Below are positions 1 to 64,000 of a DNA stretch of 64,000 bases, in pieces; positions within the stretch are counted from its first letter, which is position 1, and every line of letters begins with the position of its first letter. The notes beneath the pieces were generated by a model, which had not been told where the DNA came from, searched no databases, and saw nothing but the letters and a program-made list of their open reading frames with translations. The DNA lies in the NCBI RefSeq assembly GCF_002795825.1, contig NZ_CP018800.1, positions 62,001 through 126,000 of the forward strand, given 5' to 3'. The position numbers were made by a program, and so were the translations under genes. This DNA is from Mariprofundus ferrinatatus. Its GTDB lineage: Bacteria; Pseudomonadota; Zetaproteobacteria; Mariprofundales; Mariprofundaceae.

Positions 1-378
1 CCTATAGGCTTTATATCCGGAACGGTCGGTATCGGAGGCGGTACGATGATCGTACCCTTGCTAAGGCGGACCCTGCCTCTGAAAGAGGCGGTTGGTACTG
101 CATCGATGGCCGGCGTATTTATGGTGCTTTGCGCAGTCATCCTGAATTTTTCTCTGGAGCCTGATTGGGTAGGTGTGCTTGTCGAGGATTGGCAGTTTCT
201 GGTTGGGGTATGGATCGGGATTGTATTAATAGTACCGTTTTCTGCGCATAAAGCCGCTGCCCTTCATGGATCGGTAGATGAGGGAAAGCTGCGCCTTGCG
301 CTCAAGACACTGTTTATTGCGCTTTCGCTTGGATTGCTTGGAGCTGCACTTCTGGCGCTGTTTCAGTTCGGGCTTTAA
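1..378 (+). CDS. TauE/SafE-family membrane exporter, C-terminal part
   Basis: The reading frame is open from the first base, so only the last 125 codons of the gene are present. The visible N-terminal stretch GTVGIGGGTMIVPLL is the glycine-rich motif that opens the second repeat of TauE/SafE (DUF81) permeases. Two or three hydrophobic helices follow, and the protein ends in a short hydrophobic tail. Members export sulfite, organosulfonates or other small anions across the inner membrane; the substrate cannot be read from this fragment. The stop codon overlaps the stop of rodA by four bases, so the two genes converge with no room for a terminator. An internal ATG at 46 is not the real start. 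Confidence 0.8.
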   Translation, partial: PIGFISGTVGIGGGTMIVPLLRRTLPLKEAVGTASMAGVFMVLCAVILNFSLEPDWVGVLVEDWQFLVGVWIGIVLIVPFSAHKAAALHGSVDEGKLRLALKTLFIALSLGLLGAALLALFQFGL

Positions 379-1487
379 AGCAGCGGGCTTCCCGGCCGCT
401 GCCAGGGAATACGATCCTTTGATTCGATAGCAACCCGCATGACAAGACCGAGGGCGGCCAGCATGGTGACCAGTGCCGAGCCTCCGTAGCTGATGAAGGG
501 AAGCGGCAAACCCACGACCGGAAGCAGGCCTGAAACCATGCCGATGTTTACGCTGATGTAGAGCAGGAATACCGAAGCCACGCCGATGCAGACCAGCGAG
601 CCGAATCGGGAATGGGCGCGATAACTGATCATCAGAATGCGAGTGATCAGGATGGTATAGAGAACCAGCAGTATGGTGGCTGCGACAAAGCCGCCCTCTT
701 CTGCCAGTACCGCGAAGATAAAGTCGGTGTGCTGTTCAGGCAGGAAGTGCAGGGATGCCTGTGTTCCCTGCATATAACCTTTGCCGAACAGGCCTCCCGA
801 GCCGATCGCAATCGTTGACTGAATCACATGGTAGCCGGCCCCCAGAGGATCTGATTGTGGGTCAAGCAGGGTCAGTACGCGCCGCTTCTGGTAGTCGTGC
901 ATGATGAAGTTCCAGAGTACCGGCAAAGAAGCTAGTGCAAGAACAACAGCAATGCCGAACCAGCGCCATGGCAGCCCGGACGCGATCAGCATTGCCGAGG
1001 CGGCAAACAGCAATACAAGTGTCGTTCCGAGATCGGGCTGAATGACAATCAGAGCTGCGGGTGCAACGGCAAGCATAAGGGCGATTGCCAGATTCGCCAT
1101 GGAGTCGGCCTCACGGCTGGCAAACCAGTGGGCCAGCACAAACATCAGCGCCCACTTCATCAGTTCCGACGGCTGCAGGTTGATTACGCCGAGATCAAGC
1201 CATCGCCTGGCCCCCATCTGGACATCCCCAACCAGCGGCACCAAAGCCAGCAGAATCAGGGCTACGATGTAGAAGGGCCAGCTGGCAAGTCCCAGAAAGC
1301 GAAGCGGAATGAAGCAGAGAAGCAGGAATACAGAGAAGCCGACACTCAGAAATATGAGCTGTTTCTTCCACAGCAATGCATCACCCTGATGTATCGCCGC
1401 ATACAGGGTAATCAGGCCGACCGTGATCAGGCTGGCAACCGATGCAAGCAGAATCCAGTCAACGGAGCGAAGGGCACGGAAGATCAC
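375..1487 (-). CDS. rodA: Rod-shape peptidoglycan glycosyltransferase RodA
   Basis: A 370-residue SEDS-family polytopic membrane protein with about ten hydrophobic helices. It polymerises lipid II into glycan strands for lateral wall growth together with PBP2. Family signatures are visible: PSELMKWA near residue 106, PEQHTDFIFAV at 250-260 and LPFISYGGSALV near the C-terminus. The length matches the family (about 370). It is the last gene of the mreB-mreC-mreD-mrdA-rodA operon. The start is a GTG that overlaps the mrdA stop codon (GTGA), which implies translational coupling. The division paralogue FtsW is an alternative, but the operon context decides for RodA. Confidence 0.95.
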   Translation of the reverse strand: MIFRALRSVDWILLASVASLITVGLITLYAAIHQGDALLWKKQLIFLSVGFSVFLLLCFIPLRFLGLASWPFYIVALILLALVPLVGDVQMGARRWLDLGVINLQPSELMKWALMFVLAHWFASREADSMANLAIALMLAVAPAALIVIQPDLGTTLVLLFAASAMLIASGLPWRWFGIAVVLALASLPVLWNFIMHDYQKRRVLTLLDPQSDPLGAGYHVIQSTIAIGSGGLFGKGYMQGTQASLHFLPEQHTDFIFAVLAEEGGFVAATILLVLYTILITRILMISYRAHSRFGSLVCIGVASVFLLYISVNIGMVSGLLPVVGLPLPFISYGGSALVTMLAALGLVMRVAIESKDRIPWQRPGSPLL

Positions 1488-3319
1488 AGTTGCTGCCCCT
1501 CATCTCTTGCTTCCTCTTTGGCAGCAAGAACCCTGATAATGGCATCTGCAACAGGTGCAGCATCACTGCCGCCATGGCCGCCATGTTCGACAAAAACTGC
1601 AAAAGCGACTTTCGGCTTGTCATAAGGTGCATAGCCCATAAACCACGCATGATCACGATGGCGCTTGAGAATTTCCTGTTTGCTGAGCTTGCCACTCTTT
1701 TCATCATCCTGTGCCATTTTGACCACTTGCGCCGTACCGGTTTTGCCTGCCACCGGCCAGGGGGTGGATCTGAGCGGCCAGTAGGCGGTGCCTCCCGGGC
1801 TGGCAACCACATCGCGCATCGCCTTGCGAACCTGTTCGAGATGTTTCGGATCTACTTCAGCTTGATGCAGGAGTTCAGCCTCCTGATCCGCGAGAAGCTG
1901 CGGCTTGAGGATTTTGCCGCCATTGGCAATGGCCGCAGCAAGGCGGGCAATCTGCAGCGGCGTGGTGGTAAGCTGCCCCTGTCCGATGGCGGTGATCATC
2001 GTTTCACCCCTGAACCAGCGCTTACGTCTGTTGGACTGGCTGGTCATCTCAGCCATCATGTTCGGGCGGTGGGCCGGAATAATGCCACGGGACTCCGGCG
2101 ACAGGTCGATGCCTGTTTTTTCACCCAACCCCCACTGCTGGGCCGAATCACTGATGGCAGCCATGCCGATCTGGTCGGCAAGTTTGTAAAAGTAGACGTC
2201 GCAAGAGTGAACCAGAGAAGAGTGCATGTTAACATTACCGTGCCCCTCCCGCTTCCAGCAGCGCAAGTTTCTGTCGGCCAGTTCAAGATAGCCGGGGCAA
2301 AAGGCGTCACCTCTGGCAAGGCTTGCCTTCTCAGCCAATCCGGCAAGGCCGGTGACAACCTTGAAGGTCGATGCAGGAGGGTAGGCTGCCTGCGTTGCCC
2401 GGTTGAGAAGTGGTTTGTCGGGGTTGTTGAGCCACTGTTGCCACTGCTCCGATTCAAGGCCGGTAATAAAGCGGTTGGTATCGTAGCCGGGCTGACTCAG
2501 CATGCTGATAACTGCGCCGCTTTCAACATCGAGAACAATTACCGCTCCAGTTCTGTCACCCAGCGCCTCCGAGGCGGCTCTCTGCACATCGATATCGAGC
2601 GCCAGTTTCAGCTGTTTACCCATGATTGATGGCGTACGCTTGATCACTGCAATTCGGCGACCGAGGGCATCAACCTCCTCCTGCTGGGAACCCGGAGTTC
2701 CGTGCAGAAGTGATTCAAATGATTTTTCTGCGCCGGTTCGACCGATAAACTCGGTGGGTAGAAATCCTTCATCGAGATCGGATTGGCGGGCAAGGGAGAG
2801 GTAGCCGATCAGGTGGGCGGTAAGTTCGCTGTAGGGGTAGTGGCGGTAACTTCCTGCTTCAACATCGACACCGGAGAGCCGGTGAAGACGGGAGGCGATG
2901 GGGGAAACCTGCTGCCACTGCAGTTTGTCATCAAGAAGGACCGGGCGGTCGGGGCGTGCCGATGCGATGCGCTTTCGGATATGCACCTGTTTGGCAGGGC
3001 TCCATGCCAGTGCTTCGGAAAGTTGAACCAGGGTCTCATCCAGATTGGCAACGCGTTCCGGGATCAGCAGTACCCGATAGGCGATTTTATTGACGGCCAG
3101 ACCGTTGCCGTTGGCGTCAACGATTTCACCCCGTACGGGCAGCACGGGAATAATATTCAACCGGTTTTCGTCCGCCTGCAGCGCCAGCTTTTCATGCTGC
3201 GACCACTGCAACTGCAACAGGTTCAGTAAAAGGCCGCCGAGAAGCAGTGGGGTAACTGCATAAAAGAAGAGCATGCGCAGATCAAAGCGCTGGCGGCTTT
3301 CAAGCTGGTTTTTGCGCAT
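1484..3319 (-). CDS. mrdA: Penicillin-binding protein 2 (elongasome DD-transpeptidase)
   Basis: A 611-residue class B penicillin-binding protein anchored by one N-terminal membrane helix (about residues 16-38). The dimerisation (pedestal) domain occupies roughly 50-220. The transpeptidase domain carries all three active-site motifs: STFK at 317-320 with the acylated serine, SCD at 372-374, and KTG at 526-528. It cross-links peptidoglycan in the periplasm with RodA as glycosyltransferase partner. The ATG lies 20 bases inside the mreD reading frame, so the genes overlap and are probably coupled. The length is normal for the family. Confidence 0.96.
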   Translation of the reverse strand: MRKNQLESRQRFDLRMLFFYAVTPLLLGGLLLNLLQLQWSQHEKLALQADENRLNIIPVLPVRGEIVDANGNGLAVNKIAYRVLLIPERVANLDETLVQLSEALAWSPAKQVHIRKRIASARPDRPVLLDDKLQWQQVSPIASRLHRLSGVDVEAGSYRHYPYSELTAHLIGYLSLARQSDLDEGFLPTEFIGRTGAEKSFESLLHGTPGSQQEEVDALGRRIAVIKRTPSIMGKQLKLALDIDVQRAASEALGDRTGAVIVLDVESGAVISMLSQPGYDTNRFITGLESEQWQQWLNNPDKPLLNRATQAAYPPASTFKVVTGLAGLAEKASLARGDAFCPGYLELADRNLRCWKREGHGNVNMHSSLVHSCDVYFYKLADQIGMAAISDSAQQWGLGEKTGIDLSPESRGIIPAHRPNMMAEMTSQSNRRKRWFRGETMITAIGQGQLTTTPLQIARLAAAIANGGKILKPQLLADQEAELLHQAEVDPKHLEQVRKAMRDVVASPGGTAYWPLRSTPWPVAGKTGTAQVVKMAQDDEKSGKLSKQEILKRHRDHAWFMGYAPYDKPKVAFAVFVEHGGHGGSDAAPVADAIIRVLAAKEEARDEGQQL

Positions 3320-3707
3320 AGAGGCTCGTCAGCAGATACCAGATTGGCACACACAGGCAGAGTGTTAATAGTACAGCAGCCATTTCCCACCCCGGCTGCA
3401 ACAGGGAAAGTATCGCAATAACCATCAGCGCTACGCGCTGGGGCAGCCCTGAACCGAGGTGCTGATCGAAGTAGATCATGGCCAAGGGAATCAGCGCGAT
3501 AACAGCAAAACTGATGCCGACTGACCAGTGCAGCACGATGTCGTGAATAAAGATGCCCGGAAGTACCCAAATCCAGTTGTGGCGTTTTGCGAGAATACCG
3601 GCCAGCAGCAGCGCCATAGCCCAGTCGGGCTGGGTCAGAGAAGATGAGAAAGCGAGATTTAGGCTGAGCCCAAGAAGCGACAGCAGGACAACGGATGTGG
3701 CAATCAT
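3300..3707 (-). CDS. mreD: Rod shape-determining membrane protein MreD
   Basis: A small, very hydrophobic protein with about five predicted helices, linking MreB/MreC to the wall-synthesis enzymes. I place the start at the ATG ending at 3707, because it forms an ATGA overlap with the mreC stop; this gives 135 residues. A longer frame opens upstream to 3752, but its extra 15 residues would lie inside mreC and are not hydrophobic. MreD is poorly conserved in sequence, so the call relies on size, topology and position between mreC and mrdA. Confidence 0.88.
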   Translation of the reverse strand: MIATSVVLLSLLGLSLNLAFSSSLTQPDWAMALLLAGILAKRHNWIWVLPGIFIHDIVLHWSVGISFAVIALIPLAMIYFDQHLGSGLPQRVALMVIAILSLLQPGWEMAAVLLTLCLCVPIWYLLTSLYAQKPA

Positions 3708-4501
3708 GGGGCTGCAGTGCTGTCGTGAAGGTGTGATGCAACTGCCAGCCAATTGTCTCGTCGCCAGTGGGCTGCCGGTGCAGCTGAAACCTTAACGAAC
3801 AATTCGCCGGGGACACTCTGCACCTCGTTAATACGAGCGACAGCGATACCGGGTGGAAACAGGCCGCCTGCGCCGCTGGTATAGAGCACCTGTCCCTGAG
3901 CGAGTTCAAACTCCTCGGGCACGAATTCGATAGAGAGGCTCTCGCCCTGCCCTCGTGCCAAAGCAGCCAGCGAGGTGCCAGGGATGGTTACGGGGACAGC
4001 AATGGAGGCATCAAAGATAGTGCGGACTGTCGCATGGTTTTCAGCAGTGGTGTCGACAACGCCAACCAACCCTTCGCTGGAGACGATGACATCATCCTTT
4101 GAAACGCCGTATACCTGCAGAATGATGCGCTGGCTCATTGCCTCCGGGCTGCGCCCGCGTACTTTGGCGGCATGCCAGCGATAACCGGTGATGCCGGCAA
4201 TATCGAGGATGTTGCGCAGCTGTCTGTTCTCTTCACGTAAAGAGCTTGCTTCCTGAATGAGCGCTGCCTGCTGCTGAGCTTTTTTCCGGAAAGCCAGATA
4301 ATCGCCTTGCAGTTTCTGCCGATCAGAAAACCAGAGGCTGATCTCCTCCCACCACTGGACAGGTGCATGTAGTGCTTCAAGTGCTGGCCAGGTGGCCAGC
4401 ATGGGCCATGAACCGGAGGATACCCGGGCAATCAGTAGCAGGCCTGCAACAACCATCACACTTACCACCCACACTCTGTAGCGTCGTCTGACGGTTCTCA
4501 C
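3704..4501 (-). CDS. mreC: Rod shape-determining protein MreC
   Basis: A 265-residue bitopic protein: short basic N-terminus, a membrane helix around residues 10-28, a coiled-coil stretch around 65-100 rich in Lys, Gln and Glu, then the periplasmic beta-domain. The stretch GLVGVVD and the later VLYTSGAGGLFPPGI match MreC beta-barrel signatures. MreC forms a periplasmic scaffold that activates PBP2. The start is GTG, three bases after the mreB stop, so it is translated in the same operon. Confidence 0.93.
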   Translation of the reverse strand: MRTVRRRYRVWVVSVMVVAGLLLIARVSSGSWPMLATWPALEALHAPVQWWEEISLWFSDRQKLQGDYLAFRKKAQQQAALIQEASSLREENRQLRNILDIAGITGYRWHAAKVRGRSPEAMSQRIILQVYGVSKDDVIVSSEGLVGVVDTTAENHATVRTIFDASIAVPVTIPGTSLAALARGQGESLSIEFVPEEFELAQGQVLYTSGAGGLFPPGIAVARINEVQSVPGELFVKVSAAPAAHWRRDNWLAVASHLHDSTAAP

Positions 4502-4504
4502 AGT

Positions 4505-5614
<1,110 letters not shown>

Positions 5615-5668
5615 TTATACCGGCACCTGAAGTGAGGGATTTTCCGGTCAGGCAGTCTTTGGAGGCAG

Positions 5669-6427
5669 CTAGTTGAAATCCACCCAGACCGGAGCGTGAT
5701 CGCTGGGTCGCTCTCTGGCTCGGTAATCCGTAGCAACACCTGCAGCTGCCGGTTGCATCAGAGGGGTGGCAAGCAGATGGTCGATGCGGATACCCCAGCG
5801 GCGGCGAAACGCATTCATGCGGTAATCCCACCAGCTGAACATCGGCTCATCGGGATAAAGCTCCCGTACCGTATCGACAAGCCCCAGATTTATAATCTCG
5901 GCAAACATTTCACGCTCATCGTCGGAGCACATGATTTTGCCCTGCCAGCGCTTGGGGTCGTGGACATCGGAATCGGCAGGCGCAATATTGAAATCACCGA
6001 GTACCACCAGCCTTTCGTGTTTTTCCATCTCCAGTTTCAGAAAATCCCTGAAAGCGGATAGCCAGGCGAATTTGTATGCGTATTTCTCCGAACCCACCTC
6101 CTGGCCGTTGGGGATATAGACATTAACGATGCGCACGCCATCAATGGTGGCAGCCAGAAGCCGCTGCTGCGGATCATCAAACTCCGGAATGCCGGATACG
6201 ATCTCGCCTGCTTCCTGCCGACTGAGGATAGCAACGCCGTTATAGGTTTTCTGGCCAGAAAAAATGACCCGATAGCCGGCAGCCTCGATCTCAGGAGCAG
6301 GGAACTTCTCATCGGGCAGTTTGGTCTCCTGCAGTGCCACAATGTCCGGCTCGAATTCGGTGAGGTATTCAAGCAGATGCGGCAGGCGCACATTCAGGGA
6401 GTTCACATTCCAGGTGGTGATTCGCAT
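5669..6427 (-). CDS. xthA: Exodeoxyribonuclease III
   Basis: A 252-residue exonuclease/endonuclease/phosphatase-fold enzyme that acts as AP endonuclease and 3'-5' exonuclease in base-excision repair. Visible motifs are TWNVNSLNVR at the N-terminus, LQETKLPD (metal-binding Glu), GDFNIAPAD in the centre and RIDHLLAT plus SDHAPVW (catalytic Asp-His) near the end. The start at 6427 (MRITTWNVN) is the family's usual one; the frame opens 20 codons earlier but that leader is not conserved in type. It lies upstream of mreB on the same strand, 126 bases away, and probably has its own transcript. Confidence 0.95.
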   Translation of the reverse strand: MRITTWNVNSLNVRLPHLLEYLTEFEPDIVALQETKLPDEKFPAPEIEAAGYRVIFSGQKTYNGVAILSRQEAGEIVSGIPEFDDPQQRLLAATIDGVRIVNVYIPNGQEVGSEKYAYKFAWLSAFRDFLKLEMEKHERLVVLGDFNIAPADSDVHDPKRWQGKIMCSDDEREMFAEIINLGLVDTVRELYPDEPMFSWWDYRMNAFRRRWGIRIDHLLATPLMQPAAAGVATDYRARERPSDHAPVWVDFN

Positions 6428-6563
6428 AGGCTGATGATGTACGGCATGCCACAGACACTCAAGCAGGAATCCGATTCGCTGCGGCATGGTTTATGCTCAA
6501 GTCTGTTGGTGGCAGAGCGATAGATTTGTATAAGAAGCCGAAATTGATAAGAAGGAGAGAGCC

Positions 6564-6779
6564 ATGAAGAGCAGCCGAGCCAAAGCGATCGCAGAATCTT
6601 TTTCCCGCATCAGTTCCTTTGCAGTTGAGAACAGGGATAAAGGGGTATGTGTCCATTATCGGGACAATCATGCCTACTTTATTCGTGAAGCCTGCTTCTG
6701 GTCATTTGTCTTCAGACTGGGTTATGCCGGCCATGAAGAGGGTCAGATTGCAGAGATTGAGGCCGAACTAACCGCCTGA
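6564..6779 (+). CDS. Small hypothetical protein, 71 aa
   Basis: A short ORF with a good ribosome site (AAGGAGAG six bases before the ATG). The product is soluble in character: a basic N-terminal helix-like part, two cysteines in the middle, an aromatic cluster (CFWSFVFRLGY) and an acidic end. I do not recognise a family. Its 3' end overlaps the 3' end of lgt on the other strand by 12 bases. The good SD and isolated position between divergent genes favour a real gene. Confidence 0.5.
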   Translation: MKSSRAKAIAESFSRISSFAVENRDKGVCVHYRDNHAYFIREACFWSFVFRLGYAGHEEGQIAEIEAELTA

Positions 6780-7577
6780 AAAAGGTTCGCCTCTCCTGCC
6801 CAGCCACAGTCTGGCGAGCCAGGCAAGGCCCACTATCAGCATTGCTGATGAGAGCAGCATGCCCATCGTGACGGAGCCAAAGAGAAAGCCCAACTGTTCG
6901 TCCGGTTCCCGGAAGTTTTCACAGAAGATGCGTGCGACGGCATAGCCGGTCAGGAAGATCGCGACGCGTGCTCCGGCAGGCCAGACTTGCTTGCGTACCA
7001 GCCACAGAATGATAAACAGCAGCAGGCCTTCAAGTGCCATCTCGTAGAGCTGACTCGGGTGCCGGGGATCAGGGCCGGCATGCGGGAAGACCATGCCCCA
7101 CGGCACGTCGGTGGTGCGGCCCCAAAGCTCACCGTTAATGAAGTTTCCGATGCGTCCGAACATTAATCCGAGCGGAGCTACGGTGAAGAAGCGGTCGGCA
7201 AGTTCAAGGAACGGAAGGTCGTGTTTTCTGCAGTACCACCAGCCGGTAACCAGCGGTCCGATCATGCCGCCATGGAACGACATGCCACCCTGCCAGATAT
7301 AGAGCGCTTCAAGCGGATGGTCGATGTAGTAACCGAAGTTGTAGAACAGTACATAGGCGATGCGGCCACCGAGAATTACACCGAGAATCAGCGTAGTAAA
7401 AAGCCCTTCATAGGCCTCGTTGCTGACACGGGTTTCCCACAGGCCTGCCTGTTTCAGCTGCAGGCGGACCAGATACCAGGTGGCAAAGAAGCCGGCGATA
7501 TACATCAGTCCATACCAGTGGATGGCGACAGGTCCCAGCTGCAGGGCTACGGGGTCAATACCGCTCCAGACCATCAC
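6768..7577 (-). CDS. lgt: Prolipoprotein diacylglyceryl transferase
   Basis: A 269-residue inner-membrane enzyme with about seven helices that transfers diacylglycerol from phosphatidylglycerol to the lipobox cysteine of prolipoproteins. The Lgt signature [14 protein letters not shown] is at residues 141-154, and the phosphatidylglycerol-binding region HGGM lies near 102. The predicted lipoproteins in this window (the DUF411 and TlpA-like proteins) would be substrates. The gene overlaps uppP by four bases and follows it in one transcription unit. Confidence 0.95.
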
Positions 7578-8344
7578 AGCACCAGCCAGAACAGCAGGCC
7601 GCCGAAGAGAATCCGGTAGATGCCGAAGGCGACAAAGGTAAAGTGTTCAAGGAAGCTGATGAAGAGTCGCATGACCAGCCAGGCCGAGACAAAAGCAACT
7701 ACAAACCCGACAGCAAGCGCCAGAAAATTGGAGCCTGTGAAATCCTGATAATGTTTGAGCAGATCAAAACCGCTGGCAGCCATCATCACGGGAAGTGCCA
7801 GCAGGAATGAGAACTCCGCGCTGGCCTTGCGGTCAACCCCGACGAGCAGGGCGCCGATGATGGATGCGCCGGCACGACTGGTACCCGGAACAAGCGCGAA
7901 AACCTGTGCAATTCCGATCCAGAGTGCCTGCCTGTAACTTACGTCCTCAACGCGTTTTACCGGATATCCGCGATCCCGGTGAAGGTATTCAACGATCAGA
8001 AAGATGATGCCGCCAACAATGAACATGGTGGCAACCGTTTCGATGGTGAACATTGCCTTGATCTGTTTGTGGAACAGCAGCCCGACAAGGCCGATCGGAA
8101 TGAATGCGAGCACCACCTTTTTCCAAAGATCAAGATGCATAAGCGTGAATTTTTCACGGTAGTTTGCAACCACGGCGAGAATGGCGGCCAGCTGGATGAT
8201 CACCTCAAAGGCCTTGTTGCCGTCGTTCTGTTCAACACCCAGCCAGTGGCTGGCGACGATCAGGTGGCCGGTAGAGGAGATAGGCAGAAACTCAGTGGCT
8301 CCCTCGATCAGCCCCAGCCATATCGCCTGTAGTATATCCATCAA
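7574..8344 (-). CDS. uppP: Undecaprenyl-diphosphatase UppP (BacA family)
   Basis: A 256-residue polytopic membrane protein that dephosphorylates undecaprenyl diphosphate, recycling the lipid carrier for peptidoglycan synthesis. Both family motifs are present: [15 protein letters not shown] at residues 14-28, and PGTSRAGAS near residue 155, with the catalytic Glu, Ser and Arg. Two adjacent ATG codons can start it (8344 or 8341). It is divergent from sppA across a 118-base gap that must hold both promoters. Confidence 0.94.
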
Positions 8345-8462
8345 CAGTCACCCTCACATGTTGGTTGTGCTTTAAAAGCTGCGCTACCCTACGTGATGTT
8401 TTTTCGAAACAACACTGCTACGCTAAGCCATATATGTTGTCTGCCCTGAAAGGAATAGAGAT

Positions 8463-10298
8463 ATGAGAAAATTCTTCAGCACACTGATGATCTGGATGGA
8501 TCGTTTGCGCCGTGTTCTTGTCAACGGCTTCTTTATCCTGTTTCTGGTGCTGTTTGTCGTGGCGATATCGATCGAGCAGCCGGAGGTTCCGGAGAGTGCT
8601 GCTCTCGTGCTCAATCCGAAAGGCGCGATTGTTGAGGAGCTGGATCTTCCCGCCCCCTCGCTGTTTCCGCTGAACTCTTCGCTGGGAGCACCGCATCAGA
8701 CTAGGCTTCATGACCTGATTCGCGTGATTCGTGTGGCCAGGGATGATGAACGCATCCGCTTGATGGTGTTGAAGCTGGATGAGATGGGAGACGCCCCGCT
8801 CTCCACATTGCAGGAGATAAGGGGAGCTATTGAGGCTTTCAAAGAATCCGGCAAGATGGTGATCGCGGTTGGTCCGAATTACAGCCAGTCACAGTATTAT
8901 CTGGCTGCAACGGCGGACCGCATCTTCATTGATCCGCTTGGCATTGTGGCCATTAAGGGATTCAGTATCTATCGCAATTATTTCAAGGATGCGCTGAATA
9001 AACTGAATGTGGATGTCCAGCTGTTCAGGGCGGGTGAATACAAGGCGGCGGCGGAGCCCCTGGTGCGCAACGACATGTCCGATGAAGACCGCAAAGCCAA
9101 TCGTGCTCTGCTGGATCAGCTGTGGTCTGAGTACAAAGACGATATTGCTGCCCTGCGCAACATCAATGCTGAGCGGATGCAGCAGGTGTTGGACAAGCCG
9201 TCACTCTATCTGGCCAGTCATAACGGCAGCCTTGCCGGGCTGGCAAAAGCGGAGGGGTTGGCGGACCAGCTGGCCCGTCCCGGCGCTATCGATGAATATA
9301 TTGCAGGAGCCATGGGCGTAGAGGATGGCAGCTATCCATCAGTTGATTTCAGGGGGTATCTGGCAGTCATCGGTGATCAGCAGGAAGGCACGCTGGAAAA
9401 CCGGATCGGTATTATCTCTGCCAGTGGCATGATTCTCGACGGCAAGCAGCCTCCGGGCACGGTCGGCAGCTCCTCAATGCTGGCGATGCTTGATGAGGCG
9501 CGGCGTGATGACGCCATCAAGGCGGTAGTACTGCGAATCGATAGCCCCGGCGGCAGCGCGCAGGCTTCAGAGGTGATTCACAGTGGCATCATGCGGTTGA
9601 AGGCGGCGGGTAAGCCGGTGATTGTTTCGATGGGCAGTGTGGCGGCATCCGGAGGTTACATGATTGCGGCACCGGCTGACGAGATCTGGGCCTCCCCATC
9701 CACTGTAACCGGTTCGATCGGTGCTTTCGGCGTGCTGGCCAATGTCGGTAAAGGGTTGGAGAAGCTCGGTATCCACAGCGATGGGCTTGGAACCACATCC
9801 GTTGCCGGTGGAGTGCGGGCCGATCGCCCGCTTCCTGATGAGTTGAAAAAGGTGGTGCAGCTATCGATCCAGCATGTCTATGACCGCTTCCTCAATATCG
9901 TGTCAGAAGGTCGCGGCATCGACAGAGAGAAAGTAGAGAGCATTGCAGAGGGGAGAGTCTGGACAGGGCTTGATGCCAAGCGCCTTGGTCTGATCGATGG
10001 CCTTGGTGGTTTTGACGATGCGGTGGCTGCAGCAGCCCGGCATGCCGGGCTCAAAGATTACGATGTGGAGTGGGTTACGCCGGCTCAAAGTTTCAGGGAG
10101 ATGCTGATCATGAAGCTGTTGGGGAGTGCTGACGTTATGCTCTCCTACCTGCAGGCAGGCGATCCTGTGGTGCAGTTGTTCGGTATGAGGCAGGCCCCAC
10201 TCTGGCTACAGGAAGTCACTCAGTTAAGGCGCCTGATGCCGCTTTCCGATGCTCGGCCCTCGCTGCTAACAGTTTGTAATCTGAAAGTGACGCCATAA
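8463..10298 (+). CDS. sppA: Signal peptide peptidase SppA, 67-kDa type
   Basis: A 611-residue inner-membrane serine protease that degrades cleaved signal peptides. An N-terminal membrane helix spans about residues 17-37. Two tandem ClpP-like domains follow. The catalytic Lys of the N-terminal domain is visible in GEYKAAAEP (K194) and the nucleophilic Ser in VAASGGYM (S396), matching the Ser/Lys dyad split between two domains in long-form SppA. The ATG has AAAGGAATAG in front. It stands alone, divergent from uppP, and the metal-efflux locus begins just downstream. Confidence 0.93.
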   Translation: MRKFFSTLMIWMDRLRRVLVNGFFILFLVLFVVAISIEQPEVPESAALVLNPKGAIVEELDLPAPSLFPLNSSLGAPHQTRLHDLIRVIRVARDDERIRLMVLKLDEMGDAPLSTLQEIRGAIEAFKESGKMVIAVGPNYSQSQYYLAATADRIFIDPLGIVAIKGFSIYRNYFKDALNKLNVDVQLFRAGEYKAAAEPLVRNDMSDEDRKANRALLDQLWSEYKDDIAALRNINAERMQQVLDKPSLYLASHNGSLAGLAKAEGLADQLARPGAIDEYIAGAMGVEDGSYPSVDFRGYLAVIGDQQEGTLENRIGIISASGMILDGKQPPGTVGSSSMLAMLDEARRDDAIKAVVLRIDSPGGSAQASEVIHSGIMRLKAAGKPVIVSMGSVAASGGYMIAAPADEIWASPSTVTGSIGAFGVLANVGKGLEKLGIHSDGLGTTSVAGGVRADRPLPDELKKVVQLSIQHVYDRFLNIVSEGRGIDREKVESIAEGRVWTGLDAKRLGLIDGLGGFDDAVAAAARHAGLKDYDVEWVTPAQSFREMLIMKLLGSADVMLSYLQAGDPVVQLFGMRQAPLWLQEVTQLRRLMPLSDARPSLLTVCNLKVTP

Positions 10299-10343
10299 CT
10301 GCTTTCATTCTGTTTTAATAAACATGGGACTATTTTGCCAGCC

Positions 10344-10772
10344 ATGGTGATTCGAAAACTGCATATTCGAGGTGTTTCCCGGCTGGTGGCCGGGCTCTTT
10401 GCCTTGCAGCTTTTTGCGGGCGCCTTCTGCATGATGGCGCCTGAGTTGCACGCCGCTCCGATGAGCCAAATGGCATCTCACAGCATGGTTTCCCATGATA
10501 TGGCGGCTGCCGAGCATTGTGCTCCACCGGTGCATCAAACTCAGAATAGTGGCGATCAATCTGCATGTTCTCACTGCAATCAACCGGATGAACTTCTTCA
10601 GTCTGCACAACTGCAGTTTGCCACAGATCTTCCGCTGTTCTTATATGTCGGCCCGCCTTTGCAGCCAGCTGCTATGCAGCAGCCTGTTATGGGGTTTGCT
10701 TCCCAGGTGCCGACCGGCCCGCCGAAAAGTTCAACGCTTCTCTATCACACGACACAACGAATCCGTATTTGA
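10344..10772 (+). CDS. Cys/His/Met-rich exported protein at head of metal-efflux operon
   Basis: A 142-residue protein with an N-terminal hydrophobic segment (about residues 10-32) that looks like a signal peptide. The mature part is rich in Met, His and Cys: MSQMASHSMVSHDM, then EHCAPPVH and CSHCNQPDELL. This composition resembles small periplasmic proteins of the DUF2946 type found beside copper-efflux genes, but I cannot assign a family firmly. The start is the ATG at 10344; a TTG three codons earlier is possible, and the ribosome site is weak. It lies about 90 bases before cusC on the same strand. A role in periplasmic metal binding is inference. Confidence 0.65.
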   Translation: MVIRKLHIRGVSRLVAGLFALQLFAGAFCMMAPELHAAPMSQMASHSMVSHDMAAAEHCAPPVHQTQNSGDQSACSHCNQPDELLQSAQLQFATDLPLFLYVGPPLQPAAMQQPVMGFASQVPTGPPKSSTLLYHTTQRIRI

Positions 10773-10863
10773 TTCGCGCTTTCTGCTGATTTCCTGACCC
10801 GGATGGGTTCGGGAATGTGCTGCTGTTTCCAGTTTGCACATCAATACCTGGCAGGAGGCATTT

Positions 10864-12186
10864 ATGCATACCCTCAAAATCGGCTGGCTGTTGCCGGCAC
10901 TGTTAAGCTTAACCTCGGTGGCCGTTTCGGAGCCGCTAACGCTGCAACGGGCGGAGACACTGGCGCTGCAGCACAACCCGGGCCTGCAAGCCCAGGGGCA
11001 GCAGGCCGAAGCGATGCGGAGTGTTCCAGCGCAGGCAGGCGCGCTTCCTGACCCGACGCTGACTCTGAGCGCGCTGAACCTTCCGGTCGATTCGTTCTCC
11101 ACCAGTCTGGAGAGCATGACCCAGCTTCAGGTGGGTATATCCCAGTCACTTCCCTTTCCTGGAAAGCTGGGGCTTAAGCAGCAGGCGGCTGAAGAGCTTG
11201 CAGCAGCAGCTGAAAGTGATACTGAAGAGTTCCGCCTGCAGCTGCTTCGCCATGTGCGGGAGCGCTGGTGGAATCTTGTCTATCTGGATCGGGCACTAGG
11301 GCTGGTGCGTCACAACCAGACGCTGTTGCGTCATCTGATACGGGTTGCAGAAGCCAAATACAAAACCGGAGGCGGGTTGCAGCAGGATGTACTGCTGGCC
11401 CAACTGGAGCTCTCCAAGCTTCTGGAGCGGGAGCTGTCCCTGCAATCGGACCATCTGCGAGAGCAGGCGGAACTGAACAGGTTGCTTGGCCGGGCTAGCA
11501 CCATGCCGATTGATCTGCCCCGAGTTCTGCCTGAGAGCGATATGGGCCCTGTCGACATCGCGGCTCTGAAAAGCTGGGCTGAAGAGCACAGGCCAATCCT
11601 AAAAGGTTTTGGGCGCCGCATCGCGGCAGCGGATGCCATGGTTTCACTTGCCGAAAAGGATTATTACCCCGATTTCAAGCTGGGCGCAGCTTATGGATTC
11701 CGTCAGGGCATTAATCCGGCTAACCGCCAGTCACGCCCCGATCTGGCATCGCTGAGCCTCTCGATCAATATGCCGTTTAACAGCGGCGGCAAACAGGATC
11801 GTGCACTTGACCAGCGGAGAGCGGAGAAAGAGCGGACCCGTCTGTCCAGACAGGATGCTGTGAACCGGGTACATGCGGAGATCGATATTGCCGCAGCAGA
11901 ACTTGCCATGGCGCTGGATCAGTTGTCGCTGTTTCAGCATGGCATCATTCCGCAGGCGCGCCAGACGACAGCTTCCATGCTGGCCGGATATCAGGTGAAC
12001 AAGGTCGATTTCCTTAATCTGATTCGAGCACGCCTCAACGAGTTCAACAACGACATTCAATACTGGCACCTCTACGCCCGGGCCGGACAGGCAAAGGCCA
12101 GTCTTGCTGCGGCATCCGGAAAGGAGTTTTCGGAGGGCGCCCGCATATTTGGACAAACAAACACTGAGATTGGGAGCATCCGATGA
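10864..12186 (+). CDS. cusC: Outer-membrane efflux channel, TolC/CusC-like
   Basis: A 440-residue outer-membrane factor with a signal peptide at residues 1-22 and two OEP repeats made of long amphipathic helices (RVAEAKYKTGG...ELNRLLGR in the first repeat). It forms the trimeric channel of an RND tripartite pump. The AGGAGG five bases before the ATG at 10864 decides this start over an in-frame ATG at 10834. The stop overlaps the start of the adaptor gene (ATGA). Substrate is inferred from the CusA partner: monovalent Cu/Ag or another heavy metal. Confidence 0.88.
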   Translation: MHTLKIGWLLPALLSLTSVAVSEPLTLQRAETLALQHNPGLQAQGQQAEAMRSVPAQAGALPDPTLTLSALNLPVDSFSTSLESMTQLQVGISQSLPFPGKLGLKQQAAEELAAAAESDTEEFRLQLLRHVRERWWNLVYLDRALGLVRHNQTLLRHLIRVAEAKYKTGGGLQQDVLLAQLELSKLLERELSLQSDHLREQAELNRLLGRASTMPIDLPRVLPESDMGPVDIAALKSWAEEHRPILKGFGRRIAAADAMVSLAEKDYYPDFKLGAAYGFRQGINPANRQSRPDLASLSLSINMPFNSGGKQDRALDQRRAEKERTRLSRQDAVNRVHAEIDIAAAELAMALDQLSLFQHGIIPQARQTTASMLAGYQVNKVDFLNLIRARLNEFNNDIQYWHLYARAGQAKASLAAASGKEFSEGARIFGQTNTEIGSIR

Positions 12187-13622
12187 ATTCAAAAAATCTG
12201 TTGATGATGGCATCTGTTTTGATAGCGGGCCTCACTATTGGATATCTGTTGCCTGATCATGCGACGAGCAGCAACGAGGAGCGGGTTGACCGTGATGATG
12301 GCCCCTGCCCTGGCGGGGGAGAACCCCTTGCCTGGCGAAACCCGATGAACCCAGCCGTCACTTCTCCGGTTTTCACCCGCGATGAGATGGGTATGGACTA
12401 CCTGCCGGTCTGTGCTGACGGGGTAAGCCGTCCCGGGGGCGCCGGGAGTGTAACCATAGATCCGACCATGGCTCAGAACATCGGCGTGCGTACTGTGGTT
12501 GCCGAGCAGAAAACCATCTCCCGGGATATACGTACTGTCGGTCGCGTCACCATGGATGAGCAGCGGGTGGCGCGTTTGCATCCCAAGGTCGAGGGCTGGG
12601 TGGAAAAGCTGTTTATCGACAGAACCGGTGAACAGGTAGGCAAAAACACGATGCTACTGGCGATCTATTCACCACAGCTTGTGGCAAGTGGCGAGGAGTA
12701 CCTGCTGGCGCTGAGAAACTGGCAGAAACTCAAAAACAGTCCGTTTACCGATATCAGGGAGGGCGCAAAACGGCTGCTTTCCACCTCGCTGGAGCGCTTG
12801 AAGCTGCTGGACGTGCCTGAACATCAGTTAAAAGAGATCCGTACAACAGGGCGCGTACCTAAAGCACTGCATATTCATTCACCCTTTGATGGCATCGTCA
12901 TGAATATCGGTGTCCGTGAAGGTCAACGCATCACGCCGGAAACAGAGCTGTATATGGTCGCCGATCTCACGCGTGTATGGGTGCAGGTGGATGTGTATGA
13001 AGATGAACTGCCCTGGGTTCGTCTCGGCGATGAGGCCGAGATGCGCCTGTCGGCAGCGCCCGGCCGCGTATTCAAAGGCAAACTGAGTTACATCTACCCT
13101 TATCTGGATGGCAAAACCCGCACCAACAAGGTACGTATTGAGTTCGCCAATCCTGATCTGGCGCTAAAGCCTGAGATGTTTGCCAACGTTACACTCAAGC
13201 CATCGCGCACAGTGAATGCCGTAGTGGTTCCGTCTGAAGCAATCGTGCGCACTGGAATGCGGAATCAGGTGTTCGTACAGCGATCAGAAGGAAGGTTTGA
13301 ACCACGAATCGTGGAGCTTGGGCTGCAGTCGGACGGGGGAGTGCAGATTCTCTCGGGCATCAAAGAGGGCGAAGCAGTCGTGACCAGCAGCCAGTTTCTT
13401 ATCGACTCGGAGTCCAAGCTGAAAGAGGCCACTGCCAAGATGCTCTCGATCGGAGCCTCCTCCTCTGACTCCCAGGTTGAGGCTGTGCCTGAGGCAAGCA
13501 TGGATGGGGGCCATCAACATATGATTCACAGCCATTCGCCTGACGAGAAGCCCGAAGCTGGTGCGCATGCGCCGGCCGAAGGGCATATGCAGATGCATCA
13601 TCAGACGGGTGAGATGCCATGA
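12183..13622 (+). CDS. cusB: RND heavy-metal efflux adaptor, CusB-like, with metal-binding ends
   Basis: A 479-residue periplasmic membrane-fusion protein. Residues 1-22 form a signal/anchor helix. Residues about 42-78 carry a heavy-metal-binding domain resembling YHS/HMBD modules (Cys, NPMNP, DEMGMDYLPVC). The HlyD-type core with lipoyl, hairpin and beta-barrel parts follows (HSPFDGIVMNIGVREGQ near 238). The last 40 residues are low in complexity and packed with His and Met (HQHMIHSHS, HMQMHHQ), a probable metal-binding tail. It links CusC to CusA. The stop overlaps the cusA start (ATGA). Confidence 0.9.
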   Translation: MNSKNLLMMASVLIAGLTIGYLLPDHATSSNEERVDRDDGPCPGGGEPLAWRNPMNPAVTSPVFTRDEMGMDYLPVCADGVSRPGGAGSVTIDPTMAQNIGVRTVVAEQKTISRDIRTVGRVTMDEQRVARLHPKVEGWVEKLFIDRTGEQVGKNTMLLAIYSPQLVASGEEYLLALRNWQKLKNSPFTDIREGAKRLLSTSLERLKLLDVPEHQLKEIRTTGRVPKALHIHSPFDGIVMNIGVREGQRITPETELYMVADLTRVWVQVDVYEDELPWVRLGDEAEMRLSAAPGRVFKGKLSYIYPYLDGKTRTNKVRIEFANPDLALKPEMFANVTLKPSRTVNAVVVPSEAIVRTGMRNQVFVQRSEGRFEPRIVELGLQSDGGVQILSGIKEGEAVVTSSQFLIDSESKLKEATAKMLSIGASSSDSQVEAVPEASMDGGHQHMIHSHSPDEKPEAGAHAPAEGHMQMHHQTGEMP

Positions 13623-16600
13623 TCCGCAAGTGCATTGAAGCATCAATCCGTAACCGCTTCCTGGTGTTGGCCGTTACCGTCATCGTAGCAGTGGCTGGCA
13701 TACAGGCGATGCGCGCAACCCCTTTGGATGCCATCCCGGATCTTTCCGATGTGCAGGTGATTGTCTTTACCGATTACGCCGGTCAGGCACCGCAGGTGGT
13801 AGAGGATCAGGTCACCTATCCGCTGACCACGGCCATGCTCTCGGTGCCCAATACCAAGGTGGTGCGCGGTTATTCGTTCTTCGGATTTTCGATGGTGTAC
13901 GTGATTTTCGAGGATAACACAGACATGTACTGGGCGCGTGCGCGTGTGCTGGAAAATCTGAATTTTTCCCGTGACAGACTGCCACCATCTGTCTCTCCGC
14001 GATTAGGGCCGGATGCCACAGGTGTCGGCTGGATCTATGAGTATGCACTGGTCGATAGAAGCGGCCATCTCGACCTGGCGCAATTGCGTTCGCTGCAAGA
14101 CTGGTACATGCGCTACCCGCTGCAGACCGTTGAGGGTGTGGCCGAAGTCGCTTCGATAGGAGGCTTTGTAAAACAGTATCAGGTAGAGGTTGATCCTGAT
14201 GCGCTGGCTGCCTTCAATATTCCTCTCTCCAGGGTGAAACAGGCGATTGCCCGCAGCAATAATGATGTTGGCGGTCGTCTGATAGAGATGGGGGAAACCG
14301 AGTACATGGTGCGCGGTCTGGGTTATATCCGCTCGATCGCCGATCTTGAAATTACGCCGATTGGGGTGGATGAACACGGAACGGCGATTTTTCTCCGGCA
14401 GGTGGCGAATATTCACCTGGGCCCGGAACTAAGGCGTGGTGCTGCAGATCTCAACGGTGAGGGTGAAGTTGCCGGTGGCGTCGTGGTGATGCGATATGGT
14501 GAAAATGCAAAGGCCACCATAGAAAAAGTGCGTCTCAAACTCGATGAGCTTGCCAAAGGTCTGCCCGAAGGTGTGGAGATTGTGCCGGTGTATGATCGCG
14601 GTGCATTGATCGAACGCGCCGTGGACAACCTGAGCGAGAAACTGATTGAGGAGTCCATCGTCGTGGCGCTGGTTTGCCTGCTCTTTCTTATGCATGCACG
14701 CAGTGCGCTTGTGGCGATTGTCTCGTTGCCTGTCGGTATCCTGATGGCCTTTCTGATGATGCAGTGGCAGGGGATTTCAGCCAACATCATGAGCCTTGGC
14801 GGCATCGCGATTGCCATAGGTGCCATGATTGATGGTGCGATCGTGATGATTGAAAATGCCCACAGACATCTGGAGCGGGCAGGTGAAGATATTTCCGCAT
14901 CTGCACGATGGGGTGCCGTGCTGGCATCTACCAAAGAGGTCGGGCCGGCACTGTTTTTTTCACTGTTGATTATCACCGTTTCGTTTCTGCCGGTGTTTAC
15001 ACTTCAGGCTCAGGAGGGGCGCCTTTTTTCGCCGCTCGCCTTTACCAAAACCTACGCCATGGGCGCAGCCGCACTGTTGGCGGTGACACTTGTACCGGTT
15101 CTGATGGGGTTGTTTATTCGTGGGCGCATCCCTGCTGAAGCGCGCAACCCGCTGAACAGATTGCTTCAGAAGATGCATACACCACTGTTGGATCTGGCTG
15201 TGTCTGCCCGGTCTCTGACTGTTGTGCTGGCACTTCTGCTGCTGGCAGTGACTGCATACCCGGTGATGAAGATCGGTTCTGAGTTTATGCCGCCGCTGGA
15301 TGAGGGCGATATCCTCTACATGCCGACCACCTTCCCAGGCATTTCGATCACCAAGGCACGGGAGCTGCTTCAGCAGACCGACCGTATTCTGAAAACCTTC
15401 CCTGAGGTCGAATCGGTATTCGGAAAGGTTGGGCGTGCGGAAACGGCGACCGATCCTGCGCCTTTGTCGATGCTGGAAACGACAATCCGACTGAAGCCGA
15501 AAGAGGCCTGGCCCGATCCTGATAAAACCACACGGCAGCTGATGGGGGAGATGGATGCCGCGACTCAACTCCCCGGGCTCGCCAATGCCTGGACTTATCC
15601 GGTCAAGACACGAATTGATATGCTCTCAACCGGAATCAAAACACCGATTGGCATCAAGGTATCCGGCGCGGATCTCGAAACGCTTGAAAGGGTCGCCGGC
15701 AATATTGAACAGGTATTGAAAAGGCATCCTGACACCCTGTCTGCTTTTGCCGATAAGGCCGCTGGCGGCTACTACCTCGATTTCAATATCAGGCGTGATG
15801 AGGCAGCTCGTTACGGCCTCACTGTTGGTGATGTGCAGGATGTCATCTCCAGTGCCATTGGTGGAATGAATGTAACAACAACCATTGAAGGGCTGGAGCG
15901 CTATCCGGTTAATGTGCGCTACCCGCGTGAATTGCGGGATAACCTGCAGTCGCTCAAGCGTGTTCTGGTGCCAACGCCTACAGGTGCACAGGTTCCTCTT
16001 TCGCTTGTTGCCGATCTGCAGCTCGGGCGTGGTCCACCATCGATCAAAACAGAGAATGCGCGTCCGAATGCCTGGGTTTATGTCGACATTAAAACCAGCG
16101 ATATCGGTGGTTTTGTGCAGGAAGCCAAACAGATGGTGAATGAGCAGGTGAAGGTTCCTGTCGGTTACACCATCAGTTGGTCCGGCCAGTTTGAATACAT
16201 GGAGCGGGCTGCTGCCAGACTGCAGATCGTGGTTCCGGCAACAGTTGTAATTATCTTCCTGCTGCTCTGGCTTAACTTTCGCAACCTCCTGGCGCCTGTG
16301 GTGGTGATGCTGTCCATTCCCTTCGCATTAATCGGAGGCTTCTGGCTGGTCTGGTGGCTGGGATATAACCTCTCGGTTGCCGTGGCCGTGGGTTTTATCG
16401 CGCTGGCTGGCGTCGCCGCTGAGATCGGCGTACTGGTGCTTACATTTATTGATCACGCCATAGATTCACGGCGGTCAGAAACGGGTGCTCCGCTGAACCA
16501 GAAGGCGCTTTGGCAGGCTGTGCAGGAAGGTGTTGGAAAGCGCGTACGCCCGATTGCCATGACTGCTACAGCCGTGATTGCAGCTCTGTTGCCGATCATG

Positions 16601-16762
16601 TGGGGTGCTGGCAGCGGATCCGATGTGATGCAGCGCATCGCCGCTCCGATGATTGGTGGCATGGTCACTACGACCCTTCTTTGCCTGGTTGTGCTACCGG
16701 TGGTTTATGGTCTGCTGCTACAGTGGCAGGATAGGGCCTCCATTGATCCGGATGACAGATAG
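13619..16762 (+). CDS. cusA: RND heavy-metal efflux transporter, CusA/CzcA family
   Basis: A 1047-residue proton-driven RND pump with twelve membrane helices and two large periplasmic loops. The signature around GAMIDGAIVMIENAHRHLE near residue 405 (with the proton-relay Asp) identifies the heavy-metal-efflux subfamily, as does RATPLDAIPDLSDVQVIV near the N-terminus. It pumps metal ions from periplasm or cytoplasm through the CusB/CusC conduit. The Met-rich partners and DUF411 neighbour favour Cu(I)/Ag(I) over Co/Zn/Cd, but the metal is inferred. Confidence 0.94.
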   Translation: MIRKCIEASIRNRFLVLAVTVIVAVAGIQAMRATPLDAIPDLSDVQVIVFTDYAGQAPQVVEDQVTYPLTTAMLSVPNTKVVRGYSFFGFSMVYVIFEDNTDMYWARARVLENLNFSRDRLPPSVSPRLGPDATGVGWIYEYALVDRSGHLDLAQLRSLQDWYMRYPLQTVEGVAEVASIGGFVKQYQVEVDPDALAAFNIPLSRVKQAIARSNNDVGGRLIEMGETEYMVRGLGYIRSIADLEITPIGVDEHGTAIFLRQVANIHLGPELRRGAADLNGEGEVAGGVVVMRYGENAKATIEKVRLKLDELAKGLPEGVEIVPVYDRGALIERAVDNLSEKLIEESIVVALVCLLFLMHARSALVAIVSLPVGILMAFLMMQWQGISANIMSLGGIAIAIGAMIDGAIVMIENAHRHLERAGEDISASARWGAVLASTKEVGPALFFSLLIITVSFLPVFTLQAQEGRLFSPLAFTKTYAMGAAALLAVTLVPVLMGLFIRGRIPAEARNPLNRLLQKMHTPLLDLAVSARSLTVVLALLLLAVTAYPVMKIGSEFMPPLDEGDILYMPTTFPGISITKARELLQQTDRILKTFPEVESVFGKVGRAETATDPAPLSMLETTIRLKPKEAWPDPDKTTRQLMGEMDAATQLPGLANAWTYPVKTRIDMLSTGIKTPIGIKVSGADLETLERVAGNIEQVLKRHPDTLSAFADKAAGGYYLDFNIRRDEAARYGLTVGDVQDVISSAIGGMNVTTTIEGLERYPVNVRYPRELRDNLQSLKRVLVPTPTGAQVPLSLVADLQLGRGPPSIKTENARPNAWVYVDIKTSDIGGFVQEAKQMVNEQVKVPVGYTISWSGQFEYMERAAARLQIVVPATVVIIFLLLWLNFRNLLAPVVVMLSIPFALIGGFWLVWWLGYNLSVAVAVGFIALAGVAAEIGVLVLTFIDHAIDSRRSETGAPLNQKALWQAVQEGVGKRVRPIAMTATAVIAALLPIMWGAGSGSDVMQRIAAPMIGGMVTTTLLCLVVLPVVYGLLLQWQDRASIDPDDR

Positions 16763-16783
16763 AGTCTGAGAAAAGGAGTTGTG

Positions 16784-17254
16784 ATGGTGTTAAATCGTAC
16801 ATATAAAAGCGTGAAGGGTCTGATGGTTGCGGCGATTGCAGTGCTGCTCATCTCCTGCAATGCGAGCGAAAAGGTCCTGGCTACCGAGGTGGTGATGTAC
16901 AAGGATCCCAATTGTGGCTGCTGCGGGGACTGGGCCAAACACCTTCGTAACGAAGGGTTTACTGTGATCGAGAAAAACTCTGATGATATGGCACAGGTTA
17001 AGCGCGATCATGGCATTTCCCCTCAACTGGCTTCCTGCCATACCGCTACAGTCGGCAGTTATGTCATCGAGGGTCATGTTCCGGCTGGGGATATTAAACG
17101 GCTCCTGAAAGAAAAGCCGGAAGTGGCTGGCCTTTCAGCTCCGGGTATGCCGCAGAAGTCTCCAGGCATGCAAGCGGAAGGGTTGCCTCCGGAGGGTTAT
17201 GATGTGTTGAGCTTTGATAAGAGCGGCAAGAGTGCTGTCTTCAGCCACTATTAG
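16784..17254 (+). CDS. DUF411 metal-binding lipoprotein
   Basis: A 156-residue DUF411 protein. The N-terminal hydrophobic segment ends in a lipobox-like LLISC (Cys25), so it is probably an outer- or inner-membrane lipoprotein facing the periplasm. The family motif YKDPNCGCCGDW (Cys44, 46, 47) and a conserved SCHT region are present; these cysteines are thought to bind copper. AAAAGGAG five bases before the ATG at 16784 sets the start; a GTG one codon earlier is too close. It follows cusA by 21 bases, so it belongs to the efflux operon and may deliver or buffer metal. Confidence 0.88.
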   Translation: MVLNRTYKSVKGLMVAAIAVLLISCNASEKVLATEVVMYKDPNCGCCGDWAKHLRNEGFTVIEKNSDDMAQVKRDHGISPQLASCHTATVGSYVIEGHVPAGDIKRLLKEKPEVAGLSAPGMPQKSPGMQAEGLPPEGYDVLSFDKSGKSAVFSHY

Positions 17255-17266
17255 GAGAAAATTGTA

Positions 17267-17842
17267 ATGATGAATCACAGGTTCCGGTTCAGGATGAATG
17301 GACTTTTACTTCTGGCAGTTATTCTGGGTCTCTCTGCCTGCAGCGAAGAAGCTGTGCCCACGGCCAAGAAGGGCGAGAGGCTGCCATCGTTTACGATGCA
17401 GTCGATCTCCGGCGAAATGGTGGAGAGCAGCAAGCTCTTTGCCGGCAAGGTGGTGGTGCTCAATCTATGGGCGACATGGTGTCCACCCTGTCGCGATGAG
17501 ATGCCGGATCTCGTCAAGCTTTCAAAGCTTCTTCCTTCGGATAAATTTATGGTGGCAGGCCTTTCTGTCGATAGCAGCCTAGATACGGTGAAGACGTTTG
17601 TGCAGGAGCAGCAGGTAACTTTTCCGATGTACTGGGATCAGGGAGGCAGCAGTATAGCGATGCCGATTTTCAGGTCGCGTGCGTTTCCGGAAACCTTCGT
17701 GCTCAATGCTGAAGGTGTAGTGGTAGAGATGGTGGCGGGTGCTTTTCCCTGGGGTTCACCTGAAGTTGTGGATATTCTTAATGTGATTCAGAAGACCGGA
17801 AAATTGCCGGCCCCTGAGCCTGTGGCTGTCAGCGCCGAATGA
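17267..17842 (+). CDS. TlpA/ResA-like thioredoxin-fold lipoprotein
   Basis: A 191-residue periplasmic thiol-disulfide protein. A lipobox LSAC ends at Cys25, so it is probably a lipoprotein. The active site WCPPC is at residues 71-75, followed by a typical TlpA/AhpC-TSA fold and a cis-proline region near FPETFVL. It could reduce cysteines of metal-binding partners or protect against copper-induced misoxidation; cytochrome c maturation is another common role. It sits 12 bases after the DUF411 gene with its own AGGAG, so it ends the efflux operon. It converges on the phosphatase gene downstream. Confidence 0.88.
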   Translation: MMNHRFRFRMNGLLLLAVILGLSACSEEAVPTAKKGERLPSFTMQSISGEMVESSKLFAGKVVVLNLWATWCPPCRDEMPDLVKLSKLLPSDKFMVAGLSVDSSLDTVKTFVQEQQVTFPMYWDQGGSSIAMPIFRSRAFPETFVLNAEGVVVEMVAGAFPWGSPEVVDILNVIQKTGKLPAPEPVAVSAE

Positions 17843-17849
17843 CCTGATT

Positions 17850-19130
17850 TCAGCGGCTGCGGCCAAGAATCAGCAGTGTAATATCGTCACTCTGTGCCGC
17901 CCCTTCTGTATAGGCGCGAATGCGCTCGATCAGAAAACTCATGCAGGACTCTGCTGTGTCAGGGCACTCATTCAGCCAGGCCAGCAGTCTTCCTTCACCC
18001 AGCATGATGTGGTGTTCATTGCGTGCTTCGGTGATGCCATCGGTGTAGAGAAGTACCATCTCACCGGGCTCCAGTGTTAATCGGTCAACGTCATAACTGG
18101 CATCGAGGATGATGCCGGCCGGTGGCCCTGACGCCTCATTGTGTTGCCAGATACGCTGGCTGAGAATGTGGACCGGTGGAAGGTGTCCGGCATTGGCGAT
18201 CTCAATAACACCTGTTTCCGGATCGAGAAGCATCAGAATAAGGCTAACAAACATGCCGTTCTTCGCCTTATTGCAGAGGGTGATGTTTAAACGATTCAGA
18301 ATCTCTGCAGCCGTACCGCCATGGGTCAACTCCATGCGGATATCACTGAGCACTGTGGACATGATCATCGCCGCGGATACGCCTTTGCCGGAGATGTCCC
18401 CGATCAGGTAGGCCATGCGGCCGTCCGGGAGCTGCGCGGCATCGTAGAAGTCCCCGCCCACCTCAAACGCGGTGCTCATGTGAAATGCAACCTGATAGCC
18501 ATCCACCTCGGGCGGCTCTCCTGGCAGAAATGACTCCTGAATCGATTTGGCAAGTTCAAGATCGTGTTGCAGCAGTTGCTGTTGCACCACCCGCTCGTGT
18601 GTGCGGGCGTTGTCGATGGCCACTGCAACCATCTGCACCAGTGACTCCATCAGCTGCTCATCATCATCGGAAAAATCGCCGCCGGTGCGGTTGATTACCT
18701 GGCTGACGCCAATCAGCTTGCCGTGCGCGATAAGCGGAGAGCAGATCATGTTGCGGGTGGTAAAACCCGTTTCCCGGTCGAATTCAGCGTTGAAGCGAGG
18801 GTCAGTATAGACATCGGCAAGCCGCTGCGTCTGCAGATTTTCAGCGACCCATCCGGCAATGCCGCTTCCTCTGGGCAGGCGGCAGATCTCCCTGAGCTGA
18901 TCCTCTTTTTCACCGGAACAGGCGTGGAAAACCAGCTCACCGCTCTGCTCATCATAGAGGAAGAGTGAGCAGCTCTCCGCCTGCATCAGGGACTGGGTTA
19001 TCTCCATGATCTGTTTGAGCAGGGGGCCGAGTTTTAGCTCGCCGGCAATCAGTTGATTGATCTTCAGCGCAGTCCTGAGGCGGTCATTGTCCCGCCGGAG
19101 ATGTTCGATTTTCTCGCTTTCGCTGTTCAA
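17850..19130 (-). CDS. GAF-domain PP2C/SpoIIE serine phosphatase
   Basis: A 426-residue cytoplasmic signalling protein: a short helical N-terminus, a GAF domain at about residues 33-175, a linker coiled coil, then a SpoIIE/RsbU-type PP2C domain from about 205 to the end. The metal-binding Asp motifs are visible in GDISGKGVSAAM and LLYTDGITEA. Such proteins dephosphorylate anti-anti-sigma factors in partner-switching pathways. No RsbV/RsbW partner lies in this window. The start is TTG preceded by an AGGAAGGGG ribosome site. A 12-base perfect palindrome containing TATAAT (19147-19158) lies just upstream and may be the promoter. Confidence 0.87.
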   Translation of the reverse strand: MNSESEKIEHLRRDNDRLRTALKINQLIAGELKLGPLLKQIMEITQSLMQAESCSLFLYDEQSGELVFHACSGEKEDQLREICRLPRGSGIAGWVAENLQTQRLADVYTDPRFNAEFDRETGFTTRNMICSPLIAHGKLIGVSQVINRTGGDFSDDDEQLMESLVQMVAVAIDNARTHERVVQQQLLQHDLELAKSIQESFLPGEPPEVDGYQVAFHMSTAFEVGGDFYDAAQLPDGRMAYLIGDISGKGVSAAMIMSTVLSDIRMELTHGGTAAEILNRLNITLCNKAKNGMFVSLILMLLDPETGVIEIANAGHLPPVHILSQRIWQHNEASGPPAGIILDASYDVDRLTLEPGEMVLLYTDGITEARNEHHIMLGEGRLLAWLNECPDTAESCMSFLIERIRAYTEGAAQSDDITLLILGRSR

Positions 19131-19196
19131 TTCCCCTTCCTCTTCAGGATTATAATCCGGGCAAAAGAGTATCTTAATACGTTTGTGGTCGCTGTG

Positions 19197-19652
19197 CTAT
19201 TGCTCACGCTTGGGCCGGCGAACTGCCTTAACGCGGGCAGGGGTCACAGCGCCATTGCAATGGCCGCAGGTGAGCCTTGCATCAAGCGTTTCTCCGCACT
19301 CCAGATGCACCAGTTCAGTTGTCGTTTCACCTTCGCTGAACAGCCAGCGGTTGCTCCAGCGTTGCATGGATACCAGAACAGGAAAGAGGTCGCGCCCCTT
19401 GATGGTGAGGCGGTATTCATGGCGGAGAGGGCGTTCCTGATAGGGGGTGCGAATCAGCAGTTCCGACTCGACAAGCCGGGCCAGCCGTTGGGATAGTATC
19501 TTCTTGGATATTCCAAGGCTCTTCTGCAGCGCATCAAAACGCCTGACACCGTTAAACAGATCGCGTAGTATGAGAATGGTCCAGCGATCGCCTATAATGT
19601 CCGAAAGGCGACCGATAGGGCATGATGATGGAGAGGGCGTGGCGGCTTCCAT
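19197..19652 (-). CDS. HxlR-family transcriptional regulator
   Basis: A 151-residue winged-helix regulator. The family start SSCPIGRLSDIIGDRWTILI carries the conserved N-terminal cysteine (Cys11) that senses oxidants or electrophiles in several HxlR proteins. The recognition part LGISKKILSQRLARL follows. Unusually, a C-terminal extension holds three cysteines in a zinc-ribbon-like pattern (ECGETLDARLTCGHC) and a basic tail. The ATG at 19652 gives the usual family N-terminus; the frame opens 22 codons further upstream. It is divergent from the thioesterase and isomerase genes, with an array of palindromic sites between them, so autoregulation and control of those genes are likely. Confidence 0.88.
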   Translation of the reverse strand: MEAATPSPSSCPIGRLSDIIGDRWTILILRDLFNGVRRFDALQKSLGISKKILSQRLARLVESELLIRTPYQERPLRHEYRLTIKGRDLFPVLVSMQRWSNRWLFSEGETTTELVHLECGETLDARLTCGHCNGAVTPARVKAVRRPKREQ

Positions 19653-19678
19653 GCCTGTACTATAGCAGGTCGCTAAAG

Positions 19679-19788
19679 GAAACCTACTAAATGGTGATTG
19701 GTTTCTATTTGAAACCAACTTATTTATAGGTATCTATTAGAAACCTACAGGTCATTGTTAGTCTCCTATCGAAACCATTATTGGTTTC
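19679..19788. promoter_or_regulatory. Array of GGTTTC/GAAACC operator-like dyads
   Basis: GAAACC half-sites start at 19679, 19711, 19740 and 19771, spaced 32, 29 and 31 bases, close to three helical turns. Three have a matching left arm five bases away: 19698-19718 is a perfect 8+5+8 palindrome (TTGGTTTC, GAAACCAA), 19727-19747 has one mismatch, and 19758-19778 is weaker. A further GGTTTC at 19783 inverts the last site. Position between a divergent HxlR gene and its neighbours makes these the natural HxlR operators. Confidence 0.75.
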
Positions 19789-19813
19789 GCGGCTTTATCA
19801 AGGAGGAGTTGCG

Positions 19814-20320
19814 TTGCGTCGAAGTAACCTGCATCTGCTGGCCAGGCTCCGCTTCCTCTCTTCTCGCAGGCGGTTCGAGCTATTTCCCCCCTTTTTCCTG
19901 ATGCGTGTAAAGATTGAACATCTGTCAGAGGATTGGAGCAGTGTGCGCATCCGCTTGCCGCTCAACTGGGTATCAGCCAATGCTGCCGGTAATATGTTTG
20001 GCGGTTATCAGGCCAGCCTTGCCGATCCGGTGCCGGCACTGGCATGTCTGAAAAGGTTTCCGGGTTACAGGGTGGCCACCAAAAAGCTGGAGATCGATTT
20101 TGTTCGGGTAGGTAATTCTGATCTGACGTTGCATTTCGATTTTGATGATGGGCAGTTCCGGGAGATAGCGAGGGAGTTGCAGGAGAGCGGCCGGGCGACC
20201 CCAGGCTTTGAGATGCGGTTTGTAAGGGAGGATGGCAAGGTGTGTACACGCATTCTCAATACCGTTGCCATTCGTCCGAAGGGTTATGTGGCTCCAATCG
20301 AGCATCACGATGACAACTAG
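19814..20320 (+). CDS. DUF4442 hotdog-fold thioesterase-like protein
   Basis: A 168-residue protein with the DUF4442 signature NAAGNMFGGYQASLADPVPALAC, a hotdog fold related to acyl-CoA thioesterases. The likely start is the TTG at 19814, six bases after AGGAGGA; the frame also opens at a TTG at 19781 that has no ribosome site and lies inside the operator array. The substrate is unknown. It overlaps the next gene by 11 bases, so both are co-translated, and both are probably controlled by the divergent HxlR regulator. Confidence 0.78.
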   Translation: MRRSNLHLLARLRFLSSRRRFELFPPFFLMRVKIEHLSEDWSSVRIRLPLNWVSANAAGNMFGGYQASLADPVPALACLKRFPGYRVATKKLEIDFVRVGNSDLTLHFDFDDGQFREIARELQESGRATPGFEMRFVREDGKVCTRILNTVAIRPKGYVAPIEHHDDN

Positions 20321-20915
20321 AAAGATCGATTTCTACTTCGATTTTATCAGCCCCTATAGCTATCTGGCGGCTACGCAGATGCCTGCATTTGCTGCAGAGC
20401 ATGGGGTGGAGGCTGACTGGCTGCCGCTTAACCTGCCGCGGCTGATGAAGCTCTCCGGCAATACGTCTCCTGCAGCAGTGAAAAACAAGGCGATCTACTC
20501 ACTTCGGGATTTGAAACGTTGGAGCCTATTCCTGAATGTGCCGTTCCGGATGATCCGGCCGGGAACATTCGATAGCCGACCTGCACTTCGGATTGCTGGG
20601 GCACTGCAGGGGGATGAGCGTAAGACCTTCTGCATGGATGTTTTTGATGCCCTCTGGTCTGGAGAGGTGGATGCAAAAAGATCGAACTGGCTGGAGGAGA
20701 TTGCAGAGAAGAGGTCATTTTCCGACGACTGGATGGGCCTTACCAGTGAAGAGTTCGAGGCAAACACGCATGCTGCATTGAATGCCGGAGCGTTTGGGGT
20801 TCCAAGCCTTGTGCTTCATGCCGATAAAGGGCGAGATGAATTGTTTTTCGGCGTTGATCATATGGCGTTGATATCCCGCGCGATAAGAGGCCAGGGAGAT
20901 ATAATATACAGATAA
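20310..20915 (+). CDS. 2-hydroxychromene-2-carboxylate isomerase / DsbA-family protein
   Basis: A 201-residue thioredoxin-fold protein of the HCCA isomerase (kappa-class GST-like) family: DFYFDFISPYSYLA at the N-terminus with a serine in place of the DsbA CxxC, an inserted helical domain, and GAFGVPSLVLHADKGRDELFFGVDHMALI near the C-terminus. Known members use glutathione to isomerise aromatic degradation intermediates. Here the substrate is unknown; linkage to an HxlR sensor and a thioesterase suggests detoxification of an electrophile or aromatic acid. Start ATG 20310 lies inside the preceding gene. Confidence 0.85.
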   Translation: MTTRKIDFYFDFISPYSYLAATQMPAFAAEHGVEADWLPLNLPRLMKLSGNTSPAAVKNKAIYSLRDLKRWSLFLNVPFRMIRPGTFDSRPALRIAGALQGDERKTFCMDVFDALWSGEVDAKRSNWLEEIAEKRSFSDDWMGLTSEEFEANTHAALNAGAFGVPSLVLHADKGRDELFFGVDHMALISRAIRGQGDIIYR

Positions 20916-21076
20916 CGAATGCTATACCGTGATCACGAAATGGCATGGTCATATGCACAGGGCACCCCAGAAAATGTCCGGGATTTCGCATTAACGGATT
21001 TTAATTTTTGAGACACGTAATATTTATTTTTGAAATAGCAGCTTGCCTCATCTTTTGATCTTGGAGGGAGTACAAC

Positions 21077-22144
21077 GTGCGTAAAATTCTATATTTATCA
21101 CTGGGTTTAATCGCTGCTGCACCGGCGGCGCAGGCTGAAAATGTGCTGGAGTGGCTCGACTCTATGAATACCGCACAGCAGGGAAAGGCAAGTGAGCCGG
21201 CTGATGCGGCAGTTCTGCTTACGCTGGAGAACAGGGAGAGTGAGATGTATCCCCAGCCGGCACCGAATGGAAAGTACCTGCTGACGCTTACCCAGAGTGG
21301 TAAAAACGCATGGATTTCGCGCCGGTTAACCGAAAATGGCGATCCGGCCAATATGGTCACTGATGATGTGCATACCGTAGATTCCATCGGCTGGAAGGAT
21401 GATGGTCATGTATACTATCTATCTGAGCGCGCCGGTGGCCTTGGGTTATGGGAAAAGATTTCCGATGGTGAAGGCATGCAGCGGCGCATTCAGTCTCTGC
21501 ATGGTGCGCTTACTCAACCAATCCTGCTCTCTGACGGTTCAATCGTTGCAGTTCGCGCCAAGCCACTGAATTACAAGCCGACCAAAATGAAGAAAACAAG
21601 CCAGGTTAAGCGTGACGAGTTCAATAACTGGGAGTTCCCCGGATTTGCGACTGAAATTGTACGCTTCCATGGCAGTGGTTCTCAGCAGGTATTGAGTGAA
21701 GGTATTAACCCGGCACTCTCTCCTGATGGCAACAGTATTGTTTTTGCCATGGCGGCAGGACGCAGCGTGCATCTGTTCAGGATGAATATTGACGGTTCAA
21801 ACCTGATACAGATTACCGATGCCCGCAGTATCGATGTTCAGCCATCATGGAGCAAAGACGGCAAGTGGATCATCTTCACCTCCAACCGTGCAGAGGCTGA
21901 TATGCGCCACAAAGGAAAGTCGCAATGGGATATCTGGGCGATTGGAATCGATGGTCGTAATCTGACCCAGATTAGCTTTGATGATGCCAAGGATGGCGCT
22001 CCACGCATGGGCAGTGACGGTCGCATCTATTTCCACTCCGATCGTAAAGTGAGTCGTGAAATGAGTGCTCAGCACCAGGTCAAATCAGTCGGAAGTCACG
22101 ACTTCCATATTTGGATAATCGATTGGCCAAATCAGGCTAAATAG
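21077..22144 (+). CDS. TolB-like beta-propeller periplasmic protein
   Basis: A 355-residue protein with a signal peptide (residues 1-20, ending AAQA) and several PD40/WD40-like repeats (YPQPAPNGKYLLTL, ALSPDGNSIVFAM, QPSWSKDGKWIIFTS, GAPRMGSDGRIYFHSD). The fold matches the TolB propeller, but the N-terminal TolB domain is absent and no tol-pal genes are near, so I do not call it TolB. The start is GTG? In the sequence it is a GTG at 21077 preceded by TTGGAGGGAG, a strong ribosome site. It ends at a clear terminator. Function unknown; a periplasmic protein-binding role is likely. Confidence 0.8.
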   Translation: MRKILYLSLGLIAAAPAAQAENVLEWLDSMNTAQQGKASEPADAAVLLTLENRESEMYPQPAPNGKYLLTLTQSGKNAWISRRLTENGDPANMVTDDVHTVDSIGWKDDGHVYYLSERAGGLGLWEKISDGEGMQRRIQSLHGALTQPILLSDGSIVAVRAKPLNYKPTKMKKTSQVKRDEFNNWEFPGFATEIVRFHGSGSQQVLSEGINPALSPDGNSIVFAMAAGRSVHLFRMNIDGSNLIQITDARSIDVQPSWSKDGKWIIFTSNRAEADMRHKGKSQWDIWAIGIDGRNLTQISFDDAKDGAPRMGSDGRIYFHSDRKVSREMSAQHQVKSVGSHDFHIWIIDWPNQAK

Positions 22145-22165
22145 AAAGCTCTACCCTCTCCTCTC

Positions 22166-22193
22166 GAAAGGCCCCGCAAGGGGCCTTTCCTGT
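22166..22193 (+). terminator. Rho-independent terminator after the TolB-like gene
   Basis: A perfect ten-base stem GAAAGGCCCC/GGGGCCTTTC with a four-base loop (GCAA), followed by a short pyrimidine-rich run. It lies 21 bases after the stop codon. Confidence 0.8.
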
Positions 22194-22233
22194 TTGATCC
22201 AAACGGCAGTTGTCGGCCTTCAATAAAGGAAAG

Positions 22234-23355
22234 TTATAAAGCCAATAGTTGGAACTCTACGGAGCATACTGCCATGCCATTAATCAATAGCTCGATGCTA
22301 TGCTGGCCGGTGTAGTATTTCCGAGTTGTGATTTTCTTGAATGGATGGCTCTTTTTTAGCTGGATCGTTTCACCGGGATTGATAGTCGTAGATTTAAGTT
22401 TAAACACTTTAGTACTGCTTTGACCATTCGCTTTAACGTGATGAACTGCATAATCTATTACAACATTTTGAATGTCCGATGACGTTGCTGTTATCAACAC
22501 AGTGAAGTTCGCACTTTCTCCTAACTTGATGTTTTGGCTATCCACCTTCATATCTTGGACTGACAACTGCGGAGTTTCAGTATAGCCAAGCAGGCCAAAC
22601 ACATCTGGATGACCACTTTTTACCAATGTGCGTAGTGCATGACGAATTAACTTCGTCCTGTTTTTGTTTTTCGGTTTTGTCCAACATCTACATGTCTTAA
22701 TCACAAGATCAGGATGGTCCTTGGAGATGTCATTTAGACTGTTAGCTACGGATCTTCTCACATACTCGCTTTCATCATCTTTCAATAACTCAAGTAAGGG
22801 CAGAAGCGGCGATGGGTCAGAAACGAACTGAGATAGCTGCTGTCCCCATGGTAATCTTGGTCGTGTGCCTTCCGAGACAAGGCGACGTACATGTTCATCC
22901 GAATCTGTACACCACTTTCTCAACTTAGCAAAAGTTATATCGGGATAGCGCACAATAAACGGACGGATGGCAAATTCAGCGGAAAAAAGAGCGGTTAGAT
23001 GCTTCAATGCAGATAGAGACGCCTTGGGGTGTTCCAAACCATGCACCCCGATATAATCAATGATCGGCCATGCAGCAAACCCTCGCAGTGGATCATTGTC
23101 ATCGCCATAATCCCAAACAGACTTCAAGTTCATGAGTAACTTCGACGTCTCATCAAAATCATTCGGTAGATATTGTTGTAATACAGCTATGATATATCGA
23201 ACACGCTCTTTAAGTTCCAGAGCATCAAGGCCGTTCATAGCATCTTGTCGAAACTGATTGGCAGGAAACCCATTAATAATTGCAGAAAGCCCATGAGTAA
23301 TACGCTCTACCGCATTCACTCCAAGTCCATCTTTCATCAATCGTTGTTCAGCCAT
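22234..23355 (-). CDS. alkC: DNA alkylation repair protein AlkC with Ig-like C-terminal domain
   Basis: A 373-residue protein of the AlkC branch of HEAT-like-repeat DNA glycosylases. The N-terminus (LGVNAVERITHGLSAI) and the central part (WPIIDYIGVHGLE, FAKLRKWCTDSDEHVRRLVSEGTRPRLPW) are typical of this family, which excises cationic N3-alkylpurines. Residues from about 265 to the end form a beta-rich Ig-like domain (SVQDMKVDSQNIKLGESANF...INPGETIQL), the layout of two-domain AlkC proteins. By eye the gene is clearly more AT-rich than its neighbours and uses different codons, which suggests horizontal acquisition. It converges on the TolB-like gene. Confidence 0.86.
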   Translation of the reverse strand: MAEQRLMKDGLGVNAVERITHGLSAIINGFPANQFRQDAMNGLDALELKERVRYIIAVLQQYLPNDFDETSKLLMNLKSVWDYGDDNDPLRGFAAWPIIDYIGVHGLEHPKASLSALKHLTALFSAEFAIRPFIVRYPDITFAKLRKWCTDSDEHVRRLVSEGTRPRLPWGQQLSQFVSDPSPLLPLLELLKDDESEYVRRSVANSLNDISKDHPDLVIKTCRCWTKPKNKNRTKLIRHALRTLVKSGHPDVFGLLGYTETPQLSVQDMKVDSQNIKLGESANFTVLITATSSDIQNVVIDYAVHHVKANGQSSTKVFKLKSTTINPGETIQLKKSHPFKKITTRKYYTGQHSIELLINGMAVCSVEFQLLAL

Positions 23356-23444
23356 GCTAAGAGACTAGTCTCCTTCAAGAGTTATCTGTCCCACCAATGC
23401 CCGCTTTTGAGCGGAAGAAGCCATCCAGATATTAAGGAAAACAG

Positions 23445-23672
23445 CTACTTCGCTTGTTGAAGTGCCCTCTTGTGAGCAAGGGAAACCATCTTTTTGCTGT
23501 ACTGGGTTTTGGGCGGTGTAAGTCCGTACTGCTCAATAATCATATCCAATACGGTTGCATCAGGATCCCCGTCAATCAGCTCACTAAGTGCCGTTTTGGA
23601 AAAACGCTTGCGTCTTGTCAGCTCAAAAATGCGCAGGGCGCGTGCCAGATAGATGTGATGTGGTGTCTGCAA
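23445..23672 (-). CDS. Small hypothetical protein, 75 aa
   Basis: A short basic ORF starting with TTG one base after the stop codon of the exonuclease gene, so it would be translated from the same message. The product has a helical, Arg/Lys-rich N-terminal half (ALRIFELTRRKRFSKTALSELIDGD) with a helix-turn-helix feel and a basic C-terminus. I do not recognise a family. The tight junction with the upstream gene and normal codon use favour a real gene; the weak start is a reason for doubt. Confidence 0.5.
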   Translation of the reverse strand: MQTPHHIYLARALRIFELTRRKRFSKTALSELIDGDPDATVLDMIIEQYGLTPPKTQYSKKMVSLAHKRALQQAK

Positions 23673-23673
23673 A

Positions 23674-24480
23674 TCAGCCCTGATCCCACGCCTTCAGGTA
23701 TTCGGCAAGGTGCGGGCGGGATTCGGACTCAGACTCCAGGTAGTTCCGCACACCGAGAATGGCGCGGGCATATGCGCCTTCCGTGAGGGCTCCGGAAAAG
23801 AGCTGGTGGCGCAGGAATATCAGCATCGTCGACAACACATCGGTTTCACAATAATCCCGGATCGCTTCGATCTGGCCCGATTCGAACATCTCGCGCACAT
23901 TGTCACCCGCGGTTTCGAGCTTGCCTGGAATATTGAATGCCGCTGCCACCTCATCCATCGAGCAGCGGGCAGAGGCCCCGAAATCGGAGAGCAGTTCGAG
24001 CAGGTCACAGTGATACTCATTTGAGTAGCGCGTGTCGTAACCGTTCCACTTGTCACCCTGGGTGAACCAGCGCGGGCAGGAGAGGCCATGAGCCATGGCG
24101 CGGTATTTAAGAACAGGCACATCGAAGCCGCGACCATTGAAGCTGACGAGTTGAGGTGCACGTGCCTCAATCAGGTGGAAGAAGCCTTCTAGTATCTCTT
24201 GCTCGCTGCTGCTGGAATCGCCTCCGGTGCCCAGCCGGCGAATTACCATCTCACCCCCCTCCTCTCCGGGTTCCCGAATCAGGTGGCCGTAAGAGATGGC
24301 TACGACCTGGTGAAATGGCTGGCGCGGGAAGTCATTACGGCCTTCGGTTTTCTCGAGGAAGTAGTCGGAGAGTGCATCGCGTGCTTCAGCATCCGAAATG
24401 TCGGGAAGACGCAGAACTCGCCGGGCGCTATCAGCATCCACAACAGTTTCGATATCAAATACGATCACATCACGACGCAC
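23674..24480 (-). CDS. PolB-like 3'-5' exonuclease (DEDDy)
   Basis: A 268-residue stand-alone exonuclease resembling the proofreading domain of family B DNA polymerases (predicted PolB-like exonuclease, PF10108 type). Exo I is FDIETV near residue 8, Exo II is LVSFNGRGFDVPVL near 111, and Exo III is the YCETDV region near 213, giving the DEDD metal ligands with Tyr. It probably trims DNA or RNA 3' ends in repair. The GTG start has AGAGG seven bases upstream and lies inside the murJ end (11-base overlap). The alkC gene downstream on the same strand makes a small repair neighbourhood. Confidence 0.82.
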   Translation of the reverse strand: MRRDVIVFDIETVVDADSARRVLRLPDISDAEARDALSDYFLEKTEGRNDFPRQPFHQVVAISYGHLIREPGEEGGEMVIRRLGTGGDSSSSEQEILEGFFHLIEARAPQLVSFNGRGFDVPVLKYRAMAHGLSCPRWFTQGDKWNGYDTRYSNEYHCDLLELLSDFGASARCSMDEVAAAFNIPGKLETAGDNVREMFESGQIEAIRDYCETDVLSTMLIFLRHQLFSGALTEGAYARAILGVRNYLESESESRPHLAEYLKAWDQG

Positions 24481-26065
24481 GTTTTTTCCTCTTCAAAAAG
24501 CGCAGCAGAAGCTCCCGCTCTCCCATGATTAAAGCAGAAACGGAGAAGACTGCGATGCCTCCTGCAACAGATGCGCCCATCCAGGCAAAGCGGGCCATAT
24601 CGCCTGCAGCAGGAAATGACCAGATCAGGTGATCAAATCCGTAAAGAAAGAAGAACATCAGAAGAGTGGCTATTGCCGCAGTGGAGAGGCGGCGGAGCGT
24701 ATCTGTGTTAAATAGCGTGCCGTAATGTTTGCTGAGCCTGAGATAGAGCAGACCGACGTTGACAAAGGAGGCAAGTGAAGTGGCGAGTGCAAGTCCGACA
24801 TAGGCCCAGAACTGCATGAAAATCACTGCCAGTATGATGTTGACGGCAACACTGATGGCGGCATAGCGCATCGGTGCCCTGGCATCCTTGCCGGCATAAC
24901 AGGCGGACGCGAACAAGCGTGCCCAGCAGAAGGCAATCAATCCCACCGCATAGGCCTGTAGTGTTGCTGCAGTCGCAATACTGTCGGTATGCGTAAAGGC
25001 GCCGCGCTCAAAGAGTGTGACAATGATCGGTTCGGCCAGATAGATGATGCCGACTACAGAGGGTAGTACCAGCCAGGTCAGCCAGGCAAATCCCGAGCGC
25101 AGGTCATCACCCGCAGCGGCATGGTCGCCCCTTGAGAGGTGGCCGGAAAGGGTCGGCAAAAGCGCTGTTCCCATGGCAATGCCGAACAGCGCAAACGGCA
25201 GCTGTACGATGCGATCGGAGTAGTAAAGATAGGAGACGGCTCCGCTCTCCAGCATGGTGGCAAGAATTGTTCCGACCAGGATATTGATCTGTACGGCAGC
25301 AATCGCAAGCACAGCAGGGCCGAACAGACGCATGGTTTCGGCAATGGCATCCTGTCTGAAATGAAAGCTGATGCGTGGCACCCAGCCGATCCGTTTCAGG
25401 GCCGGAAATTGAATCGCAAGCTGCAAAAAGCCGCCAAGCAGGACGCCGATAGCGAGTGCCACTGCCGGGTTATCAAATGATGGCGCTAGCACAACGGCGG
25501 CAAAGATAATCGCCACATTGAGCAGGGCCGGGCTGGCTGCAGGGACTGCAAACTGCTTATGGGTGTTCAGAACCGCCCAGGCCATGGCAGCCAGCGAGAT
25601 CATGGCTAGATAGGGGAACATGAGCCGCGCCAGCTCAAGCGCCATATTCCAGCGATCCGGTTCATCGGCAAAGCCGGGGGCAAAGAGGTAGAGAAGCCAG
25701 GGCATCAGCAGCATGCCGAGCAGGGTAAACAGGGTAAGCACCAGCAGCAGCAGGGTGGCCATTGCATTCAGGAAAGCGTGCGCCCCCTCCTCCGACTTCT
25801 GTCGTTCATCCGACAGTACCGGCACCAGCGCCACGGTGAGGGTGCCTTCGGCAAACATGCGCCGGAAAAAGTTGGGCAGTTTAAAGGCGACAAAAAATGC
25901 ATCGGCAAGAGGCCCTGCGCCGAGCACACGCGCCAGGAATATGTCGCGAATGAATCCGAGAATGCGCGAGAGCATGGTCCAGCCGCCAACCTTGGAGGCG
26001 GCGCGCAGCAATGCTGAGGAGCGGTTGCCCCTGTCGCTGTTTGACTTGTTCTCTTCGGTTGTCAT
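24470..26065 (-). CDS. murJ: Lipid II flippase MurJ
   Basis: A 531-residue polytopic membrane protein of the MviN/MurJ branch of the MOP superfamily, with about fourteen helices. It moves lipid II across the inner membrane for peptidoglycan synthesis. Motifs include SRILGFIRDIFLARVLGAGPLADAF near the N-terminus and PNFFRRMFAEG. The frame stays open to 26464, but the ATG at 26065 gives the normal length and a short hydrophilic N-terminus; the longer leader is out of character. It complements the elongasome genes at the start of the window. Confidence 0.93.
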   Translation of the reverse strand: MTTEENKSNSDRGNRSSALLRAASKVGGWTMLSRILGFIRDIFLARVLGAGPLADAFFVAFKLPNFFRRMFAEGTLTVALVPVLSDERQKSEEGAHAFLNAMATLLLLVLTLFTLLGMLLMPWLLYLFAPGFADEPDRWNMALELARLMFPYLAMISLAAMAWAVLNTHKQFAVPAASPALLNVAIIFAAVVLAPSFDNPAVALAIGVLLGGFLQLAIQFPALKRIGWVPRISFHFRQDAIAETMRLFGPAVLAIAAVQINILVGTILATMLESGAVSYLYYSDRIVQLPFALFGIAMGTALLPTLSGHLSRGDHAAAGDDLRSGFAWLTWLVLPSVVGIIYLAEPIIVTLFERGAFTHTDSIATAATLQAYAVGLIAFCWARLFASACYAGKDARAPMRYAAISVAVNIILAVIFMQFWAYVGLALATSLASFVNVGLLYLRLSKHYGTLFNTDTLRRLSTAAIATLLMFFFLYGFDHLIWSFPAAGDMARFAWMGASVAGGIAVFSVSALIMGERELLLRFLKRKKRAS

Positions 26066-26194
26066 AATCCGCCGCCCTTTTCCTGCGCCAAGACCGGCGC
26101 GGTTTGCGAGCCTAGCGCCGCAGTGAGAGAAGGGCGAGCCCGTTAACCGGCTCAAAGTTTTTTGGGAATGAACCCAAGGGGGTGATGTTTTTAC

Positions 26195-26410
26195 ATGCCA
26201 GGAATTCGAGTTAATCCTGATGAGCCGTTTGAAATTGCACTCAAGCGTTTCCGTAAACAGGTTGAGAAAGGTGGCGTCATCTCCGAATGCCGTCGTCGCG
26301 AGTGCTATGAGAAGCCCTCTATCGCCAAGAAACGCAAGGAAGCTGCAGCACGTAAGCGTTTGATGAAGCGCCTTCGTCGTGTTCGTATGCGCGAAAACCG
26401 CGACTACTAA
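26195..26410 (+). CDS. rpsU: Small ribosomal subunit protein bS21
   Basis: A 71-residue highly basic protein matching bS21 throughout ([17 protein letters not shown], then an Arg/Lys-rich C-terminus). It binds the 30S platform and helps base pairing with Shine-Dalgarno sequences. It is the first gene of the classic rpsU-dnaG-rpoD macromolecular-synthesis operon, here with yqeY inserted. A terminator follows directly, so rpsU can be made in excess over the distal genes, as in other proteobacteria. Confidence 0.96.
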
Positions 26411-26437
26411 ACACAGGCTTGTGTATGTAAACAACTG

Positions 26438-26469
26438 AAAATGCCGGGCCTCATGGTCCGGCATTTTTT
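26438..26469 (+). terminator. Terminator/attenuator between rpsU and yqeY
   Basis: Stem AAAATGCCGG/CCGGCATTTT with an inner GCC/GGT extension, followed by TTTTTT. It lies 27 bases after rpsU. In the rpsU-dnaG-rpoD operon such an internal terminator sets the high S21 to primase ratio. Confidence 0.85.
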
Positions 26470-26508
26470 ATTTCCAACTATTTTATTAGAACCTACGGAG
26501 TTAGACCC

Positions 26509-26946
26509 ATGTTGCAGCAGTTGACCGACGATATGAAGTCCGCCATGAAAGCAGGCGACAAACTGAAGCTCTCTTCTATTCGCATGCTGCGTGCTGCGAT
26601 CAAGGATAAGGAGATTGAGGTCGGTCATGCGCTTGATGAGGCCGAGGCGCTGGCCGTGGCGGCCAAGCTCCTCAAGCAGCGCAATGATGCCGCCAGGCAG
26701 TATGCCGAGGCCGGACGTGAAGACTTGCGTGAGAAAGAGCTTGCTGAGGCGGCGATTTTTCAGGCCTATATGCCTGAACAGCTCTCCGATGATGAGCTGC
26801 ATGCCATGATCGATCAGGCTATCGCTGATACCGGTGCAACCGGTATGCGCGACATGGGCAAGGTGATGGGCATTGTAAAAACCAAGGCACAGGGACGCGC
26901 CGATATGGGGAAACTATCCGCCATTGTAAAATCCCGCCTCGGATAA
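26509..26946 (+). CDS. yqeY: GatB/YqeY domain protein
   Basis: A 145-residue protein homologous to the C-terminal tail domain of the GatB amidotransferase subunit (MLQQLTDDMKSAMKAGDKLKLSSIRMLRAAIKDKEIE and YMPEQLSDDEL). It may bind tRNA, but its role is not established in the family. The ATG has GGAG upstream. It commonly sits between rpsU and dnaG, as here, and is part of the macromolecular-synthesis operon. Confidence 0.93.
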   Translation: MLQQLTDDMKSAMKAGDKLKLSSIRMLRAAIKDKEIEVGHALDEAEALAVAAKLLKQRNDAARQYAEAGREDLREKELAEAAIFQAYMPEQLSDDELHAMIDQAIADTGATGMRDMGKVMGIVKTKAQGRADMGKLSAIVKSRLG

Positions 26947-26997
26947 TTGGCTCTGATGCGCTTGCATTCAGGGCTATTACCTTCTACATAATAACTT

Positions 26998-28740
26998 ATG
27001 GCTAACTTTCCACCTTCATTCCTGGATGAGGTGCTATCGCGCACGGATATCGTTGATATTATTGCGCGCCATGTCGAGCTGAAAAAGGCCGGCTCAAACA
27101 TGATGGGGCTCTGCCCTTTTCACCATGAAAAATCGCCATCGTTTTCGGTGTCTGCTGATAAACAGCTCTACTACTGCTTCGGCTGCGGCAAGGGTGGTGG
27201 TGCGTTCCAGTTTCTTATGGAGCACGACGGCTACTCTTTTCCCGAAGCGGTGGAGTATCTGGCTGAAAAGGCAGGGCTGGAAGTGCCGAAAGAGACACAG
27301 CGTCAGCCCGGCGATGAAGAGCGGCAGAAAAAAGCATATACCCTTCTGTCGCGTGCATCTGATGCCTTTGCGCGTGCCCTCTATGGCTCCGGTGGCGGCA
27401 ACGCTGTCGCTTACATCAAACAGCGTGGCCTCCCTGAGTCGATAGTAAGAGGTTATGGGCTCGGTTATGCACCGGATGGTTATGGTTTTATGCAGCAGGT
27501 GTTCGGAACCGATAACAGGAGCGCTGCCCAGCTTGAGGCTGTTGGTCTTCTGTTCAAGGGTGAACGCGGTTACGGTGACCGCTTCCGCAATCGCCTGATG
27601 TTCACCATCCGTGATCGTCGCGGCCGCGTTGTCGGTTTTGGTGGTCGCGTGCTGGGGGAGGGTGAACCGAAGTACCTCAACTCCCCTGAGACCAACTGGT
27701 TCCATAAGTCGGATCTGTTATACGGCTTCTCGGAACATCGGGATACAATCAGGAAAGAGAAGCAGCTGGTGGTGGTTGAAGGTTACATGGATGTGCTTGC
27801 TCTGGCCGCATATGGGCTGAAAATAGGCCTTGCGCCGCTTGGTACGGCGATCGGCGAGCGCCAGATCCGCGAGATTTTCCGCCTCTGCGAGGGGCCGGTA
27901 TTCTGCTTCGACGGCGACCGTGCCGGTCGTCAGGCGGCATGGCGGGCACTGGAGCGGATGATGCCGCTTCTCAAGGCTGAGCTGGAACCGAAATTTCTCT
28001 ACCTGCCCGAAGGGGAGGATCCCGATTCGCTGCTTGCCAAAGAGGGGGCGGAATCTTTCCGGGCCCGCATGAAGGATGAGGCCAAGCCGGTTCTGGAGAC
28101 CTGGCTGATGGGGCTGAAACTTCTTGCCGGACAGGGGGTGGAGGGGCGTGCACGTATGGCCAAAAAGGCCGACTCCATGCTCGCCACCATGACTGACAAC
28201 TATCTTGCGCAGGCGTGGCGTCAGGAGGTGGAGCAGGCAACAGGTATTTCGCTGAAGCAGCATCTGCGCCGTTCGGCTGCAAGCTCACCCTCTCCTAGTT
28301 CTGAAGGTACAGTAGAGCTGAGTGGCATCGAGGAGCGGTTTCTTGCCGGCCTTTTTCAAAGAACCGAGCGCTTTCGTGACCTTCCTGAAATTGCCAGGAA
28401 CTTTCTTGTTGATAATGACGGGGTCAGGCCGCTATACTTGCGCGCTTTTTCAATAATAGCGGCCACCGAAGACGACAATACCGACATCGCGAGACAACTG
28501 GCACAGGAGTTCCCTGAGAGCCAAACACTGATTTCTCGCTGGGTGAATCAGGCAGCCGTACAGGACGTAGATTACAAAGCCATTCTTTTGGTTATGGAGA
28601 GTAACTACATCAAGCGTCGCCTGAGTTCAGAGCGCGATACAATGCCATTTGAAGAAAAAACTACCCTTCCTTTAAGGTTACGCGAAATTGACCTTGAACG
28701 AATTAAGCTGGGTAGAGAGCAAAGCGATACAGGAGCATAA
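26998..28740 (+). CDS. dnaG: DNA primase DnaG
   Basis: A 580-residue primase that lays RNA primers for replication. The N-terminal CHC2 zinc finger is visible (CPFHHE at 39-44, CFGCG at 60-64). The catalytic core follows with the Toprim domain at about 255-335 ([11 protein letters not shown] with the conserved Glu; [11 protein letters not shown] with the DxD). The C-terminal helicase-binding region completes it. The ATG at 26998 starts the standard [22 protein letters not shown]; the ribosome site is weak. Next gene in the operon is rpoD, four bases after the stop. Confidence 0.97.
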
Positions 28741-28744
28741 CTTT

Positions 28745-30724
28745 ATGCCGAACAAACGAGAGCAAATTACCATCCGCGAACTCGGAAGCCTGATGGCCAA
28801 GGGAAAACAGGCCGGGTATATCACCTACGATGAGCTTAATAAGCATCTTCCGGGCGAGCTGGTGTCTGCCGACCGCGTTGAGCAGCTGATCAATGTGTTT
28901 ACCGAAATGGGCGTTGAGGTGGTTGACCCTGAGCGTGCGCCAACCGGTGCCTATGCGATGCGCAAGGATCGCCTGCGTAAGGAAGACTCCGCTCTGCGTG
29001 CCGACACCTCCCAGCTGGGCACCGTTGTCCGCATTGATGATCCTGTACGCATGTACCTGCGTGAAATGGGTACGGTTGAACTGTTGACCCGTGAAGGCGA
29101 GATTGAAATTGCCCGCCGTATCGAAGAGGGGCGCATGCAGGTGCATGAGGCGATCTGTCTCTGTCCATCCACTTTCCGTGAAATCATGCTGCTGGGCGAG
29201 CGTATTGTTGAGATTCGTGATGAAGCACTGGAGACCGGTGAAGAACCTAACTTCCGCGACATCATCGATGTTGACGAGAAGGTCGTGAATGCGGCTGCGA
29301 TCAAAGAGTATGAGAATCGCATGAGCCGCAGCGAGGATGAGGACGACGAGCCTCTGGATGATGGGCCGAAACTGGACGCTGAACAGCTTTCAGAGGCGAT
29401 CAAGGCGCGTACCGCCACGCCGGACGGCACCCCGATGATGGAGACTGTCATCACCAAGGAAGAGCAGCTGGAAGAGGCGCTTCTCCACTTTGCCAATGCC
29501 AAAGAGCTGCATGATCAGTTTATTGAAGTGAAAAAACAGCTGGCCAAGAAGCCCGATGATGCAACGCTGAAGGCGAAAAGCCGTGAGGTGCTCGATGCGA
29601 TGCTGATGGAGCTGGTAAGCATTCCGTTTTCTCCGCGTCAGCTCGACCAGCTGGTACAGCGTTTCAAGAATGCCGTCGAGCGCGTACGTCGTTTCGAGCG
29701 TACCATCCGCGATTTTGCGCTGGCTGCAAAGATGCCGCGCAAACTGTTTCTTGAAACATTCCCGCCAAGTGAGACCGATGAGCGCTGGATTGATGGCATT
29801 ATCAGGGATCACAAGGATGCCGCCTGGGTCGAGGGACTCGAAGAGGTTACCGGCAAGATCAAGGAGAACCAGCGGCGTCTGAAGCGTGTCGAGCAGGAAA
29901 CCGAAATGGAAGTTGATGAGCTGAAGGATGTGGCCCGTAAACTGACCATGGGTGAGGCCAAGATGCGCCAGGCCAAGAAGGAGATGATCGAGGCAAACCT
30001 GCGTCTGGTGATCTCCATTGCCAAAAAATATACCAACCGTGGGCTTGGATTCCTTGACCTGATTCAGGAGGGAAATATCGGTCTGATGAAAGCGGTTGAG
30101 AAATTCGAGTGGCGTCGTGGTTACAAGTTCTCGACCTATGCTACATGGTGGATTCGCCAGGCCATTACCCGCTCTATTGCCGATCAGGCACGTACCATCC
30201 GTATCCCTGTCCACATGATTGAAACGATCAACAAGATGATGCGGGTATCACGCCAGATTGCTCAGGAGATCGGTCGTGAACCGACACCGGAAGAGCTGGC
30301 TGAACATCTGGAGTTGCCGGTAGAAAAGGTCGAACAGATCCTTGAAGTGGCCAAGGAGCCGGTATCGCTGGAAACGCCGATCGGTGATGATGAGGATTCA
30401 CAGCTTGGCGATTTTGTCGAAGATGAAAATGCCGAGAATCCGCTTGATGCCGCAGTGAGTGCAGCACTTGCCGAGGCGACGCTTGAGGTGCTGGAGAATC
30501 TGACTGACCGGGAGCAGAAGGTTCTGCGTATGCGTTTCGGTATTGGCATGAACACCGACCATACCCTGGAAGAGGTTGGCAAGCAGTTCGGCGTGACGCG
30601 TGAGCGTATTCGTCAGATTGAGGCCAAGGCGCTGCGCAAGCTTCGCCACCCATCGCGGGCACAGAAGCTGAGAACCTTTGCTGATACGCCTGAATCTGCA
30701 ATGCAGGCTGAGTCACTTCGCTAA
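28745..30724 (+). CDS. rpoD: Primary sigma factor RpoD (sigma-70)
   Basis: A 659-residue housekeeping sigma factor. Region 1.1 is at the N-terminus ([20 protein letters not shown]), region 1.2-2 starts near residue 95 with [11 protein letters not shown], a long non-conserved insert rich in acids follows, then region 2.3-2.4 ([18 protein letters not shown]), region 3 and region 4 with the helix-turn-helix ([20 protein letters not shown]). The ATG at 28745, four bases after dnaG, has AGGAG upstream; the frame also opens within dnaG. A strong terminator ends the operon. Confidence 0.97.
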
Positions 30725-30744
30725 GCGAAGCAGTAGAGTAAAAC

Positions 30745-30774
30745 AAAAAGGGGCCTTATTGAGGCCCCTTTTTT
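30745..30774 (+). terminator. Rho-independent terminator after rpoD
   Basis: Stem AAAAAGGGGCC/GGCCCCTTTTTT with a seven-base loop and a T run, 20 bases after the rpoD stop. The A-rich left side lets it also act, less strongly, for the converging ymdB transcript. Confidence 0.9.
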
Positions 30775-30789
30775 ATTGCCTCCCTGAAA

Positions 30790-31584
30790 TCAGGAAGGCG
30801 GAATATGGATCCTTTCAATGGAGATCGCTTTGCCGCTGTTTGCATCAACCGATACCAGTGTGGCAAAAATTGAGCCGCCCCGCTCCACCGCTTCAAAGCG
30901 CTGCGGCAGTCGCTGCACCATGCGATAGAGGGCCCCCTCCACCTTCATGCCGATAATCGACTGGTAGGAGGCAGTCATGCCGATATCGGTCTGATAGGCC
31001 GTGCCGCTGGCGTGAATGATCTCATCGCAGGTTGGAATATGGGTATGGGTGCCGTAAACAAACGAAGCGCGGCCATCCAGATGCCAGCCCATGCCCATTT
31101 TTTCACTGCTCGCCTCGGCATGCATATCCACCAGAATGATGCGCACATCATCCGGGATCTCCTCAAGGGCCTTGTCTGCGGCAGCAAACGGGCAGTCCCA
31201 CGGCCCCATGAATGTCTGCCCGATCAGGTTCACCACAGCAATTTTATGGCCGACAGCGCTCTCTTTCACCGTCCAGCCACGACCGGGGGCATGGGGTGAA
31301 AAGTTCATCGGACGCACGTGGCGGTCATCTTCCTCGATCAGTTGCAGAAACTCGCGCTGATCCCAGCAGTGATTGCCATTGGTCATGACATCGACGCCAA
31401 GGGCAAACATCTCTTCGGCGACCCTCGCATTCAATCCGAAACCGGCAGCCAGGTTTTCACCATTGGCGACTGTAAAGTCGACCTGATATTGGTCGATCAG
31501 CCCAGGCAGGTGCTCCGCCAGGGCCCTGCGACCTGCTTTTCCAATAATGTCCCCGATGACCAGAACATTCAGCTTTTCTGACAC
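30790..31584 (-). CDS. ymdB: YmdB-family metallophosphoesterase
   Basis: A 264-residue calcineurin-like phosphoesterase of the TIGR00282 (YmdB) family. Metal-binding residues are visible in VIGDIIGKAGRRAL, NGENLAAG, NGNHCWDQ, DMHAEASSEK and GTHTHIPT. Characterised members hydrolyse 2',3'-cyclic nucleotides, and in Bacillus affect multicellular behaviour. The start is GTG, overlapping the cyclo-ligase gene by 16 bases, so the two are one unit downstream of zapA and 6S RNA. Confidence 0.92.
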   Translation of the reverse strand: MSEKLNVLVIGDIIGKAGRRALAEHLPGLIDQYQVDFTVANGENLAAGFGLNARVAEEMFALGVDVMTNGNHCWDQREFLQLIEEDDRHVRPMNFSPHAPGRGWTVKESAVGHKIAVVNLIGQTFMGPWDCPFAAADKALEEIPDDVRIILVDMHAEASSEKMGMGWHLDGRASFVYGTHTHIPTCDEIIHASGTAYQTDIGMTASYQSIIGMKVEGALYRMVQRLPQRFEAVERGGSIFATLVSVDANSGKAISIERIHIPPS

Positions 31585-32153
31585 TTAATCACCTCCTGCT
31601 CTGTAATCACGAAATCCATCGGGATATCGTGAGATTCTTCGGGAATGCCGGCCACCTCCTGACAGGCAAAAGCCAGTCCGATCACCTGATAGATATGCTT
31701 GCGATGGCTGGCGAGCCAGAAGTCAAAACAGCCCTTGCCCATGCCGAGACGGTTGCCGGACCGGTCGAAGGCCGTCAACGGACATAGCAGCGTGGTGATG
31801 CCCTCTCCACCCATCCAGATTTCACCTGCTTCGGGCTCAAGGATCCCGAAAACCCCATGGCTCCAGCGCGTCTCAGGTGTGGACTCATGCCACTCCATAT
31901 GTTCGTGATGATGGGTTACCGGCGCAAAAGTACGGAAGCCGGGCAGATAAAAAAGAGGGTCGGCATCCACTTCCGACGGCATGGCGCGGTAAGCAAGAAG
32001 CACTTCTGTTGCTGTGTTCTGAGCGGCCAGATGGTCAATTAACCTCTGCCTGATTCTGGCAGAAAAGAGCTCTCTCTCTTCTGTGGAGAGATTGCGGCGC
32101 GCAGCTAACGCAGAGCTCCTTATCAGATCTTTACTTTGAGGGGCAGATGTCAT
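31569..32153 (-). CDS. fau: 5-formyltetrahydrofolate cyclo-ligase
   Basis: A 194-residue enzyme converting 5-formyl-THF to 5,10-methenyl-THF with ATP. The family signature is seen in PLTAFDRSGNRLGMGKGCFDFWL (Gly-rich GMGKGCFD loop). The start is ATG at 32153. As in Enterobacteria (ygfA), it lies directly downstream of the 6S RNA, 25 bases after its T run, so read-through of 6S transcription would express it. Confidence 0.93.
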   Translation of the reverse strand: MTSAPQSKDLIRSSALAARRNLSTEERELFSARIRQRLIDHLAAQNTATEVLLAYRAMPSEVDADPLFYLPGFRTFAPVTHHHEHMEWHESTPETRWSHGVFGILEPEAGEIWMGGEGITTLLCPLTAFDRSGNRLGMGKGCFDFWLASHRKHIYQVIGLAFACQEVAGIPEESHDIPMDFVITEQEVIKCQKS

Positions 32154-32177
32154 GGAGATGAATTCGCAGCTCTCGGG

Positions 32178-32363
32178 AAAAAAAGGGCGCCCCCGCGCTG
32201 GCGTAGTGGCAAACAGTCGTCGAACCCTCTAACAAGAGGTGGGCGCCGCACCCTGGCGTCAGGTATCCCGGTCACGGGACGCACACGGCCAAAGTAGGTA
32301 AGCTCCCTTTCGACAAGTATCGGCTCAGGCAACATTTCTGCCATTCGCTCAACGCAGGGGCGC
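32178..32363 (-). ncRNA. ssrS: 6S RNA
   Basis: The 195-base gap between zapA and fau matches the classic 6S location. On the minus strand it contains CCTGAGCCGATA, the conserved block near the 5' end of proteobacterial 6S. An 11-bp closing stem forms between 32353-32363 (GCGCCCCTGCG on the minus strand) and 32187-32197 (CGCGGGGGCGC), with one G-U pair, and is followed by CC and seven T. The predicted RNA is about 180 nt, the normal size, mostly one long hairpin with a central bulge mimicking an open promoter. It sequesters sigma-70 RNA polymerase. The 5' stem strand lies inside the last codons of zapA. Confidence 0.88.
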
Positions 32364-32642
32364 TTTCGCTAAACCTTCTGCTTGTGATACTACACCGTCG
32401 AGTGCTGAGATCAAGCCGTCGAGACCATCCACTTTGGCTTCATTGCCCTTGATCAGTTCACCCGCAAGATTCAGGGCGACGAGGGTTAAAAGACGGTCTG
32501 AGCCGACGGTAACACCCATCTGCCTGATCTCATCAATGTGCTCCTGCACGAGGTTTGCCGCAGCGACAACCTGCTCGGGATCTTCATCGGTCATGATCGT
32601 GAAAGAGCGCCCCATCAGGCTGATCTCAACATGCTGGCTCAT
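32349..32642 (-). CDS. zapA: Cell division protein ZapA
   Basis: A 97-residue ZapA: N-terminal beta part VEISLMGRSFTIMTDEDPEQ and a long C-terminal helix. It cross-links FtsZ filaments at the division ring. The ATG overlaps the stop of the upstream coiled-coil gene (ATGA). Its last codons also encode the 5' strand of the 6S RNA closing stem. Confidence 0.94.
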   Translation of the reverse strand: MSQHVEISLMGRSFTIMTDEDPEQVVAAANLVQEHIDEIRQMGVTVGSDRLLTLVALNLAGELIKGNEAKVDGLDGLISALDGVVSQAEGLAKAPLR

Positions 32643-32929
32643 GAGGCCTCTCCCTGTTGGCCTGATGAAATCAGGTCATCCAGCTTCTCCATGGCATGCT
32701 CAACCCTGGCTTTGGCTTCAAGGCGGTTGTTCTGCAAGCCTTTCAGTTCATTCTCAAGTTTCTGCACCTGATCGCGACGTTTGCGCAGTTCGCTTTCGGC
32801 AATGCGTACGACTTCCCGCATACGGTGATTGTCTGCAATAATTTTTTCCATATTACGGCGAATCACTGACAGGTGCTCTGTCAATTCATTGATGCGACTT
32901 TCCAGCGCTTGTTGGGGAGATTCCTGCAT
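32639..32929 (-). CDS. ZapB-like coiled-coil protein
   Basis: A 96-residue protein that is almost wholly heptad-patterned coiled coil (INELTEHLSVIRRNMEKI, VRIAESELRKRRDQVQKLENELKGL). Short coiled-coil genes of this kind commonly precede zapA and are thought to act with it at the division ring. Translation is coupled to zapA. The exact family is inferred from size, fold and place. Confidence 0.8.
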   Translation of the reverse strand: MQESPQQALESRINELTEHLSVIRRNMEKIIADNHRMREVVRIAESELRKRRDQVQKLENELKGLQNNRLEAKARVEHAMEKLDDLISSGQQGEAS

Positions 32930-32989
32930 AACGCTGATATTGAATCACCAGAGTGATTCAGGGTCAACCATTATAGCGGTCCGAAAAGG

Positions 32990-33745
32990 TTATTTGGCGA
33001 ACGCACCTTCGATATCTGCAAGAGCCGGGAACCACTCAATGAGCCAGCCTGAAATCACACTGAAGCTGCCGAGGAAAATCAGCGCTCCTACAGCGATCAG
33101 GAGTACCCCTGAGATCTTCTCGATCAGGTCGAAATGGTGTTTAAAACGCGACGACCAGCGCAGGAAGCTGTCGGTAGCCAGTGCTGCCAGTAGAAAGGGA
33201 ATGGCCAGCCCGAGAGAATAGATTGCCAACAGGGCCACGCCGCGCATCAACTCGGCCTGTGCTCCTGCTACGGCCAGGATTGCACCGAGAATCGGCCCGA
33301 TACATGGTGTCCAGCCAAAGGCAAAGGCTGAACCCAGAACAAGCGCTCCGACCCCGTGTTTGGCATTAACACCGCCGGTATCGAAGCGGGCCTCCATCAT
33401 CAGGAACGGAATGCGGATGATGCCGGCATAGTGAAGTCCGAAGATAACGATAATGACACCTGCGATCTTTCCGAGTATCGCCATGTTGGCCAGCATCCAC
33501 TGCCCGATCAGCGAGGCCGATGCGCCGAGAGCAATAAAGACCAGACTGAAGCCGGCAATAAACCAGAGCGATTGCGCCAGAGCGTGGCGGCGCATCGAGG
33601 AGGTTCCCCCGTCGTGGTGGCGAAGCTCGTTGACTGAGACTCCGGAGATGTAGGAGAGGTAAGCGGGGACCAGCGGCAGCACACAGGGAGAGAGAAATGA
33701 GAGGAGTCCGGCAACCAGCGCTCCTGCATATGTTACTTCAATCAT
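32990..33745 (-). CDS. ccdA: CcdA/DsbD-type thiol-disulfide membrane transporter
   Basis: A 251-residue membrane protein with six helices. It carries the paired redox cysteines of CcdA in LLSFLSPCVLPLVPAYL (helix 1) and FGWTPCIGPILGAI (helix 4). CcdA passes electrons from cytoplasmic thioredoxin to periplasmic thiol proteins, typically for cytochrome c maturation. The TlpA-like lipoprotein in the metal operon is a candidate partner. An AGGAG ribosome site lies in the end of cutA, three bases upstream, so cutA and ccdA form a pair. Confidence 0.9.
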   Translation of the reverse strand: MIEVTYAGALVAGLLSFLSPCVLPLVPAYLSYISGVSVNELRHHDGGTSSMRRHALAQSLWFIAGFSLVFIALGASASLIGQWMLANMAILGKIAGVIIVIFGLHYAGIIRIPFLMMEARFDTGGVNAKHGVGALVLGSAFAFGWTPCIGPILGAILAVAGAQAELMRGVALLAIYSLGLAIPFLLAALATDSFLRWSSRFKHHFDLIEKISGVLLIAVGALIFLGSFSVISGWLIEWFPALADIEGAFAK

Positions 33746-33748
33746 TGA

Positions 33749-34087
33749 TCACTCCTGTGTGGAAGCCACAATGCTAGCATTGACCTCAGCATAGACCCAG
33801 CTGCCATAATTATCTGTTGTATCCAGCTCTGTACAGGTGATCTCGGGAAGATCATATGGGTGGTCATGTTTTAATTGTGCTATTACCCTTTCACAGAGAG
33901 AGGGGGCAGTTTTGATGGCGAGGAAATACTCCCGCTCCTTTTCGAGTTTACCCTGCCAGCGATAAACCGACCGCCCTTTGCTGATTTGGATACATGCTGC
34001 AAGCTTTGTCTCCACAAGCCGTTCCGCCAGTCGCCTGGCTGCACTCTTCGAGTTAATGCTTGTTTTAATGAGACAAATTTTCAGCAT
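33749..34087 (-). CDS. cutA: Divalent-cation tolerance protein CutA
   Basis: A 112-residue trimeric ferredoxin-like protein with the family pattern KLAACIQISKGRSVYRWQGKLE and YAEVN. CutA is linked to copper tolerance in some bacteria, though its function is unsettled. It is co-directional with ccdA (three-base gap), a common pairing with disulfide-transfer genes. It is divergent from acs; a 13-base palindrome (34089-34101) sits next to its start. Confidence 0.9.
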   Translation of the reverse strand: MLKICLIKTSINSKSAARRLAERLVETKLAACIQISKGRSVYRWQGKLEKEREYFLAIKTAPSLCERVIAQLKHDHPYDLPEITCTELDTTDNYGSWVYAEVNASIVASTQE

Positions 34088-34171
34088 GCGTTATCATAAC
34101 GTATTCGCACTTCAGCGAAAGCGTATTGTCGGCATATCTTTTGCCTGCTAGAAAGGTCACTGGAGGAGCCC

Positions 34172-36118
<1,947 letters not shown>

Positions 36119-36142
36119 CGCAAACGAGGGTACGGAGGGTAT

Positions 36143-38905
36143 CTGAAGCATTCGCGCCTGTTTCGCCATCCGGTAGGTGTTTTTCCTGCGGGTGCGCGCT
36201 GGTACCTGGCCTCTATCGCCATCCTCTCGCTGCTCTGTGTGGCGATGCACCTGTCGTTGCAGATCAGAGCGCAGAAGCAGGCGGAAGAGTCGATATATGG
36301 CTGGGCAGAAACCGCGAATGTTAAAGTTGGAGATGTCCGCTACCACCTGCTGAGGAATGGCCTGATTCTCAAGGGCATCGAAATCGAGCGTGGCAGCGAT
36401 GCCCTTGTTATAGATCACATGCTTGTTCGAGCAAATCCAAAATTGTTGACCAGCAATGCGCCACGTATCGGTACGGTTGCCATTTCCGGGCTGCAGGCTG
36501 AGTTGCACTATCAGGGATTGCTCGACACATGGCAGAATGATGAGGTGCTGCAGCGGATATGGAAGGCTACCGGTGCGCTTCATGTCGATGATGGAATCGT
36601 CGCGTTATATCTCGAAAATGAAGAGGCTCCACCGCTTATCATAGACGCTATCCAGCTATCCCTGCATGCTCTGAGAGAGGATCGTGTGGTCTCCCTGACA
36701 TCGCAATTCCACGGTGCACCGGTTCAGGCGCATTGGCTGAGATCGGAAAAACCTGCATCAGTAAGCAGGGGGGAGTTAACCTGGCGCGATGTAGATGTTT
36801 CGCTGCTCTCGCCCACGTTGCCAATAGGCCCCACTGCAGGCCAACTGGCGGGAACGCTGCAGTGGGAACGCGGAGAGAGTGGTTCCGGCGGGGACCGGCT
36901 TAATGGAAGCATGCGTCTGAAGCACGCCTTCGAAGATAACCGTATTCAGCTCTCCGGCCTGAAATGGAAAGGGGAAAGGTCGGATGATCGCTGGAATGTA
37001 GCTATCAACAGCAGCGCCTGGCCTCTGGATGGATGGGGCGCTTATCTGCCGAAAATAGAGGGCAGGGCGTTGCTGAGCGGACGGCTTGACGGGGATATAA
37101 GCGTGCAGACCGCCGGGGATGGCCTGCTGCTTAAGGGAGATAAAGGGAGGGTGCGCAATATTGCTTTCGCACTCCCTTCCACACTCTCTTCCGGATTGCA
37201 GCGCGACCACTGGCGTATCGAAAGCCTCGACTATCGCGCAATTGCACTCGATACAGGTAATCACACGCTGGATGCCAGCACTCTGAAACTGTCAAATTCC
37301 TCCATCGCTTTTCAGCCACTTGGCGCCCAGAACGGGAATGATCAGCAGCGTCCGGTATGGAGTGTCCGGGCCGATACAGTCGGCATCAGTACGTTGAATG
37401 TCGTGATGATGCTTCCGGAAGGGGATATTCAACTCTCCGGGATCGGGGGGAACTGTTCACTGACCGCCAGGGGGCTGTCGGATATCAAGCTGCATAGCAG
37501 TGATAGTGAAGGCAGGGAAACGGACCCCAAATGGAGTGTGACGGGCGAGCTTCTGCGCCAGGAGGGAAGCGTCCAAAACGGGGAGCTGGAAATCCGGGCA
37601 GAACAGGTGCCATTGACGCAGCTCAGGCCGTTGCTTCCATTTGGAAGCCCGGCGAGTTCACCGCTATCACTGGAGGGTACAACATCCCTTGCAGTGCAGG
37701 CGAAACTGAAACACGGGAAATGGGTGATGCTGGGCAAGGCTACCAGCGAGAGTGTGTTGCTTTCCTATGCCGGAAACCGATGGATGGCAGAGAGGGTTAA
37801 CAGCGATTTCGGGCCTGTCGGAATGGGTCTCGACAGGCAGCGTGTTTCCCGACTGCATGCTGAACAGTGGCACTACATCGCCTCCCTGATACCGCTGCCG
37901 TTTCAGAGGGGCGGCGAGAAGGCCGACATGGTGCAGGCGAATAAGAGAAGCTGGTGGGCTGAAGGCATGCTGGCCGGAAGATGGGAAATAGATAAACTCA
38001 CGATGAGCGGAGGCACGGTCAGTGTTGGTCAGCCTGAGTCCGAATGGGTTACTGATGCAGAGCTTAGGCTCTCGCAGCTGACAGCGCGTAAACTTTCAAC
38101 ACTCTCCATGCACGGTAATATGGGGGAGGGGCAACTGAAGCTGGATGGTTCATGGAGTCCTCTGGCAAGCCAGGAAAAATTCCTTGGTAATATTGAGCTG
38201 GTAAATGCCACGCCACTGTTCCTTAGTGAATGGATGCGTGCTTCAGGCATGCCGAAACCTGTTCGCGGGCGTATCTCTGCATCACTGCAGGTAAGTCAGG
38301 GTGATCAACCCGATCAATATGCAGGTAAAGTGGCCATCAATATTGAGCGTGCGCTGGTGGAGCATGCGGTGGCATCAAACGATCCGATGATCGGTCGAAT
38401 CGGTTATAATACGATTGATCTGTTAAAACGACTGGAGTCTGAAAACGGTAAGATCTCCCTGCAGTTTCCTGTAGAAGGAAGCTGGAGCGAGCGGCCGCTG
38501 GGTTTACACACCCTGGGGCTCTCCATGCAGAAGGCACTGCGTGAGTCGGCCACCAGGCCGTTTGAGGTGGCATCAGTTTCCAGGCCTGTCAGCAGTAAGA
38601 CGGCGACCCGTATTCGCCTCAGAGAAAGAGGCGCTCTGTCGCTGAACGAGCGCACGCGACTGTTGAATGTGGCAAAGAAGATGAGGAGTGATTCCTCGCT
38701 GGTTGTCGATCTGATTCCGAAGTGGGCTGGCGACAGGCTGGATCGGGATACCGTTCAGCGCATTAAGCATACGCGCAGACTGATCGAGAGGTATCTTAAC
38801 TATCGGGGAGTAAGCAAGCAGCGCATATTTCCGATGGCGGCAACCGCCCAGGATCACGCTGGAGAGATTGCATCGATCTGGGTGGTGCTCAGTTCGGCGA
38901 AATAA
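36143..38905 (+). CDS. Large AsmA/DUF748-type envelope protein, probable CTG start
   Basis: A protein of about 920 residues. An N-terminal membrane helix (ARWYLASIAILSLLCVAMHL) is followed by a long repetitive beta-rich periplasmic part typical of AsmA/DUF748 proteins (residues like VKVGDVRYHLLRNGLILKGIEIERG), and a C-terminal segment with an OmpA/DUF748-like end (RTRLLNVAKKMRSDSSLVVDLI). There is no ATG, GTG or TTG before the membrane helix: the first are GTG 36239 and ATG 36245, inside the helix. A CTG at 36143, four bases after GGAGG, is the only start that gives a normal basic N-terminus. It lies 25 bases after acs. Role in lipid or envelope transport is inferred from the family. Confidence 0.8.
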   Translation: MKHSRLFRHPVGVFPAGARWYLASIAILSLLCVAMHLSLQIRAQKQAEESIYGWAETANVKVGDVRYHLLRNGLILKGIEIERGSDALVIDHMLVRANPKLLTSNAPRIGTVAISGLQAELHYQGLLDTWQNDEVLQRIWKATGALHVDDGIVALYLENEEAPPLIIDAIQLSLHALREDRVVSLTSQFHGAPVQAHWLRSEKPASVSRGELTWRDVDVSLLSPTLPIGPTAGQLAGTLQWERGESGSGGDRLNGSMRLKHAFEDNRIQLSGLKWKGERSDDRWNVAINSSAWPLDGWGAYLPKIEGRALLSGRLDGDISVQTAGDGLLLKGDKGRVRNIAFALPSTLSSGLQRDHWRIESLDYRAIALDTGNHTLDASTLKLSNSSIAFQPLGAQNGNDQQRPVWSVRADTVGISTLNVVMMLPEGDIQLSGIGGNCSLTARGLSDIKLHSSDSEGRETDPKWSVTGELLRQEGSVQNGELEIRAEQVPLTQLRPLLPFGSPASSPLSLEGTTSLAVQAKLKHGKWVMLGKATSESVLLSYAGNRWMAERVNSDFGPVGMGLDRQRVSRLHAEQWHYIASLIPLPFQRGGEKADMVQANKRSWWAEGMLAGRWEIDKLTMSGGTVSVGQPESEWVTDAELRLSQLTARKLSTLSMHGNMGEGQLKLDGSWSPLASQEKFLGNIELVNATPLFLSEWMRASGMPKPVRGRISASLQVSQGDQPDQYAGKVAINIERALVEHAVASNDPMIGRIGYNTIDLLKRLESENGKISLQFPVEGSWSERPLGLHTLGLSMQKALRESATRPFEVASVSRPVSSKTATRIRLRERGALSLNERTRLLNVAKKMRSDSSLVVDLIPKWAGDRLDRDTVQRIKHTRRLIERYLNYRGVSKQRIFPMAATAQDHAGEIASIWVVLSSAK

Positions 38906-38915
38906 CCCTGAGTGC

Positions 38916-39362
38916 TCAGAACATCAGTTCTGCAGCAATTTTGGCCTGGATAAACTGGCTGTGGTGCAGCCCCATCAGATCGGCCATGCGTCTGAGCAGC
39001 TGTTCTTCGTAAGGATCGACCACGCCATCTGCCATCGCCACGCACCAGAGCTCGGTCAGGATATTTATGCGCTCATCGGTTGAAAATGCCTTTACCACAG
39101 TGGAAGTAAACTGATGCAGGTCGAGGGCCTGATCCGCCTCTCTGGCAGCCTGTTTGATCAGTTCATGCACCTCGGACTTTGACAGATCGAAACGCTTTTC
39201 GATGGCCTGTACAATTTCACTCTGCTCCGCCGCTTCCAGCCTGCCGTCCATGCGCATCACTTCGACCATCAGGGCGGTCACGGCAAGCGAAACTTCATGC
39301 TGGCGCTTATCCCGAGGTGTTTCAGCGGCGTTTTTCCACAATTTCTGAAGCTTGATGATCAT
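38916..39362 (-). CDS. TerB-like protein
   Basis: A 148-residue all-helical protein of the TerB (tellurite-resistance B-like) family: EVSLAVTALMVEVMRMDGRLEAAE in the first half, with acidic metal-binding helices, and a second, similar half (ITELWCVAMADGVVDPYEE). The ATG at 39362 is the family-type start; an upstream open frame is ignored. No ter gene cluster is present, so a stand-alone role is likely. It converges on the DUF748 gene. Confidence 0.82.
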   Translation of the reverse strand: MIIKLQKLWKNAAETPRDKRQHEVSLAVTALMVEVMRMDGRLEAAEQSEIVQAIEKRFDLSKSEVHELIKQAAREADQALDLHQFTSTVVKAFSTDERINILTELWCVAMADGVVDPYEEQLLRRMADLMGLHHSQFIQAKIAAELMF

Positions 39363-39447
39363 CTGTTCCCCTTCGGCGATCGATGGCGGGAAAGCATAGA
39401 GCAGAGATCGGGCTTGGCAATGCGGGCCTGGCGGATATCCTTGCCGG

Positions 39448-39630
39448 ATGCTCCTTGCCATCTTCCTCATCTTCTCTATACCGGTCGGCTGTTTTGCATC
39501 ATGGTTTGCCTGGCATGCCCACAAGGCGGGCCGGAGGAATATCGTACTGGCGATGGGCTGGGTTGCCCTGCTGAGCTTTGGTTCCGCGCTGCTGATTGGT
39601 GGCTGGAGTTATCTTTTCATTACCGGCTGA
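39448..39630 (+). CDS. Small hypothetical membrane protein, 60 aa
   Basis: A short ORF with two predicted helices (LLAIFLIFSIPVGCFASWFAW; IVLAMGWVALLSFGSALLIGGW) joined by a basic loop HKAGRR. The ribosome site is poor. It lies between the divergent TerB-like gene and the downstream deacetylase gene. The two-helix pattern makes a real gene likely, but no family is recognised. Confidence 0.5.
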   Translation: MLLAIFLIFSIPVGCFASWFAWHAHKAGRRNIVLAMGWVALLSFGSALLIGGWSYLFITG

Positions 39631-39686
39631 TTGCGCCACTTAATATTGGCTGGGAGTAATTTTTCAAAACCGGCTATACTGGATTC

Positions 39687-40649
39687 ATGAACGCCCCCCC
39701 AATCAAACCCCGGGTACAGCTCTATATCGGCCCGGAACTGGCCCGTTACGGTTTCGGCGAAGGGCACCCCTTCGGTCCCGACCGAATGGACGCCTTTTTT
39801 CGCGAGGCGGTACGGTTGGGGCTCGACCGCAGGGTGGATATCGCGGTACCGGTCATCGCATCCCGCTCCGGGATCGAACGCTTCCATACGAATGATTATG
39901 TTGAGCGCGTCATCAAACAATCGGCAAGCGGAGTGGGATATCTCGACTACGGCGACACCCCCGCCTTCAAGGGGGTTTATGAAGCAGCAGCCACGGTGGT
40001 CGGTAGTGTGCTGGCGGCCGCAGATGGGATGATCAAGGGAACGCACCGCCGCTGTTTCGTGCCGATTGCCGGGTTGCACCATGCCAGGCGCGACCGGGCA
40101 GCAGGCTTCTGTGTGTTTAACGACGCCGGTGTTCTGATCGAAACCCTGCGCGCCGTGCACGGCATTCGCCGGATCGCATACGTCGATATCGATGCCCATC
40201 ACGGTGACGGCCTGTTTTATGCTTTTGAAGAGGATGCCGGTCTCTGCATCGTCGATCTGCATGAGGATGGCGCCTGCCTCTATCCCGGCACCGGATTCGC
40301 CTATGAAACAGGGTCGGGTGAAGCTGTCGGCAGCAAGCTCAACCTGCCGCTGTCGCCAGGAGCGAACGACACCGATTTTGCGCGCATCTGGCCGCAGGCG
40401 GAACGTTTCGTCCGGGATTTCCAGCCTGAGTTTATCATCCTGCAGTGCGGCGCAGACTCGATTGCCGGTGATCCGATCACCGATCTTCGGCTATCTCCGC
40501 AATCCCACGCCCAAGCTGCAGCATCGCTCTGCAGAATCGCCGATGAGTTTGCTCAGGGCAGACTGATCGCCCTGGGTGGTGGCGGTTACAATCGCAAGAA
40601 TCTTGCAGATGGGTGGTGTGCTGTTCTTTCTGCGATGATTGAGAGCTGA
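39687..40649 (+). CDS. Histone-deacetylase-family (AcuC/class II type) deacetylase
   Basis: A 320-residue zinc hydrolase of the HDAC/AcuC superfamily. Zinc and catalytic motifs are intact: GLHHARRDRAAGFCVFND, YVDIDAHHGDG, and ALGGGGYN near the end. Members remove acetyl or other acyl groups from protein lysines or polyamines. Acs on the same strand upstream is a natural target by analogy with AcuC in Bacillus; this is inference. The ATG at 39687 starts a proline-rich leader. Confidence 0.88.
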   Translation: MNAPPIKPRVQLYIGPELARYGFGEGHPFGPDRMDAFFREAVRLGLDRRVDIAVPVIASRSGIERFHTNDYVERVIKQSASGVGYLDYGDTPAFKGVYEAAATVVGSVLAAADGMIKGTHRRCFVPIAGLHHARRDRAAGFCVFNDAGVLIETLRAVHGIRRIAYVDIDAHHGDGLFYAFEEDAGLCIVDLHEDGACLYPGTGFAYETGSGEAVGSKLNLPLSPGANDTDFARIWPQAERFVRDFQPEFIILQCGADSIAGDPITDLRLSPQSHAQAAASLCRIADEFAQGRLIALGGGGYNRKNLADGWCAVLSAMIES

Positions 40650-40653
40650 CCGG

Positions 40654-42270
40654 TTACTCCTGCCTGATTGCAACGCCTTCACCGCGAGCATCGGGAATGC
40701 CTGTGAGTTTGCCTGTCTCGCGTTCAATCAGGATGGCGTGCATGTTTCCGTACCGGCGCTTCATCAGTTTGAGTTTATGGCCTCGCTTCTGAAGTTCGTT
40801 AGCCACATCAGGATTGAAGGCTCCCTGCTCATGTTGGATTTCATCGGGCAGAAACTGGTGGTGATAACGAGGTGCGTTGACCCATTCGGCAGCCGCGGTT
40901 TCATCGAGCATGAAACCGAGCGAGGCAAGCAGCACCATGCTGATAATACGTGAACCGCCAGGGGTACCGACGATGAAGGTGCGATCCGGGCCGATCACGA
41001 AGGTCGGTGTCATGGAGCTGAGCATGCGCTTACCCGGCGCCACGGCATTGGCGCTCCCCTGCACGAGCCCGAACGCATTGGGCTTGCCGGGGCGGGTGGC
41101 GAAATCATCCATCTCGTCATTAAGCAGGATGCCGGTGGAGGGGGAGAGGTAGCCCGAGCCGAAAGCGTAGTTGATAGAGAGGGTGGCGGAGACCATGTTG
41201 CCTTCGGCATCAATCACGGAAAAATGGGTGGTATCGGTTCCCGGCCCGATCGCATCGCTGCTGTTGCCGATTTCACTGCTCGGCGTGGCATGCTCCATGC
41301 GGATACCTGCACGCTGCTGCTGCAGACGCTTCGGGTTAAGCAGGTCGGGGATTTCGACAAAGTCGCTATCACCCATATGGGCATTTCGATCGCGGTAGGC
41401 ACGCTTCATCGCTTCAACCAGCAGATGGATACGATCGGACTGATTCAATACCTTCAGGTTGTCATCTTGAAGCTGGCCAAAAACATTCGCCAGAGTCATG
41501 CCGCCCGATGATGGCAGCGCTGCAGAGACAAACTGGAATCCCCGATAATCGAATATGATCGGCTCTCTTTCGATAACACGGTAGGTGGCTAGATCTGATT
41601 CGCGGATCAGGCCGCCATCACGTTTCATGTCAGCCACCAGTCTTCCCGCAGTTTCGCCGCGGTAGAAGTCGTCCCTCCCACCCCTTGCAAAACGGCGCAG
41701 CGTGTCGGCCAGTGCCGGCTGGCGAATCGTATCACCGGCAAGGAAGGTGGTTCGCGCCATGTCGCTGAAGGCGCTGCTGCGCCACTCCAGCATCGATCTT
41801 AGTCTTGGCCCGACTGCAAAACCGTTGCTTGCCAGATCTATCGCCGGCTGGGTGATCACATTTCGATTCAGTCTGCCGTAAGTTTCGATCAGGTGGTCCA
41901 CACCTGCGGCCAGCCCCGGAACCCCCGCCGATTGCGGCCCGTCGATGCTGGACTGCTGCTCAAAGACTTCTCCATTTCCGGCCAGTTTCGGGGAGGTCTC
42001 GCGCGCATCGATCATCACATAACGGTCCTCTCTGGCGATATAGAGGAGAAAGAATCCGCCCCCGCCGATGCCTGAGGAGCCGGGCTCCACCACCCCCAGT
42101 GCAAGAGCAGTTGCCGCTGCCGCGTCAAAGGCATTACCGCTCTTTTCCAGCATCGCCATGCCTGCTTCAGCGGCACTTTTCTGTGCTGCAACCACCATGG
42201 CCTGATATGGAGCAGCCGACAGGGCAGACGGGGCACATATCAGGAGCAGTAGCAGGAAACGGAAAAGCAT
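40654..42270 (-). CDS. ggt: Gamma-glutamyltransferase
   Basis: A 538-residue secreted enzyme with a signal peptide (residues 1-18). GGT is made as one chain that cleaves itself before the catalytic Thr; here that Thr is the first in TTHFSVIDAEGN, near residue 347. Other motifs are GGGGFFLLY near 70 and LNDEMDDFATRPG further on. It hydrolyses glutathione in the periplasm. The ATG overlaps the mutY stop (TAATG), so it is co-translated with mutY. Confidence 0.93.
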   Translation of the reverse strand: MLFRFLLLLLICAPSALSAAPYQAMVVAAQKSAAEAGMAMLEKSGNAFDAAAATALALGVVEPGSSGIGGGGFFLLYIAREDRYVMIDARETSPKLAGNGEVFEQQSSIDGPQSAGVPGLAAGVDHLIETYGRLNRNVITQPAIDLASNGFAVGPRLRSMLEWRSSAFSDMARTTFLAGDTIRQPALADTLRRFARGGRDDFYRGETAGRLVADMKRDGGLIRESDLATYRVIEREPIIFDYRGFQFVSAALPSSGGMTLANVFGQLQDDNLKVLNQSDRIHLLVEAMKRAYRDRNAHMGDSDFVEIPDLLNPKRLQQQRAGIRMEHATPSSEIGNSSDAIGPGTDTTHFSVIDAEGNMVSATLSINYAFGSGYLSPSTGILLNDEMDDFATRPGKPNAFGLVQGSANAVAPGKRMLSSMTPTFVIGPDRTFIVGTPGGSRIISMVLLASLGFMLDETAAAEWVNAPRYHHQFLPDEIQHEQGAFNPDVANELQKRGHKLKLMKRRYGNMHAILIERETGKLTGIPDARGEGVAIRQE

Positions 42271-43220
42271 TATGTAACCTTCTCAAGCAGGCGAAGGATG
42301 CCTGTCGGCAGGGCAAACCCTTCTATTGAGGAAACCCAGCGACCACAGCCGACAGGATCAGAGTCGAGATGCTGCGGATAGAGGTGTAACCGCCTGTGGG
42401 TCAGTTGATGGATATGTAGCGGCCCCTTATCGGGTGTCTCTGTTAATTCAGTGATCGGCGGCGACCAGAGCCCTCCCCATATGCCTGTGTCGGGACGTTG
42501 CGTCAGCCAGATCCCCCTCTGCGAACAGATAAAAAGATCAACGCGCCAGTGCAGATCAAGAACCGCTGTGCTTTTGCGAACCGCATTTGTCGCCTCAACC
42601 TGAAAAGCGCAATCGCAACATTCATTCACAGGACATGAAGCGCAGTCTGATGATCTGGCTGAGCACACAGTCGCACCCAGCTCCATCATGGCCTGATTCC
42701 AGATGGCAGGGGTGCCGGATTCAGCAATAGCCTGCTCGGCCAGAAGCCATAGCTCCTTGTCGCTTGCTTCAGCTGTTGCATGCCAGCGCTTGAGTACCCG
42801 CTTCACATTGCCGTCGAGTACCGCTGTTTGCATGCCGAAGCAGAACGAGGCAATGGCGCCTGCTGTGGAGCGGCCGATGCCGGGAAGTTTCATGATGTCA
42901 TCGAAGCGGTGAGGGAATTTGCCAAGGTAATCGGAGTCGATCATGCGGGCACTCTGATGGATAAAACGTGCGCGACGGTAGTAGCCGAGCCCCTCCCACG
43001 CCTTCAGTACCTCATCCACAGAGGCAGCAGCAAGCGAGCTGATTGTCGGGAATTGCGTAAACCATGCAAGGTAACGTGGAAGAACGGTTTTCACCTGCGT
43101 CTGCTGCAGCATGATTTCGGAGATCCAGATTCGGTAGGGATCAGTTGTTTCCCGCCAGGGAAGTTGACGGGCGTTATCTGCGTACCAGGTGAGCAGGGCT
43201 CTACATCGGTCTGAATACAA
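42270..43220 (-). CDS. mutY: A/G-specific adenine glycosylase MutY
   Basis: A 316-residue base-excision-repair enzyme that removes adenine opposite 8-oxoguanine. The helix-hairpin-helix and catalytic Asp region is intact (MKLPGIGRSTAGAIASFCFG), as is EIMLQQTQVKTV near the N-terminus. The 4Fe-4S cluster cysteines fit C-x6-C-x2-C-x5-C at about residues 194-212. A C-terminal MutT-like domain follows. The start is TTG, overlapping the TonB-like gene by 20 bases. Length is slightly short for MutY but the domains are complete. Confidence 0.92.
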   Translation of the reverse strand: MYSDRCRALLTWYADNARQLPWRETTDPYRIWISEIMLQQTQVKTVLPRYLAWFTQFPTISSLAAASVDEVLKAWEGLGYYRRARFIHQSARMIDSDYLGKFPHRFDDIMKLPGIGRSTAGAIASFCFGMQTAVLDGNVKRVLKRWHATAEASDKELWLLAEQAIAESGTPAIWNQAMMELGATVCSARSSDCASCPVNECCDCAFQVEATNAVRKSTAVLDLHWRVDLFICSQRGIWLTQRPDTGIWGGLWSPPITELTETPDKGPLHIHQLTHRRLHLYPQHLDSDPVGCGRWVSSIEGFALPTGILRLLEKVT

Positions 43221-44106
43221 ACCTGTCCTCTATTACCTCAAAGGTGAGATAGAAGCTGACGCGATCCAGCCCCCATGACGAGGGCAACACCTTAAACGGG
43301 GCTGCCGCATGAATCGCTTCCACGGCACTGTTGTTGATCTGGGGAATCGGGCTCGGCCTGAGGATTTCAACACCAGCAAGATCCCCGTTTTTCTCGATTG
43401 TCAGCTTGATCAGGGAGCGGCGCGCATCTTCGGCAAACCTTTCGTAGTTTGCCTGACCAGGACGCCACTGCTCCTCAAGCGCCCTTACCAGCGCCTGGGC
43501 ATAGGGGGCATATTTGGCTTCGCGCGTGTTGATCGGAATGTCTGCCTCTTTGGACAGCTTCTGTTTCATGCGTCGCTCGCGCTCGAAATCACGAGAGAGC
43601 TGTGACAGCGCTACTGCCGATGGCATCAGATTAGAGAGGGGGACTTTAGCCGGATCCCTCGGCTTGGGTTTGGCTTTATCTGCCTTCTGTTGCTTTTTAA
43701 GCTGGCTGCTATCGGGAAACTCGCTTCGTTTAGCCATCAGGCGGGAGCGACTCTGCTGGTTAAGCGGGGGTGGCGTCTTGGGCTGTTGCGGGGGGGCGGG
43801 TTGCGGGCGCTGCTGATCGCCGGAGACTGGAGCCTTGGCCATGCGTGTTATGCGGTCCTCGGCTTTGCTGCCGCCGCTGGCGGTGCGGTTGGACATTGTC
43901 CTGGCATCCTCGGGTGTTTTTTTCGCTTGTGATTTCTTATCGTCCAGCAGAACGACATCCATGATCTGCGGCGTATTCTTTTTCGGCAGCGGTTTGTCGT
44001 TATCGATGTAATCAATCATCACCACCAGCAGAATATGCAGGGCAATCGAGGCGATGAGTGCACCGCCGAATCGGCGCTGAGCGCTGGTTAGATCATCTGT
44101 TTTCAT
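43201..44106 (-). CDS. TonB-like protein
   Basis: A 301-residue protein: one N-terminal membrane helix (ALIASIALHILLVVMIDYI), a long proline/lysine/glutamine-rich periplasmic linker (RPQPAPPQQPKTPPPLNQ, PKPRDPAKVPLS) and a C-terminal domain of TonB/TolA shape (EEQWRPGQANYERFAE... IPQINNSAVEAIHAAAPF). TonB-type proteins transduce proton-motive force to outer-membrane receptors, but no exbB/exbD or TonB-dependent receptor is near. The ATG at 44106 is chosen over a longer frame because it follows the Gx gene normally. It overlaps that gene by 14 bases. Confidence 0.82.
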   Translation of the reverse strand: MKTDDLTSAQRRFGGALIASIALHILLVVMIDYIDNDKPLPKKNTPQIMDVVLLDDKKSQAKKTPEDARTMSNRTASGGSKAEDRITRMAKAPVSGDQQRPQPAPPQQPKTPPPLNQQSRSRLMAKRSEFPDSSQLKKQQKADKAKPKPRDPAKVPLSNLMPSAVALSQLSRDFERERRMKQKLSKEADIPINTREAKYAPYAQALVRALEEQWRPGQANYERFAEDARRSLIKLTIEKNGDLAGVEILRPSPIPQINNSAVEAIHAAAPFKVLPSSWGLDRVSFYLTFEVIEDRFVFRPM

Positions 44107-44629
44107 CAGGATACTCAAGTCTCGCCGCAATATACCCTGCCAGCGCCCCATTTAGCCAGCCGGTCATTGTAGAGAGAAGCAGCAATGGGGGCAGCGCGAA
44201 ATAGAGAGCGCTCTGCTGAATAAAAAGTGTCTCCACTGTTACAAACTGAGCCACCATGTGGGCGAGAGCCCCCAGCAGGCTGACACCGATAAGTGTGATG
44301 CCCGGAATAAAGCGCCATGCCGCAATCATGAAAAGAGCGGCAGCGAGGCCGCCAGCCATGCTGATAACGAATGTAGGCGTAAAGAGTGTACCGATAAAGA
44401 AGCTGCCAACGATGACGCGACCGATGGAGAGCATGAGTGCGGCACTGGGGCCGAGCCAGAGCAGGGCAAGCAGCGTAACAAGGTTGGCAAGCCCCGGCTT
44501 GAACCATGGCCCGAGGCTGGGAAGCGCTGCCTCAAAAACATGCAGTCCAATGGCCAGCAGCAGCAGTGCCACCCAGTTCGCCCTGCCCTGCAGCTGGGCA
44601 AGCGGTGGCCGTGGCAGCGGATGATTCAT
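44093..44629 (-). CDS. Gx-transporter family membrane protein (HepI-like)
   Basis: A 178-residue membrane protein with about five helices. It matches the Gx transporter family (heptaprenyl diphosphate synthase component I-like, PF07456 type): PGLANLVTLLALLWLGPSAALMLSIGRVIVGSFFIGTL is characteristic. The annotation as a prenyl synthase subunit is probably misleading; these are small transporters often next to NusG-domain-II or flavin genes. The ATG at 44629 is one base after the NusG-II stop. Confidence 0.82.
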   Translation of the reverse strand: MNHPLPRPPLAQLQGRANWVALLLLAIGLHVFEAALPSLGPWFKPGLANLVTLLALLWLGPSAALMLSIGRVIVGSFFIGTLFTPTFVISMAGGLAAALFMIAAWRFIPGITLIGVSLLGALAHMVAQFVTVETLFIQQSALYFALPPLLLLSTMTGWLNGALAGYIAARLEYPDENR

Positions 44630-44630
44630 G

Positions 44631-45065
44631 TTATTCGACAATGGCATCGAAACGACCCTGGGTGCGACCGCGGATGGCAATCAGAATACGGTTGGGAACG
44701 CAGACGATCATATCACCCGCATGTTGGTGGGCGCCGGAATAGACACAGCGTTGAGCATCGCAGGGCGAAGCGCTGAAGCGGACGCCGCTCTCATCAATCA
44801 CGATCTCGGCTGCACCGATACTGCCCTCGACCTGCAGGTGTGTGGGCGGTTCCCCGGCATTGGGAAGTGGATAGGTGGCAAGCAGCGTTTTCCCGAAATA
44901 GACCTCGGCTACGGCAGGGCCGGATGCGGCCACAGCCTGTACGAAAAACCACGCCGAAGCGATTGCTGTCAGCGAAACGAACAGCAGGATTCGATCGCTC
45001 ACACTTCCCATAAGCAGGGTTCTCATGCCCTGGCGGGGAATTCGGGTATTCACTGATGCAGCCAT
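44631..45065 (-). CDS. NusG domain II-containing exported protein
   Basis: A 144-residue protein with an N-terminal signal/anchor helix (DRILLFVSLTAIASAWFFVQAVA) and a small beta domain of the NusG-II type (PF07009). Two cysteines sit in SPCDAQRCVYSG, a feature of the family, and VCVPNRILIAIRG follows. It is a periplasmic accessory domain, not the transcription factor NusG. It always tends to accompany Gx-transporter genes, and here forms an operon with one. Exact role unknown. Confidence 0.85.
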   Translation of the reverse strand: MAASVNTRIPRQGMRTLLMGSVSDRILLFVSLTAIASAWFFVQAVAASGPAVAEVYFGKTLLATYPLPNAGEPPTHLQVEGSIGAAEIVIDESGVRFSASPCDAQRCVYSGAHQHAGDMIVCVPNRILIAIRGRTQGRFDAIVE

Positions 45066-45089
45066 GCGCCCTATGGTAGCAGCAGATAG

Positions 45090-45530
45090 CAGATAGAATC
45101 CATGAGGGGGCAGTCACTGGCGAAGGTTACGGGCGAAACGATGCTGCAGGTATTCAATATCGATTGCGTCGGGCCTTTGCGGGTAGTGCAGAGGCTGGCC
45201 GAGCGAGTGGCTGTTGCCAAAGGTGTGATTGCAAACGTCAGTTCTAAAATGGGCTCATCAGAGGATAACAGCAGCGGTGGCACCTATGCCTATCGCGCTG
45301 CCAAGGCGGGGCTGGTGATCGTTTCAAAATCGATGGCGGTTGATCTGGCCCCGCTTGGGGTGCAGGTGATCACGCTGCATCCTGGCTGGGTGGCCACAGA
45401 CATGACCGGAAACAGCGGGCTGATCGATGTCGATACATCCGTTGCCGGCATGTGTCGGGTGATTAACGAGGCGCGCGATTATTCCCCCGGACAGTTTATT
45501 GCATTTGACGGTAAAGTTGTGCCATATTAA
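45090..45530 (+). pseudogene. 5'-truncated short-chain dehydrogenase
   Basis: The frame encodes only the C-terminal half of an SDR enzyme: VANVSSKMGS then the catalytic YAYRAAKAG (Tyr-x3-Lys) and VITLHPGWVATDMTG. The Rossmann N-terminus with the TGxxxGxG cofactor motif is absent, and an in-frame TAG at 45087 blocks any extension. The first ATG is 45102. Without NAD(P) binding it cannot work as an SDR, so I read it as a remnant of a C-factor/CsgA-type SDR of about 230 residues. Confidence 0.7.
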
Positions 45531-45571
45531 GCGAGAGATCACTGTTTGCTTGCAAACTATCGGAGGGGTTT

Positions 45572-46390
45572 ATGCCTGAAACATCAAATATCCAGGAGCT
45601 GATAAGCGTTTATGTTATCCCCTGGGGAATCAATATTGCGCTCGCGCTGGCAATCTTTGTTGTCGGTCGCCGGGTTGCAAAAATCCTGCTTAGTGTCGTT
45701 GATAAAATGCTTAGAAAGGCCGATCTGGACCCAATACTGGTCAATTTCGTTCATTCGATCCTCAACGCCCTGTTGCTGCTTGTTATTATCATCGCCTCCC
45801 TCGACCAGCTCGGCGTCGATACAACCTCCTTTATCGCGTTGATCGGTGCTGCCGGTCTTGCTGTCGGCCTGGCGCTGCAGGGCTCCCTGCAGAACTTTGC
45901 CGCAGGTGTGCTGCTGATCGTATTCCGCCCTTTCAAGGTGGGTGACTTTGTTGAAGCAGCGGGTACCTCCGGCGTAATTGAAGTGATTGGTATCTTTACC
46001 ACCACGATGAAAACAGGCGATAACCGCGAGATCATTATCCCTAACGGCTCAATCTATAACGGGACAATCACCAACTATTCGGCACGCCCAACCCGGCGCG
46101 TCGATATGGTGTTCGGGATCGGTTATGGCGACGATATCCGCAAGGCCAAGGAGATCATGCAGGGCATTATCGATGCCGATGAGCGCATCCTGAAAGAGCC
46201 TGCGCCATTGATTGCCGTGGGAGCACTTGCCGACTCGAGTGTTAACTTCAATGTCCGCCCATGGGTCAACTCAGGCGATTACTGGCCTGTTTACTTCGAT
46301 CTCAACGAGAAGATTAAACTGGCATTCGATGAAAACGGCATCTCCATCCCGTATCCGCAGATGGATCTGCATATTTCCAAGCCGGAATAA
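45572..46390 (+). CDS. mscS: Small-conductance mechanosensitive channel MscS
   Basis: A 272-residue MscS channel with three transmembrane helices, the pore-lining helix GSLQNFAAGVLLIVFRPFKVGD (Gly/Ala-packed), and the cytoplasmic beta domain (TGDNREIIIPNGSIYNGTITNYS). It opens on membrane tension to release solutes in osmotic downshock. GGAGG seven bases before the ATG is a strong ribosome site. Length near E. coli MscS (286). A terminator follows. Confidence 0.94.
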   Translation: MPETSNIQELISVYVIPWGINIALALAIFVVGRRVAKILLSVVDKMLRKADLDPILVNFVHSILNALLLLVIIIASLDQLGVDTTSFIALIGAAGLAVGLALQGSLQNFAAGVLLIVFRPFKVGDFVEAAGTSGVIEVIGIFTTTMKTGDNREIIIPNGSIYNGTITNYSARPTRRVDMVFGIGYGDDIRKAKEIMQGIIDADERILKEPAPLIAVGALADSSVNFNVRPWVNSGDYWPVYFDLNEKIKLAFDENGISIPYPQMDLHISKPE

Positions 46391-46410
46391 AAGCCTGTCA
46401 CGATCAACAA

Positions 46411-46440
46411 AAAGGGGCGGTAATAACCGCCCCTTTTTTA
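46411..46440 (+). terminator. Terminator after mscS
   Basis: Stem AAAGGGGCGG/CCGCCCCTTT with a six-base loop and T run. It ends mscS and, by symmetry, could also stop the converging cupin gene. Confidence 0.9.
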
Positions 46441-46459
46441 TTTTCAGGCAAGCGCACTG

Positions 46460-47584
46460 TTACTTGCGGCGTACGGCAAATGAGAGCGCTTCACCCGGTT
46501 CGTCGCCAAGGCAGATAACCGAGTGCCAGACACAGTTGTCGAGATCACGCTGGGGCATCAGAAGTACGTCGCCGGCATGAAGAATATATCCATAACCTTT
46601 TTCGACCAGGTGCTGCGTAAACAGGGCCGAGCGATCCATCACCGCCTCCACCAGTTCATGATCGAATTCATCCATATAGGCTGACAGCACAGCCCTGTCG
46701 GAGAGCATCTCCGCCAGCGCAAGCCGATCGGTGGCATCGGGCAGTAACCGGGTAACCTCATCGCTGTTCGCCGGATTGGTGATAAAGTCTATCAACGCGT
46801 CAATCAGCAACGGTTTTGCCAGCGCCAGCCAGAAGGTGGAGCCGGAAAGCTGCGCGAACACCACGCCGTCGTGGCCGCGCTCGACATCGTGATGCATCTG
46901 GGCGCCGCCATTAGGGGCATTGAAGTAGACAATACGCTCCACGAATGCAGGTTCACCACCGACAATGTTTTCCAGTATGGAGAGGATCTGAGGGTTTTCG
47001 GTAATCGATTTCGACTCAGGGAAAATGGTGTCGCAAAGACGCCCTGCCCAGAGCTGGCGCCCGGGATCGGCGGCTACATCCTCAAGGCACTCCATGCCGA
47101 ATGAGAAGCGGAAGCGAAGTGAAGCATCCTCCTCGATAAAGGAGAGCCATGACGCCTTGCACCAGAGATTCTCAGCTATCGGCTCGCCATCCTGATCGGC
47201 ATCGAAATAGACCTTCTCAATCCCCTGCTCGTCATGCTCCTCGAATGATGAGGCAACCAGCGGAAATGTCTCGCCAAGGCGGTCGATGTAGGGAGGCTTC
47301 TCCAGAAGCGGAGAGAGTTCATCCGCATCGAGCACCTCTTCCATCAGCGCGTGTGCTGCGCCGATTTCACTCTGCCAGGAAGCCACATCGATTATGCCCG
47401 GTAGTATCGATGCCTTGTCCTGACGCCAGCGGTAAGCTACTTCGTCTGCTGCAGGTGCAGCAGGGCGGGCATCATCGCTCACCCAGCCGAGTTCGAAGCC
47501 ACGTCGAAGCAGCGGTTGCCACTCCTCTGGCCGGGAGGATGGTATCTGGTGGGAATCGGTCACATATCGCATATCGCGAATCAT
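46460..47584 (-). CDS. Cupin/JmjC-like 2-oxoglutarate Fe(II) oxygenase
   Basis: A 374-residue protein with a jelly-roll core. The iron ligands fit HxD at H231-x-D233 (in QMHHDVE) and a distal His at H354 (in CVWHSV), with an Arg near the end (R372) that could bind 2-oxoglutarate. This is the pattern of cupin-4/JmjC-type ribosomal or protein hydroxylases, but the protein is too divergent for me to name the substrate. An all-helical region of about 60 residues is inserted before the distal His. ATG at 47584 starts it. It is divergent from a tiny ORF. Confidence 0.6.
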   Translation of the reverse strand: MIRDMRYVTDSHQIPSSRPEEWQPLLRRGFELGWVSDDARPAAPAADEVAYRWRQDKASILPGIIDVASWQSEIGAAHALMEEVLDADELSPLLEKPPYIDRLGETFPLVASSFEEHDEQGIEKVYFDADQDGEPIAENLWCKASWLSFIEEDASLRFRFSFGMECLEDVAADPGRQLWAGRLCDTIFPESKSITENPQILSILENIVGGEPAFVERIVYFNAPNGGAQMHHDVERGHDGVVFAQLSGSTFWLALAKPLLIDALIDFITNPANSDEVTRLLPDATDRLALAEMLSDRAVLSAYMDEFDHELVEAVMDRSALFTQHLVEKGYGYILHAGDVLLMPQRDLDNCVWHSVICLGDEPGEALSFAVRRK

Positions 47585-47586
47585 TC

Positions 47587-47667
47587 ATGATCACCCGCGG
47601 TTTGTATATCTGTGACGGTGCCGGGCGCTGTGGCTGGCAGGTTCCCCCTGAGGAATGGGGTGAGTAG
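47587..47667 (+). CDS. Micro-ORF, 26 aa, with two cysteines
   Basis: An ATG opens a 26-residue frame (MITRGLYICDGAGRCGWQVP and six more). It has a C-x5-C pattern like a half zinc ribbon. It lies between the divergent cupin gene and the zinc-ribbon membrane protein gene. Too short to judge; it could be a leader peptide or chance. Confidence 0.2.
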   Translation: MITRGLYICDGAGRCGWQVPPEEWGE

Positions 47668-47749
47668 TGGTCTGGCTGGCGATGGTGGTTTCGCCGTCGG
47701 GGCGCTTGCTCTAGTGTGCGCACTATCCGATTTTCAGGGGTGGCAGGTT

Positions 47750-48085
47750 GTGAGTACAAGTGATCTGATTTTTTTTGGCGTTTTCTTCTGGGTTCTTTTT
47801 GTAACGGCCCGGCTTGCGGTGTTTGCCATCAAGATCGATGTTCAGCTCAAGAAGAGGCTCTGGCCCGTGGTTATCTATGGGCTGGCCGGCGTGTTGCTGC
47901 TGGTGGCCTATCTGCTCGATTTTCCGCCCAAGGGGTATGCGGTGCTGGCGGTAGCTCTGTTTGTGATTGTCTACAGCAACCTTAAAGGTTTCTACTTCTG
48001 CGACTCATGCGGCATGCTGGCCAACAAGAAGATCCTTACCACGGTGGAAAAATGCACCAAATGCGGAGCGAAAATCCAGCGCTGA
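47750..48085 (+). CDS. Membrane protein with C-terminal zinc ribbon
   Basis: A 111-residue protein with three hydrophobic helices (LIFFGVFFWVLFVTARLAVF; PVVIYGLAGVLLLVAYLL; VLAVALFVIVYSN) and a zinc ribbon at the end with two CxxC pairs (CDSCG, CTKCG). GTG 47750 is chosen because it opens directly on the first helix; the frame extends upstream without a good start. It lies beside a cupin oxygenase. Function unknown. Confidence 0.6.
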   Translation: MSTSDLIFFGVFFWVLFVTARLAVFAIKIDVQLKKRLWPVVIYGLAGVLLLVAYLLDFPPKGYAVLAVALFVIVYSNLKGFYFCDSCGMLANKKILTTVEKCTKCGAKIQR

Positions 48086-48104
48086 TTAAGGGCTCTTTTC
48101 CCTC

Positions 48105-49427
48105 TTACCCCTTTTTGCCTGCAGGTCTGCGCCTGCTGCGATTGCGATTTCCTCCACCGGGTCTGGCACCTGCTTTCGGGCGATCATGCTGCTCGGCGCG
48201 ATCCTCTTTGCGCAGCCCCTCTGCATGTGCGTCAGGGTGGGTTGCCGCCCCGACGTCAAGCATGTGCTGCTCGATGCCCAGGAGCGGAATCTGACGGCTG
48301 ATATACATTTCGATATCGGGAAGTCCGAAACAGAATCGCTCGCATGAGAATGAGATGGCTGTTCCCTTGGCGCCGGCCCGGGCGGTACGTCCGATGCGAT
48401 GAACATAGTTTTCGGCATCTTCCGGAAGATCGTAGTTGAATACATGGGTGACGCCGTCGATATGCAGGCCGCGGCTGGCAACATCGGTGGCGACCAGAAG
48501 GTGTAGCTTGCCTTTGGTGAAATCTTCGAGAATACGCATGCGTTTTTGCTGGCGGACATCACCGGAGAGGATCCCCACCGAGAAACCGTAACGGGCCAGG
48601 TTGCGGGCAATGCGCTCGCCTGTCCGTTTTTCATTGATGAATATCATGCCGCGCTCAACCTTCGATTCGCGCAGCAGATGAACCAGCAGCGGGAATTTGT
48701 CCTCCATGCTGGTGTGGTACATCGATTCGGTAATCCCTGAAGCGGTCAAATCGCCCTCTTCGGCGCGCAGCTTTTCCGGCTCGTTCATGTGTTCGTAGGC
48801 CAGCTCCAGAACGCGGTGAGAGAGGGTTGCGGAGAACATCAGGGACTGACGCTCATCATAATTGGGAAGGCGATGCAGCATGAAACGCAGATCCTTGATG
48901 AATCCCAGGTCGAACATGCGATCTGCCTCATCGATGATCAGCATCTCTGTCTTGGAGAGTGAATAGACGCGCTTTTTCAGGTAATCGATAAGGCGACCGG
49001 GTGTGCCGATCAGGATGTCGACGCCCTTTTCAAAACCCAGCCGCTGCTTCTCGTAATCCACTCCGCCGTAAACGGTATGCAGTTTCAGATCGGTAAACTT
49101 GGCCAGCTTGGCCGCATCCTCGGATATCTGCACCACGAGCTCGCGGGTCGGTGCAATAATCAGGGCGCGCGGATGATGATTGCTGCGTCCCTTCTTCGGC
49201 TCCTGAGTCAGAAGTCGGTTGATGGCGGTGATCAGGAATGTGGCTGTTTTGCCGGTGCCGGTTCGCCCCTGTCCCGCCACATCCTTGCCCTGCAGTGTCA
49301 TCGGAAGCGCCACCTGCTGGACATCGGTCATCTCTGTAAAGCCAAGCCCCTCGATACCTTTCATCAGTGGTTCGGGAAGGCCAAGCTCGGTAAATAGGGT
49401 GGGTTTAATGACTAGGGTCTGTTTCAT
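48105..49427 (-). CDS. DEAD-box RNA helicase (RhlB/RhlE-like)
   Basis: A 440-residue RNA helicase with the Q motif (FTEMTDVQQVALP), Walker A GRTGTGKT, DEAD motif in IIDEADRMF, SAT motif, and motif VI HRIGRTARAG. After the core there is a basic, Arg/Gly/Pro-rich tail (GGGNRNRSRRRPAGKKG) that may bind RNA. The ATG at 49427 gives the normal N-terminus MKQTLVIKPTLFTELGL. It could be RhlB or RhlE; the short basic tail does not decide. Confidence 0.88.
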   Translation of the reverse strand: MKQTLVIKPTLFTELGLPEPLMKGIEGLGFTEMTDVQQVALPMTLQGKDVAGQGRTGTGKTATFLITAINRLLTQEPKKGRSNHHPRALIIAPTRELVVQISEDAAKLAKFTDLKLHTVYGGVDYEKQRLGFEKGVDILIGTPGRLIDYLKKRVYSLSKTEMLIIDEADRMFDLGFIKDLRFMLHRLPNYDERQSLMFSATLSHRVLELAYEHMNEPEKLRAEEGDLTASGITESMYHTSMEDKFPLLVHLLRESKVERGMIFINEKRTGERIARNLARYGFSVGILSGDVRQQKRMRILEDFTKGKLHLLVATDVASRGLHIDGVTHVFNYDLPEDAENYVHRIGRTARAGAKGTAISFSCERFCFGLPDIEMYISRQIPLLGIEQHMLDVGAATHPDAHAEGLRKEDRAEQHDRPKAGARPGGGNRNRSRRRPAGKKG

Positions 49428-49568
49428 GGCGGCAACTGTACGCGCTCGATGGTTACCTTGCCACAAATCTGAACGATGCTGCATTTCGCCGAGAGAGAAT
49501 CCCTGGCCTTCTTATGATTGCAGTCGTCGTTTTTAGCGCCTAGTCTGCCTGCCTCTCGCGGAAACGAC

Positions 49569-49645
49569 GGGCTCATGGCGCAATTGGTTAGCGCTACCGG
49601 CTCATAACCGGTTGGTTCCAGGTTCGAGTCCTGGTGAGCCCACCA
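49569..49645 (+). tRNA. tRNA with CAU anticodon (Ile2 or elongator Met)
   Basis: A full 77-nt cloverleaf: acceptor GGGCTCA/TGAGCCC, D stem GCGC/GCGC, anticodon stem ACCGG/CCGGT with loop CTCATAA, T arm CCAGG TTCGAGT CCTGG, and encoded CCA. The loop does not have the initiator features (three G-C pairs, C1-A72 mismatch). Anticodon CAU can be elongator Met or, if C34 becomes lysidine, Ile2; the sequence alone does not decide. Confidence 0.92.
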
Positions 49646-49683
49646 GTTTCTGCTGAAATTCTCAGGCACATTACAGGACGTTT

Positions 49684-49917
49684 ATGCCCCCTACTCCCGA
49701 AGAGATTGCTGAGCTGGTACGACTGGGAATTCCCGGCGCACAGGTGAACGTGCGTCTCTATTCAGGTGACGACCATTTCGAGATGGAGGTTGTTGCCGGG
49801 GCCTTTGCCGGAAAATCGCGTATCGCACAGCATCAGATGGTTTATGCGGCACTGGGTGAGCATATGAAGGCGGCGATTCATGCGCTGGCTCTGAAAACCT
49901 CGACCCCTAAGGAGTGA
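49684..49917 (+). CDS. BolA/IbaG-family protein
   Basis: A 77-residue BolA-like protein with the class II KH-like fold (LVRLGIPGAQVNVRLYSGDDHFEMEVV) and the conserved invariant region HQMVYAALGEHMKAAIHALAL including the metal-binding His. BolA proteins bind 2Fe-2S clusters together with monothiol glutaredoxins. The partner grxD is the next gene, six bases downstream, its AAGGAG lying in the bolA stop. Confidence 0.9.
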   Translation: MPPTPEEIAELVRLGIPGAQVNVRLYSGDDHFEMEVVAGAFAGKSRIAQHQMVYAALGEHMKAAIHALALKTSTPKE

Positions 49918-49923
49918 ATCAAC

Positions 49924-50250
49924 ATGAGTGAAACCGTTTTGCAGCAGATCGACAAGGTAGTAAAAGAAAACGACATCGTGCTGTTCATGAAGGGGACGCC
50001 GGATTTTCCGCAGTGCGGTTTTTCCCAGCGTGTTGCTGCCATTATTTCCAGTTATGATATTCCATTTGCTGCGGTGAATGTGTTACTCAGTGAAGAGGTG
50101 CGTCAGGGCATCAAGGACTATTCGAACTGGCCGACGATTCCCCAGCTCTACATCAGCGGCGAATTCATCGGCGGTTGCGATATTGTGTCGGAGATGCAGG
50201 AGAATGGTGAGCTGGCAGAACTTCTGGAACCTCTTAAAAAAGAGGCGTAA
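49924..50250 (+). CDS. grxD: Monothiol glutaredoxin Grx4
   Basis: A 108-residue monothiol glutaredoxin with the CGFS active site (PQCGFSQRV near residue 35) and the glutathione-binding WPTIPQLYISGEFIGG. It carries or delivers 2Fe-2S clusters with BolA partners. The bolA-grxD pair suggests a Fe-S sensing or delivery function. It is followed by the rpoN region. Confidence 0.94.
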   Translation: MSETVLQQIDKVVKENDIVLFMKGTPDFPQCGFSQRVAAIISSYDIPFAAVNVLLSEEVRQGIKDYSNWPTIPQLYISGEFIGGCDIVSEMQENGELAELLEPLKKEA

Positions 50251-50286
50251 GGTATCAGCTCAAGCCGATCTGGCAGGAGCCGCGAC

Positions 50287-50315
50287 TTGATATTTTACCT
50301 AATCTGAGTTATAAC
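50287..50315 (+). promoter_or_regulatory. Sigma-70 promoter candidate for rpoN
   Basis: TTGATA (50287-50292) and TATAAC (50310-50315) are separated by 17 bases; each differs from consensus by one base. The predicted start is near 50322, giving a leader of about 113 bases before rpoN. A 36-residue ORF starts almost at that point. Confidence 0.7.
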
Positions 50316-50325
50316 AAGGATGTTG

Positions 50326-50436
50326 ATGGCACTCTATGTTTGTTTCAATCACGACTTCTCAAGCGGTTCTTCTCCGCAGCAGCAACACTACAACCTGAAC
50401 GATACTGTTTTTGTACAGGCGTTGACTAATTATTGA
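50326..50436 (+). CDS. Leader ORF coupled to rpoN, 36 aa
   Basis: An ATG preceded by AAGGA opens a 36-codon frame ending TAT TGA, whose TGA overlaps the rpoN ATG (TGATG). rpoN has no Shine-Dalgarno of its own, so translation of this frame would supply ribosomes to rpoN. The product (MALYVCFNHDFSSGSSPQQQ...) is not recognised. It could also be a chance frame. If the predicted promoter is right, its SD lies before the transcript start, so the ORF would be nearly leaderless. Confidence 0.4.
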   Translation: MALYVCFNHDFSSGSSPQQQHYNLNDTVFVQALTNY

Positions 50437-51827
50437 TGGATACCCGGCTTACTCATAAACTGGGACAAAGACTCTCACTGACCCCTCAGCTCACTCAGAG
50501 CCTCAAGGTGCTGGCCATGAACAGCATCGAACTTGAGCACTATCTGGAGGAGTCGGTCGAGAGCAATCCCCTGTTGGAGGTAGATCAGGAGTCGTTCACC
50601 CCGGACGAGGCCGGTGCACAGCAGCGTGCGCTCGAAATGGATGAGCAGGAGCAGTGGAAGGAGCAGGGGGACAACCGCTGGGAGACGATGTACTCCAGCT
50701 CCACTCGCGATGACATGCCTGATCGTGAACAGATGTGGCAGGATGAGTTAAGCCTTGGCGACTCGCTACATGAGCAGGTGGATCGGGAGCCTATGGATGA
50801 TGTCGATCGCGAGATTGCCCATGTCATTATCGATTCGCTTGATGATGATGGTTACTTCCGCAACGATCCTGCTGAATTTGCTGAAGAAATGTCGGAGTTG
50901 CCCGGTATCGATGGTGAAAGGGTTGAAAAGGTGCTTGTCGAAGTGGTGCATCAGCTTGAGCCGGCCGGGCTTGGCGCACGGGATTTGACCGAATGCCTGT
51001 TGCTGCAGCTCGAGGATGATTCGGAAATCGATCTTTTGGTGCGGCGTCTCCTGCTGCACTTTCCTCAGGATCTTTTTGCTTCGGATTCAGAGCTTGCCAG
51101 GATGGCCGGCAGCACGGAAGAGCTTATTGCTCAGGCCCGGCTTCGCATGCGCCGCCTTGATCCTTTTCCCGGCCACGGTATGCGCGGCGATAACAACTTT
51201 TATGTGCATCCCGAGATTATCTTTCGCCGCACCAACAGCAACGAGATCGAGGTGGAGGTGCCAACATCGGGATGGCGCGGCATCCGCCTGAATGAGCAGT
51301 GGCAGGGGCATGAGTGGACCGGCAAGGACAAGGAGTTTATGGCCGAAGCGATGAAAGAGGCCAAGTGGCTCCTGCAAGCGCTTGATCAGCGTAGCGAAAC
51401 ATTGATGAAAGTGGCAATCTGTCTCGCTCAGCGGCAGCGGGCATTCCTTGAGTATGGAATGTTAGGGTTGAAGCCGTTGACGCTTCAGGATGTGGCCGAT
51501 GAGGTCGGTTTGCACGAGTCGACGATTTCGCGTGTTACCAACGGCAAGTATGCCGATACACCTGTAGGGCTGGTTGAGTTGCGACGCTTTTTCTCGGCCG
51601 GTCTTCCAACGCGTGGCGGCGGTACCATTTCAGTGTATCGTGTTCAGCAGCGTGTAAGAGCGCTGATTGGATCGGAGCCACCCGGCAAGCCGATTTCCGA
51701 TCAGGCGATTGCCGAGCGACTGCAGGCGGAGGGGATCGAAATCGCCCGCAGAACCGTGGCGAAGTATCGCGAACAGTTAGGGCTGCCTCCGAGCAGCCAG
51801 CGGCGGCGTGCCGCATCATCACGCTGA
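50436..51827 (+). CDS. rpoN: Sigma-54 factor RpoN
   Basis: A 463-residue alternative sigma factor. The activator-interacting glutamine/leucine-rich region I is at the N-terminus (RLSLTPQLTQSLKVLAMNSIELEHYL), followed by an acidic region II, the core-binding domain and the RpoN box ARRTVAKYRE near the end. It directs nitrogen and other activator-dependent genes. The ATG at 50436 lies inside the stop of an upstream micro-ORF (TGATG). rpoN often precedes hpf and ptsN, as here. Confidence 0.95.
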   Translation: MDTRLTHKLGQRLSLTPQLTQSLKVLAMNSIELEHYLEESVESNPLLEVDQESFTPDEAGAQQRALEMDEQEQWKEQGDNRWETMYSSSTRDDMPDREQMWQDELSLGDSLHEQVDREPMDDVDREIAHVIIDSLDDDGYFRNDPAEFAEEMSELPGIDGERVEKVLVEVVHQLEPAGLGARDLTECLLLQLEDDSEIDLLVRRLLLHFPQDLFASDSELARMAGSTEELIAQARLRMRRLDPFPGHGMRGDNNFYVHPEIIFRRTNSNEIEVEVPTSGWRGIRLNEQWQGHEWTGKDKEFMAEAMKEAKWLLQALDQRSETLMKVAICLAQRQRAFLEYGMLGLKPLTLQDVADEVGLHESTISRVTNGKYADTPVGLVELRRFFSAGLPTRGGGTISVYRVQQRVRALIGSEPPGKPISDQAIAERLQAEGIEIARRTVAKYREQLGLPPSSQRRRAASSR

Positions 51828-51849
51828 GACTGGCCGTCAGGTCAGTCGA

Positions 51850-51878
51850 CCGGCTCCGGGAATTTTTCTGGTAGCCGG
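51850..51878 (+). other. Stem-loop between rpoN and hpf
   Basis: CCGGCT (51850-51855) pairs with AGCCGG (51873-51878); a second short stem CCGG/CTGG forms inside with a G-U pair, and the loop is AT-rich. No T run follows, so it is not a clear terminator. Its function is unknown. Confidence 0.4.
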
Positions 51879-51972
51879 ACACAAGGAGGGACTACAGGAG
51901 AATCCCTTCTGAAAGTAGCGAGACCATGGATGGACTTTCTACTATTATTCATTCCAATGCGGAGGTAACACC

Positions 51973-52536
51973 ATGCAAGTATCCATTACCGGACGTCATG
52001 TAGAACTCACGGAACCGCTCAAGGCGTATGTGAACGATAAGCTGCAACACCTGAAACACTCATTCGACCATGTCGTAGATGTTCATGTTGTACTGTCGGT
52101 CGAGAAGTTTCGCCAGCGCTGTGAGGTTGGCATGCAGGCCAGTGGAGTCAATATCCACGGCAGCCACGAGACGGAGGATATGTATGCATCGATTGACGGG
52201 GTTGTCGACAAGCTGAATCGTCAGCTCAAGCGCTATCGTGCAAAACTTCGCCGGCACCAGAATGGCGGCCAGCGCGAGGGTCGTGAGATCAAGGTCTCTC
52301 ACCGCGTTCTGGATATTGCACACGACAAAGAGGAGCTGACAGAAGACCACCAGCCTGAAACATTGCGTCATGAGCAGATCGAAGCCAAACCGATGAGCGT
52401 AGATGAGGCTGTGATGCAGCTTGAGCTTGGCAGTCGCGACCTGCTTTTCTTCACCAACGGCCAGACCGAACAGCTGAATGCAATCTACCGCAGGCCTGAT
52501 GGCGCGCTCAGCTGGATCGAGCCGGAAGCTGCCTGA
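51973..52536 (+). CDS. hpf: Long-form ribosome hibernation promoting factor HPF
   Basis: A 187-residue HPF: N-terminal S30AE domain (MQVSITGRHVELTEPLKAYVNDKL) with basic patches, a linker, and the C-terminal dimerisation domain (KPMSVDEAVMQLELGSRDLLFFTN...AIYRRPDGALSWIEP) that marks the long form. One long HPF can dimerise 70S ribosomes to 100S without RMF. GGAGG before the ATG is a strong ribosome site. Its place between rpoN and ptsN is common. Confidence 0.94.
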   Translation: MQVSITGRHVELTEPLKAYVNDKLQHLKHSFDHVVDVHVVLSVEKFRQRCEVGMQASGVNIHGSHETEDMYASIDGVVDKLNRQLKRYRAKLRRHQNGGQREGREIKVSHRVLDIAHDKEELTEDHQPETLRHEQIEAKPMSVDEAVMQLELGSRDLLFFTNGQTEQLNAIYRRPDGALSWIEPEAA

Positions 52537-52559
52537 TCGTCGGCGAGAGTAAGAGAGTC

Positions 52560-53000
52560 GTGGAGTTGCTTACAGCCGAGCATGTCATGCTCGATTCAGA
52601 GGCGCGTGGTAAGCGGGCTTTAATCACCGAGCTGGCCCATATGCTGACCTCCATCGACCCGGACAGGGTGATGGAGGTCGTCATGGCCCGCGAACAGCTC
52701 GGCAGTACCGGTATCGGCCACGGTGTCGCTATTCCTCACGGGCGCATGCCCGACCTTAACCTTCCCATTCTGGCGCTGGCCCGTCACCCGGAAGGGGTCG
52801 ACTTCGACTCGATTGACAGTGAACCGGTGCATATTGCCGTGCTGTTGCTGGTGCCCGATTCGGATGATCGCCAGCATCTGGAACTGCTGGCCCAGCTGGC
52901 CAGGACACTGCAGCAGAAGAGCATTCGGGATGAGGTGATGGCGGCAGACAGCAGTGAAAAAATAGCTGCCATTTTCTCAAGTCGGGTAAGGCTCTCATAA
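52560..53000 (+). CDS. ptsN: PTS EIIA-Ntr PtsN
   Basis: A 146-residue EIIA-Ntr with the phosphorylated His60 in GIGHGVAIPHGRMP. It is a regulatory phosphate acceptor tied to nitrogen and potassium control, not sugar transport. The GTG start has AAGAGAG upstream. The stop overlaps the hprK ATG (TAATG), starting the run of coupled genes hprK-rapZ-EIIA-ptsH-ptsI. Confidence 0.93.
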   Translation: MELLTAEHVMLDSEARGKRALITELAHMLTSIDPDRVMEVVMAREQLGSTGIGHGVAIPHGRMPDLNLPILALARHPEGVDFDSIDSEPVHIAVLLLVPDSDDRQHLELLAQLARTLQQKSIRDEVMAADSSEKIAAIFSSRVRLS

Positions 53001-53944
53001 TGGCTCAGGCCCGCCGTATCACGATTCGTGAACTGCTGGCCGCACAGGGTGAGATTGCCAGGATGCGCCTGCTGGTCGGCGAGGCGGGGCTCGATCGTTA
53101 CATCGATCACCCGAGAATGCAGAAGCCGTCGCTCGCTTTTGCAGGGTTTATCGACAATTTGAGTGATTATCGTCTGCAGGTGGTTGGCAAAACCGAACTC
53201 GATTATCTGGCTACCCGAAGTACGGAAGAGCAGAAGAAGGCGGTTGACGCCGTCTTTGATCTTCGTCTTGCCGGTGTTGTCATCACTCGAGGACAGGAGC
53301 CGCCGGCGATTATTCTTGAAGCAGCCAGGCGAACCGATACGCCGTTGCTGGTTTCCGAACTGCCCAGTTCGACCTTCATGACCAACATGATGTTATATCT
53401 TTCACAGCGTCTTGCGCCTGTGGTCTATCAGCATGGTGTCTACATGGATATTTTCGGGCTGGGGGTGCTGATTACCGGCTCCAGCGGCATCGGCAAGAGC
53501 GAGGTGGGGCTGGAGCTGATCAGTCGCGGCAGTCGTCTGATTGCCGATGATATGGTTGAGTTTTCGAGGAAGGGGCCCACCGCCATTGTCGGTCGCAGCC
53601 CCGACACCTTGCGTTATCACATGGAGATTCGCGGCCTCGGTATCCTCAATATCCGTGACCTCTACGGTGCAGCAGCGATTACCGATGCCAAACGGCTCAG
53701 CCTTGTCGTTGAACTTGTGCCCTGGGATCAGGTGGCAGCCGAGGATCGTGTGCTTGGCGAGGACAGCGAAACCGAAATTCTCGAGGTGTCAATTGCCCGC
53801 GTACCGATCCCGATCCGGACCGGCCGCTCGCTTGCCGTGCTTGTTGAGGTCGCGGCGCGTAACCAGTTGCTCAAACAGCGGGGCATTCACAGCGGCGAGG
53901 CATTTGTGAAATCACTGCAGGAACGGATCAGGAAGGGCAGTTAA
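53000..53944 (+). CDS. hprK: HPr kinase/phosphorylase
   Basis: A 314-residue bifunctional enzyme that phosphorylates or dephosphorylates Ser46 of HPr. The Walker A is GSSGIGKSEVGLELI (residues about 155-170) and the HprK signature LGILNIRDLYG follows. HprK in proteobacteria occurs mainly in alpha, beta, delta and related lineages. The ptsH gene two genes downstream keeps Ser46, so the pair is complete. Confidence 0.95.
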   Translation: MAQARRITIRELLAAQGEIARMRLLVGEAGLDRYIDHPRMQKPSLAFAGFIDNLSDYRLQVVGKTELDYLATRSTEEQKKAVDAVFDLRLAGVVITRGQEPPAIILEAARRTDTPLLVSELPSSTFMTNMMLYLSQRLAPVVYQHGVYMDIFGLGVLITGSSGIGKSEVGLELISRGSRLIADDMVEFSRKGPTAIVGRSPDTLRYHMEIRGLGILNIRDLYGAAAITDAKRLSLVVELVPWDQVAAEDRVLGEDSETEILEVSIARVPIPIRTGRSLAVLVEVAARNQLLKQRGIHSGEAFVKSLQERIRKGS

Positions 53945-54826
53945 GTGATTCTGATCAGTGGCCTCTCCGGTGCTGGCAAGAGTACTGTTCTGCATGCGCT
54001 GGAAGATGCGGGGTACTTCTGCACCGATAATCTGCCGCTGGAGATGCTGCGCGACTGGTCGATGATCATGCGGCTGCGCAAACGCCCGGCCGCCGTCTGT
54101 CTTGATGCCCGCAGCGGTTTTACAGCGCACGCTATCCGGGTCACAATCCAAGAGACGCTGGCCGAAGAGGATTGGAGGCTGCTTTTCATTGAGGCGGAGG
54201 ATGAGGTGTTGCGTCGCCGTTTCTCCACGGTAAAGCGGCGCCACCCGTTTCCGGGAGGCGTGGATATCATGGACTCGATCCGCCTGGAGCGTGAAAGCCT
54301 GATGCCGATCCGCAATATTGCAGACCTTGTTCTCGACAGCTCCCATCTTACCCCCTACGAACTTGCCGAGCGTGCTGAAGAGTTCTGGCAGAAGCCGGAG
54401 GTGCAAAGAGAACGAATGCACTGCACAATGATGTCATTCAGCTACAAGCATGGCCTGCCATCGATGGCTGACGTGGTGTTCGACATGCGCTTCCTGCCCA
54501 ACCCCCACTATGTTCCTGAACTGGCCCAGCAGACCGGCCGCGATGGCGAAGTGATCGAATTTCTGGAAGCCCGCGAGGAGGTTGGTGAAGCGGAGAAGCA
54601 TATCCGGCAGTGGCTCGGCTTTGCCTGGCCGATGATTCGCAAGGAGCGAAAACAGTATTTTACTGTCGCATTCGGCTGCAGCGGCGGACGCCACCGCTCC
54701 GTATATATGGCCGAAAAGATAGCCGACTGGCTGGCCCGCGAGGAGATGGCCCTGCCTGTGATTCAGCACCGGGAGCTGAGCATTGTCGAGCGCAGGCATG
54801 TTGAACAGAAAGGAGAGGAATCGTGA
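53945..54826 (+). CDS. rapZ: RapZ/YvcJ-family nucleotide-binding protein
   Basis: A 293-residue P-loop protein with Walker A GLSGAGKST at the N-terminus and the C-terminal motif FGCSGGRHRSVYMAE. In Enterobacteria RapZ delivers small RNAs of the GlmS pathway to RNase E; in other groups YvcJ has a GTP-binding role. The GTG start follows the hprK stop directly. The stop overlaps the next GTG (GTGA). Confidence 0.93.
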   Translation: MILISGLSGAGKSTVLHALEDAGYFCTDNLPLEMLRDWSMIMRLRKRPAAVCLDARSGFTAHAIRVTIQETLAEEDWRLLFIEAEDEVLRRRFSTVKRRHPFPGGVDIMDSIRLERESLMPIRNIADLVLDSSHLTPYELAERAEEFWQKPEVQRERMHCTMMSFSYKHGLPSMADVVFDMRFLPNPHYVPELAQQTGRDGEVIEFLEAREEVGEAEKHIRQWLGFAWPMIRKERKQYFTVAFGCSGGRHRSVYMAEKIADWLAREEMALPVIQHRELSIVERRHVEQKGEES

Positions 54827-55233
54827 TCGGGATTGTCGTGATTGGCCATGCCTCTATTGCTTCTGAAATGCGTAAAGCGCTGGAGCACGTGGTGGGCGAG
54901 CAGTCGTTAATTGAGACGCTGGATGTGGTTGCCGGGGATTCTCCCGAGCAGCTTTCTAAAACACTGCGCGCAATGATCCGCGGATGCGATGTCGGTGAGG
55001 GTGTTCTGCTGCTGGCGGATATGTTTGGCGGTACGCCCTGCAATGTGGCGATGGGCGCGCTGGAGAAGGGGCGCGTCGAGGTGGTGTCGGGATTCAATCT
55101 GCCGCTGCTGATCAAGGCTGCGACACTGCGCAATACGGTTCATGATCTCTCTGAATTCGCCGCTCAGGTGGTGGAGTCTGGCAGGCTCTATATGCGTGTT
55201 GCCCCGCGCCTGGATGAGAGCCGTAATGGCTGA
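54823..55233 (+). CDS. PTS EIIA of mannose type
   Basis: A 136-residue EIIA(Man) domain with the phosphorylated His9 in VIGHASIASEM and the later MFGGTPCNVA motif. No EIIB, EIIC or EIID is near, so it is an orphan regulatory domain, as in ptsNtr clusters of alpha and beta proteobacteria. Its GTG start overlaps the rapZ stop and its stop overlaps the ptsH start by eight bases. Confidence 0.9.
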   Translation: MIGIVVIGHASIASEMRKALEHVVGEQSLIETLDVVAGDSPEQLSKTLRAMIRGCDVGEGVLLLADMFGGTPCNVAMGALEKGRVEVVSGFNLPLLIKAATLRNTVHDLSEFAAQVVESGRLYMRVAPRLDESRNG

Positions 55234-55495
55234 GCGCTATATCCGAATTCGAAACAAGCTGGGGCTGCATGCGCGTGCCTCTGCCAAACTGGCAACCGAG
55301 GCCGGACGCTTCAAAAGCGAGGTGATGTTGATCAGGGATGAGATCGAGGTGAACTGTAAAAGCATCATGGGTATCATGATGCTGGCTGCCTGCAAGGGTA
55401 CAGAACTGATGCTTCGTGCTGATGGCGATGATGCGGATGTTGCGCTCGATGCCATTGAAGCACTGGTCAACGACCGCTTCGGCGAGGGCGAATAG
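55226..55495 (+). CDS. ptsH: Phosphocarrier protein HPr
   Basis: An 89-residue HPr with the active-site His15 in KLGLHARAS and the regulatory Ser46 in CKSIMGIMML. It receives phosphate from Enzyme I and passes it to EIIA-Ntr and the mannose-type EIIA. HprK can phosphorylate Ser46. The ATG at 55226 lies inside the EIIA gene end. Confidence 0.94.
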   Translation: MAERYIRIRNKLGLHARASAKLATEAGRFKSEVMLIRDEIEVNCKSIMGIMMLAACKGTELMLRADGDDADVALDAIEALVNDRFGEGE

Positions 55496-55497
55496 CG

Positions 55498-57192
55498 TTG
55501 TCTTCCGAGGCGCTGCCTTCACCAGCTCCCAGGCGAGAGGGCAGGGCTGTTGCTTCGAGCTCAGGCATTGTTATCGGGCGTGTCCAGAAGCTGCTCTACG
55601 GTAGAAAGCCGATACCGGAACGTGAGATAGAGGCTGCACAGACCAGAGTGGAAGTGCAGCGACTGCTCAGGGCGATCGATGAGGCGCGCAGTGAGGTTGA
55701 TATCGAACGCGCCCACCTTCTGAAAACCGGCACCCACGATATGCTCCTGCTTCTCGATGTGCATCGCATGCTCATTGCCGATCCGGAACTGCTGAACCGC
55801 GCCACCCATCGCATTACTGAAAAGTGCATCAATGCCGAGTGGGCGCTCAGGCAGGAGATGGATGCGATTCAGCTGACCTTTGAAAAGATCGATGACGACT
55901 ACCTGCGCAATCGCAAGGATGATATCGAGCATGCAGGCCGGCGAATCCTGCGCCATCTGCTTGGCAGTCAGCCGGAAATGAACGAGGGTCTCAACCAGGC
56001 GAGAAACACCACTTATCCTGTGATCTATGCCGGTGATGATTTTTCCGTATCCGATATCGTGAGTATGTGGCGACACGGCGTTGCCGGCGTAGTCATCGAA
56101 CAGGGTGGTGTCGATGCCCACAATATCATTGTTGCCCGCGGTATCGGGCTGCCGGCGCTGGTTGGTGCGGTGGGTTGCCTGGCCAATGTCGAGGATGGCG
56201 AAACGATAATTCTCGATGCCGAGCAGGGACGCTGGATTCTTAATCCGGAGTATGGGGAGGAGGAGGCTTATGCCCGCTCGATCACTGATTTCTGTCTCGC
56301 GCAGGCTGAGCTCAATGCCTATGCCTGTCTGCCATCGACAAGCAGCGATGGCCACGAACTGAAGCTGATGGCCAACATCGAATTTGCCGAGGAGCTTGAT
56401 GTTGCCGACCATATCGGTATCGACGGCATCGGCCTGTACCGGAGCGAATTCCTTTTTCTCAATAATTCAGGCATGCCGGGCGAGGATGAGCAGTTCGAGC
56501 AGTATGTGGAGATCGTGCGGCGCATGAAGGGTAAGCCGGTCACCATGCGGCTGCTTGATATCGGTGGCGACAAGCCGTGGCGTTACCATGATCTGACTAC
56601 CAATATCGAGGGCGGTGCCAATCCCGCCATGGGCTTAAGAGGCATACGCCTGCTGCTGCGCTGGCCGGATCTGCTGCGCAGCCAGCTGCGTGCGATGCTT
56701 CGCGCCGGTGAAGAGGGGCCTGTTCATATCCTGATCCCGATGGTGACCAACATCGGGGAGATAAAAGAGGTGCGCAGGCTGGCCGAGGAGTGCCATCGAG
56801 AGCTTGCACTCAGGGCGCCGATCTCGATCGGAACCATGATCGAGGTACCTGCCAGTGCGCTGATCGCCGATGAACTGGCGACGGTGAGCGACTTCTTCTC
56901 GGTCGGAACCAACGATCTGACCCAGTACACCCTGGCCGCCGACCGTACCGATGAGGAGGTGGCAGGCCTCTACGAGTCCGGTCACGCTGCAGTTTTCCAT
57001 CTTATCAGGCTGGCCGCAGAGGCAGCACGGCGGGCCGGGATTCCTATCTCCATCTGCGGCGAACTTTCCTCCAATCCGGAGTGGACGGGGACATTGCTTA
57101 ATCTCGGCATGGATTCTCTCTCCATGAGTTTAAACAAGGTACTGCGTATCCGCCAGGAGCTGCGACAGCAGAAGTACGAACCCGTTATCTGA
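55498..57192 (+). CDS. ptsI: PTS Enzyme I
   Basis: A 564-residue phosphoenolpyruvate-protein phosphotransferase. The phosphorylated His208 is in GGVDAHNIIVAR, and the PEP-binding C-terminal barrel has DGIGLYRSEFLFLN, GDKPWRYHDL and FFSVGTNDLTQYT. It starts the phosphorelay from PEP to HPr. The TTG start is two bases after the ptsH stop. The relay here has no sugar permease. Confidence 0.95.
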   Translation: MSSEALPSPAPRREGRAVASSSGIVIGRVQKLLYGRKPIPEREIEAAQTRVEVQRLLRAIDEARSEVDIERAHLLKTGTHDMLLLLDVHRMLIADPELLNRATHRITEKCINAEWALRQEMDAIQLTFEKIDDDYLRNRKDDIEHAGRRILRHLLGSQPEMNEGLNQARNTTYPVIYAGDDFSVSDIVSMWRHGVAGVVIEQGGVDAHNIIVARGIGLPALVGAVGCLANVEDGETIILDAEQGRWILNPEYGEEEAYARSITDFCLAQAELNAYACLPSTSSDGHELKLMANIEFAEELDVADHIGIDGIGLYRSEFLFLNNSGMPGEDEQFEQYVEIVRRMKGKPVTMRLLDIGGDKPWRYHDLTTNIEGGANPAMGLRGIRLLLRWPDLLRSQLRAMLRAGEEGPVHILIPMVTNIGEIKEVRRLAEECHRELALRAPISIGTMIEVPASALIADELATVSDFFSVGTNDLTQYTLAADRTDEEVAGLYESGHAAVFHLIRLAAEAARRAGIPISICGELSSNPEWTGTLLNLGMDSLSMSLNKVLRIRQELRQQKYEPVI

Positions 57193-57286
57193 CGGTTGAT
57201 GCTGTTGGCCATCGCTATGGCTGGCTCACAATCAGGGCAGTTCCACGGCGCCAGCTTGATTGTTCCTTTTGCCCTATCGACATAAG

Positions 57287-57318
57287 CCGTTTACCCTTCG
57301 CCTCCCCAAGGTTAACAA
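57287..57318 (+). promoter_or_regulatory. Possible BirA operator upstream of bioB
   Basis: Right half-site GGTTAACAA (57310-57318) matches the BirA consensus GGTTTACAA at 8 of 9 bases. A weak left half-site CCGTTTACC (57287-57295) matches at 5 of 9, with 14 bases between, the usual spacing. It lies 32 bases before the bioB ATG. Confidence 0.3.
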
Positions 57319-57349
57319 AGGCTTGAGCTCAGGCCTCAAGGAGAGATGC

Positions 57350-58336
57350 ATGCGTTATGACTGGAGTGTAGATGAGATCGAGGCGCTGTTTGCGCTGCCG
57401 TTCAATGATCTGATGTTCCGTGCCCAGCAGGCGCACCGGGCCAATTTCGATGCCAACGAGGTACAGCTCTCCACCCTGCTCTCCATCAAAACCGGCGGCT
57501 GCCCCGAGGATTGTAAATACTGCCCGCAGTCATCCCGCTACAACACCGATGTTGAGTCCGAACTTTTGATGAAAAAAGCGCAGGTGATCGCCGCCGCCAG
57601 GGTTGCCAAGGAGAAGGGTGCATCCCGTTTCTGTATTGGCGCTGCATGGCGAGAGCCGAAGGCGCGCGCGTTCGACCTGGTCTGCGATATGATCAGCGAG
57701 ATCAAAGAGATGGATATGGAGGCGTGCGCAACACTGGGCATGCTTACTCCCGATCAGGCGCATAAGCTGAAAGAGGCAGGCCTTGATTATTACAACCACA
57801 ACCTTGATTCCGATCCCGACTACTATAAAGAGATTATATCCACCCGCACCTATGACGAGCGCCTTGATACCCTCAAAAACGTACGCGCCGAAGGTATGAG
57901 CATCTGCTGCGGCGGCATTGTCGGCATGGGGGAGTCGCGTCGCCATCGCGCCGGTCTCGTGGCCCAGCTTGCCCGCATGAATCCGCACCCGGAGTCTGTG
58001 CCCATCAACATGCTGGTGAAGGTCGAAGGCACGCCGGTTGCCGAAGACGAGCAGTTTGCCGAGACCCTCGATAACTTCGAATTCATTCGCACCATCGCCG
58101 TTTCCCGCATCACCATGCCGGGCAGCCACGTGCGACTCTCGGCAGGCCGCGAGGAGATGAGCGAAGAGATGCAGTCGCTCTGTTTCCTGGCTGGCGCCAA
58201 CTCGATCTTTTACGGCGAGAAGCTGCTTACCACCGGCAACCAGGATGCCGAGAACGATCAGAAGCTGTTCGCCAAACTCGGCCTGCGCCCGATGGAGAGC
58301 CCTGTTCCTTCAAGTCGCCGGATGGTCAACGCCTAG
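57350..58336 (+). CDS. bioB: Biotin synthase
   Basis: A 328-residue radical-SAM enzyme that inserts sulfur into dethiobiotin. The 4Fe-4S cysteines are C51, C55 and C58 ([10 protein letters not shown]). Further motifs are [12 protein letters not shown] and GGIVGMGES. The ATG at 57350 with AAGGAG upstream starts it; a longer frame to 57260 is not a gene. No other bio genes are near, so it stands alone after ptsI. Confidence 0.96.
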
Positions 58337-58676
58337 GGGCTTCAAACCGGACATCTCAAACTGCCGGATAAGCAGCGGTTCAGGCCGTCCGTCAGGCGCC
58401 TGCATAAAATCGTGATTTTTTATTAAAGTATGCTGCTTTATTGCCGATAGAGAGGGCTACCTCTGGGGAGAGGGAGATTCGGTTGCCGAGCACTATTTCA
58501 CCGATGCTCTGTTGAAACATTTCTGCTACTGGCGCCTGGTTGCTCCAGTTTATGCGTATACAGAGTCACAGCACCGAGATCCGATTAGAAGGCTGACCCT
58601 TTTGCCTGGTTAAGCCGCTTATCAGCCACTGTCTACTGACAGGCCCAGCAGGTTCAACTCAGGAGGGTTGCAGCCG
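58337..58676. other. 340-base gap holding the chemoreceptor promoter
   Basis: No ORF longer than about 15 codons has a ribosome site here. The first 90 bases are the bioB tail with an AT-rich stretch (AAAATCGTGATTTTTTATT) that might act as a weak terminator. The sigma-28 promoter is at 58424-58450 and an untranslated leader of about 220 bases follows; I see no riboswitch I recognise in it. Confidence 0.5.
58424..58450 (+). promoter_or_regulatory. Sigma-28 (FliA) promoter for the chemoreceptor gene
   Basis: TAAA (58424-58427), 15 bases, then GCCGATAG (58443-58450) fits the FliA consensus TAAA-N15-GCCGATAA with one mismatch. The next gene on this strand is a methyl-accepting chemotaxis protein, a typical FliA target. 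Confidence 0.75.
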
Positions 58677-60209
58677 ATGAAAAAGAACCTGCCGGTTACG
58701 GATCATGAGATATCACTGGATAACAGAATTCTGGCATCCAAGACCGACCTCAAGGGGCGCATCACATATGTCAATCAGGCCTTTGTTGATGTCAGTGGTT
58801 ACAGCCGCGAAGAGTTGATGGGCAAACCGCACAACCTGGTACGTCATCCCGATATGCCGCCGGCAGCATTTGCCGACCTTTGGGAAACCATTCAGGCAGG
58901 CAGGCCCTGGACAGGCTTTGTGAAGAACCGGGCCAAAAACGGCGACTATTACTGGGTAAAGGCCAATGCTTCACCGGAATTCAAGAATGGTGAAATCTCC
59001 GGCTATATCTCTATCCGCACCGAACCAACACGAACCGAAGTTGAAACACTTGGCAACCTTTACAAGAAAGTTTGGAAAGGCGAGTTCACCCTCCCCTCCA
59101 CCCTCCATTTCCCGTGGCGTAAACGCATTAAGCTGGCCCACCGTCAGCTGTTTATTGGTGCAGCCTGCACGCTCGCCTTGCTGGGTCTGCCATTTGCCGG
59201 CCACATCTGGGTTCAGGGCGTTATCGCGGGGCTGTTAATCCCGGCAATCGTTACGACTGTTTTGACGCTGCGCTCGAGTGCAGCGTCCCATCGTCGTATT
59301 GATGAGGGACTGCTGGGCATCATTGAGGGCAACTACGATATGAATGTGACCAAAGAGCGGGATGATGAGCTCGGCCACATCATGGATCGCATCAAGACAC
59401 TGCAATCGCGCCTGCAGTTTAAAGCCTTTGAGATTGGCGGGCTGGTCAACAATATCTCACAAGAGTCTGAGGAGATGAATGGATCCTCCGAAAGGCTGAT
59501 GAGTGTGGCCCACTCCCTGACACAGGCGACGCATAGTATATCCGGTGGCGTCAATGAAGGCACAGAACATGTTCAGAGTACTGCCGCGGCGATCGAAGAG
59601 ATGAATGCGTCGATCAAGGAGGTTTCAGGCCAGATCGAAGCCACGCTGAAGGTCTCCGAACAGGCCGTGCAGGAAGCAGGGCACTCCAATACTCTGGTGG
59701 AGAAGCTGGCCGCAGACATCACGGACATCAGTTCGGTGGTTGATACGATCAATGCCATTGCCCGGCAGACCAACCTGCTGGCGCTGAATGCGACGATCGA
59801 GGCCTCAAGAGCCGGAGAGGCCGGCCGTGGTTTCGCGGTTGTGGCGAATGAAGTGAAGGAACTGGCCCATCAGACGCACAGTGCCACCGTGCAGATCAGT
59901 GAGCAGATTAAATCGATCCAGTCCGACAGTGCAAATGCAGCGCAGGCCATTGCAAGCATTGGCCAGATTATCAGTAAAATGAATGAACACAGCCAACAGG
60001 TGGCGACGGCCATGGATGAGCAGGCCTATGCGACACGCGAGATTTCCGTCAGCGCCCAGCAGGCCAACGCATGCATGCAGAATATGCAGGAAGTTGTATC
60101 AAATATGTCGGAGCTGTCAGGTGAAACCGAGGCGGCTTCTGAGCATGTGAAAGAAATTGCCGCAACCATGGTGGAGAGAACCCACGACCTGCGTTCGCGC
60201 ATTCATTGA
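58677..60209 (+). CDS. Aer-like PAS methyl-accepting chemotaxis protein
   Basis: A 510-residue receptor: N-terminal PAS domain ([33 protein letters not shown], residues about 20-120) of the Aer type that binds FAD and senses redox or oxygen, a hydrophobic stretch near 155-200 (two helices), HAMP, and the signalling domain with [13 protein letters not shown]-like core ([19 protein letters not shown]). AGGAGGG nine bases before ATG 58677 sets the start. No chemotaxis operon is near, but the FliA promoter ties it to flagellar regulation. Confidence 0.9.
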
Positions 60210-60224
60210 TCAAGGGCAACAGAG

Positions 60225-60569
60225 TCACTCCGGCAGCAGTGTAATTGTTGCCGCGCCTGACCCTTTATCGATCGCAATCATCACTTCGCAGTGCTCGTTA
60301 ACCACATCCGTCGGAGTCGGATCGTCGGCGCAGCTGCAACCGGCAATGATCGATTTGTAGAAGATGCCTGCCTTCACCCGGATGGATGTGTCTGATTCCT
60401 GCACATTCAGAATCATGGCCTGAATATCATCACCCAGAGCCACACTTCCGTTTCGTAGCCCCTGTTGCAGAGGCAACTCTCTGGTTGATAGCGCCTGGAT
60501 TTCGTCCGTGATCGCCCTCTTGAAGTCGGGTGCTCCCCATTTAAGTAGTGATTGCGGAAATTGGACCAT
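60225..60569 (-). CDS. Conserved-looking small Cys protein, 114 aa
   Basis: A 114-residue protein with a basic/hydrophobic N-terminal helix and three cysteines clustered near residue 77-95 (AGCSCADDP, then NEHCEVMIAID). I do not recognise the family. The C-x-C...C pattern and beta-rich tail could bind metal or an Fe-S cluster, but this is inference. It converges on the chemoreceptor gene and is divergent from the Dabb gene. Confidence 0.65.
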   Translation of the reverse strand: MVQFPQSLLKWGAPDFKRAITDEIQALSTRELPLQQGLRNGSVALGDDIQAMILNVQESDTSIRVKAGIFYKSIIAGCSCADDPTPTDVVNEHCEVMIAIDKGSGAATITLLPE

Positions 60570-60763
60570 GGCAACAGCCTAACAAAACTGTTCAATCAAG
60601 TCTGATCTCCTCGACTTTCCATGTCGGTGAGCTTGGCAGGATGCCAGAATCAGACTGCACTCAACTCATGAATCGACCGCTTGAGCTGACAGCCGAAGAC
60701 AGCCATTCAATTGCAACTTATTCATCCAAATATTAGAAAGCTGACCAACAAGGAGTTGGGAAC

Positions 60764-61045
60764 ATGGTCAAACATATCGTGATGTGGAAATTGAGGGACA
60801 AGCGTGACGCTGCGGAGATCAAGGCGCGGCTGGAGGCGTTGGACGGGAAGATCCCGGGGCTGATTAAGATCGAGGTCGGCATCGATTTTCTGGAGTCGGA
60901 GCAGTCTGCTGATGTGGTGCTCTACTCGGAGCTTGCGAGCCGCGAAGCGCTTGATGCCTATCAGGCGCATCCCGAGCACGTAGCGGTGATTCCGCTGGTC
61001 AAAGGTGCTGCGGTTTCCCGCACCGTGGTGGATTACGAGGTTTAA
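60764..61045 (+). CDS. Dabb (stress-responsive alpha/beta barrel) protein
   Basis: A 93-residue dimeric alpha/beta barrel of the Dabb family: MVKHIVMWKLRDKRDAAEIK and YQAHPEHVAVIPLVKG. Its function is unknown; members are stress-linked or act in small-molecule pathways. AAGGAG upstream of the ATG is clear. Its end overlaps engB by four bases. Confidence 0.88.
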   Translation: MVKHIVMWKLRDKRDAAEIKARLEALDGKIPGLIKIEVGIDFLESEQSADVVLYSELASREALDAYQAHPEHVAVIPLVKGAAVSRTVVDYEV

Positions 61046-61677
61046 TCCTCTTCGGCAACAAGACCGGCGTAGGGTGATCTGAAGGTCTCGGCCTGAATCG
61101 CTTCGCGCAGTTTGTCGATGCCCATGCCCTTAAAGCTTGAGGTGGGAAGCGGTTTGAGCAGCCCCCCCATCGCTTCGGTCATCTCTTTCAATCGCTTGGC
61201 ACGACCGTTGCCGGAGAGTTTGTCGCCCTTGGTGGCAACCGGCAGCCAGCGCACACCTGCCTCATTAAGCCACTCGATCAGCTGCAGATCCGAATCCTTC
61301 GGGCCGTGGCGGATATCGAGCAATACCAGCACCAGTTTAAGGTTGGCCGTAGCGATATAGCCCTCGATCATGCCGATCCAGCGGTTCTGCTCCTTTTTCG
61401 GAGCGCGCGCATAGCCGTAGCCGGGCAGGTCGACGATCAGCATCCTTCCATCCACATCGAACAGATTGAGCAGGCGGGTGCAGCCCGGCTTCTTCGAGGT
61501 TTTCACCAGATCCTTGCGCCCGAACAGTGCGTTCATCAGCGAGGATTTTCCGACATTGGAGTGGCCGGCCACGGCAATCTGCGGCATATCGATCTCAGGG
61601 AACTGTTTCGGGTCGGCCACTGATTGAATGAAGTGGGTGTTGGGCCAGTGGATGCGGTGGTTGTTGCTGGAGTTCAT
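61042..61677 (-). CDS. engB: Ribosome-biogenesis GTPase EngB (YsxC)
   Basis: A 211-residue TrmE-Era-like GTPase needed for 50S assembly and cell division. The P-loop GHSNVGKSS is at residues 38-46, the switch I TSKKPGCTRLLNLF follows, and G3 DLPGYGYA and G4 TKGDKL are present. ATG 61677 is chosen over an upstream frame. A 23-base dyad lies 16 bases upstream of the start. Confidence 0.95.
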   Translation of the reverse strand: MNSSNNHRIHWPNTHFIQSVADPKQFPEIDMPQIAVAGHSNVGKSSLMNALFGRKDLVKTSKKPGCTRLLNLFDVDGRMLIVDLPGYGYARAPKKEQNRWIGMIEGYIATANLKLVLVLLDIRHGPKDSDLQLIEWLNEAGVRWLPVATKGDKLSGNGRAKRLKEMTEAMGGLLKPLPTSSFKGMGIDKLREAIQAETFRSPYAGLVAEED

Positions 61678-61692
61678 GGCCGTGAGGCTGAC

Positions 61693-61715
61693 GATTGCAC
61701 AATCTAAGTGCAATC
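61693..61715. promoter_or_regulatory. Perfect inverted repeat upstream of engB
   Basis: GATTGCAC (61693-61700) and GTGCAATC (61708-61715) form an exact eight-base inverted repeat around a seven-base spacer. It lies between engB and dusB, 16 bases upstream of the engB start on the minus strand. It looks like a regulator site or RNA hairpin of unknown owner. Confidence 0.4.
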
Positions 61716-61799
61716 AGTGTTTGATAGCGCTGGCGCAAGGGTTGCGAATCGGTAGTGTTGCCCAATATTTAGGCAGCAGAGCATGTTGTACGCAAACGG

Positions 61800-62837
61800 A
61801 TGGATTCGGACTTGGATAAGAGCAAACACCTTCTCCCAGGTTTCAAACTGGGCAACTTCAATATCGATGTGCCGCTGGTGCTGGCGCCGATGGCAGGCAT
61901 CACCGACCTGCCGTTTCGCAAGATATGCAAACGCTTTGGCGTCGGGCTTGTGGTCACCGAAATGATTGCATCACGTGCCGTGGATATGGGGCGCGAGCGC
62001 ACCGAGCGGATGGCCGAACTCGGCGCGGAGGAGCATCCGGCATCGATCCAGATTGCCGGTTCCGATCCCCTGTTTGTCACCGAGGCGGCACGCTGGGCGG
62101 TTGGACACGGGGCCGATTTTGTCGATATCAATATGGGTTGCCCGGTGAAGAAGATCTGCAAGCAGACAGCAGGTTCCGCCATGCTGAAAGACGAGGCGCT
62201 GGTAGCGCGCGTGCTGGAGGCCGTGGTCAAGGCGGTTGATGTTCCGGTGACACTGAAGATACGCACCGGCTGGGATGAGGTCTCGAAGAATGTCGAGAAT
62301 ATCGCCCGCATTGCCGAAGAGAGTGGCATCCAGATGCTGACGGTGCACGGGCGCACACGCGCCCAGATGTTCCACGGCCACGCAAACTGGGAGGATATCG
62401 GGCTGGCCAAGGCGGCCTGTTCGATCCCGGTGATCGGCAATGGTGACATTGTCGACGGAGAATCCGCGAAAGAGATGATCCGCATCTCGAACTGTGATGG
62501 CGTCATGGTCGGGCGCGCGGTGCAGGGCAATCCCTGGGTTCTCGGTGAGGTGTATGCCGCACTGACCGGGGAGCCGAAGCCTGCTGCGCCGACAGCTGAA
62601 GAGCGCTGGGCAATCGTTATCGAACACATGAACAACCTTGCCGAGCACCACGGGGTGAAGTTCGCCTCGAAAATGGCCCGTAAACATGTGATCTGGTACA
62701 GCAAGGGTTTGCGCGGTTCAGCCGATTTCCGCTCCCACTTCCAGGTGATGAACGACTGGCAGCAGATGCTCGATTTTGCACAGGGTTACTTCCTGGGTCT
62801 TGGTGAGCATGAGGATGAGCTCTCCGATGTCGCCTGA
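61800..62837 (+). CDS. dusB: tRNA-dihydrouridine synthase DusB
   Basis: A 345-residue FMN enzyme that reduces U to dihydrouridine in tRNA D loops. The N-terminus VPLVLAPMAGITDLPFRKICKR and the active-site Cys114 in DINMGCPVKKIC are intact, with the FMN region IPVIGNGDIVDGESA. dusB (nifR3) commonly precedes ntrB-ntrC, as here, and it overlaps the ntrB start region. Confidence 0.95.
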   Translation: MDSDLDKSKHLLPGFKLGNFNIDVPLVLAPMAGITDLPFRKICKRFGVGLVVTEMIASRAVDMGRERTERMAELGAEEHPASIQIAGSDPLFVTEAARWAVGHGADFVDINMGCPVKKICKQTAGSAMLKDEALVARVLEAVVKAVDVPVTLKIRTGWDEVSKNVENIARIAEESGIQMLTVHGRTRAQMFHGHANWEDIGLAKAACSIPVIGNGDIVDGESAKEMIRISNCDGVMVGRAVQGNPWVLGEVYAALTGEPKPAAPTAEERWAIVIEHMNNLAEHHGVKFASKMARKHVIWYSKGLRGSADFRSHFQVMNDWQQMLDFAQGYFLGLGEHEDELSDVA

Positions 62838-63849
62838 TCTGATCTCGCTTGCTGCGGTACCTGTGCCGCTTCTGCTGCTCGATCACGATGCGCGGGTGGT
62901 GCGTTGCAACATCCCTGCGCAGGAGGTGCTGGGGAGGTCTGAGCGCAGACTGATCGGCGTGCATATGAACGGTATTTTTTCACCACGTGCCGAGATTGAT
63001 AAACTGTTTGAGCGGCTGACGCCGCACAGCAGCGTCTCCGACCATCAGATATCCATTCTGAAAACGGGGATGCCGGTATCCCTGCATTTGGGCTGCCATG
63101 AGGAGGGCATCTCCGCGCTCTTTGTGCCGGAAGCGGCACGAAGCGAGGTGGAGCGGCACAACAAACGCCACGAAATGGCCGAGGCGGTAGCGCGTATTGC
63201 ACTTGAGATGGCACATGAAGTGAAAAACCCGCTGGCTGCACTCAGGGGAGCGGCGCAGTGGCTTGCCGAACAGGAGGATATCTCCAGCACAAACAGGGAG
63301 GCGGTAATTCAGATGCTGAGCGGCGTGGACCGCATCCGTGACCGTATCGATGCCTTCCTGCAGGTGGGGCCGAGGGCTGAGGTGAAGATGGAGATGACCA
63401 ACCTGCATGCCCTGATCCAGGAGGTGACCGTTTACCAGGATGGCATCCATGTGCATCGGGTGTTCGATCCGAGTCTGCCGGAGATTCTGACCCACCCCGC
63501 CCGGCTCAGGCAGGCACTGGAGAATCTCTGGCAGAATGCCTGCGAGGCGGCTGAGACCTCTATTGAGTGGCAGACGCGCATGGCGCCGCTTGTGCACCTG
63601 CCCGGTCATGGCGGACAGGTGGTCGAGGTGCGCATCACCAACGATGGACGTATGGTGCCGCAGGAGTTGCGTGAGCGCCTCTTTGAGCCCTATGTGACCG
63701 GAAAAACACGCGGCAGCGGTCTGGGCCTGGCTCTGGTGGAGCGGGTGATGGTGGAGCATGGCGGCAGGGTAAGCGTGAAAAGTGAAAACGGACGAACAAC
63801 AATGACATTGCATCTGCCGGTCAGGCAGACAGGGCAGGAGGAGCAGTGA
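62815..63849 (+). CDS. ntrB: Nitrogen-regulation sensor kinase NtrB
   Basis: A 344-residue histidine kinase: N-terminal PAS-like domain (VPVPLLLLDHDARVVRCNIPAQEVLG), H-box with the phosphorylated His134 in MAHEVKNPLAALRGAAQWL, and the HATPase domain ending in TGKTRGSGLGLALVERV. It phosphorylates NtrC under nitrogen limitation. Starts at 62815 or 62827 are possible; both lie inside dusB. PII-coding genes are not visible here. Stop overlaps the ntrC ATG (TGATG). Confidence 0.88.
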   Translation: MSSPMSPDLISLAAVPVPLLLLDHDARVVRCNIPAQEVLGRSERRLIGVHMNGIFSPRAEIDKLFERLTPHSSVSDHQISILKTGMPVSLHLGCHEEGISALFVPEAARSEVERHNKRHEMAEAVARIALEMAHEVKNPLAALRGAAQWLAEQEDISSTNREAVIQMLSGVDRIRDRIDAFLQVGPRAEVKMEMTNLHALIQEVTVYQDGIHVHRVFDPSLPEILTHPARLRQALENLWQNACEAAETSIEWQTRMAPLVHLPGHGGQVVEVRITNDGRMVPQELRERLFEPYVTGKTRGSGLGLALVERVMVEHGGRVSVKSENGRTTMTLHLPVRQTGQEEQ

Positions 63850-64000
63850 TGCGGGCACTGGTGATTGATGACGACGATGGGATTCGCTGGATTCTTGACC
63901 GTGTGCTCAAAGAGGAGGCGGTGGAGGTTGTGCAGGCCGGCACGATTGCCGAAGCTGAAGAAGCGCTGGCTGATGGCGCCTTTGATATCGCATTCCTCGA
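63849..64000 (+). CDS. ntrC: Nitrogen-regulation response regulator NtrC, 5' part
   Basis: The first 50 codons of a response regulator: MRALVIDDDDGIRWILDRVL with the acidic pocket Asp residues, cut off at FDIAFL, just before the phospho-accepting Asp. The position after ntrB in a TGATG overlap makes NtrC (sigma-54 activator) the natural call. The AAA+ and DNA-binding domains lie beyond the window. Confidence 0.85.
   Translation, partial: MRALVIDDDDGIRWILDRVLKEEAVEVVQAGTIAEAEEALADGAFDIAFL

Follow-up and report, generated by a model that had tools for sequence, protein, structure and literature searches.

YodB, QsrR and HypR define a paradigm in which a repressor acts locally, also on its own gene, and is triggered through an N-terminal cysteine, and Bacillus subtilis HxlR has two tandem binding regions upstream of hxlAB. 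In two reports B. subtilis HxlR is described as a formaldehyde-triggered activator (PMC8879981, PMC7835342), and the latter describes a Cys11-Lys13 formaldehyde bridge and a dimer bound to a palindrome, the half-site of the crystallised DNA being GTATCC/GGATAC (PMC7835342). As this protein is an activator in those accounts, negative control cannot be taken for granted at the locus described here.

The window, a 64-kb stretch of a 2.30-Mb genome in a single contig, encodes an HxlR-family regulator of 151 residues (19197..19652, minus strand). Its PF01638 winged-helix domain scores 92 bits (cut-off 20.8; E 2e-26), and the Foldseek matches of the structure model, which is of moderate quality (mean pLDDT 74, with residues 101-150 at 53-74 by block), include HypR, YodB, QsrR and HxlR. 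The protein shares its fold family and an N-terminal Cys11 with B. subtilis HxlR (PDB 7bzd/7bze/7bzg), whose half-site resembles the GGTATC form found in the array described below. In contrast, B. subtilis HxlR is an activator with Lys13, while the window protein reads C11-P12-I13-G14 and lacks the Cys11-Lys13 pair; the B. subtilis chain, at 123 residues, is also too short for the C-terminal tail of the window protein, H116-x2-C119-x9-C129-x2-C132. The fold is likewise that of the DUF24 electrophile and redox sensors YodB, QsrR and HypR (PDB 5hs7, 4hqe, 4a5n), from which the window family differs in its three to four sites, in the Asp that replaces Cys11 in two orthologues and in the long tail with its HCCC quartet. 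The closest solved structures by both sequence and fold are Pseudomonas aeruginosa PA1607 and PA1374 (PDB 2f2e, 4gcv), which have the C-terminal extension in common with it and carry Glu and Ser where the window protein has H116 and C119. A literature search, in a collection with few subscription journals and little on HxlR operators, showed no description of the array or its motif among the papers listed. The four palindromes upstream of the gene are very probably the operator of this regulator and the core of a local, autoregulated switch, for which the mechanism set out below would be the best explanation. As judged from sequence comparison, it appears to be a well-supported and fairly ordinary local gene switch of known type.

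Four palindromic sites between HxlR and DUF4442

A 161-bp gap separates the leftward HxlR gene (19652-19197) from the rightward DUF4442 gene (likely start 19814). The gap contains four GGTTTC-N5-GAAACC-like 17-mers starting at 19668, 19700, 19729 and 19760, each comprising a left arm, a 5-base spacer and a right arm and scored by the number of arm bases matching out of 12 and, in bits, by a leave-one-out weight matrix. None is assigned to a strand. Site 1 (19668..19684, GGTCGC-N5-GAAACC) matches at 10/12 arm bases and scores 18.9 bits, and abuts the presumed extended -10 of HxlR. Site 2 (19700..19716) is a perfect GGTTTC-N5-GAAACC (12/12, 22.9 bits), site 3 (19729..19745, GGTATC-N5-GAAACC) reaches 11/12 and 22.6 bits, and site 4 (19760..19776, AGTCTC-N5-GAAACC), the closest to the DUF4442 gene, 10/12 and 14.6 bits. 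The initial annotation had placed right half-sites GAAACC at 19679, 19711, 19740 and 19771 with spacings of 32, 29 and 31 bp, and these values proved exact on recount; the perfect 21-base palindrome that it described lies at 19698-19718, where two perfect 8-base arms with 5 bases between them surround site 2. It had allotted a facing left arm to three of the sites; the arms do face, and all four sites have one, imperfect in three. The array proper spans 19668-19776 rather than 19679-19788, a span that had begun at the first right half-site and ended at an extra, outward-facing GGTTTC. This extra element (19783-19788), which forms GAAACC-N6-GGTTTC with site 4, is probably incidental, the orthologues having been read without a counterpart being noticed.

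The exact motif has an expectation of 0.00 in the 64-kb window. At up to two mismatches the degenerate pattern, which was derived from the array's own sites, gives 10 matches in the window (the four sites on both strands and two elsewhere), against a mean of 0.99 and a largest value of 5 in shuffles. When the 161-bp gap was shuffled 20,000 times (first order), 114 of the shuffled sequences had one 10/12 match and none had two. Across the whole genome the pattern RGTHTCYWWWDGAAACY, at up to one mismatch, finds the four sites of the array and two isolated matches, each of which falls within a long open frame. The motif is not scattered through the genome at this stringency, random occurrence having been raised beforehand as a sign against the operator reading, and the array would therefore be a local operator with no second regulated locus at one mismatch; weaker single sites are possible. 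At three mismatches the scan becomes too loose for use, with 937 matches against 609 for the backward control. In most of 61 related genomes single matches are about as frequent as those of the backward pattern, so that only clusters are informative; the extra matches in one of them (G005) are scattered singletons.

The array accompanies HxlR in the DUF4442 family

Relatives of the DUF4442 protein were present in 30 of the 61 genomes, in 31 match rows, and 28 loci were compared; L145 (25% identity, other family), L146 (a fragment) and a second match in G004 without a locus were left out. An intact HxlR gene is divergent from DUF4442 in 10 of the 28. Three to four sites of at least 9.7 bits (leave-one-out matrix) are found in all ten, while none of the remaining 18, which lack it, has a site of at least 6 bits, their sole match above 5.5 bits being one of 5.9 bits in L122. 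A plain count at 9/12 arm matches or better gives at least two matches in 10/10 HxlR loci, against two in 0/18 and one in 3/18 of the others. Scored with the leave-one-out matrix, array presence tracks HxlR in 28/28 loci. Orthologues devoid of such repeats had been named beforehand as evidence against an operator; the array is found in all ten orthologues adjoining DUF4442. Against the operator reading, the two non-family members of the protein alignment (A1) have no match above 8/12. The arrays of all ten orthologues and the confinement of the motif to the locus at one mismatch strongly support the assignment of the array to the adjacent HxlR that the initial annotation had proposed. The assignment gives the regulator a probable operator, and the DUF4442 / HCCA-isomerase pair a testable candidate for its control.

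In G022 (L123/L023, G022:C30) only the C-terminal third of HxlR is left, roughly residues 98-147, at a distance of 6 nt from DUF4442, and the array is absent; this remnant may reflect a deletion or an assembly error. Within the 1.5 kb examined, a SpoIIE gene neighbours 8/10 HxlR loci and 0/18 of the others, and therefore most of the 18 appear to sit in another gene context. They would seem to show DUF4442 managing without the array, rather than loss of the array in place. Mapped on the DUF4442 tree, the presence of HxlR requires four changes, two of which follow necessarily from well-supported branches, and a topology that unites all loci with HxlR in one clade is rejected (p-AU 0.034). The independent contrasts between HxlR and array number only two (well-supported) to four, at which a sign test is powerless (p 0.5). 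The retention of the arms while the linkers drift is stronger evidence than a test on so few contrasts: in comparisons among L118, L119 and L120 the arms are identical at 107/144 positions (74%, a figure lowered by the last site of L119, which lies one base out of register), the spacers at 42/60 and the linkers at 60/126 (48%).

Related sites upstream of distant HxlR genes

The distant set comprised 80 kept loci of at least 586 relatives, from Actinobacteria, Gamma-, Alpha- and Betaproteobacteria and others. Within 300 bp upstream, RGTTYC-N5-GRAACY at up to two mismatches was found in 43 of these 80 (of at least 586) and was absent in 37; shuffles gave a mean of 7.3 and a maximum of 13, and the backward motif 4/80. 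Two or more matches occurred in 22 of the 80 kept loci (of at least 586), against a shuffle mean of 0.43, a maximum of 3 and a single locus for the backward motif. Of these 22, eleven have a pair of sites spaced by 21-30 bp, and the matches of two (L077 and L089) overlap. Paired palindromes sought independently of the motif (arms of 6, spacer of 5) were present in 29 of the 80 kept loci (of at least 586), against a shuffle mean of 12.3 and a maximum of 20; over eight arm and spacer settings with 30 shuffles each, six exceeded the shuffle maximum, two of these by one locus, and two equalled it. The motif scan is preferred because many of the pairs detected without the motif have a high GC content and do not resemble it. 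RGTTYC-N5-GRAACY is proposed as a binding code for HxlR proteins of several phyla.

Divergent neighbours of the distant HxlR genes were found in 49 cases, of which 42 were aligned and scanned against Pfam. They include seven matches to short-chain dehydrogenase, three to 4HBT and two to 4HBT_3 thioesterase models (the 4HBT sets may overlap) and three to M24 peptidase, and a DSBA-like gene lies near HxlR in eight of the 80 kept loci (of at least 586). These neighbours offer only hints of acyl-thioester and aromatic metabolism, a theme also suggested by the DUF4442 / HCCA-isomerase-like pair.

Spacing and helical phase of the sites

Neighbouring sites are 31 bp apart in most of the family, 33-34 bp in the clade L121/L124/L126, and 31 and then 21-22 bp in the sister loci L127 and L130. 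At 10.5 bp per turn the 24 family spacings (29-34 and 21-22 bp), which are not mutually independent, give a resultant of 0.81 at a mean angle of 4 degrees; a 101-bp gap to an 8.1-bit match inside HxlR in L127 is left out of this figure. One HxlR dimer would occupy each GGTTTC-N5-GAAACC site, and sites three helical turns apart, or two in one lineage, would allow neighbouring dimers to stack along a single face of the helix, which would make for a steep switch. Same-face binding, a claim already made in the initial annotation, is a fair inference for this DUF4442-linked family, and cooperativity between the dimers is plausible. It is not a rule of the wider group: 11 tandem spacings of 21-30 bp in the distant relatives are unphased (resultant 0.31), and spacings of 24 and 28-30 bp do not share the phase of 31 bp. 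That resultant leaves out spacings of 34, 55, 62 (two), 75, 77 (three), 198, 200 and 232 bp, together with the two overlapping matches 1 bp apart (L077, L089), which also belong to the 22 loci with two or more matches.

The same operator could also be filled by dimers that bind independently, a reading to which we give appreciable but less than even weight. The copies would then serve to cover two divergent promoters, with site 1 acting on HxlR, the last site on the operon and the middle sites on affinity, and the 31-bp spacing would be inherited rather than needed for stacking. Distant relatives that do with one site or with unphased pairs at 21-30 bp are consistent with it, as are the shift to 33-34 bp in one family clade and the fact that only one lineage (L127, L130) has dropped about one full turn (31 to 21-22 bp). 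It explains less readily why the family spacings fall near whole turns when the linkers of three relatives are only 48% identical, a pattern that argues for the stacked arrangement. A much broader reading, in which a cross-phylum HxlR subfamily with a metal-binding C-terminal tail and the code RGTTYC-N5-GRAACY forms phased multi-dimer assemblies on the three- to four-site arrays of this family, is switched through the tail and not the N-terminal Cys, and transcribes its own mRNA without a leader, is speculative and, taken as a whole, doubtful.

Promoter geometry and the sign of regulation

Site 1 lies exactly 15 nt from the presumed HxlR ATG in 10/10 orthologues, the HxlR start codons being the analyst's choice, with some frames open further upstream. 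The first three of these 15 nt are TGC in seven loci, CGC in two and TGA in one, and the next hexamer is TATAGT in four, TATATT in two and TATACT, TATGCT, TGTACT and TAGGCT in one each, followed by six bases and the ATG. This constant spacing suggests an extended -10, read in the window as TGCTATAGT on the minus strand (19659..19667), that touches site 1. A sigma-70 scan of the gap did not list the HxlR promoter among its matches. A transcript that starts at the usual distance from this -10 would begin at the A of the ATG, and in each of the ten family loci that carry HxlR (L117-L131; 19650-19667 in the window) the mRNA of this gene may therefore lack a leader; with such a start there is no room for a Shine-Dalgarno sequence. 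Of 18 distant loci inspected by eye, seven (L039, L045, L047, L055, L061, L074, L088) have an in-frame start codon at a distance of 19-25 nt from the closest site.

We infer that HxlR binds the sites directly and represses from them. A dimer at site 1 would cover the stretch just upstream of the HxlR -10 and block the gene's own, possibly leaderless, transcript, while dimers across sites 2-4 would block the start of the DUF4442 / HCCA-isomerase-like operon. The direction of operon control is less settled than the operator assignment. Silencing of both promoters, as first put forward, is plausible for HxlR, where site 1 abuts the -10-like hexamer; on the other side, neither the sigma-70 scan nor orthologue comparison identified a rightward promoter in the gap. 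That result would also suit a regulator that activates the DUF4442 operon from the array and represses itself at site 1, as would the placing of the sites, whose first bases lie 45 to 149 nt ahead of the DUF4442 start, and the activation of hxlAB by B. subtilis HxlR (PMC7835342, PMC8879981). We consider activation unlikely, however, given that in the four closest loci 28-39 nt separate the end of the last site from the DUF4442 start (34-71 nt in the remaining six), as is more usual where binding blocks transcription, and that the 18 family loci without an adjoining intact HxlR indicate that the gene does not require this regulator. It is very improbable that the repeats serve another regulator or a structural role with HxlR as a bystander. 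Such a reading could draw on the single intergenic stretch that HxlR and array share in the family, where gain or loss would be joint anyway, and on the site 2 hairpin, which a terminator scan reports. Against it, array and HxlR go together in every locus compared, and in other phyla related half-sites are found ahead of HxlR genes whose neighbours differ. The hairpin at 19698-19718 was rejected as a terminator, since 0.6 such hairpins are expected by chance in the scan.

Candidate sensor sites

The window protein has Cys11, as do 10/12 proteins of alignment A1 and all 80 kept distant relatives (of at least 586). This cysteine is replaced by Asp in the close orthologues L003 and L004, whose loci (L119 and L120) each keep four sites; this weakens the proposal that modification of Cys11 throws the switch, a step that is, like the direction of operon control, less settled than the operator itself. 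The two orthologues are natural variants in which to ask whether the N-terminal Cys senses. By contrast, H116, C119, C129 and C132 (coding positions 19257-19307) are invariant in 12/12 aligned proteins (A1), and the quartet is kept in 77 of the 80 kept distant relatives (of at least 586), with L078, L102 and L115 lacking all four residues together. Such loss as a block is expected of a metal site, and the H-x2-C-x9-C-x2-C motif, which the initial annotation did not mention, looks like a zinc site; it is a putative alternative sensor or a structural site. The three proteins that lack it nevertheless have paired operators, and the operator code can therefore do without the HCCC site. HxlR with a C-terminal HCCC (zinc-ribbon-like) tail is a grouping made in this analysis and not a named family. 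The inducer would probably be an electrophile, or an acyl or aromatic thioester-type substrate of the operon, that alters HxlR binding through Cys11 where present, through the C-terminal HCCC site, or through both.

Neighbouring genes

The names first given to the neighbours, HxlR, DUF4442 and DsbA fold, agree with the domain matches (PF01638, PF14539 and PF01323, respectively). The DUF4442 gene (19814..20320, plus strand), with a likely TTG start after AAGGAGG, encodes a hotdog-fold, thioesterase-like protein (PF14539, E 1e-7; its NCBIfam match lies below the cut-off) with a weak match to PDB 1sh8 (E 0.0007). The following gene (20310..20915, plus strand) encodes a DSBA-fold protein of the 2-hydroxychromene-2-carboxylate isomerase / kappa-GST type (PF01323, E 9e-27; PDB 2imd, E 8e-18). 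A search of viral contigs for close DUF4442 relatives found none, and a defence-system library gave zero matches. Downstream of HxlR and on the same strand lies a GAF-SpoIIE phosphatase gene (17850..19130, minus strand), a conserved neighbour with its own promoter-like match at 19177-19149 in the sigma-70 scan, whose conservation does not imply membership of the switch. Upstream, at 13619-17842, genes for an AcrB-type efflux pump, a DUF411 protein and a TlpA/ResA-like thioredoxin are clustered, which suggests a metal-resistance island.
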